A stretch of 32,216 nucleotides of DNA from Coriobacteriia bacterium (lineage in GTDB: Bacteria > Actinomycetota > Coriobacteriia > Coriobacteriales > Eggerthellaceae), in the NCBI GenBank assembly GCA_030540225.1, contig JAUNWQ010000015.1, positions 1 through 32,216 on the forward strand, read 5' to 3'. This document shows positions 1 to 32,216 of this stretch, piece by piece. The notes beneath the pieces are model-generated. The model ran no database searches. It was not told where the DNA came from and worked only from the letters and a program-made list of their open reading frames with translations. Numbering within the stretch: position 1 is the first letter of the stretch; each line of letters starts with the position of its first letter. The translations under genes and the position numbers were made by a program.

Positions 1-26
1 CCTACTTCCTCCGCCAGGTCAACACA

Positions 27-50
27 CGCCCGATACCCTCGGGCGTTTTT
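27..50 (+). terminator. intrinsic terminator of a gene left of the window
   Basis: A perfect 7-bp stem (CGCCCGA at 27-33, TCGGGCG at 39-45) with a 5-nt loop is followed at once by five T. It would end a plus-strand transcript that enters from the left. The gene it serves is outside the window. Confidence 0.65.
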
Positions 51-101
51 CATGCCGTCAACGCAGATGGGCCCCGCTTGTCGCGAGGCCCATCCGTGAG
101 G

Positions 102-317
102 CTACATCTCAAAGGGAACGCCATCGCGTTCGCACTGCAGCTTCTTCTTGCGCATTTGGCAGATGGAAACGGCTTTGCCGTTGTAGATGTTCATCTGCTT
201 GTAACCGCAGTTTCCATAGCCACTGCACGCGCGGCACTTCAGCTGATCGAGCGTGAACCCGTCGAGGTCCTCGTCGGTCATAAGCCGCACATTGCCCTTC
301 GGAAATTTCGGCGGCAT
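102..317 (-). CDS. small Cys-rich conserved hypothetical protein
   Basis: A 71-residue protein that I do not recognise as a named family. It has five cysteines (28, 31, 37, 53 and 62, including a CxxC-x5-C cluster) and basic C-terminal residues. This is compatible with a small zinc- or Fe-S-binding protein, but that is inference. The ATG at 317 is chosen because AGGAGG lies 5 nt upstream. A TTG at 341 would add eight residues, but its AGGAGG is only 2 nt away. The gene follows citrate synthase on the same strand after about 65 nt and has its own TATAAT at 359-364, so it may be transcribed both alone and by read-through. Confidence 0.65.
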   Translation of the reverse strand: MPPKFPKGNVRLMTDEDLDGFTLDQLKCRACSGYGNCGYKQMNIYNGKAVSICQMRKKKLQCERDGVPFEM

Positions 318-358
318 GCGCACCTCCTCTCCCTCTTCCAACTCCTCCTGGTAAAGGC

Positions 359-364
359 ATTATA
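359..364 (-). promoter_or_regulatory. -10 element for the small Cys-rich gene
   Basis: A perfect TATAAT reads on the minus strand, about 35 nt before the ribosome binding site region of the gene starting at 317. No good -35 is visible 16-18 nt upstream, so this is only a candidate promoter. Confidence 0.4.
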
Positions 365-382
365 GCGCCCTTACCAACAAAA

Positions 383-1726
383 CTAGCGCTCGGAAATCGG
401 CGTGTACGGACGGCTTCCGCTGCGCGTGCTCTTGTATGCCGGGCGGATGATGCGCTTGCCCGCAACGATCTCCTCGAAACGGTGCGCAGCCCAACCCGCC
501 ATGCGGGCGCAGGCGAACAGGGGGGTGTACAGGTCTTCGGGAATCCCCATCATGGAGTACACGAAGCCAGAATACATATCGATGTTCGCACACATATCTT
601 TCTTCGTGCCGCGCTCGCGCAGAATGACCTCAGGCGCCAGGCGCTCGATGCTCTCGAGGAGCCGGTATTCCGCCTCGAATTCCGTTCCCTCGGCGAGCTT
701 CTTCGCATACTTCTTGCAAATCATGGCGCGCGGGTCGGAGAGCGTATACACTGCATGTCCCATGCCATAGACCAGGCCCGACTTGTCGTAGGCCTGCTTG
801 TTCACAATCTTCGCCAGATAGTCGGCAACCTCGTCGTCGTCTTCCCAATTCGACACATGCTGCTTGATGTCGGCTTGCATCGCCCTGACCTGGTGGTTCG
901 CGCCGCCATGCTTCTTTCCCTTGAGAGAGCAGATGGCTGCGGCGTACACCGAGTAAGGATCAGTGTCGGCCGAGGACATGACGCGCGTGGTGAACGTGGA
1001 ATTGTTGCCGCCGCCGTGCTCGGCGTGCAGACACAGCATGATGTCGAGCATGCGCGCCTCTTCCGGCGTGAACTCGCGATTGGGGCGAAGCATCGACAGG
1101 ATGGTCTCGGCCGTCGATTGACCAGGGATAAAGCGATGCATGATCATAGAGCCATTGTGGTAGCGCGCCTGCTGGGCGTAATAGGTAAGGACCATCATGC
1201 GCGGCACGCGCGACATGAGGGAAATTGCCGTGTTGATCTCGTGCTCGGGAGAGCGGTCTTCCGCGTTGGGGTCGTAGGCATACAGAAGAAGGATCGAGCG
1301 GGCGAGCACGTTCATGATGTCGGGCGGAGTGTCCTTCAGGATCATCGATGCGGTGAAACCGTCGGGCAGCTCACGTTGCGCGTCGATGGCAGCGATGAAG
1401 GTGTCCAGCTGCTCTTGCGTGGGAAGCTCGCCGAGAAGGAGCAAGTAGGCAACCTCCTCGAAGCTGAAGCGCGTCGTGGCGCTCTCCTCGCCGAGCAGGT
1501 CAGTGATCTCGTAGCCGCGCAGGCGCAGCGAGCCCTCGTCCGGCAGCTTGTCACCGTCGGAGAGCAGATAGCCGTGCACGTTCGAGATGTTCGTCATGCC
1601 CGCGAGCACGCCAGTGCCGTCGGCATTGCGCAAGCCTCGCTTCACGCGGAACTTCTCGTAATAGGATGGGTCGATGTAATTGATTCTCTCGAACTGCTTA
1701 TAGAGATCGATACGCTCGTCGTTCAT
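383..1726 (-). CDS. gltA: citrate synthase
   Basis: Condenses acetyl-CoA and oxaloacetate to citrate in the cytoplasm, the first step towards 2-oxoglutarate and glutamate. The 447-residue protein has the citrate synthase landmarks: LRLRGYEITDLL near 68-78, HAEHGGGNNS at 234-243, catalytic-type His273 in KKHGGAN, His324 in GMGHAVY and catalytic-type Asp383 in NIDMYSG, then MGIP and GWAAHRFEE near the C-terminus. GHAVY replaces the common GHRVY, so a substrate-contacting Arg is missing at that position; this marks an atypical subfamily, and 2-methylcitrate synthase activity cannot be excluded. The ATG at 1726 is preferred because AAAGGTGA lies just upstream. The in-frame GTG at 1735 overlaps that ribosome binding site. 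It stands alone upstream, about 260 nt from tRNA-Arg. Confidence 0.94.
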   Translation of the reverse strand: MNDERIDLYKQFERINYIDPSYYEKFRVKRGLRNADGTGVLAGMTNISNVHGYLLSDGDKLPDEGSLRLRGYEITDLLGEESATTRFSFEEVAYLLLLGELPTQEQLDTFIAAIDAQRELPDGFTASMILKDTPPDIMNVLARSILLLYAYDPNAEDRSPEHEINTAISLMSRVPRMMVLTYYAQQARYHNGSMIMHRFIPGQSTAETILSMLRPNREFTPEEARMLDIMLCLHAEHGGGNNSTFTTRVMSSADTDPYSVYAAAICSLKGKKHGGANHQVRAMQADIKQHVSNWEDDDEVADYLAKIVNKQAYDKSGLVYGMGHAVYTLSDPRAMICKKYAKKLAEGTEFEAEYRLLESIERLAPEVILRERGTKKDMCANIDMYSGFVYSMMGIPEDLYTPLFACARMAGWAAHRFEEIVAGKRIIRPAYKSTRSGSRPYTPISER

Positions 1727-1937
1727 GCGCGTCACCTTTCATTCTCGTTTCACCATGATAACGCCTTGCAGCGCCCGACCGCTCATCGCTCCCGGGATTC
1801 GGCAAATCTGCGCGAGAATGTAACCTGGGCGCAATATGGAGAAGAGGGCGCCCCAGAAAATGCAGCGGTAATAAGTAAAACGAAACGGCCTCACGAGCAG
1901 GCGATTCGATTTCGCCCCCATTTTTTGAAAAAAGTTG

Positions 1938-1966
1938 TTGACACCTTCCTCATCCACTGGCATAAT
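1938..1966 (+). promoter_or_regulatory. strong sigma70-type promoter of tRNA-Arg
   Basis: TTGACA at 1938-1943 and CATAAT at 1961-1966 are separated by exactly 17 nt. The predicted start, near 1973, is about 14 nt before the mature tRNA 5' end. This is one of the best promoter matches in the window. Confidence 0.85.
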
Positions 1967-1986
1967 ATCCGTTGCTGTTTAGAAGT

Positions 1987-2063
1987 GCGCCATTACCTCA
2001 GCTGGATAGAGGGACTGACTACGAATCAGTACGCCGGGGGTTCGAATCCCTCATGGCGCACCA
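1987..2063 (+). tRNA. tRNA-Arg (anticodon ACG)
   Basis: A full cloverleaf can be drawn. The acceptor GCGCCAT pairs with ATGGCGC, the D stem is CCTC/GAGG, the anticodon stem ACTGA/TCAGT encloses the loop CTACGAA, and the T arm is GGGGG-TTCGAAT-CCCTC. The loop gives anticodon ACG (read as ICG after deamination), decoding CGN arginine codons. The CCA end is encoded at 2061-2063. The gene has its own promoter and terminator. Confidence 0.96.
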
Positions 2064-2078
2064 TTTCAGCTTATTACT

Positions 2079-2115
2079 CCGCAACGATTGGGTCACCAAC
2101 ACGTGCGGTTTTTTT
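2079..2115 (+). terminator. terminator of tRNA-Arg
   Basis: CCGCA at 2079-2083 pairs with TGCGG at 2104-2108, with an inner TTGG/CCAA hairpin, and seven T follow directly (2109-2115). The outer stem is short but the U tract is strong. Confidence 0.65.
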
Positions 2116-2194
2116 ATTGTTGGAGGAAAGGTCCGTACTTGAAGGTTCGAAAACATAAGCCTCACAGTATGTAACCCTTCGGCTCCCCGCGTCG

Positions 2195-2213
2195 GCAGTC
2201 GAGGGTCGACTGC
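2195..2213. repeat. perfect 8-bp inverted repeat upstream of the metal transport unit
   Basis: GCAGTCGA and TCGACTGC flank a 3-nt GGG. No T run follows, so it is not an intrinsic terminator. It lies about 30 nt upstream of the likely -10 of the downstream operon, so it may be an operator. The rest of 2116-2313 shows no gene and no riboswitch that I can recognise. Confidence 0.4.
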
Positions 2214-2242
2214 AATGCGCCAGGCCTGACAAAGATTTTACC

Positions 2243-2251
2243 TGGGATAAT
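2243..2251 (+). promoter_or_regulatory. possible extended -10 promoter of the PRC/MgtE-N/CBS gene
   Basis: TGG precedes GATAAT (2246-2251), matching an extended -10 (TGn plus five of six positions). CTGACA at 2226 is only 14 nt away and is too close to act as a normal -35. The predicted leader is about 55 nt. Confidence 0.35.
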
Positions 2252-2313
2252 TCCCCCGAGTGGTACGATTCCAAAGCACGGCCTAACGGCGCATCAGAAC
2301 GTAAGGGAGCGCC

Positions 2314-3666
2314 ATGCTTTATTTATCCCAAATGCTGGGGAAGCCCGTTGTGGATTCCGCCGGCGAGAAAATCGGCACGATCTCCGACCTCGCAATCTCA
2401 ACCGGCGAGGTCTTCCCCCGCATCACGAGCCTCGCCTTCCAAGGGCCGGGCAAAGTGCCCTTCATGATTTCCTGGCGAAAGTACGTCGACGAGTTCGACG
2501 ACGAGGGCATCAAGCTTTCCGTCGATTCGCCCGACATTCGCTTCAGCTACCTGCAGCCTGACGAGGTGCTTCTTGCGCGCGACCTCATGGATCGCCAAAT
2601 CGTCGACACCCAGGGGCTTAAGGTCGTGCGCGTAAACGACCTCAAGCTCTCGCAGTCGGGCACGCAGTTGCGACTCCTCGGCGCTGAAGTCGGCATTCGC
2701 GGTATCCTGCGAGGGCTTGCCCCCTGGCTCGAGCGCGCCGTCGTCTCCGTCGCGAAAACCTTCCACAAGCAGATCGACGAGCGCATCATCGCCTGGAACT
2801 ACATGGACCTGCTCGACCGAGACCTCTCGGAAGTGCAGCTGTCCGTCACGCACAAGCGCCTCGACGAGCTGCACCCCGCCGACGTCGCCGACATCTTGGA
2901 GCAGCTCGATCCGCAGCAGCGCGCGAACGTCTTCAAGCACCTCGATGAGAGCCAGGCGACCGAGGCCATCTCCGAGATGGAAGACGAGTACCAGGCCGAC
3001 TTCATCGAGGACCTCGACGACGCCAAGGCCGCAAACGTCCTCGGCAACATGGACCCCGACGACGCCGTCGACATCGTCCGCGACCTCTCCTACGAGAAGG
3101 CCGAAGCGCTCTTACGCCTGATGGGCGTGGAAGATGCCGCCGAAATTCGCCGACTTTTGGGGTACAAGGACGGCACCGCGGGCGGTATGATGACCACCCA
3201 GTTCGTCGCCGTGCCGGAAACCTTCACCGTCCGCGAGACGATCGAAGTGCTGCGCGAGCTGCCCGAAGAGCACCCGACGGTCCACTATGTCTATGTGCTC
3301 GACGAGTACGACAAGCTCGTCGGCGTGCTGTCGCTGCGCACCCTCGTCTTGACCGACGACAGCAAGGTGATGCACGACATCATGTACACCGACCTCATCA
3401 CCGCCTCCCCCGACGAAACGGAAGACGACGTGGCGGCGGACGTCTTCAAATACGACCTCCCCGCAATGCCCGTCGTCGACGAGCGCGGCAAGCTTTTGGG
3501 CATCGTCACCACCGACGACGCGTGGGATGCCATCGAAGACGACGTGAGCGGCGACAAGACGAAGAAGAGCGTCCTGCTCGGCCTGGGCGCCACCGCGGCG
3601 GCTATCCTCTTTTTGGTACTCTATACGCTCGTGCTGTTCCAGATCATCGGTTACTCCTGGAGATAA
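2314..3666 (+). CDS. membrane-anchored PRC-barrel / MgtE-N / CBS protein (putative Mg2+ sensor)
   Basis: A 450-residue protein. Two PRC-barrel-like segments (about 1-80 and 90-165) are followed by a MgtE intracellular N domain (about 180-290, with helical repeats such as LHPADVADILEQLD and the join DGTAGGMMT) and a CBS pair (about 295-410). In true MgtE channels these cytosolic domains sense Mg2+ and gate a five-helix pore. Here the pore domain is absent, and only one hydrophobic helix follows (about 420-445). The protein is therefore probably a tethered regulator and not a transporter. Its stop is 3 nt before the NRAMP-like gene, so the two are surely co-transcribed. AAGGGAG lies 4 nt before the ATG. 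Domain calls follow known families; the sensor role is inference. Confidence 0.85.
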   Translation: MLYLSQMLGKPVVDSAGEKIGTISDLAISTGEVFPRITSLAFQGPGKVPFMISWRKYVDEFDDEGIKLSVDSPDIRFSYLQPDEVLLARDLMDRQIVDTQGLKVVRVNDLKLSQSGTQLRLLGAEVGIRGILRGLAPWLERAVVSVAKTFHKQIDERIIAWNYMDLLDRDLSEVQLSVTHKRLDELHPADVADILEQLDPQQRANVFKHLDESQATEAISEMEDEYQADFIEDLDDAKAANVLGNMDPDDAVDIVRDLSYEKAEALLRLMGVEDAAEIRRLLGYKDGTAGGMMTTQFVAVPETFTVRETIEVLRELPEEHPTVHYVYVLDEYDKLVGVLSLRTLVLTDDSKVMHDIMYTDLITASPDETEDDVAADVFKYDLPAMPVVDERGKLLGIVTTDDAWDAIEDDVSGDKTKKSVLLGLGATAAAILFLVLYTLVLFQIIGYSWR

Positions 3667-3669
3667 GCC

Positions 3670-5061
3670 ATGGTGTTTGGAAAGAAGAAAGCAGACGCTG
3701 CGAAGGGCGCGGCAAAGACCCTTGCCCCCATCCCCGGCAAGGCCTTCGGCGTCAGCGGCAAGCAGAAGAAGGCGACGGGGGCAGCGCTCCCCGACAAGAC
3801 GACCGCTTTGGAAGCCGACAGCCAGGACGGCAAGAAGAAAAATCGGCTGCTGCTCATCCTCGCAGCGATGGGGCCCGGCATCGTCACGGCCATGGCGGGC
3901 AACGACGCGGGCGGCATTTCGACGTACTCCACGGCAGGCGCGAAATTCGGCTTCACAACGCTGTGGGTCATCCCCATCATGTGCATTCTGCTCATCGTGG
4001 TGCAAACGACCGCAAGCCGTATGGGCGCGACAACCGGCAAGGGCTTTGCTGCGCTCATCCGCGAGCGATTCGGCATTCGCCTCGCGGCACTGGCCATGTT
4101 CGCCCTGCTCGTCGGCAATGTCGCCACCACGTTCTCCGAGTTCGCCGGCATCGCGTCGGGCATGGAGATGTTCGGCGTCTCGAAGTACGTCTCCGTCCCG
4201 ATCGCCGTGGTGACGGTCTGGCTGCTCATCGTCGGCGGCAGTTACAAGCGCGTGCAGAACGTGTTCCTTGCGCTGTCGTTCGTCTTCGTGACCTATATCA
4301 TCGCGGCAGTGCTTGCCCAGCCCGACTGGAACGATGCCCTCACCTCGACCGTCGTTCCGCAAGTTACAGGCGGCGTGAGCTGGATATCGCTTGTAATCGC
4401 GATGATCGGTACGACGATCGCCCCGTGGATGATGTTCTTCACGCAAAGCAACGTCGTCGAGAAGGGCACCACGACCAACGAACTCTTCGAGCAGAAGATC
4501 GACGCCGTATCGGGAACCATCGCAGCCTGTCTCGTCGCATGGTTCATCATCGTGACCACGGGTGCCGTGCTCTATCCGCAAGGCATCGAGGTCGACAGCG
4601 CCGAGGCGGCAGCGCGCGCCCTCGCCCCGTTCGCCGGACAGTACGCCGAGGCGCTCTTCGCCATCGGCCTGGTCGCAGCCTCGTTCCTTGCAGCTTGTGT
4701 CCTGCCCCTCACCACGGCTTTCGTTATCTGCGAGGCATTCGGCTGGGAAGCAGGCGTGTCGTTCAAGTGGCGCGAGGCGCCCATGTTCAAGAGCATCTTC
4801 ACGTTCGTTATCATCATCGGCGCCGTGGTCGTGCTTATCCCGAACGTCAACCTCATGGGAATCATGCTCACGGCCCAGTTCGTGAACGGCATCATCCTTC
4901 CCGTGCTCCTCGTGTTCATGGCCATCATCGCCTCGGACAAGCACATCATGGGGGCCTTCAAATCGAGCCGCCTCTCGCAGATTCTCATCTGGGTGACGGT
5001 CGCCATCGTGACCGTGCTCACCGTCGCGCTCCTCGTGATGCAGGTGCTCGGCATCGAGTAG
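3670..5061 (+). CDS. NRAMP-related (NRMT-type) divalent metal transporter, probably Mg2+
   Basis: A 463-residue polytopic membrane protein of the SLC11/NRAMP fold, with about 58 cytosolic N-terminal residues and roughly eleven membrane helices. The first helix keeps the metal-binding Asp but reads N-D79-A-G-G in place of the canonical DPGN. The sixth helix reads A251-P-W in place of M-P-H. Loss of the transition-metal-selecting Met and of the Asn is the known hallmark of NRAMP-related magnesium transporters (NRMTs) described from Eggerthella lenta and Clostridium acetobutylicum. Mg2+ uptake is therefore more likely than Mn2+/Fe2+ uptake. GGAG, inside the end of the upstream gene, serves as ribosome binding site. 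No intrinsic terminator is evident after the stop. Confidence 0.9.
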   Translation: MVFGKKKADAAKGAAKTLAPIPGKAFGVSGKQKKATGAALPDKTTALEADSQDGKKKNRLLLILAAMGPGIVTAMAGNDAGGISTYSTAGAKFGFTTLWVIPIMCILLIVVQTTASRMGATTGKGFAALIRERFGIRLAALAMFALLVGNVATTFSEFAGIASGMEMFGVSKYVSVPIAVVTVWLLIVGGSYKRVQNVFLALSFVFVTYIIAAVLAQPDWNDALTSTVVPQVTGGVSWISLVIAMIGTTIAPWMMFFTQSNVVEKGTTTNELFEQKIDAVSGTIAACLVAWFIIVTTGAVLYPQGIEVDSAEAAARALAPFAGQYAEALFAIGLVAASFLAACVLPLTTAFVICEAFGWEAGVSFKWREAPMFKSIFTFVIIIGAVVVLIPNVNLMGIMLTAQFVNGIILPVLLVFMAIIASDKHIMGAFKSSRLSQILIWVTVAIVTVLTVALLVMQVLGIE

Positions 5062-5224
5062 CGCGAGGCCCCGCAAGAGAGGAAATCTCACCGATCGAGA
5101 AGGGTTGCCGCGCAATTGACATTGCACTGCTATATCGTTAAGTAGGACTATTTTTACGACAGGGCTATTCGCGTTTTTTAATATCTTGTAATGAAATTAT
5201 TCCAAGGAAGCGTTTCTCGAGCGC

Positions 5225-5257
5225 AAAAAATGACGGCCTCCTCTCGGAAGCCGCCAT
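5225..5257 (-). terminator. intrinsic terminator of the NhaC-type antiporter gene
   Basis: On the minus strand a 12-bp stem (5246-5257 with 5230-5241, with G-U pairs) closed by a GAGA loop is followed by a T run (5225-5230). It lies 55 nt after the antiporter stop. It is the only clear terminator in the 5062-5312 gap, which otherwise shows nothing. Confidence 0.85.
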
Positions 5258-5312
5258 TCTCACATAGTCCTCGGGACGTGGGTCCCTCAAGTCGCTATTT
5301 GCCAATGAGAAG

Positions 5313-6983
5313 CTATGTCGTCTCGCCCTTCTTCACGCCGAAATTCAGCTTGTGGAGCGTAATCACTGCAACGACGATGATGATCGCACCGAGCGCGAGC
5401 GAGATCCACGGATTGCCCGTGAAACCAGCCACGATGTAGCCGATGAAGCACGAAATCATGACAAGCGTCGCGTAGGGAATCTGCGTGGCCACGTGGCGCA
5501 GGTGGTTGCACTTTGCACCTGCAGAGGAGAGGATCGTCGTATCGGATATCGGCGAGATATGGTCGCCATAGACAGCACCCGCGAGCGTCGAGCCGACGGC
5601 CACGAGGAACAGCGGGTCGTCGGTGGGGAACACGCCGATTACGATGGGGAGGATAAGCGCGATCGTACCCCAGGAGGTGCCCATGGCGAAGCCGATGAAC
5701 GCCGCCACCAGGAAGATGATCGCAGGCAGGAGGGTAAGCCCCACGCCAAGCCCGTTCAGCACGCCGCTCACGAACTCACCCGTTCCCAACAGGTGACGGC
5801 ACAGGCCGCCCAAGCTCCATGCCAGAACGAGGATCATGATCGCGCCGACCATCGAGCGCACGCCTTCGGAGATGCCTTCCACAAAACCCTCGAGCGTCGT
5901 GAGCTTACGAGGCAGGAACATCGCAGCCGAGACCACGAGCGCCACGCAAGAGCCGATGCACAGGCCTGTCACCGGGTCCTCGCCGACAGCGGTGGCGAAG
6001 TCGACGCCCTCGAAGAAGCCGCCCACGTACATCATGCCGAGAATCGAGAACACAATCAGCACGACGATGGGGATAATCAGGTCGAACACGCGGCCATTCT
6101 CGGAGATGTTGAGTCCCTTGTACTCGTCGATTGCGCCCGATGCCGCATCGTCGATGTCGGCCTCCTCGGTCACAACCGACGGCACGCCCGGATGGTCGCC
6201 TTCGTACGCTTCCACGTTCTTCTCGGGAAGACGGGTCGTCGAAACCGCCGCAAGAGCGCTTCCCTCGCGCGGAATGTCGTCGACGTCGTGCCCCTGGGCG
6301 CAGGCTTCCTCAGCCGCGCGCATCGAGCCGTAATCGAGCTTCGTGATCAGCATGAAGAACACGAAGAAGATCGTGAGCAGGGCGTAGAAGTTGTAGGGGA
6401 TGGACTGCACGAACGTCGAGAAGCCGTCTTCTCCCAGATAGCCGCCCACGGCAACCGCCCAAGAGGAGACCGGCGCGATAATGCACACAGGCGCCGCCGT
6501 AGAGTCGATGATCCACGACAGTTTCTCGCGGCTGATATGGAAGCGATCGGTGATGGGACGCATGACCGCACCGACCGTCAGGCAGTTGAAGTAGTCATCC
6601 ACGAAGATGAGGATGCCGAGAACTGCCGTGAGAATCGAGGCGAGGCGCGCGTTCTTCACGTGCTTCGACACCCATTCGGCGTAGGCGCGCGAGCCGCCGG
6701 CGATCGCGATGACCACCGTGAGCGCACCCAATAGGGCAAGGAATAACAACAGCGCTCCGTTGTCGGCGATCTGCGTCGCCATCATTCGTGGAACCATGGC
6801 GAACGCCGCGATAAACTGGTCGACGCCAACCCCCGCGAGAGTGAACTGGTAGATCACCATGCCCATAAGTACGCCGATGGTGAGCGACGAGTACACTTCC
6901 TTGGTGATGAGCGCGAGCCCGAGCGCCAAAAGCGGCGGCACGATTGACCAAGCGCCCGTACTGATAAGGTCGAAACCTTCCAC
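5313..6983 (-). CDS. NhaC-type Na+/H+ antiporter
   Basis: Exchanges cytoplasmic Na+ for external H+ in the cell membrane, for sodium and pH homeostasis. The 556-residue protein is strongly hydrophobic throughout and has the family motif YGDHISPISDTTILSS near residue 480. A charged cytosolic loop of about 90 residues (rich in E and D) splits two membrane bundles, as is common in the larger members. The GTG at 6983 is chosen because AAGGGG lies 5 nt upstream and the mature start VEGFDLIST fits the family. The open frame runs on to 7898 but would cross the opposite-strand cyclo-ligase gene. The substrate could also be a Na+/organic anion pair, as in malate/lactate antiporter relatives. Confidence 0.9.
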   Translation of the reverse strand: MEGFDLISTGAWSIVPPLLALGLALITKEVYSSLTIGVLMGMVIYQFTLAGVGVDQFIAAFAMVPRMMATQIADNGALLLFLALLGALTVVIAIAGGSRAYAEWVSKHVKNARLASILTAVLGILIFVDDYFNCLTVGAVMRPITDRFHISREKLSWIIDSTAAPVCIIAPVSSWAVAVGGYLGEDGFSTFVQSIPYNFYALLTIFFVFFMLITKLDYGSMRAAEEACAQGHDVDDIPREGSALAAVSTTRLPEKNVEAYEGDHPGVPSVVTEEADIDDAASGAIDEYKGLNISENGRVFDLIIPIVVLIVFSILGMMYVGGFFEGVDFATAVGEDPVTGLCIGSCVALVVSAAMFLPRKLTTLEGFVEGISEGVRSMVGAIMILVLAWSLGGLCRHLLGTGEFVSGVLNGLGVGLTLLPAIIFLVAAFIGFAMGTSWGTIALILPIVIGVFPTDDPLFLVAVGSTLAGAVYGDHISPISDTTILSSAGAKCNHLRHVATQIPYATLVMISCFIGYIVAGFTGNPWISLALGAIIIVVAVITLHKLNFGVKKGETT

Positions 6984-7014
6984 AGGAACCCCTTCGTTGT
7001 GGGCGGATACTTCC

Positions 7015-7030
7015 CCTGCATAATTGCAGG
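7015..7030. repeat. inverted repeat in the nhaC/cyclo-ligase divergent gap
   Basis: CCTGCA and TGCAGG flank a 4-nt TAAT. It lies 32 nt upstream of the antiporter start, inside its probable leader, so it may be an operator or a small leader hairpin. No regulator gene is nearby. Confidence 0.35.
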
Positions 7031-7114
7031 CCGTTTCAGTATGCCTTGATTTTTCGGCTATGTAGCCCACATGTGCGTTTTTTTCGGAGAATGAATCGAG
7101 GTTTGCGAGCACTC

Positions 7115-7120
7115 TATACT
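7115..7120 (+). promoter_or_regulatory. -10 element implying a leaderless cyclo-ligase mRNA
   Basis: TATACT ends only 7 nt before the ATG at 7128. A start 7 nt downstream of the -10 would fall on the A of the ATG. No Shine-Dalgarno sequence is present. The -35 is weak. Confidence 0.5.
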
Positions 7121-7127
7121 TGCAGAC

Positions 7128-7715
7128 ATGAACGCGAAAGCAGAAATAAGGAGCCTCGTCATCGCGCGGCGCAACGCCATCCCTGCCGATGAGCGCATCG
7201 CTCGCAGCAAAAACGCGTGTGAAGAACTCGAACGATACTTCAGCCGTACGGTTGCGCCCGGGGCGCGCATTGCCGTCTACCATGCGCTGGGAAGCGAGGT
7301 AGACGTCTCCTCGTTCGCGAAAAGCGCCCACTTGCATGGGTTGACCTGCGCTTTTCCCGTCATGATGCGAAGAGGCAACGACGCCAAAGCCCGCATGACG
7401 TTTTGGGATGTCCCCCTCGACGGCACGCGGCGCGCCTTCTTCGACAAACCCGCGCGAGCCATTGCCCCCGACGACCCCTCGCTTGCCGGCTGCACGCCAC
7501 GCGATCCGCACGAAATCGACGCCGTTGTCGTTCCGATGGTCGCCTTCGATGCGAGCGACATGCGCCTCGGTTATGGCGGCGGCAACTACGACCGTTTCCT
7601 GCGCGAGCTTCGAAGCGACGCCGTCGTATGCGGCATCGCCTTTCGGGAACAGGAAGTCGAGGCTGTGCCGACCGAGCCGCACGACCTCGCCTTGCCGAAG
7701 ATCATCGTCGCCTAA
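7128..7715 (+). CDS. 5-formyltetrahydrofolate cyclo-ligase
   Basis: Converts 5-formyl-THF to 5,10-methenyl-THF with ATP, a salvage/repair step of one-carbon metabolism in the cytoplasm. The 195-residue length is normal. The signature lies at about 142-163 (VPMVAFD, then RLGYGGGNYDRFL, glycine-rich, binding substrate and nucleotide). The C-terminal FREQEVEAVPTEPHDLAL matches the family ending. The N-terminal basic helix (KAEIRSLVIARRNAIP) is also typical. The start lacks a ribosome binding site and is probably leaderless. The gene diverges from the antiporter gene and converges with the symporter gene, so it is a single-gene unit. The family is also called ygfA/MTHFS. Confidence 0.93.
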   Translation: MNAKAEIRSLVIARRNAIPADERIARSKNACEELERYFSRTVAPGARIAVYHALGSEVDVSSFAKSAHLHGLTCAFPVMMRRGNDAKARMTFWDVPLDGTRRAFFDKPARAIAPDDPSLAGCTPRDPHEIDAVVVPMVAFDASDMRLGYGGGNYDRFLRELRSDAVVCGIAFREQEVEAVPTEPHDLALPKIIVA

Positions 7716-7719
7716 ACGC

Positions 7720-7754
7720 AAGAGGAGACCGCCGAAACGAACGGTCTCCTCTTT
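7720..7754 (+). terminator. terminator between cyclo-ligase and symporter genes
   Basis: A 12-bp perfect stem (7720-7731 with 7742-7753) has a 10-nt loop and starts 5 nt after the cyclo-ligase stop. The T tract is short (CTTTC), so it may be inefficient. The symmetry would also help stop the converging symporter transcript. Confidence 0.65.
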
Positions 7755-7821
7755 CAAAATCCACGCGAAGCGCGGGCCCTTCAACAGGGGACTTCGCCAG
7801 CAAGGTCTTCGCAGACGGAAG

Positions 7822-9396
7822 CTATTCTGCAGAAGCCGCTTTCGCTTCCTTTTCCTTTTGCAGATGCAGTTCGCGGACGTACTCGCGATCGATTGCACCC
7901 TCCGCGCTCGGCGGGTTCACGTTGAAGGGCACTGGCTTGGTGACGAGGCTCACCAGCGGCACGATGACAAGCGAGAGAATCATCGCGATGGCGCCGCAGT
8001 TGATGGGGCTTGCGATAAGCGGCGTGCCAATGAATCCCAAGATCATGTTGCCGGTCGTGAGGCCCACGCCCACGATGAAGCTCGCCCATACGGCGGCCTT
8101 CGACACGCGGCCCCAGTAGAGGCCCCACAGGAAGGGCCCGAGGAATGCGCCGGCGAGCGCGCCCCACGAGATACCCATGAGCTGGGCGATGAACGTGATC
8201 GAGGAGTGGTACTGCACGAGTGCGAGCGCTGCCGAGATCACGATGAACACAATGATGAGCACGCGCATCGTTGAGAGCTGGCCCTTCTCGCTCATATTCT
8301 TCACGACGTTACCCTTGAGCACATCGAGCGCCAGCGTCGAGGAGGACGTGAGCACGAGCGAGGACAAGGTCGACATGGACGCGGAAAGCACGAGCACGAT
8401 GACGATGCCGATGAGCAGATCGGGTAGGGTGGAGAGCATCGTGGGGATGATCGAGTCGTAGATAGGCTGGCCGTTCGCGCCCATCTCGACCTGTCCAGAG
8501 TACAGGCGACCAAACCCGCCCAAGAAGTAGCTGCCGCCCGCGACCACGAAGGCGAACAGCGTCGAGATGATAGCACCCTGCTTCACCGCGGGACCGCTCT
8601 TGATGGCGTAGAACTTCTGCACCATCTGGGGAAGTCCCCAGGTGCCAAGGCTCGTGAGAATGCACACGCCCAGAAGGTTCAGCGGGTCGGGGCCGAACAT
8701 GCTCACGAACGGGCCCGCCATGTCAGGCGCCAAATCGGAGGACATCTGCGAAAGCTCGGTGATCGCGGGCATGAAGCCGCCGTTGTTAAACAGGACGGCC
8801 ACAATGACGGCGATAATGCCGACCAGCATGACGATTCCCTGCAGAAAGTCGTTCATCACCGTGGCCATGTAGCCGCCAACCACGACGTAGATACAGGTCA
8901 CAACTGCCATGCCGATAACACACCACTCATAGGGCAGGCCGAACGCCATGCCGAACAGACGCGACAGGCCGTTGTAGACGCTCGCCGTGTAAGGGATGAG
9001 GAAGACGAAGATGATGGCAGCGGCGGCAACGCGCAGGGCCTTCGAGTCGTAGCGGAGGCCGAAGAACTCCGGCATCGTAGTCGCGCCCAGGCGATGCGTC
9101 ATCTCGCGCGTGCGCGGGCCGAGCACCCACCAAGCAAGCAAACTGCCGAGAACGGCGTTGGCAATACCCGCCCAAAACGCAGCGATGCCGTATTTCCATC
9201 CGAACTGACCGGCGTAACCGACGAAGACGACAGCCGAGAAGTAGCTCGTGCCGAACGCGAAGGCGCTCATCCAGGGGCCGACGCTTCGCCCGCCGAGCAC
9301 GAAGCCGTCAACGCTTGCCGTCGAGCGGCGGCAGTAGATGCCCACGCCCACGGCAACGCCGATGAAAATGAGCACCATGCATAGTTTTGCAATCAT
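7822..9396 (-). CDS. sodium:solute symporter (SSS family)
   Basis: A 524-residue membrane protein of the SSS/PutP-PanF family, which imports a solute with Na+. The N-terminal helix is followed by GGRSVGPWMSAFAFGTSYFSA, typical of helix 1 of the transport core, and about thirteen hydrophobic segments can be counted. The charged tail (LHLQKEKEAKAASAE) is cytosolic. The substrate cannot be told from sequence; proline, pantothenate and short organic acids are all possible. AGGA lies 7 nt before the ATG. With the NhaC-type antiporter about 0.8 kb away it suggests reliance on a sodium gradient. The upstream gap carries a parS site and no clear promoter. Confidence 0.88.
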   Translation of the reverse strand: MIAKLCMVLIFIGVAVGVGIYCRRSTASVDGFVLGGRSVGPWMSAFAFGTSYFSAVVFVGYAGQFGWKYGIAAFWAGIANAVLGSLLAWWVLGPRTREMTHRLGATTMPEFFGLRYDSKALRVAAAAIIFVFLIPYTASVYNGLSRLFGMAFGLPYEWCVIGMAVVTCIYVVVGGYMATVMNDFLQGIVMLVGIIAVIVAVLFNNGGFMPAITELSQMSSDLAPDMAGPFVSMFGPDPLNLLGVCILTSLGTWGLPQMVQKFYAIKSGPAVKQGAIISTLFAFVVAGGSYFLGGFGRLYSGQVEMGANGQPIYDSIIPTMLSTLPDLLIGIVIVLVLSASMSTLSSLVLTSSSTLALDVLKGNVVKNMSEKGQLSTMRVLIIVFIVISAALALVQYHSSITFIAQLMGISWGALAGAFLGPFLWGLYWGRVSKAAVWASFIVGVGLTTGNMILGFIGTPLIASPINCGAIAMILSLVIVPLVSLVTKPVPFNVNPPSAEGAIDREYVRELHLQKEKEAKAASAE

Positions 9397-9421
9397 TGCT
9401 GTTTCCTAACGATTCTTAAGG

Positions 9422-9435
9422 GTTTCACGTGAAAC
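9422..9435. promoter_or_regulatory. parS site (ParB binding), copy 1
   Basis: A perfect 14-bp palindrome, GTTTCACGTGAAAC, matches the conserved core of bacterial chromosomal parS. The outermost consensus T and A are both replaced by G. It lies 25 nt upstream of the symporter start. The parA/parB genes are not in the window. Confidence 0.85.
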
Positions 9436-9771
9436 GTTTTCCCATACCGAGTTTGAACAGGGAAAACATGGAAGGCGCACACGACGCGAGACTTTCCTTG
9501 TCAACCTGCGCGCCCATGCGCGCAACGAGCCAGGCCTCGTGTGCTAGAGATATCGATAGGAATAATAGTAGTAGAGGGGTGCAGAAAAGACATCGGTCGC
9601 AGCCGATGCAACAGTGTGCGCAATATGTCCCTCACCAAAATTCATGCGGCTACTTTATCACACTATAGCGCTCGGAAAGGCGGGAAAATCGAAATCCTAC
9701 CTTTTCGAACGAGATTCGTCCCACGAGTGCGCGGTCCCCTCTCTGCCGCGCGCGGGGACAGTCACGCAGCA
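9436..9771. other. intergenic stretch without a recognisable gene
   Basis: About 340 nt lie between the symporter leader and the end of the DUF2798-like gene. Plus-strand open frames here have no ribosome binding site or family resemblance. A TTGACA reads on the minus strand at 9499-9504 but has no matching -10. A weak hairpin at 9585-9608 is listed separately. Confidence 0.5.
9585..9608 (-). terminator. weak terminator candidate after the DUF2798-like gene
   Basis: On the minus strand CATCGG (9603-9608) pairs with CCGATG (9591-9596) around a 6-nt loop and is followed by TCTTTT. It lies about 165 nt past the stop of the gene ending at 9772. The stem is short. Confidence 0.35.
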
Positions 9772-10350
9772 TCAGAACTTCTCGCCAAACACCAGACTGT
9801 ATATATTCCTTGCAACAGGACCGACGAGCGCCACATTTGCGATAAGAGCGGCCGGGAGAGTTGTCACGTACGTGAAAGCCCACAGCGGCAGCAAGTCTTG
9901 CGAGATACCGGCAGACAACAGAGATGCAAAGAACGTCATGAAGGGAACCATTGCATTGACCTTGCAAAACGGGGTGATATGTGAGGCGATCCATCCAGTA
10001 GGAGATGCTATTTTCCGAACAAGCGGCATCAGCACGCGCTTCGCAATGACATCGCCAATCGTAAGGGAGACAGCAAACGCGATCGGCCAGCGAAGAAGCA
10101 TTCCGGAAAGCCAGTCGAAAAGGGTGAAATTGAACCAGGTGTGCAATGCAGTGTTATACAGGCTCATGAGCGTTACCATGCCGCCCGTCATGAACAGCGT
10201 GAAGGCGAGCTGCTTGTGAAGCGGCCGTTTTTTCGTGGGGGTTTTTGCAACAGCGACATCACCTGTCGCATTTTCGTCAACATCAGGTGCGGGAACAGGG
10301 ACAGCGGCGCCAAGGCGCACACTGCTTGAAGGCATGCTCAAGTCAGTCAT
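9772..10350 (-). CDS. DUF2798-like four-helix membrane protein
   Basis: A 192-residue protein. About 45 polar, Pro/Ala-rich residues precede two similar pairs of hydrophobic segments (about 46-115 and 130-190). The pattern in the first pair (MSLYNTALHTWF, a W-containing middle, WPIAFAVSL, then LVRKI) resembles DUF2798, a membrane domain of unknown function often present in two copies. I assign no function. No strong ribosome binding site precedes the ATG at 10350; an ATG six codons in is an alternative. TGGTATTCT about 60 nt upstream could be an extended -10. The gene is a single unit and looks less GC-rich than its neighbours. Confidence 0.7.
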   Translation of the reverse strand: MTDLSMPSSSVRLGAAVPVPAPDVDENATGDVAVAKTPTKKRPLHKQLAFTLFMTGGMVTLMSLYNTALHTWFNFTLFDWLSGMLLRWPIAFAVSLTIGDVIAKRVLMPLVRKIASPTGWIASHITPFCKVNAMVPFMTFFASLLSAGISQDLLPLWAFTYVTTLPAALIANVALVGPVARNIYSLVFGEKF

Positions 10351-10483
10351 GTGCGTACATCTCTCTTAATCTTCAGTTGGGTGGATTTCGATTCTTAGAA
10401 TACCAGAGCGCAAACCAGATGAGAGCGATTCACGAAACAGCCTGATTCGTCGCGGCAAACGGGGCAATGCGGGAAGTCAACGG

Positions 10484-10532
10484 AAAAGACCCCGCCGCTC
10501 GCCATCGGTAAACGGCGTGCGACGAGGTCTTT
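10484..10532 (-). terminator. terminator of the aryl-CoA ligase gene
   Basis: On the minus strand GACCTCGTC-type bases at 10521-10532 pair with 10485-10496 over 12 positions (two G-U pairs), ending in four T. It starts 36 nt after the ligase stop. Confidence 0.65.
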
Positions 10533-10567
10533 CGTAATCAATAAAAGAAGCTGTTTGATCCTGCCCT

Positions 10568-11809
10568 TTAGTAACGGCTGTCGAAGATGCGCTTGGTCTT
10601 CTTCTCGCTACGCGGCAGCTCCCCGATGGGCACGCCCTTCGCCTCGGGGGTGCAGCCGATCTTCGCCTTGAAGATCGCCTCAAGCTCGCGCTCGCACTTC
10701 TCGCGGTCCTCGCCGGTGAGCGCGGTCTCGAACAGAAGCGTGATGACGTCGCGGCCGTTGATCGCCTCGATCATCATCTGGTACTCGGACGAGGTGCCCT
10801 CCGTGAAGTTGATGACTTCCTCGATCTGCGCGGGGAACATGTTGCATCCCTTCACCTTCACCATGTCGTCGGTGCGACCGACGATGGTGTCGATACGCGG
10901 ATGATGGCTGCCGTATTCGCAGCTGCAGGCGCCGGGGATGATGCGTGAAAGATCGTGCGTGCGGTAGCGGATAAGCGGCGCGCCCTGCTTGCGCAGCGTG
11001 GTGAGAACGATTTCTCCCACCTCGCCGTCGGGCAGCACCTCGCCCGTCTTCGGGTCGACGATCTCCACGTACACGAAGTCTTCCCAAACATGCATACCGC
11101 GATGAGCCTCGCAGGAGATGCCGATGCCCGGGCCGTAAATCTCGGTCAGGCCATAGATGTCGAAGATTTCGATGCCCAGCTCGTTCGCGATGCGGTGGCG
11201 CATCTTCTCGCCCCAGCGCTCGGAGCCGATAACGCCCTTCTTCAGGTCGAGCTTGTCGCGCAGACCGCGCTTGGAGATTTCCTCGGCGAGCAGAAGCGCG
11301 TAGCTCGACGTGCCGGTGATGACCGTGGAATGCAGATCCTGCATCATCTTGAGCTGTTTCTCGGTGTTACCGGGTCCCATCGGAATCGCCATAGCGCCCA
11401 AGCGCTCGCAGCCAAGCTGGAAGCCGATGCCTGCGGTCCACAGGCCGTAGCCTGGGGTAATCTGGATGCGGTCAAGATTGGTGATGCCCGCCGTCTTGTA
11501 GCAGCGCTCAAACTGGATCGCCCAATCGGTCACGTCCTGGGCGGTGTAGGGGATGATAACCGGCGTGCCCGTCGTGCCCGAAGAGCTGTGGATGCGCACG
11601 ACTTCCTCGTCGGGAACCGCCTGCAGCCCGAGCGGATACACGCGGCGAAGGTCGTCCTTTTCCGAGAAGGGAAGCTTCTCGAAATCCTCCTGCGTGCGCA
11701 CGTCAGCAGGATCGATGTCCTTGAATTTCTCGGCGTAAAAGGGAGAACAATCCTTGATGGTGGAAAGCTTCGTGGTGATCAGCTTGAGTTGCTCGTCGGT
11801 CATTTTCAT
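10568..11809 (-). CDS. paaK: phenylacetate-CoA ligase-type AMP-forming ligase
   Basis: Activates an aryl acid (phenylacetate, indoleacetate or similar) to its CoA thioester with ATP, or runs in reverse, in the cytoplasm. The 413-residue length fits the PaaK/F390-synthetase family. The adenylate-forming P-loop SSSGTTGTPVIIPYT is at about 76-90, IYGLTEIYGPGIG at about 218-230, and the hinge region with RTDDMVKVKGCNMFP at about 315-330. The ATG at 11809 is chosen because GAGG lies 6 nt upstream; longer in-frame starts add an atypical N-terminus. It lies downstream of iorAB and the SLH lipoprotein on the same strand but has its own promoter at 12030-12057 and a 214-nt leader. The iorAB neighbourhood suggests aromatic amino-acid fermentation. 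Confidence 0.9.
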   Translation of the reverse strand: MKMTDEQLKLITTKLSTIKDCSPFYAEKFKDIDPADVRTQEDFEKLPFSEKDDLRRVYPLGLQAVPDEEVVRIHSSSGTTGTPVIIPYTAQDVTDWAIQFERCYKTAGITNLDRIQITPGYGLWTAGIGFQLGCERLGAMAIPMGPGNTEKQLKMMQDLHSTVITGTSSYALLLAEEISKRGLRDKLDLKKGVIGSERWGEKMRHRIANELGIEIFDIYGLTEIYGPGIGISCEAHRGMHVWEDFVYVEIVDPKTGEVLPDGEVGEIVLTTLRKQGAPLIRYRTHDLSRIIPGACSCEYGSHHPRIDTIVGRTDDMVKVKGCNMFPAQIEEVINFTEGTSSEYQMMIEAINGRDVITLLFETALTGEDREKCERELEAIFKAKIGCTPEAKGVPIGELPRSEKKTKRIFDSRY

Positions 11810-11893
11810 GATGGTCCTCTTCTCATGACATGGTCGCATTGTGGCGCGACCGAAATGCATTGCGGCGCAGCGAGTGCTGCAAAACTGAGAGGC

Positions 11894-11955
11894 GCTTCAA
11901 GATCGTTGCGAAAATAGCCCAGAATGCTTTAAGGCTCGCTTACGAGTCTTGAAGC
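11894..11955. repeat. 9-bp inverted repeat in the leader of the aryl-CoA ligase gene
   Basis: GCTTCAAGA at 11894-11902 and TCTTGAAGC at 11947-11955 are exact reverse complements, 44 nt apart. One arm overlaps the stop codon of a possible 22-codon leader frame. No U run follows. The rest of 11810-12029 shows nothing else that I can name. Confidence 0.4.
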
Positions 11956-12023
11956 TAGAGCCATCGACCAGCCAACGCGTTGCGCGCGGCTACGGAAAAG
12001 AGGATGTCGGCTGAGTTCGTCAT
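11955..12023 (-). CDS. possible leaderless 22-residue leader peptide
   Basis: An ATG at 12023 sits exactly where transcription should start from the promoter at 12030-12057 and opens a 22-codon frame (MTNSADILFSVAARNALAGRWL) ending in TAG. There is no ribosome binding site, as expected for a leaderless frame. Its stop codon is inside one arm of the inverted repeat. The peptide has no run of a single amino acid, so classic attenuation is not obvious. It could be chance. Confidence 0.25.
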   Translation of the reverse strand: MTNSADILFSVAARNALAGRWL

Positions 12024-12029
12024 AAGCCC

Positions 12030-12057
12030 ATTGTAGGCGAACGGCCCGCGATTTCAA
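12030..12057 (-). promoter_or_regulatory. promoter of the aryl-CoA ligase gene
   Basis: On the minus strand TTGAAA (12052-12057) and TACAAT (12030-12035) are 16 nt apart, both five of six to consensus. It gives a leader of about 214 nt before the ligase ATG. The spacer overlaps an inverted repeat, AACGGCCC (12040-12047) with GGGCCGTT (12064-12071), which might be an operator or the end hairpin of the upstream transcript. Confidence 0.65.
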
Positions 12058-12177
12058 GGGCGAGGGCCGTTTTGGTCGAGGGAGGGATTGGGCCGCGAAC
12101 CCGAACGACCCTTCAAGCCTTGCGCCCATCCTCGCGCCGTACGAACTTTGCGTGACGCGTTAGCGTCGTAACGCTTG

Positions 12178-13800
12178 CTACTTCGCGGTTGTTGCGCGCG
12201 CGTTATCGAGGGCTTGCAGCATGCCCATCATCCTGGCGCGCGTAAAGCTCGCCTTCGGGTCTGCCGCTTCTGCCTTGGTGACAATCCCCTGTTCGCAAGC
12301 CCAATCGAGGGCAACTTTCTCCTCTTCTTGGGAAGAAGGCTTCGAGGGAGTGCTCCACTTGGTTGCCTCGTCTGAAAGTGCGAGCGCCCGCGACGCTTCG
12401 CTCGACGCATCTTCTACTAGATAGGCATAGCGCAGCATGGCCAAGCAGATTTCCTGAATGGTGATCTCGTCTTCGGCGCGGAAGTTGTTCCCCGCCGCAA
12501 TTTCATCGTCTTCCAGCCACCGCACCGCGTCAGCGCAAAACGAATCAGCGCTGACGTCACTCGAGGGATCGTCAAAGTAATCGTAACGCAGGGGCAACAT
12601 ACCCGGGCGCCCCGCATAACGCCAGAAGAACTCAGCCGCTTCCGCGCGAGTGATGATGTTTTCGGGGCGGAACTCGTTGTTGCCGCTCGCCCCCACATGC
12701 GCCACATTGCGCGAAAGGGCCCACTCTATGGCCGCGGAACTGGAAGGGTCCGCCAGCACGTCGGTATATATCTGGTCGATCGTGGCGTTTCGAACCAGAA
12801 TGCGAACAGAATGCTCGACGAAGGTGAAGGCGTAGTCGGTATACAGCTCGTCGCCCGACTTCTTGGGCTGGTCAGACACGCAATAATCGTATACAACGTC
12901 GTACGCGCGATTGCCGCCGAAGTTGATCAGGTTTCCCCAGGCCGTGCAGTTCGTAACCTGAAAGCCCTTCGCGCGGCGCGCCCCAACGCCGTTCAGGCGA
13001 TAGAGGGATTGATGCTCGAAGAAGAACCCGAACTTCGTGTTCGCCGACGATGTGCAGTTCTCGATGACCATCGATTCGTCCTCGGAAAGCCCCACGCCCA
13101 CGCCGAACCCCGATGCGCCATAGGAATCCGTCGTCGCGTTCTTTCCACAACCGATCGCCGTGCAATCGCGCATCACGCAGTCGACGGGATAATCGGCGCC
13201 GAAGCCCGTACCGTCGGTGTTGCGCACTTCGACACGCTCCCACGTGCAGCCGCGGAACAGCTTGAAGAAAAACCCCTTGCCCGAGGCGTTGTATCCACGA
13301 AGCGACCCCTGCGTGCTCTCGCCGTCGATGGTGAAATCGTAGAACGAGGCGTTATCGAGATAGCGGCGGTCGTCGAACCCGTCGTAGTAAAACATGTCGA
13401 TACCGTGAGGGGCCTCACCAGTCATGGCGTAGCGGCCGAGCGGCTTGAGAATCGTCGCGTCTTTACCGCTTCCCCGCACCTCGACGTTGTCATGCATCTC
13501 GATAACGCAATTGCCCTCGTCGGTAGCTTTCGTCCACGCGAAGTAAAACGTCCCCGGACCCAGATGTACCGAGCCGCCCTTCTTCGAGGCGTCGTCAATC
13601 GCCTGTTGAAGAAGCGACGAATTGTACGCGGCTTCTTCTTGCCCCTCCCTCAGGGGAATCACGTCGAGAAACGTAGCCGTCTGCTCGGCGCTTGCGCCCT
13701 TGCCCGTCTTCGAGCACGCGGTCATGACACTGGCGGCAGCAGCCGAAGTTGCGCAAGCAAGGGAAGCGATGAACGCGCGGCGAGTGAAGGGGCGAGGCAT
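12178..13800 (-). CDS. Tat-exported lipoprotein with parallel beta-helix and SLH-like domains
   Basis: A 540-residue envelope protein. The N-terminus has a twin-arginine motif (TRRAFI, Arg7-Arg8), a hydrophobic segment and a lipobox-like MTAC with Cys29, so it is probably exported folded and lipid-anchored. Residues about 60-330 look like a right-handed parallel beta-helix of the pectate-lyase superfamily (repeated turns such as VEVRNTDGTGFGADY and VIENCTSSANTKFGFFF). About 335-540 contains three degenerate S-layer-homology-type repeats (ITRAEAAEFFWRYAG, ITIQEICLAMLRYAY, FTRARMMGMLQALD). It may bind cell-wall polymers. AAGGAG, 7 nt before the ATG at 13800, overlaps the end of iorB; the gap to iorB is 4 nt. 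The substrate is unknown. Carbohydrate lyase activity cannot be assumed. Confidence 0.8.
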   Translation of the reverse strand: MPRPFTRRAFIASLACATSAAAASVMTACSKTGKGASAEQTATFLDVIPLREGQEEAAYNSSLLQQAIDDASKKGGSVHLGPGTFYFAWTKATDEGNCVIEMHDNVEVRGSGKDATILKPLGRYAMTGEAPHGIDMFYYDGFDDRRYLDNASFYDFTIDGESTQGSLRGYNASGKGFFFKLFRGCTWERVEVRNTDGTGFGADYPVDCVMRDCTAIGCGKNATTDSYGASGFGVGVGLSEDESMVIENCTSSANTKFGFFFEHQSLYRLNGVGARRAKGFQVTNCTAWGNLINFGGNRAYDVVYDYCVSDQPKKSGDELYTDYAFTFVEHSVRILVRNATIDQIYTDVLADPSSSAAIEWALSRNVAHVGASGNNEFRPENIITRAEAAEFFWRYAGRPGMLPLRYDYFDDPSSDVSADSFCADAVRWLEDDEIAAGNNFRAEDEITIQEICLAMLRYAYLVEDASSEASRALALSDEATKWSTPSKPSSQEEEKVALDWACEQGIVTKAEAADPKASFTRARMMGMLQALDNARATTAK

Positions 13801-13804
13801 ACGA

Positions 13805-14413
13805 TTACTCCTTGCTTTCCACCAGGTCGATCGCCGCAAGGTTCAGCTCGACGAACCGAGGCTTCACACATGCGCGAACCGCGTCGCGCAAGTCATCGAG
13901 CGAAAGCGGCAAATGTCCCGTTTTCAGCGCAAAGGCAAGAAGCACGGTATTGAGCGCCTTCCTGTTTCCCACCTCGGACAACACGGCTTCATCATCGACG
14001 AGGACGAAACGGGCGGGCGCGTCGGCGCACCCATTGAGGCGCTTTCCCAGCGAGGCAACCGTTGCCTTGGCAAGGTACGGCTCGGACGAAAGAGCTGCTG
14101 TGATAGGTTGGATGGACGTGGTCGCGCTTACCATCACGCCATCGGGCGCAAGGTAGGGGAGCACGCGCGCGGCCTCTGCCGGCTCGAACGCGATAATCAT
14201 GTCGGCGGTGCCCTTCGCAACGAGCGGGGCGATTACTTCCTCCCCATCGTCGCCCATCCGAACATGCGACACCACGCTGCCGCCGCGCTGTGCCATGCCG
14301 ATCGTCTCGGCAGTACGAACCTGCCATCCTTTTGCCTGGGCCGCCTGCGCGAGAACTTTCGCGGCGAGGACCGTTCCCTGCCCGCCAACGCCGGTCAAAA
14401 GCACGTTACGCAT
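13805..14413 (-). CDS. iorB: indolepyruvate:ferredoxin oxidoreductase, beta subunit
   Basis: The small subunit of the enzyme that oxidatively decarboxylates aryl pyruvates (from Trp, Phe, Tyr transamination) to aryl-acetyl-CoA and reduces ferredoxin. The 202-residue protein matches the 2-oxoacid:acceptor oxidoreductase gamma-type domain: VLLTGVGGQGTVLAAKVLA at the N-terminus and ETIGMAQRGGSVVSHVRMG at about 45-63. The ATG at 14413 overlaps the end of iorA by 8 nt, indicating translational coupling. Longer in-frame starts would lie deeper inside iorA and lack similarity to the family. Confidence 0.92.
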   Translation of the reverse strand: MRNVLLTGVGGQGTVLAAKVLAQAAQAKGWQVRTAETIGMAQRGGSVVSHVRMGDDGEEVIAPLVAKGTADMIIAFEPAEAARVLPYLAPDGVMVSATTSIQPITAALSSEPYLAKATVASLGKRLNGCADAPARFVLVDDEAVLSEVGNRKALNTVLLAFALKTGHLPLSLDDLRDAVRACVKPRFVELNLAAIDLVESKE

Positions 14414-16346
14414 GGGGCGCCCCCTTCTCCTCCGCGTTGCTGGGCAGCTCGATCGCCTTGAAGGGGCACACTTGAACGCAAAGGCCGCAGCCGTTGCACA
14501 GCGAGGCATCGACGAACGCCTGGCCGCGGTCTTTACTCTTCACGCCACGGCGAGTCTGGTCGAAGCCCAGGCCGGGGCAGCCGATTTCGGTGATGCACTT
14601 CTTGCATCCCGTGCAGGTGTCGACGTTAACGCTCACAGGCGATTTCGGTTTCACCAGCTGAACGCAAGGGGACTCGAACAAAATGGCCGAAGGGCCCTCG
14701 AAGTCGATTGCGCGCTTCGCCGCATCGATCGAGCCTTCCAAATCGAGCGGGTCGGCATGAACGATGCATTCCACACCGAGCGCCTGAAGCACCGCCTCGA
14801 TGCTGATCGGCTTGCGATGCGGGCCCATAAGCGTCACACCGGTCCCTGGGTGGGGCTGCGACCCCGTCATGGCGGTCGTCGCGTTATCGAGCACGCAAAC
14901 GGTGATATCGTGGCCGTTGTAAACTGCGTTCGCGATGCCCGTGAGGCCGCTTGCGAAGAACGTCGAGTCGCCGACGAAGGCAAGCTGCTTCTTGTCGGGC
15001 TCCACGACGGAGAATCCCTGAGCCATGGTGATTCCCGCACCCATGCACAGGCACGTATCGACCGCATCGAGAGGCTTCGCGTTGCCGAGCGTGTAGCATC
15101 CGATATCGCCGCAGAGCACGGCGGGGGTCTTCCTCAACGCGCGCTTCACCGCGTAGAAGCTTCCCCTGTGGGGGCACCCGGCGCACAGTACCGGCGGGCG
15201 GACAGGCAAAGGCTCGTCGAAGGAAGCCGGCACTTTCAGGGACTCGCCCAAAGAATCGGAGAGACCGAAGAAGCTGGTCAGGCGGGTGATCGCGTCGTCG
15301 ACGTCGTTTTCCCCACGATCGCGCGTGTCGCCCGTCAGTTTCCCGAGCACCTCGTAGCTCGCATGAGTGCGTCCCGCGCGCACGGCAAGCTCGTCCTCGA
15401 TCACGTGGTCGAGCTCCTCAAAAACGATAACGCGGTCCAGGCCGCAGGTGAACTCATCAGCAGCTGCGGCGGGGAAGGGGTACGGCGTCCCTACCTGCCA
15501 GAAGCGGTAGGGTGGCATCTGAATACCCTGCTCCCCGCAAAGCTCCTCAAGCCGGCGAATGGCTTCGCGGACATACGACGCCGAAACGCCGCCCGCAGCA
15601 ACGCCGAGGCGCGGCGGCAAGTTCGCGTCGCCACCCTGCTCCTGCGGATTAAAGCTCGCGAGGGGCTCATCTTGCTCGTAGTCCTTCGCGATGCTGACAA
15701 GGCGCTCGTTGATTTCGCCATGGCCCTCAAAGGCGCGGCGGGGGAAGATAACCCAGCGGGAACTGCGCTCGAAGCCCTCTTCGGGAATCGGCTTCACGAA
15801 GGTTTCGCCCTCCACCTCGAAAAACGTGGATGCATGGCAGATGCGCGTCGTCGGGCGAACGATGACGGGCGTCCGATATTTCTCGGAAAGGTCAAACGCG
15901 GCCTTCATCATGGCGAAGCCCTGTTCGGGCGTTGCAGGGTCGAGCACAGGAACCTTCGAGAACGCCCCGAAGCGGCGGGTGTCCTGCTCCGTTTGAGAGG
16001 AGATGGGGCCCGGATCGTCGGCGACGAAGAGCACGCAGCCGCCTTTGATCCCGACGTAATTCAGGCTCATCAGAGCGTCAGAGGCAACATTCAGCCCAAC
16101 CTGCTTGCATGTGAACAGCGTGCGTGCGCCGCAGTACGATGCGCCCGCAAGAAGCTCGAGCGCCGCCTTCTCGTTCGTCGACCATTCCACGTGAACGCCG
16201 TGAGCTTTGCCTGCCGCATGCAGCTTCGCGACGGTCTCGATCAGCTCAGACGACGGCGTTCCGGGATATCCAGCGACAACCCGCACCCCCGCCTCGAGGG
16301 CGGCGTGGGCGAACGCTTCGTTGCCCATCAACAGTTTCTTCGACAT
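14406..16346 (-). CDS. iorA: indolepyruvate:ferredoxin oxidoreductase, alpha subunit
   Basis: The large catalytic subunit, cytoplasmic, 646 residues. The N-terminal pyrimidine-binding part starts KKLLMGNEAFAHAALEAG and contains GYPGTPSSE. The TPP-binding domain shows CAGCPHRG, GDIGCYTLG, GDSTFFASG and a downstream DN. Two [4Fe-4S] motifs close the protein (CTGCKKCITEIGC and CNGCGLCVQVCP). The ATG at 16346 gives the family N-terminus. An ATG at 16370 would lie inside the terminator hairpin of typA. With iorB and the nearby ligase it points to energy conservation from aromatic amino acids by ferredoxin reduction and acyl-CoA formation. Ribosome binding is weak (GGCGGG). Confidence 0.95.
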   Translation of the reverse strand: MSKKLLMGNEAFAHAALEAGVRVVAGYPGTPSSELIETVAKLHAAGKAHGVHVEWSTNEKAALELLAGASYCGARTLFTCKQVGLNVASDALMSLNYVGIKGGCVLFVADDPGPISSQTEQDTRRFGAFSKVPVLDPATPEQGFAMMKAAFDLSEKYRTPVIVRPTTRICHASTFFEVEGETFVKPIPEEGFERSSRWVIFPRRAFEGHGEINERLVSIAKDYEQDEPLASFNPQEQGGDANLPPRLGVAAGGVSASYVREAIRRLEELCGEQGIQMPPYRFWQVGTPYPFPAAAADEFTCGLDRVIVFEELDHVIEDELAVRAGRTHASYEVLGKLTGDTRDRGENDVDDAITRLTSFFGLSDSLGESLKVPASFDEPLPVRPPVLCAGCPHRGSFYAVKRALRKTPAVLCGDIGCYTLGNAKPLDAVDTCLCMGAGITMAQGFSVVEPDKKQLAFVGDSTFFASGLTGIANAVYNGHDITVCVLDNATTAMTGSQPHPGTGVTLMGPHRKPISIEAVLQALGVECIVHADPLDLEGSIDAAKRAIDFEGPSAILFESPCVQLVKPKSPVSVNVDTCTGCKKCITEIGCPGLGFDQTRRGVKSKDRGQAFVDASLCNGCGLCVQVCPFKAIELPSNAEEKGAPHA

Positions 16347-16361
16347 AGTCCCGCCTGACTC

Positions 16362-16395
16362 AAAAACCATTCCGCCGACCTCGCGGCCGGCGGAA
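16362..16395 (-). terminator. typA terminator or iorA attenuator
   Basis: On the minus strand TTCCGCCG (16388-16395) pairs perfectly with CGGCGGAA (16370-16377) over a 10-nt loop. The RNA then reads TGGTTTTTG, with five T from 16366 to 16362. It starts 7 nt after the typA stop and ends 16 nt before the iorA ATG. iorA therefore depends on read-through or on a promoter inside typA. Confidence 0.75.
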
Positions 16396-16401
16396 TTCCC
16401 C

Positions 16402-18222
16402 CTATTTCTTAGCTGCCTTCTTGCGGTCGACCGCGGAGAGAAGGCGCTTTCTCATGCGCACGTTCTGCGGCGTGATCTCGACGAGCTCGTCATCGGTGAT
16501 GTACTCGAGCGCCTCTTCGAGCGTGAAGGTGCGCGGAGGCGTGAGCTGCACGGAGATGTCGGAAGTGGAGGAGCGCTGGTTGCCCAGGTTCTTCGTCTTC
16601 GCGACGTTCACCACCATGTCGCCCGGGCGAGCGCTCTCGCCGACGATCATGCCCTCATAGCACGCGTCGCCGGGAGCGACGAACAGCGTGCCGCGCTCCT
16701 GCAGCGTGCCAAGCGCGTAGGCGACCGCCTTGTCGGTGCTCATGGAAATCATCGCGCCGTTCTTGCGGGCGCCGATGTCGCCCGCATAGGGGCCATATTC
16801 CAGGAACGTGTGGTAGAACACGCCGTCGCCGTGGGTGACGTTTAGGATGCGGTTCTTAAGACCCATGATGCCGCGGGTCGGGATCTTGAACTCAAGGTGC
16901 GTGACCAGGCCCGACGCATCAAGAGACACCATCGTGCCGCCAGCAGTGCCGAAGATCTCGATAACCTTGCCCGAGTACTCTTCGGGGCACTCGACCACAG
17001 CCTGCTCGATCGGCTCGATCTTGTTGCCGTTCTCGTCCTTCTTGAACAGGACGCGCGGACGGCCCACCTGCAGTTCGAAGCCCTCGCGGCGCATCGTCTC
17101 CATCAGGACGGAAAGATGGAGAATGCCGCGGCCGGAAACTTCGATGCCAGATTTGTCCTCGAGCTCCTCGATCTTCATCGTCACGTTGTTCTCGCGCTCG
17201 AGCATGAGGCGCTCTTTGAGCTGGCGGGCGCCGACGATATCGCCTTCGCGGCCAACGAGCGGAGACGTCGACGGCTCGAACACGATGGAGAGCGTCGGCG
17301 GATCGATTTCGATCGGGTCGAGGGCGATGGGGTTCTCGGGGTCGGTGTAGACGTCACCGATGTCGGTGCGCTCGATGCCGACGACAGCTCCGATGTCGCC
17401 CGCTTCAACGACGTCGCATTCCTTGCGGCCGAGGTAGTCGAAGGTGAACAGCTGGCGAACCGTCGCGGTCGACTCGCTGCCATCGTTCTTCACGACGAGG
17501 ATGGTGTCGCCCGTGTGGATCGATCCGGAATATACGCGGCCGATGCCGATGCGTCCGACGTACTCGGAGTGATCGATCGTCACGCACTGCATGGCGAGCG
17601 GACCGTCGGGATCGACCTCGGGAGCGGGCATGTCATCGAGAATCATGTCGAGCAGCGGGTACATGTTGTCGTTGTCGTCGGCGGGGTCAAGGCGGGCGAA
17701 ACCGTTCATGGCGCTCGCGTACACCACGTGCTCCATCGCGAACTCGAGCTGCTCGTCGTTCGCGCCGAGGTCCGCCATCAAGTCGAGGCAGTCGTTGTAA
17801 GCCTTCTCGGGATCGGCACCGGGGCGGTCAATCTTGTTCACGACGATCATGATCGAAAGACCCGCCTGGATAGCGTGGCGCAGCACGAAGCGTGTCTGGG
17901 GCATGGGACCCTCGAACGCGTCGACGAGAAGCAGCGTGCCGTCAGCCATCTTGAGGACGCGCTCGACCTCGCCGCCAAAGTCGGCATGGCCCGGGGTGTC
18001 GATGACGTTGATCTTCACGCCCTTGTACTCGATGGAGATGTTCTTCGCCAGAATGGTGATGCCGCGCTCGCGCTCCTGGTCGTTGGAGTCGAGCACGCGC
18101 TCCTCGACCTTCTGATTCTCGCGGAAGGCATCGGTCGCGCGCAGAAGCTTGTCGACGAGGGTCGTCTTGCCGTGGTCGACGTGAGCGATGATGGCGATGT
18201 TGCGAATGTTCTCTTGTTTCAC
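16402..18222 (-). CDS. typA: ribosome-associated GTPase TypA/BipA
   Basis: A translational GTPase of the EF-G/LepA superfamily that binds the 70S ribosome and helps ribosome assembly and stress adaptation. The 606-residue length is normal. G motifs are AHVDHGKT (13-20), ERGIT (52-56), DTPGHADF (75-82) and NKID (129-132). Domain II and the EF-G-like domains follow, then a C-terminal domain unique to TypA with the family segment [19 protein letters not shown]. The start is GTG at 18222 with AAAGGA 6 nt upstream. A terminator follows at once. The upstream gap holds a parS site. Confidence 0.97.
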
Positions 18223-18257
18223 CTGTGTTCCTTTTTCTACAACCTACCTGCTTGTTT

Positions 18258-18305
18258 GCGTCTTCTCTTCGACTGTTTCACGTGAAACCCCCGAAGGGAA
18301 GACGC
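18258..18305. repeat. 14-bp inverted repeat enclosing parS copy 2
   Basis: GCGTCTTCTCTTCG (18258-18271) and CGAAGGGAAGACGC (18292-18305) are reverse complements except for one position that can pair as G-U. Their 20-nt centre is almost filled by the parS palindrome, giving a 48-bp near-palindrome. No T run follows in either direction, so it is not a normal terminator. Confidence 0.7.
18274..18289. promoter_or_regulatory. parS site (ParB binding), copy 2
   Basis: TGTTTCACGTGAAACC matches the 16-bp parS consensus at 15 positions and has the perfect 14-bp core. It lies between typA and the J-domain gene, about 9.6 kb from the origin. Confidence 0.9.
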
Positions 18306-18315
18306 ATCTTCTTCC

Positions 18316-18867
18316 TTACCCTATCTCGTCAAGACGCGCGAGGAGCTGCTTCTTCTCAGCGGCGAGCTCGTCGAGGTGATCGTTAAGGATGCTCGCGGTT
18401 TTCTGCGCGCTCACCACTTTCACGATGCCCCACACCGCACACGCCACACCGATGCTCGCGACAACAGCGAGCACGCCGAGCTTGCGCCCGAACGCAAGTG
18501 CCACCAAAGCGCCGATGCCCGCCATCGCGAAACCGCTGCGGCGCTCGTCGAGAGCGACGTCGCGCTGCGTGAGCAGCTGTTTGCGCGCGGCGGAGATGCC
18601 CGCAAGGCGAGCGTTGATTTCCGCTTCCTCGGCAGAAGAGGCGACCGTTCCGCGAGCACGCGCGGAGGACCCCTTCCCACTGGTCAGCACCTCATATGCT
18701 TCTTGAAGGTTTTTGAATTGCTCGGTGGCCCGCTTCTGGAGCTTCTTGTTCGAAGCAAACCGATCCGGATGCAGAATCTGAGCCGTCTCGCGGTATGCTG
18801 CCTTCACTTCCTCGGACGTGGCGTCCGCAGAAAGCCCCAGCAGGCGCAGTGCCTCGTTGCGGTTCAT
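18316..18867 (-). CDS. membrane-associated J-domain (DnaJ-like) protein
   Basis: A 183-residue protein with an N-terminal J domain (about 1-62) carrying the HPD triad at 33-35 that stimulates DnaK-type Hsp70. After a Ser/Ala-rich linker and a charged helical stretch (75-110), two hydrophobic segments (about 112-126 and 130-152) form a membrane hairpin. A charged helix that may be a coiled coil (155-180) ends the protein. It lacks the Gly/Phe and zinc-finger domains of true DnaJ, so it is a co-chaperone of unknown client. AAGGAGG lies 4 nt before the ATG. TACAAT just upstream could be its -10. Confidence 0.85.
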   Translation of the reverse strand: MNRNEALRLLGLSADATSEEVKAAYRETAQILHPDRFASNKKLQKRATEQFKNLQEAYEVLTSGKGSSARARGTVASSAEEAEINARLAGISAARKQLLTQRDVALDERRSGFAMAGIGALVALAFGRKLGVLAVVASIGVACAVWGIVKVVSAQKTASILNDHLDELAAEKKQLLARLDEIG

Positions 18868-19037
18868 CTTCCTCCTTCAATCATGACACTTCATTGTACA
18901 ACGCGAGAAGGAGATAACATGAAAGCCCCTTGTAAGAAGCATATATCGGTCGGTCACCGTCAATTGCGATTTGAGTTGCAGCAAAGCCCGCAGGGTTGTC
19001 CAACCCTCACGGGGTTCAATCACCGCCAAGCTGAAAT

Positions 19038-19069
19038 AAAAAATCGCCGGTCGATTGTTCGACCGGCGA
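19038..19069 (-). terminator. terminator of tRNA-Ala
   Basis: On the minus strand TCGCCGGTCGA and TCGACCGGCGA form a perfect 11-bp stem with a 4-nt loop, followed by a T run (19043-19038). It starts 9 nt after the tRNA CCA end. This is a textbook intrinsic terminator. Confidence 0.92.
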
Positions 19070-19078
19070 CTGAATTGA

Positions 19079-19154
19079 TGGTGGAGAATAGGGGGATCGA
19101 ACCCCTGACCTCAGGCTTGCAAAGCCCGCGCTCTCCCAGCTGAGCTAAACCCCC
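19079..19154 (-). tRNA. tRNA-Ala (anticodon TGC)
   Basis: The minus strand folds as a cloverleaf with the D arm GCTCAGCTGGGAGAGC, an anticodon stem CGGGC/GCCTG around TTTGCAA (anticodon TGC), the T arm AGGGG-TTCGATC-CCCCT, and CCA encoded at 19079-19081. The acceptor GGGGGTT/ATTCTCC keeps the G3-U70 identity pair of alanine tRNAs but has a U6-U67 mismatch. Confidence 0.94.
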
Positions 19155-19172
19155 AACTCGCACTTTACAATA

Positions 19173-19216
19173 ATAAACGCTCCACCGGCAAACTCGGCTC
19201 ACGGTGGAGCGTTTAT
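19173..19216 (-). terminator. hairpin between tRNA-Ile and tRNA-Ala
   Basis: A perfect 15-bp stem (19173-19187 with 19202-19216) has a 14-nt loop. On the minus strand the second arm ends GTTTAT and continues TATTG, so it can act as a terminator after tRNA-Ile or as a processing hairpin. If it terminates, tRNA-Ala needs read-through or its own promoter. Confidence 0.7.
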
Positions 19217-19225
19217 CGCAAATAC

Positions 19226-19302
<77 letters not shown>

Positions 19303-19319
19303 TTGAAAAGTGCCTGATT

Positions 19320-19348
19320 ATAGTAACCCGACGACTAGATATCGTCAA
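19320..19348 (-). promoter_or_regulatory. promoter of the tRNA-Ile/tRNA-Ala unit
   Basis: On the minus strand TTGACG (19343-19348) is 17 nt from TACTAT (19320-19325); a TATAAT lies 3 nt further on (19317-19322). The start would be 10-15 nt before the tRNA-Ile 5' end. Confidence 0.7.
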
Positions 19349-19357
19349 CCCATAATC

Positions 19358-19366
19358 TGCTAGAAT
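19358..19366 (+). promoter_or_regulatory. extended -10 promoter of the DUF151 gene
   Basis: TGC precedes TAGAAT (19361-19366), a five-of-six match with the TGn extension. It starts 10 nt from the divergent tRNA promoter, so the two may compete for polymerase. Confidence 0.55.
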
Positions 19367-19396
19367 TTGAAAAAAGTTTTTGATTGAGGAGCCGGC

Positions 19397-19894
19397 ATGA
19401 TCCCTTTGAAAGTTCTCACCCTCATCGTTTTGAATTCCATGCAACCAGCAGCCCTGGTCATGGAGCCAATTGAGGAGCATCAGCGAACGAAATCGCGCAT
19501 CGTGCCGGTATGGGTCGGGCCCGCTGAAGCCATGCAGCTTGGCATGGCCGTCGAGCACATGAGAACCCCAAGGCCCCTCACCCACGACCTCATGCTCGAC
19601 GCCCTCACCAACCTCGACGCGCGAATCGATCACGCCGTCATCAACGACGTGAAGGGAACGACTTTCTTCGCGAAGCTCTACTTAAAGCAAGGCGATCGGA
19701 TGATCGAGCTCGACGCCCGCCCGAGCGACGCCATCGCGCTGGCCATACGCGAAGATGCACCCATCTACATCGACGAAAAGACCCTTGATAAGGGAAGCTA
19801 CCCTTACATCATCAGGGAAGACGCATCCGAAAGCGAGATCGAGGAATTCCATAGCTTCCTTGAGAATATCTCCCCTGAAGACTTCCAAGCGTAA
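19397..19894 (+). CDS. bifunctional nuclease family (DUF151) protein
   Basis: A 165-residue single-domain protein of the BFN/DUF151 family. The family pattern is visible: RIVPVWVGPAEAMQLGMAVE (about 35-54), RPLTHDLMLDALTNL (about 60-74), then DVKGTTFFAKLYL and LDARPSDAIALAIREDAPIY (about 113-132). Plant BFN has DNase/RNase activity, but the bacterial function is not settled. The fold is also found in sensors of unknown role, so no activity is claimed. GAGGAG lies 5 nt before the ATG. It stands alone, diverging from the tRNA pair and converging on gyrA. Confidence 0.88.
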   Translation: MIPLKVLTLIVLNSMQPAALVMEPIEEHQRTKSRIVPVWVGPAEAMQLGMAVEHMRTPRPLTHDLMLDALTNLDARIDHAVINDVKGTTFFAKLYLKQGDRMIELDARPSDAIALAIREDAPIYIDEKTLDKGSYPYIIREDASESEIEEFHSFLENISPEDFQA

Positions 19895-19953
19895 ACGCGG
19901 AAGGGGAGTCCCACCACAGGATCGATAGCAGTCCTTGTCGTGCCCGCCATACG

Positions 19954-19995
19954 AATGAGGGGCCTTACAGCCTGCCAGCCGTAAGCCCCCTCATT
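19954..19995. terminator. bidirectional hairpin between convergent DUF151 gene and gyrA
   Basis: A 15-bp stem with one mismatch (19954-19968 with 19981-19995) has a 12-nt loop. It has no clear U run on either side, so termination efficiency is uncertain. Its place between two converging genes fits a shared end signal. Confidence 0.5.
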
Positions 19996-20029
19996 AACAA
20001 CTTATGCCGCTTGAGCGCAGCGCCTGCGC

Positions 20030-22786
20030 CTAATCGAGGTCGTCTTCGCCAAGTTCCCCTTCATCGGCCAGCTCAATCTCGTCGATTTCGTCGACGTCGT
20101 CTCCCTCGGCCTTCTGGTCGCGCTTCTTCTTGCCAGTACTCGAGATGGCGACAGCCGTCACGCGATCCTTGTCCGCGACATTCATCACGCGAACGCCTTG
20201 CGTCGAGCGTCCGAGCTCGGAAATTCCGCTCACCGGAGTGCGAACGACGACGCCCTCCTCGGAGATGATCATGATCTCGTCGTTGGGTTTCACAATCTTC
20301 ATCACCGACAGCAAACCCTTCTTGTCGGTCATCGTGATGGTGAACACGCCCTGGCCGCCGCGGTGGTGCTCGGGATACTCGTCGATCGAGGTGCGCTTGC
20401 CATAGCCCTTCTCAGTGATCACGAACAGGTCGCTTCCCGGCTTGGCAATCTCCATGCCGAGCACATGCGCGTCAGCAGGCACCGTCATACCCTTCACGCC
20501 CATCGTGTCGCGTCCCATGGCGCGCACTTCGCCCTCGCTCCACATGATGGCCTTGCCGGCGCTCGAGACCATGATGACCTTCTCACCGACTGCCACCCGA
20601 CGGACGCTGATCAGCTGGTCGCCCTCTTTCAGGTTGATGGCGATGAGTCCGTCACGGCGTGTGCGATCATAGAGGTCCATCGAGGTCTTCTTCACCATGC
20701 CCTGCTCGGTGGCGAACATGAGGTATTCGTCCTCTGGGAAGTCCTTCGTCGCAATGACGGCGGAAATCGTCTCGCCCTTTTGCAGGGGCAGCAGGTTCAC
20801 GATTGCAGTGCCGCGAGCGTGGCGCGATGCCTCGGGAAGCTCGTACACCTTCAGGCGATACACCTTGCCCGCGGTCGAGAAGAACAGCATATAGGAATGC
20901 GTCGAAGCGACGAACAGGTGCTCGACGTAGTCGTTGTCCTTCAGGCTCACTCCCTGCATGCCCTTGCCGCCGCGCTTCTGCTGGCGATAGGTGGTCACAG
21001 GAAGACGCTTCACGTAGCCCGCCTTCGTCATGGTGACGACCACGTTTTCCTCAGCGATCAGGTCTTCGACGTCGATATCCTTCGCGTCGCCCGAAAGCTG
21101 CGTCTTGCGCGGGGTGCCGAACTTCTTTTTGATTTCCTGCAGCTCGTCTTTGATGATCTGCTTGAGAAGGCCCTCGTCCTCGAGCACGCGCTTGTAGTAC
21201 GCGATTTTCTCGCGAAGGTCGGCCAGCTCCTGCTCGATCTTCTCGCGCTCCAAGCCGGTCAGACGGCGCAGGCGCATCTCCAAGATAGCGTCGGTCTGCT
21301 TCTTGGAAAGCCCGAAACGCTCGGTCAGGCGTGCTCCCGCCTCTTTGTCGGTCTGGGACGAGCGGATGATATGGATGACCTCGTCGATGTTGTCGAGCGC
21401 GATGATGTAACCATCGAGGATGTGAGCGCGCTCCTCGGCCTTCTTCAATTCGAAGCGCGTCCTGCGCTCGATGACTTCCTTCTGATGCTCGATGTAGTAG
21501 AAGAGCATCTCCTTCAAGGAAAGCACGCGGGGCACGCCGTCGACGAGCGCCAGCATGATCACGCCGAAACCCACCTGCAGCTGCGTGTGCTTGTACAGCT
21601 TGTTCAGCACGACCTGGGGCAACGCATTCTGCTTCAAGTCAATTACGATGTCGATGCCATGACGGTCCGCAGCGTCGTGAATGTTGGAAATCTCGGGCAG
21701 CTTCTTGTCGCGCACGAGCTCGCCGAGCTTCTCGAGCAGGCGCTTGCGGTTCACCTGGTAGGGAATCTCGCTGACCACGATCGACGACTTGCCGTTCTTG
21801 CGATCCTCAATCGTGCACTTCGCACGAACGGTGAGCGAGCCGCGGCCCGTTTCATACGCATCGAGAATGCCCTTCTTTCCCATGATGATGCCGCCGGTGG
21901 GGAAATCGGGTCCAGGGAGCGCGGTCATGAGCTCTTCAGTCGTGATATCGGGGTTGTCGAGCATCATGCAGGTCGCGTCGATCGTCTCGCCGAGGTTATG
22001 CGGCGGGATGTTCGTCGCCATGCCGACTGCGATGCCGTTCGAACCGTTGACCAGCAGGTTCGGGAAGCGCGCGGGAAGAACCTTCGGCTCCTCGAGGCTC
22101 TCGTCATAGTTCGGCTGGAAATCAACCGTTTCCTTGTCGAGGTCGCGCAGAAGCTCCATAGCGGCCTTGTCGAGGCGCGCCTCGGTGTAGCGCATTGCTG
22201 CTGCGGAGTCGCCGTCGATCGAACCGAAGTTGCCATGGCCGTCAACCAAGGGCACGCGCATCGAAAAGGGCTGAGCAAGGCGCACCATCGTGTCGTACAC
22301 TGCGGAGTCACCATGCGGATGGTATTTGCCGATGACGTCGCCGACGGTACGTGCGGACTTCATGTGCGGGCGGTTCGGGGTGTAGCCGGACTCGTTCATC
22401 GCGTAAAGGATGCGGCGATGAACGGGCTTCAAACCGTCGCGCACATCGGGAAGCGCTCGCGAGACGATAACGCTCATGGAGTATTCCAGGAACGACGCCT
22501 GCATCTCTTTGCCCAGGTAGGCACTGCGAACGGTCGTACCTTCGCCGCCATTCGCTCCTTCGATAATCTCTCCGTGGGCGGTCGGCATGTCGACGAGCAT
22601 CGACTGGGCGAGCTGCTCTTCAGATATCGCAGAGCCGACGGCAGGGGTGGCGGAACCTTCCTGCGATTCCTCTTCCTCGGCTTCAGCCTCAGCATCCTGC
22701 TCGGCACGGGAAAGCATCTCGTTGAACGCATCGTCGCGCTCGGGCTGCTCCCCCTCCGGCGGGGTCATGTCGTTATTTTCTGCCAT
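20030..22786 (-). CDS. gyrA: DNA gyrase subunit A with acidic N-terminal extension
   Basis: The breakage-reunion subunit of gyrase, which introduces negative supercoils. The 918-residue protein has the winged-helix/tower core with catalytic Tyr200 (in AAMRYTE). Ser161 and Asp165 occupy the E. coli Ser83/Asp87 quinolone positions, so the wild-type residues are present. The C-terminal pinwheel has the GyrA box QKRGGKG, which separates gyrase from topoisomerase IV. The core starts near residue 93. The first 85-90 residues are extra, acidic and low-complexity (E/D/A/S). Another acidic tail ends the protein ([18 protein letters not shown]). AAAGGA lies 5 nt before the ATG, so the extension is probably real. 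Co-transcribed with gyrB, 48 nt apart. Confidence 0.97.
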
Positions 22787-22834
22787 TAGAATCCTTTCGA
22801 GATTTCAGGCTCAATCACCGTAAGGCACGATGCC

Positions 22835-24895
<2,061 letters not shown>

Positions 24896-24935
24896 CTAAG
24901 GCCTTCTAACGGATGATTCTGCATTTTTTCGCCAT

Positions 24936-25457
24936 TTATGACCTTTCACCCTTCTTCCATTCTCTGTCGGTTACCATCGCCTTTTCCAGCGCGCGCCTGA
25001 GCGAAGGGTTCTCCACAGATGACACCATCTGCTCAACTTCGGTTTTTTCCTCGGGGGAAAGTGGAACCGAGCGGGAACTTTCAGACTTCGTTTCGCATAC
25101 ATCTCTATAAGGATGACGCTTGCGCATGTCGAACCGGGAAGGGTAGGTTTTGAACTCATCTATCCTCTCGCCGAAACGCTCATGGAGCCGAAGCATGATC
25201 AGATGCTGCCGGCAGTGGACATCCGAACGGAAGTTTCCATCGTCCATATACACATACAGCGAGCGGATTCCTTCTTCTTCTTTTATATAGACAGCGTTCA
25301 CATGATCGAGGACGTAGGGAGCATTTTCCTTGTATACATACTCGATTGCATCTTTCCACATCGTGCGAACCTCGGCGGCCCGTCGAGCGATGAGCGTCTT
25401 CTCATCAGTCGGCAGCGAACTGAACAGACGCGCCATTTCTTTTCCAATCCTAGCCAC
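24936..25457 (-). CDS. dciA: DUF721 protein, DciA-type replicative helicase loader/operator
   Basis: A 173-residue DUF721 protein. DciA is the ancestral bacterial factor that helps load DnaB helicase at the origin, and actinobacteria carry it between recF and gyrB as here. The DciA core is at about 20-95 (RTMWKDAIEYVYKENA, then a strand-rich part and LIMLRLHERFGERIDEFK). A basic linker and a helical C-terminus with SPEEKTEVEQMVSSVENPSL follow, resembling the tail of other actinobacterial members. The GTG at 25457 has AGGAGG 6 nt upstream and overlaps the end of recF by 8 nt, so the genes are coupled. The open frame extends further inside recF without similarity. Confidence 0.85.
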   Translation of the reverse strand: MARIGKEMARLFSSLPTDEKTLIARRAAEVRTMWKDAIEYVYKENAPYVLDHVNAVYIKEEEGIRSLYVYMDDGNFRSDVHCRQHLIMLRLHERFGERIDEFKTYPSRFDMRKRHPYRDVCETKSESSRSVPLSPEEKTEVEQMVSSVENPSLRRALEKAMVTDREWKKGERS

Positions 25458-26574
25458 GTGCTGCCTCCTCACCCAACTGCACGACACGAGCATTCCTGAG
25501 AAGGGAATCATCGAAATAGGCGAGGTTAGCCGTCGTGATGAACGTCTGCATATCTCCCGAGATAAATTCCACCAGTGCATGCCTTCTACGCTCGTCAAGC
25601 TCGCTCATCACGTCATCGAGAAGGAGCACCGGCTTCTGGCTGAGCATATCCTCGATAATCGACGCCTCGGCAAGCTTGCAAGCAAGGACAATAGAGCGTT
25701 GCTGCCCCTGACTTCCATAATTTTCCGCATTCTTTCCCTCGATGTAGAAGCCGATCTCGTCGGAATGAGGCCCAACGACGCTCTTTCGGCGGGCGAGCTC
25801 CTCGCCGCGGCGCGCTTCAAGGGCAGAAGCGAGCGCATCACGCGCCTCATCTCGAGAAAACGAGGCAACCCCACACGGTGTTTCACGTGAAACAGGGGTC
25901 ATCCAGGAAGGAGCATACGTCACTTGCAGCTCCTCACCTTGAGCGATGTCGGCGTAACGACGAGAAATCTCCGGCGCAAGCTTCGCAAACAGCGCCGCAC
26001 GATAACACGCAAGCTGCGCGCCGCAGGTTACCAGCGTCTCGTTGATACTGTCGATGAGCGCTACCTGGGATTCCTCTTTTAGAAGCCTGTTCTTGTAGCG
26101 GATGACCTTCTCGTAATCCTTCTTAATAAGGTAGTGATTCGGCGAGAGCTGCGACCCCAAAGCATCAATCGCGGTGCGTCGGACGCTCATTGATCCTTTC
26201 ACGAGGTCGAGGTCATCTGGCGTGAAAGACACAGAAGGAACGAGCCCCTTCAAATCAGCAGGCCGTCTCGCTTTGCCGTTCAACGTGTACTTCCGCTTAT
26301 GACTTTCAAGCAGCATGACAATATCGAGGACCCGATCGTCTCCTGTCACGCGCGCCTCAGTGCGGGCGTAGCTTTCCCCGTGTTTTATTACCTGGTCGAT
26401 GAGCGGATGGCGAAACGAGGAAAGCGCCGTCATCAGCTGAATGCCTTCGACGATGTTTGTCTTTCCGACCGCATTCGGCCCCACGAACAAGGTGAGCGCC
26501 CCGATATCGTTCAGCTCGAAGCGCTCGTAATTGCGAAAGTTAGTAAACCCTATATGCTCAATGGACAGCGTCAC
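25450..26574 (-). CDS. recF: DNA replication and repair protein RecF
   Basis: An SMC/ABC-type ATPase that, with RecO and RecR, helps load RecA at single-strand gaps. The 374-residue protein starts LSIEHIGFTNFRNYERFEL. Walker A is GPNAVGKTN (33-41), with Ala where most RecF proteins have Gly. The ABC signature region is YGSQGQQRSIVLACKLAEA (about 290-308) and Walker B is VLLLDDVMSELD (about 319-330). The start is GTG, overlapping the dnaN stop in GTGA, so translation is coupled. A full parS site lies inside the coding sequence at 25879-25894 and encodes V-S-R-E-T. Confidence 0.95.
   Translation of the reverse strand: MTLSIEHIGFTNFRNYERFELNDIGALTLFVGPNAVGKTNIVEGIQLMTALSSFRHPLIDQVIKHGESYARTEARVTGDDRVLDIVMLLESHKRKYTLNGKARRPADLKGLVPSVSFTPDDLDLVKGSMSVRRTAIDALGSQLSPNHYLIKKDYEKVIRYKNRLLKEESQVALIDSINETLVTCGAQLACYRAALFAKLAPEISRRYADIAQGEELQVTYAPSWMTPVSRETPCGVASFSRDEARDALASALEARRGEELARRKSVVGPHSDEIGFYIEGKNAENYGSQGQQRSIVLACKLAEASIIEDMLSQKPVLLLDDVMSELDERRRHALVEFISGDMQTFITTANLAYFDDSLLRNARVVQLGEEAARG
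25879..25894. promoter_or_regulatory. parS site (ParB binding), copy 3, inside recF
   Basis: TGTTTCACGTGAAACA is identical to the 16-bp bacterial parS consensus. It is inside recF, about 2 kb from the origin. It is the best match and the most origin-proximal of the three. Confidence 0.93.
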
Positions 26575-27671
26575 GAGATGCGCACCGGCATGACGAGATA
26601 AAGGAAGTTCTCAGGGGCTTCCGCCTTGAAGATTCCCGGTTCACGAGAAGTTCCCACCTCCAGATACACCGAATCACTCGACACCGACGAAAGGCCGTCG
26701 AGCACGTAGGCGAAGTTGAAGGCAATTTCCGCGTCGTCACCCTCGATGGAGCAGGAAAGCGTCTCCTGAGCGGATCCGACATCCTGGGAAGCGGCGGACA
26801 GCTGAACCGTCTGAGATGCCGCGTTCAGATCGAACTTAATCGGCGTGGAAGAAGAACCAAGAAGAGACGCTCTCTTCACCGCCGCGACGAGGTGGCTGAC
26901 GTCGATCTTCGCGCGCGTCCCATGCTTTCCCGAAAGCAGCTGCTTGTAATTGGGGAAATTGCCCTCGATTCGACGGTTGATGAAAACGGTGCCCTCGCAG
27001 CTGACAAGTATCTGATTCTCGGCAAGCGCAATCTGAACGTTGGACTCGGTTTTCGGCAAGGACGCGATATCCTGCAAAAACGAGCCGGAAATCACCGCCT
27101 CGAATTCATCGGCAGCGGAATCGGAAAGCTCAACCTCGGCCAAGGCTAAACGATACGAGTCGGTCGCAACCATCTTGAAGTGGTTCTCCTCGAGCGTCAC
27201 CAGAGCACCAGTGAGAATCGCACGGCTTTCATCCTTCGAAACCGCGCGCGCAACCTTTTTCACCATCGCGGCGAATTTCGTGAAGGGGACCTCAATGCGC
27301 TGCGAAGCCTCCACGTGGGGGAAGCCGGGGAAATCCTCATAGTTGAGCGCCTTGATCGAAAACGAGGAGCTATCACAGGTGATAAGTGCGTTCTCCTCGT
27401 CGGCTTCCACGTGAACCGCGGCATCGGGCAGATTTTTCACGATGTCGGAGAACAGTTTGCCGGGAACAACCGCCTTGCCCTCCTCTTCCACGAGTGCAGC
27501 CGTCGAGTACTGGATGGAAAGCTCAAGGTCGGTCGCCTGGAGAACGAGCAAATCATTCGTCGCCTCGAGCAAAATGCCGGAGAGAACGGGCAGAGTCGAG
27601 CGGGTGGATACGCCTTTAATAACAATTGCAAGGGCATTCTGGAGTTCGCTTTTGCTGATGCTGAATTTCAA
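26571..27671 (-). CDS. dnaN: DNA polymerase III beta subunit (sliding clamp)
   Basis: The ring-shaped processivity clamp of the replicase. The product is 366 residues, exactly the classical length, starting KFSISKSELQNALAIV and ending LYLVMPVRIS, the hydrophobic C-terminal pattern of beta clamps. The TTG at 27671 is chosen because AGAAGG lies 5 nt upstream. An in-frame ATG at 27707 overlaps the TATAAT of the promoter and so cannot be on the transcript. It is the first gene of the dnaN-recF-dciA unit and points away from the origin. Its stop overlaps the recF start by 4 nt. Confidence 0.96.
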   Translation of the reverse strand: MKFSISKSELQNALAIVIKGVSTRSTLPVLSGILLEATNDLLVLQATDLELSIQYSTAALVEEEGKAVVPGKLFSDIVKNLPDAAVHVEADEENALITCDSSSFSIKALNYEDFPGFPHVEASQRIEVPFTKFAAMVKKVARAVSKDESRAILTGALVTLEENHFKMVATDSYRLALAEVELSDSAADEFEAVISGSFLQDIASLPKTESNVQIALAENQILVSCEGTVFINRRIEGNFPNYKQLLSGKHGTRAKIDVSHLVAAVKRASLLGSSSTPIKFDLNAASQTVQLSAASQDVGSAQETLSCSIEGDDAEIAFNFAYVLDGLSSVSSDSVYLEVGTSREPGIFKAEAPENFLYLVMPVRIS

Positions 27672-27705
27672 GGAAACCTTCTCTCTTTCTTTTCTGCTGC
27701 GCGTC

Positions 27706-27711
27706 ATTATA
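27706..27711 (-). promoter_or_regulatory. dnaN promoter -10 element
   Basis: A perfect TATAAT on the minus strand is 34 nt before the TTG start. TTATCC, 17 nt upstream, is a poor -35. The transcript would start near 27700. Confidence 0.6.
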
Positions 27712-27785
27712 CAGGCTCAAACAGGCACGGATAATCCTCAAGTGAAAGCATCCGAAAATTCAAAGCTCTCTTTCACTCAATTCTC

Positions 27786-27812
27786 TTTTTCACCTCACCA
27801 AAAGGTGAAAAA
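27786..27812. repeat. 10-bp inverted repeat at the dnaN edge of oriC
   Basis: TTTTTCACCT (27786-27795) and AGGTGAAAAA (27803-27812) are exact reverse complements with a 7-nt centre. It lies about 20 nt before the perfect DnaA box. It could be a protein site or a cruciform-prone element. Confidence 0.6.
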
Positions 27813-27993
27813 CTGGCTTTTACCTTTCATTTTTATCCACAATTCCTTCTCATACATCGTTTTCCACCAGATGAGGCTCTTCCCGTTGTGGAAAATGTTG
27901 AAAAACGGGCATTCATGCATAAAGAGCTGTGGAAAAGTCGTCTTTTACCTTATTTTTATATAGTTCCCTATCTTCAATTTCTTAACGATTGCG

Positions 27994-28111
27994 ACCTGGG
28001 GTTTTACAAAAAGACAAGATGTTGACCAGGTAATATATTAATTCTTCAACTTAAGGAGAGTATTCTCAACCCTTCCCTTTAAAAGATCAAAAATCACTCA
28101 CCTGGGGTTTT
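27994..28111 (+). repeat. direct repeat ACCTGGGGTTTT in oriC
   Basis: The same 12-mer lies at 27994-28005 and 28100-28111. An inverted ACCTGG lies between them at 28024-28030. The two copies bracket the most AT-rich stretch of the gap. Confidence 0.7.
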
Positions 28112-28349
28112 GATTTTACGCGCGCCTTTCATCAGGCGAAACCGATTTTCTCCTCAAGTCAATGAAAATTTTAACAATCCGCTTTCTCAACTTTTCGTTT
28201 TCCACCGTGCTTTTTCAGAGTTTTCAACTTTTATTGAATGAATTGTTGAAAAGTCTGAAAGCACCTCGTAGATTTCCCCAATTCTTTCAACTGAAAGTGA
28301 ATTTCTTTCTTTCTCAACCAAGAAAGAGGCAGGTGGACTTCTTTCATTG

Positions 28350-28378
28350 TTGAAAAAAGGCTACAATTCGTCTAAATA
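28350..28378 (+). promoter_or_regulatory. candidate promoter of the GHKL/winged-helix gene
   Basis: TTGAAA at 28350-28355 is 17 nt from TAAATA at 28373-28378. A better -10 (TACAAT, 28362-28367) has no clear -35. Either would start a short leader before the ATG at 28421. The -35 overlaps the last GTTGAAAA motif of oriC. Confidence 0.4.
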
Positions 28379-28420
28379 AAACTGAAAACGCTGAATAAAT
28401 GGAACACGGTTTTGGAAAAA

Positions 28421-29485
28421 ATGAACAACACCCCACATGAAGATCCGGTGACCCAGCCCGAAGGCGAAGGATCCTACGACTACACCTTCGTGACGTCGGT
28501 TGCTCGAATCGCACTTTACGACGACCTGCGCAGCGCTCCGCGCGTGACCGAGATAATGCCGGCATCCACGCCCGACTACATCGAGGCGCTTGCGTCGACT
28601 ATCTACAATCAAGCGAAACAAGCGGGGGGGTCCATCCCCTATACCGTCGTGCGCGAAGTATCGGAAAACTTCATCCACGCTCGCTTCACCGAGATCATCG
28701 TATCCATCCTCGATGGCGGCAATACCATTCGATTCGCCGATCAGGGGCCGGGCATTAGCGATAAGAAGAAAGCCCAGTTGCCAGGATTTTCCTCAGCGGT
28801 CGAGCCGATGAAGGGCTACATCCGCGGCGTCGGGTCGGGCCTTCCGATTGTGTGCGATTATTTGGACTTTACCCATGGTTCCATCTCGATCGACGACAAC
28901 ATCGGGCAAGGGACCGTCGTCACCATCAGCATGAATGGCGAGACGGGTGCCGGCGATACTGAAGAGCGTGGGGAAGGGGAGCTCCCCGTGGGCAAATACG
29001 CGCCCAAGGAGGACCAATTCGTCGCAGAACGAATCGATCCCGGCGCCGTCCAACCCATACAACCCGTGCAACAGCCTATGCAACAACCCGTACAGCAACC
29101 GGTGTCCCCGTATTATCCACAGCAAGGGTACGTTCCCCAGGTTGTCCCCGCATATGCGCAGATGCCTGCCCAACCTTACCTGCAACAAGTAACGCCCCAG
29201 GTCATGCAGCCAGTTATTAACACTTACCAGCAGCCTTACGCACAGCCGCAGCCCCGCTCGTATGCGACACCCGCCCTCAATCCACGGGAGAAGGCCTTCC
29301 TCAACGCTCTGCTCGCCGAAGGTCCGCTTGGCGTGACCGACCTCGTCAGGCTCACGAGCACACCTCAAGCAACCGTTTACACCACGCTTAAAAAACTCCA
29401 GGAAGAAGGTCTCATCGAGATGGTTCCCGGGCAGAAGAAGCGCACGCTCACGGCATTCGGCATGGAAATCGCCGAGACGATGTAG
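28421..29485 (+). CDS. GHKL ATPase with C-terminal winged helix, next to oriC
   Basis: A 354-residue protein that I cannot match to a named family. Residues about 50-172 form a GHKL (histidine-kinase-type) ATPase: N box with E79 and N83, G1 box ADQGPGI (106-112) and G2 box GVGSGLPIV (136-144). It is closest in style to SpoIIAB-like ATP-binding domains. No phosphoacceptor His domain or sensor domain is visible. Residues about 205-285 are a Pro/Gln/Tyr-rich flexible linker. About 287-354 is a winged helix of MarR/TrmB type (REKAFLNALLAEGPLGVTD, then TVYTTLKKLQEEGLIE). An ATP-switched DNA-binding protein is the natural inference. The ATG at 28421 is preferred to a TTG at 28412; the ribosome binding site is weak. 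It ends with its own terminator, 106 nt before dnaA. Confidence 0.85.
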   Translation: MNNTPHEDPVTQPEGEGSYDYTFVTSVARIALYDDLRSAPRVTEIMPASTPDYIEALASTIYNQAKQAGGSIPYTVVREVSENFIHARFTEIIVSILDGGNTIRFADQGPGISDKKKAQLPGFSSAVEPMKGYIRGVGSGLPIVCDYLDFTHGSISIDDNIGQGTVVTISMNGETGAGDTEERGEGELPVGKYAPKEDQFVAERIDPGAVQPIQPVQQPMQQPVQQPVSPYYPQQGYVPQVVPAYAQMPAQPYLQQVTPQVMQPVINTYQQPYAQPQPRSYATPALNPREKAFLNALLAEGPLGVTDLVRLTSTPQATVYTTLKKLQEEGLIEMVPGQKKRTLTAFGMEIAETM

Positions 29486-29513
29486 CCTGAGCTTCATCTG
29501 GATTACCTTCGCA

Positions 29514-29549
29514 TGCCGCGCGCGAAACGGCCACGCGCGGCACTTTTTT
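29514..29549 (+). terminator. terminator of the GHKL/winged-helix gene
   Basis: A perfect 9-bp GC-rich stem (29514-29522 with 29534-29542) has an 11-nt loop and is followed by C and six T. It separates this gene from dnaA. No strong dnaA promoter is seen after it; GATACT at 29563 is the best -10. Confidence 0.85.
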
Positions 29550-29591
29550 GTATACAATTGCAGATACTTCGAATAGGCTCGGGAGACTCAT

Positions 29592-31196
29592 ATGGACAGC
29601 TCTGAACTCAACCATAATTGGAACAACGTTTGCGAACAGGTGAAAACGTACGACAACGTCGACTCATCGCAGGTCAACGCCTTTTTCTCGCGTCTCGTTC
29701 CCCAGGCGATGAGCGAGGGTTTTCTGATGCTTACAGCCGATAACGACTTCATCAAGTCGTGGGTAGAGCAGCATTATCTCGAAATTATCAAACAGGCGCT
29801 GAATGACCTTTTTCACGTGCCTTTCAACGTCATCCTCGCTGTAGACTCCGCACCGGCTGCGCCCGCGGTGGCGCCGTCAAACCCTCAGTCAACCACCCGC
29901 GAACCTCAGAGTGTTCCGGCGAACCCGGGAACAATGCCCCCAAGTGCGGCCGTTGCCCCTGTGCACGAATACCCACCGGCGATCATCCCTTCCTTTCCTT
30001 CGGTTGACCTTCCTCAAGCTGCACAACCTCAACCAGAGCAAGAACGACGATTGACTCTCGACGATCATTTCGAGGCGGCGGGGGTCGAGCGCAGCGCAGA
30101 GGAGCAGCCGCCCGCGCACGCGACCCCTCACAAACGCGCGGAAGGGCCTGCCTCCCTCACCTTCGAAAACTTCGTCATCGGCGACTCTAACCGAATGGCT
30201 TACTCGATGGCCGTCGATGTTGCGGAAACCCCCGGCAAGATGCACCTCAATCCGCTTTTCATCTACGGCAAGAGCGGGCTGGGGAAAACGCACCTTTTGC
30301 GCGCAATCCAAAACTACATCAACGAGACGCGGCCGCAGCTGAAGGTGACCTACGTCGATTCCGCAGAGCTGCTCTCGGATTACATGGAAGCCTCGGTGGC
30401 GCATGACAAGGAAAAATCGAGCTATCGCAACTTCAAACAGCGCTACGAGGAATCCGACGTGCTGCTCATCGACGACGTGCAATACTTCCAGGGCAAGAAA
30501 CAGACGCTCGATATCGTGTTCCAAATATTCAATAAGATGACTGACCAGGGAAAACAGGTTGTCCTTTCCGCTGACCGCGCACCTAAAAACATTGATATCG
30601 ACGAGCGCTACATCACCCGATTCAACTCTGGCGGAACCTTCGACATCCAGCCGCCCGAAATCGAGACGAAGCTCGGAATCGTGAAAAGCTTCATCGAGGA
30701 ATATCGCGAAAGCGAAGGGGACCCGTCGTTTTCCATCTCGAGCGATATTCAGATGTACATCGCCGAGAACTCCAGCTCGAACATCCGCGAACTGAAAAGC
30801 GCCGTCACCAAGATCATCTACCAGATGGCGTTCACCCACAACTCCGACCTGACGCTTGACGACGTGCGCGGCGTGCTCGAGAGCCACTTCTCCGGCGGCC
30901 CCTCGAAAAGGCTTGCCGTCGCCGACATTCAACGCGAGGTGGAAAACTATTACAAAATCAGCCACAGCGATATGGTGGGGAAGAAAAGGCCACGTCATAT
31001 CACCTACGCAAGGAAAATCGCGATGTACCTCTGCCGCCAGATGCTTGATTTGCCCTTCAACGACATCGGCAAGAAGTTCAATCGGGATCACACGACCGTG
31101 CTGTACTCGGTAAGCGACGTCGAGAAGCAACTCAAGGAAAGCCGCGATATGAACGAGGAAATCGAAGCGCTTAAGATGATCATTCGCGACCTGTAG
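29592..31196 (+). CDS. dnaA: chromosomal replication initiator DnaA
   Basis: An AAA+ initiator that binds DnaA boxes and melts oriC. The 534 residues include domain I (about 5-85), a long Pro/Ala/Gln-rich domain II (about 86-185), AAA+ domain III (about 188-425) and DNA-binding domain IV (about 440-534). Walker A is GKSGLGKT (226-233) and Walker B is LLIDDVQ (291-297). Domain IV has RHITYARKIAMYLC and IGKKFNRDHTTVLYSV. The usual FGGRDHTTV is FNRDHTTV here, one residue shorter in the helix-turn-helix loop; the base-contacting RDHT is kept. GGGAG lies 6 nt before the ATG. Unlike most bacteria it is not followed by dnaN but by rpmH, same strand. Confidence 0.97.
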   Translation: MDSSELNHNWNNVCEQVKTYDNVDSSQVNAFFSRLVPQAMSEGFLMLTADNDFIKSWVEQHYLEIIKQALNDLFHVPFNVILAVDSAPAAPAVAPSNPQSTTREPQSVPANPGTMPPSAAVAPVHEYPPAIIPSFPSVDLPQAAQPQPEQERRLTLDDHFEAAGVERSAEEQPPAHATPHKRAEGPASLTFENFVIGDSNRMAYSMAVDVAETPGKMHLNPLFIYGKSGLGKTHLLRAIQNYINETRPQLKVTYVDSAELLSDYMEASVAHDKEKSSYRNFKQRYEESDVLLIDDVQYFQGKKQTLDIVFQIFNKMTDQGKQVVLSADRAPKNIDIDERYITRFNSGGTFDIQPPEIETKLGIVKSFIEEYRESEGDPSFSISSDIQMYIAENSSSNIRELKSAVTKIIYQMAFTHNSDLTLDDVRGVLESHFSGGPSKRLAVADIQREVENYYKISHSDMVGKKRPRHITYARKIAMYLCRQMLDLPFNDIGKKFNRDHTTVLYSVSDVEKQLKESRDMNEEIEALKMIIRDL

Positions 31197-31199
31197 AAC

Positions 31200-31269
31200 A
31201 ATCCCCTATTCCCCTTTCTCCTGCTCAAACCCTTCAAAATGGTGTTAATAGCGAGGGGAATAGGGGGTT
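31200..31269 (+). terminator. long hairpin just after dnaA
   Basis: CCCCTATTCCCCT (31203-31215) and AGGGGAATAGGGG (31254-31266) are exact reverse complements; the stem extends by a few more pairs. The loop is 38 nt and only TTTC follows, so it is either an inefficient terminator or an mRNA 3' stabilising structure. It begins 4 nt after the dnaA stop. Confidence 0.55.
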
Positions 31270-31668
31270 TCGAGAGCAGATTGGGGAAGGCAAGTAATCG
31301 CGCGGACTCATGACGGACGGCACTCAGCTTCGTCCTACGCTTGAAAACCTACTCAAGAATCGGGGAAGAATCAGTAGAAAACCGGCGGTTTGCGGTGGAG
31401 TGATAACGAAAGCGATAATTCACGTTGGAAAGAAGAACACGCTCTCTACCGAGGGAAATGAATGAGAATAGCGATTTCACCTGGGAAGATGCTTCTTTTT
31501 CACCAATCCCCCGCGCTTATTATCATTACAAAGAGAAACATATATACAAAGAAAAAAGGCGAAGAATAAGAAGGGCATCATTCCGCTTGCGGGCATGCGG
31601 TTAAGCAAAAGGCCAGCTTAGTGTGAAATCTTTCTAAAAAGCTCTGTTCATCGATGGCTTCTGTGTTA
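31270..31668. other. intergenic stretch between dnaA and rpmH without a recognisable gene
   Basis: About 400 nt with no open frame of any quality on either strand. No DnaA box was found. It contains one ACCTGGG element (near 31480), as in oriC, and an A-rich block at about 31525-31575. An unrecognised small RNA cannot be excluded. Confidence 0.5.
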
Positions 31669-31674
31669 TATAAT
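31669..31674 (+). promoter_or_regulatory. rpmH-rnpA promoter -10 element
   Basis: A perfect TATAAT gives a predicted start near 31681 and a leader of about 49 nt. TGTTCA, 18 nt upstream, is a weak -35. Confidence 0.6.
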
Positions 31675-31729
31675 TCAGAAGTTACTCTGCATCCAGCTTG
31701 AATTAACAGATAATGAAAGGGATAGAGAT

Positions 31730-31864
31730 ATGAAACGTACGTATCAGCCGAACAAGCGCAAGCGTGCTAAGTGCCATGGCTTCCGTTCTCGCATGGCAAC
31801 CAAGGGCGGCCGTGCCGTGCTCAAGGCTCGCCGCAACAAGGGGCGCAAGCGTCTCTGCGTGTAG
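31730..31864 (+). CDS. rpmH: 50S ribosomal protein L34
   Basis: A 44-residue, very basic protein of the large ribosomal subunit. It has the L34 signature [13 protein letters not shown] at the N-terminus and [25 protein letters not shown] to the end (given here in parts of the family pattern: MATKGGR, then ARRNKGR). AAAGGGA lies upstream of the ATG. rnpA follows after 12 nt in the same transcript, the normal order next to bacterial origins. It has no usable overlap with the opposite-strand open frame at 31703-31996, which is a shadow. Confidence 0.97.
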
Positions 31865-31876
31865 CGAGGCTTTTCG

Positions 31877-32216
31877 TTGGATATCATTAAATCCAGCGCA
31901 GAGATCTCCGAGATGTTCTCGCGAGGAAAGCGGATTCATACTCCTTTTCTCACGATAGTCTACGCCTCGGAGAAAACAGAGGGGGCAGTGCAACACGACC
32001 TAAGGGGTCGTGTTGCTTTTATTGCAGGGAAAAAGCACGGCAACGCGGTGTGGCGCAATTCAGCGAAGCGCCGCATGCGCGCAATCTGTCGTGATCTGCA
32101 AGGCCCTTGGGCGGGCTATGATGTGATATTTCTCGCAAAGTCGCCCGTCACCCGCGCTTCTTATAGTAAAGTGCTAACGGCATGCGCCAAGGTAGTCGAA
32201 GGATCAGAATTGGTCG
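31877..32216 (+). CDS. rnpA: ribonuclease P protein component (C-terminus cut by the window)
   Basis: The basic protein cofactor of RNase P, which matures tRNA 5' ends. The visible 113 codons begin at TTG (31877), with GCGAGG upstream; this is the only sensible start after the in-frame rpmH stop. The N-terminal DIIKSSAEISEMFSRGKR has the family spacing to GK (residues 17-18). The RNR signature is clear: AGKKHGNAVWRNSAKRRMR at about 54-72. The protein continues beyond the window, so the missing end is an artefact of the cut. An 11-bp terminator-like hairpin lies inside the gene at 31990-32020. Confidence 0.94.
   Translation, partial: MDIIKSSAEISEMFSRGKRIHTPFLTIVYASEKTEGAVQHDLRGRVAFIAGKKHGNAVWRNSAKRRMRAICRDLQGPWAGYDVIFLAKSPVTRASYSKVLTACAKVVEGSELV
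31990..32020 (+). terminator. terminator-like hairpin inside rnpA
   Basis: GCAACACGACC (31990-32000) and GGTCGTGTTGC (32006-32016) form a perfect 11-bp stem with a 5-nt loop, followed by TTTTATT. It is inside the coding sequence about 115 nt after the start, so translating ribosomes would normally prevent it. It could give premature termination when rnpA is poorly translated. Confidence 0.5.

Follow-up and report, generated by a model that had tools for sequence, protein, structure and literature searches.

Several regulators of bacterial replication initiation are known, among them SirA, YabA, DnaD, Soj, Hda, SeqA, DiaA, AdpA and MtrA, and to our knowledge the control of initiation has been worked out mainly in E. 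coli, Bacillus, Caulobacter and some Actinomycetes. As far as we know, none of these regulators is related in sequence or domain make-up to the protein described here, and the likeness is one of proposed role only. By domain, the closest described systems are the histidine-kinase CA domains (HK853, CpxA, CheA, KinB), which share its GHKL fold and its N, G1 and G2 boxes; the anti-sigma kinases SpoIIAB and RsbW (HATPase_c_2); the AlbA_2/HATPase_c_4/winged-helix proteins of the DIP2311 type, which we take to be COG2865-like and for which we know of no origin linkage; and the TrmB/MarR/Csa3-type regulators, whose winged-helix family resembles its C-terminal domain. When ATP binds to a GHKL protein, the lid becomes ordered and the protein may be driven to dimerise.

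The window analysed here is a stretch of 32,216 nucleotides from a Coriobacteriia bacterium of the Eggerthellaceae, and between its oriC and dnaA lies a gene, here called ghkl, which encodes a GHKL ATPase fold joined to a winged helix. We lean towards the reading that ghkl is a conserved regulator heading the dnaA transcription unit of deep-branching Actinomycetota and acting at oriC and the dnaA promoter. It is a strong candidate regulator of DnaA supply or replication start because a gene that joins an ATP-binding to a DNA-binding fold lies next to the origin and directly before dnaA, near-classwide and in many further deep-branching Actinomycetota. The gene and its parts are as follows.

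28412..29485, plus strand: GHKL-winged-helix gene (ghkl), 357 aa from TTG 28412, 354 aa from ATG 28421
28484..28936, plus strand: GHKL/HATPase_c domain, residues 22-172 counted from the ATG, including a conserved N-terminal extension, ARIAxYDD... (Pfam PF02518; model pLDDT mostly >85)
28652..28693, plus strand: N box REVSENFIHARFTE, residues 78-91; E82, N83 and H86 invariant in 51 homologues, E79 nearly so
28739..28756, plus strand: G1 box DQGPGI, residues 107-112; D107, G109, P110 and G111 invariant in the 51 homologues
28826..28846, plus strand: G2 box GVGSGLP, residues 136-142; G136, G138, G140 and P142 invariant in the 51 homologues
28937..29275, plus strand: low-complexity linker, pLDDT mostly <60; length varies from 12 to 197 aa among homologues
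29276..29482, plus strand: C-terminal winged helix, residues 286-354 (Pfam TrmB E 1.6e-7; pLDDT 92-98)

The first-pass annotation had placed the open reading frame at 28421-29485. The frame is present, and its start is probably the TTG at 28412 rather than the ATG at 28421, because the window ATG codon is not kept in a same-genus relative, whose protein is 94% identical, starts at a TTG and begins MEKTNNTPHDE, with Thr at the ATG codon of the window version (MEKMNNTPHED). Many homologues outside Eggerthellaceae (L035-L064) start with M(K/A/P)xFY-type motifs, possibly a short interaction motif, which are absent from the window protein.

As shown by Pfam, residues 74-171 match HATPase_c (E 1e-8) and residues 286-340 match a TrmB/MarR/ArsR/IclR-like winged helix (E 1.6e-7), both above the Pfam cut-off. 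Within the N box, residues 78-87 read REVSENFIHA, and E82, N83, H86, D107, G109, P110, G111, G136, G138, G140 and T168 were invariant across the 51 homologues. In a broader set that takes in outgroup classes (n=56), the equivalent N-box, G1 and G2 residues showed little or no variation. HATPase_c was matched in 51/51 homologues and winged-helix families in most of them. Pfam, residues and fold comparison showed the boxes and HATPase_c fold of the GHKL superfamily, and Pfam and the structure model showed a winged-helix DNA-binding domain as in TrmB/MarR-like regulators, so the intact ATP-site boxes and the MarR/TrmB-like winged helix that had been read from the sequence were confirmed. The AlphaFold model of the window protein, a prediction that the annotation had proposed as a check, gave two confident domains joined by a disordered linker. 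This linker had been described as 80 residues of Pro, Gln and Tyr; the composition stands, with Ala and Gly also abundant, and the length is about 110 residues (175-285). No curated family names the protein, NCBIfam giving no equivalog and partial matches far below cut-off.

Between the window and the same-genus relative, omega was 0.085 for the whole of ghkl and 0.20 for the linker, while the GHKL and winged-helix domains had no amino-acid change at all (omega 0.00, with dS of 0.38 and 0.27). Strong purifying selection on both globular domains is indicated by the sequence comparison.

Profile-profile comparison matched the GHKL domain to histidine-kinase CA domains with a probability of 98% (E 2.7e-14) and to the class's own HATPase_c_2 proteins with 21% (E 0.001). 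Whole-genome scans for HATPase_c_2 at E 1e-5 did not pick up ghkl, and on these two results we rejected an anti-sigma kinase of the SpoIIAB/RsbW type; the sporulation-type anti-sigma factor that had been named as a possible undoing of the proposal is thus not what the profiles point to. Weak TIGR01925 matches occur in 17/56 ghkl members, and the modelled order of strand, helix and N-box helix is the one that we take SpoIIAB to have, but the ghkl protein differs from SpoIIAB and RsbW by its extra winged helix. The best fold match of a short-linker homologue over both domains was DIP2311 (PDB 3LMM; TM 0.48 by query, E 2e-8), in which a GHKL-like fold is likewise followed by a winged helix. Unlike the AlbA_2/HATPase_c_4/winged-helix proteins, however, the window protein lacks an AlbA_2/Schlafen domain, and its match is to HATPase_c instead of HATPase_c_4. 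Membership of that family was rejected since neither domain was matched and ghkl was not among the HATPase_c_4 matches; true HATPase_c_4 proteins are encoded elsewhere in the same genome (contigs C83 and C155). TrmB/MarR/Csa3-type regulators carry a sugar-binding or CARF domain as effector, whereas the ghkl protein carries a GHKL ATPase fold in its place.

Pfam and the AlphaFold model showed no DHp helix, phosphoacceptor or sensor domain in the window protein, as had been claimed, and Pfam found no HisKA-type match in it or in the 51 homologues. Because the defining phosphoacceptor is absent, the ghkl protein is not a histidine kinase, and it differs from these kinases further in its fusion to a winged helix. 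It could still be a kinase tethered to DNA, with a winged helix that serves only as an anchor at the origin and a CA-like domain that would act in trans on another protein, phosphorylating domain I of DnaA, a response regulator or a separate histidine phosphotransfer protein. Histidine-kinase CA domains are the best profile and fold matches, and the N box retains its glutamate E79 and asparagine N83. We nevertheless regard this reading as rather doubtful: neither a DHp helix nor an H-box is present, apart from dnaA the typed loci show no kinase-partner gene with a fixed place next to ghkl, and MutL-type GHKL proteins also match the domain weakly, so a GHKL fold does not imply a kinase.

The reading as a regulator of the dnaA unit draws on the DNA around the gene, whose features are listed below.

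27708..28411, no strand assigned: oriC region, the dnaN-ghkl intergenic stretch, with DnaA boxes at 27833, 27860, 27887, 27896, 27928, 28198, 28244, 28348 and 28411 (three exact, the rest with one mismatch)
27994-28005 and 28100-28111: inverted copies (ACCTGGGGTTTT) of the CAGGTG-type element in the window oriC
28330..28336, plus strand: CAGGTGG, the window version (core only) of the Eggerthellaceae element CCCAGGTGRATRGATT
28348..28367, plus strand: putative ghkl promoter, with the one-mismatch DnaA box TTTTCAACA at 28348-28356 (minus strand) followed by the -10-like TACAAT at 28362-28367
29514..29549, plus strand: intrinsic-terminator-like hairpin and T run between ghkl and dnaA
29592..31196, plus strand: dnaA, immediately 3' of ghkl in every testable locus

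Matches to the DnaA box (TTWTCCACA, at most one mismatch) number 22 in the whole 32 kb window, where dinucleotide shuffles give an expectation of 7.2, and 9/22 fall within 27833-28419. Since the boxes cluster there against the shuffle expectation, the placement of ghkl between oriC and dnaA, which had been proposed from the sequence, is real. We then compared box density (at most one mismatch) in the 700 bp upstream of ghkl with that inside the ORF. In Eggerthellaceae it was 9.7 per kb upstream versus 0.3 per kb inside, and in the non-Coriobacteriales part of the class 11.9 versus 0.2 per kb; Atopobiaceae/Coriobacteriaceae-type loci showed a weaker contrast (5.4 versus 1.0 per kb). For most of the class this amounts to boxes about 30-fold denser upstream of ghkl than within the gene. 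Exact boxes inside ghkl ORFs came to 18 in all versus about 3.4 in codon-shuffled expectation, at positions that are not conserved, the ORF used in some loci starting upstream of the likely start. Two exact boxes each were seen in the ghkl ORFs of L041 and L043, and the window has one exact box, TTATCCACA, at 29113-29121 in the linker-coding part.

The last origin motif, which had been said to overlap the ghkl promoter region, is here corrected to a one-mismatch DnaA box, TTTTCAACA, lying just 5' of TACAAT. This box is kept in the same-genus relative and is mostly absent from Eggerthella-type promoters. The -10-like element GCTACAAT is widely conserved at ghkl promoters of Eggerthellaceae, where CCCAGGTGRATRGATT precedes it and covers the -35 position; in the window, the one-mismatch box sits between the CAGGTGG core and the -10-like hexamer. 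Exact genome matches of CCCAGGTGRATRGATT were five in 40 Eggerthellaceae genomes, 4/5 of them at the ghkl promoter, so that it resembles a single-site operator or a promoter element more than the motif of a regulon. Outside Eggerthellaceae, CAGGTG matches mostly lie between inverted DnaA boxes (TTTTCCACAGGTGTGGAAAA). Loci L048-L064, from the non-Coriobacteriales part of the class, share a strongly conserved plus-strand element resembling an extended -10, CTCTGnTAGAATCGG, about 450 nt before the ghkl start, with ACCTTGAAAA about 45 nt after it, within oriC; CTCTGnTAGAATCGG may be a promoter that reads through the origin.

K-mer enrichment performed for each group returned mainly DnaA boxes plus group-specific elements, and no non-DnaA-box motif common to all groups was found. 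Groups differ in the recognition-helix region as well (STAYRDL, SSTYVTL, QPTWSREL), and with this difference, and only DnaA boxes common to all, the comparison yielded no universal operator; that candidate was rejected. The pattern is consistent with a winged helix and a DNA site that changed together by group.

Coupling between ghkl and dnaA differs by lineage. The gap was at most 40 nt in 16/17 non-Coriobacteriales loci of the class, some overlapping by 4 nt, and the two genes look like an operon there. The median gap in Eggerthellaceae was 91 nt. In the window and the same-genus relative the two genes are kept apart by a strong hairpin and its T run, so simple ghkl-dnaA co-transcription is not universal.

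These data also bear on a structural role for the protein, in which it would directly help or block assembly of the DnaA filament, like an architectural protein bound next to DnaA boxes; GHKL domains that dimerise with ATP would close a loop from site to site, with little effect on transcription. Besides the promoter, CAGGTG-type sites are spread through the window oriC (27994, 28100, 28330), but this spread is found in few relatives and the operon-like dnaA coupling of other lineages suggests control of expression too; we consider this reading unlikely. Another possibility is that the protein controls transcription of dnaA, or of a larger regulon, with a GHKL domain that binds a non-ATP ligand or serves dimerisation only. 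The winged helix does resemble those of TrmB/MarR/Csa3-type regulators with small-molecule domains. However, the residues of the N, G1 and G2 boxes are kept with little or no change across several class-level lineages, which fits better with retained ATP binding than with a repurposed pocket, and the promoter element looks single-site. Such a factor therefore seems distinctly unlikely.

The distribution of ghkl speaks for the regulator of the dnaA unit that we favour. Homologues were found in 266/298 genomes of the class (E 1e-8), and a 51-member profile matched strongly in many more of the phylum's families, at least 21 family-level groups outside the class also carrying homologues; the search covered the phylum Actinomycetota and plasmids. 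Neighbourhoods were typed for 70 loci within the class and 40 outside, of which 108 were testable, two outside contigs that end right after ghkl not being counted. The results showed dnaA directly downstream of ghkl on the same strand in 108/108 testable loci, which span the class and 21 family codes outside it, often at most 40 nt away. Within the class, where a synteny search for the domain pair had been proposed, this held in 70/70 loci, including six closed chromosomes, checked separately, with ghkl last and dnaA first in the record. Outside the class, dnaA lay on the same stretch in 34/40 loci, and four more were closed chromosomes with dnaA at the record start. No unlinked copy was seen in any genome examined, and the gene is not scattered away from the origin, the outcome that had been named as fatal to the proposal. 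The fixed immediate neighbours, typed against origin genes only, were dnaA and rpmH or dnaN.

Among the class genomes listed without ghkl, 12 also lacked a detectable dnaA (assembly gaps) and one had dnaA cut at a contig end. Seven had dnaA and no ghkl (G162 and G229, both of one Eggerthellaceae genus, four members of family f9, and G061). Since dnaA is kept without ghkl in a few lineages, ghkl can be lost and is not essential everywhere. Actinomycete-type genomes examined (e.g. G319, 9.2 Mb) have dnaA and only background matches to the ghkl profile. Plasmids gave no match at E 1e-8, and a mobile or plasmid origin was rejected. Mirror-tree comparison of ghkl with DnaA gave r of 0.83 (44 loci), 0.42 (87 loci) and 0.23 (73 loci), a run with r -0.05 being left out for a faulty DnaA alignment; because r was inconsistent between runs, it was not counted as evidence.

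The common gene order is rpmH - ori - ghkl - dnaA - dnaN. Against this order, the window lineage carries the block [ori-ghkl-dnaA] in inverted form, with dnaN diverging from ori and rpmH 3' of dnaA; the inverted block was seen in the window (24936-32216) and 12 other Eggerthellaceae loci (L034, L073, L074 and L233 versus L070 and L072 being compared). Eggerthellaceae have both orders, which can differ even inside a single genus code, and the tree requires at least two arrangement changes on well-supported branches, five by parsimony. Throughout, oriC, ghkl and dnaA stay together while dnaN/recF/gyrB or rpmH/rnpA change sides. That ghkl acts elsewhere, in stress signalling, defence or segregation, and owes its place by dnaA only to the stability of origin regions, has in its favour the similar stability of neighbours such as dnaN-recF-gyrB and the weak matches of Csa3/CARF regulators via the winged helix, but is very improbable given a linkage that outlasts inversions detaching dnaN or rpmH, the lack of unlinked copies in the genomes examined, and the Actinomycete-type genomes that keep dnaA without ghkl.

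For the regulator heading the dnaA unit, the mechanism we propose is that the GHKL domain would bind ATP, perhaps dimerising or changing shape upon binding or hydrolysis, and that the ATP state would alter winged-helix binding at sites in oriC/ghkl promoter DNA. Nucleotide state might in this way adjust how far ghkl and dnaA are transcribed, how DnaA loads at the overlapping boxes, or both. The dnaA linkage, the shared absence of dnaA from most listed class genomes without ghkl, box density, the close spacing to dnaA in non-Coriobacteriales loci, joint inversion, the invariant or nearly invariant ATP site, domains with omega 0.00 and the single-site -35 element of Eggerthellaceae speak for this proposal, while the group-variable recognition helix, the lack of a common non-DnaA element, the lineages without ghkl and the terminator in the window genus speak against it. 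More tentatively, the protein might represent an undescribed, phylum-deep class of initiation regulator, a nucleotide-gated winged-helix protein in the oriC-dnaA unit that is absent from Actinomycetes; if so, this class would tie the firing of origins, or the supply of DnaA, to the ATP state of the cell. The domains are of known kinds, and their pairing without AlbA_2 together with the fixed oriC-dnaA position is undescribed as far as we found. A full-text literature search returned no description of the protein, in agreement with the first-pass annotation, which knew of none with this architecture at this place, and a paper of 2026 on domain I of DnaA, with samples from six Actinomycetota classes (PMC13270200), contained none of the neighbouring-gene terms that were looked for. 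Fixed between oriC and dnaA in gut Coriobacteriia (relatives of Eggerthella, Slackia and Collinsella) and many other Actinomycetota, ghkl offers a concrete single-gene handle on initiation control, and from its domains one would predict a direct link between ATP and the origin, which is open to simple assays.

Two further observations concern the 3' side of ghkl. Just 3' of dnaA, at 31200-31269 of the window, lies an inverted repeat, AATCCCCTATTCCCCT / AGGGGAATAGGGGGTT, possibly a terminator; an Rfam match to MIR815 at 31202-31267 was far below the gathering score and was treated as chance. In L110 and L112 (family f36), a second dense DnaA-box cluster with 14.5 exact boxes per kb lies around the dnaA end, 1.2-2.2 kb after ghkl, which suggests a bipartite origin there.
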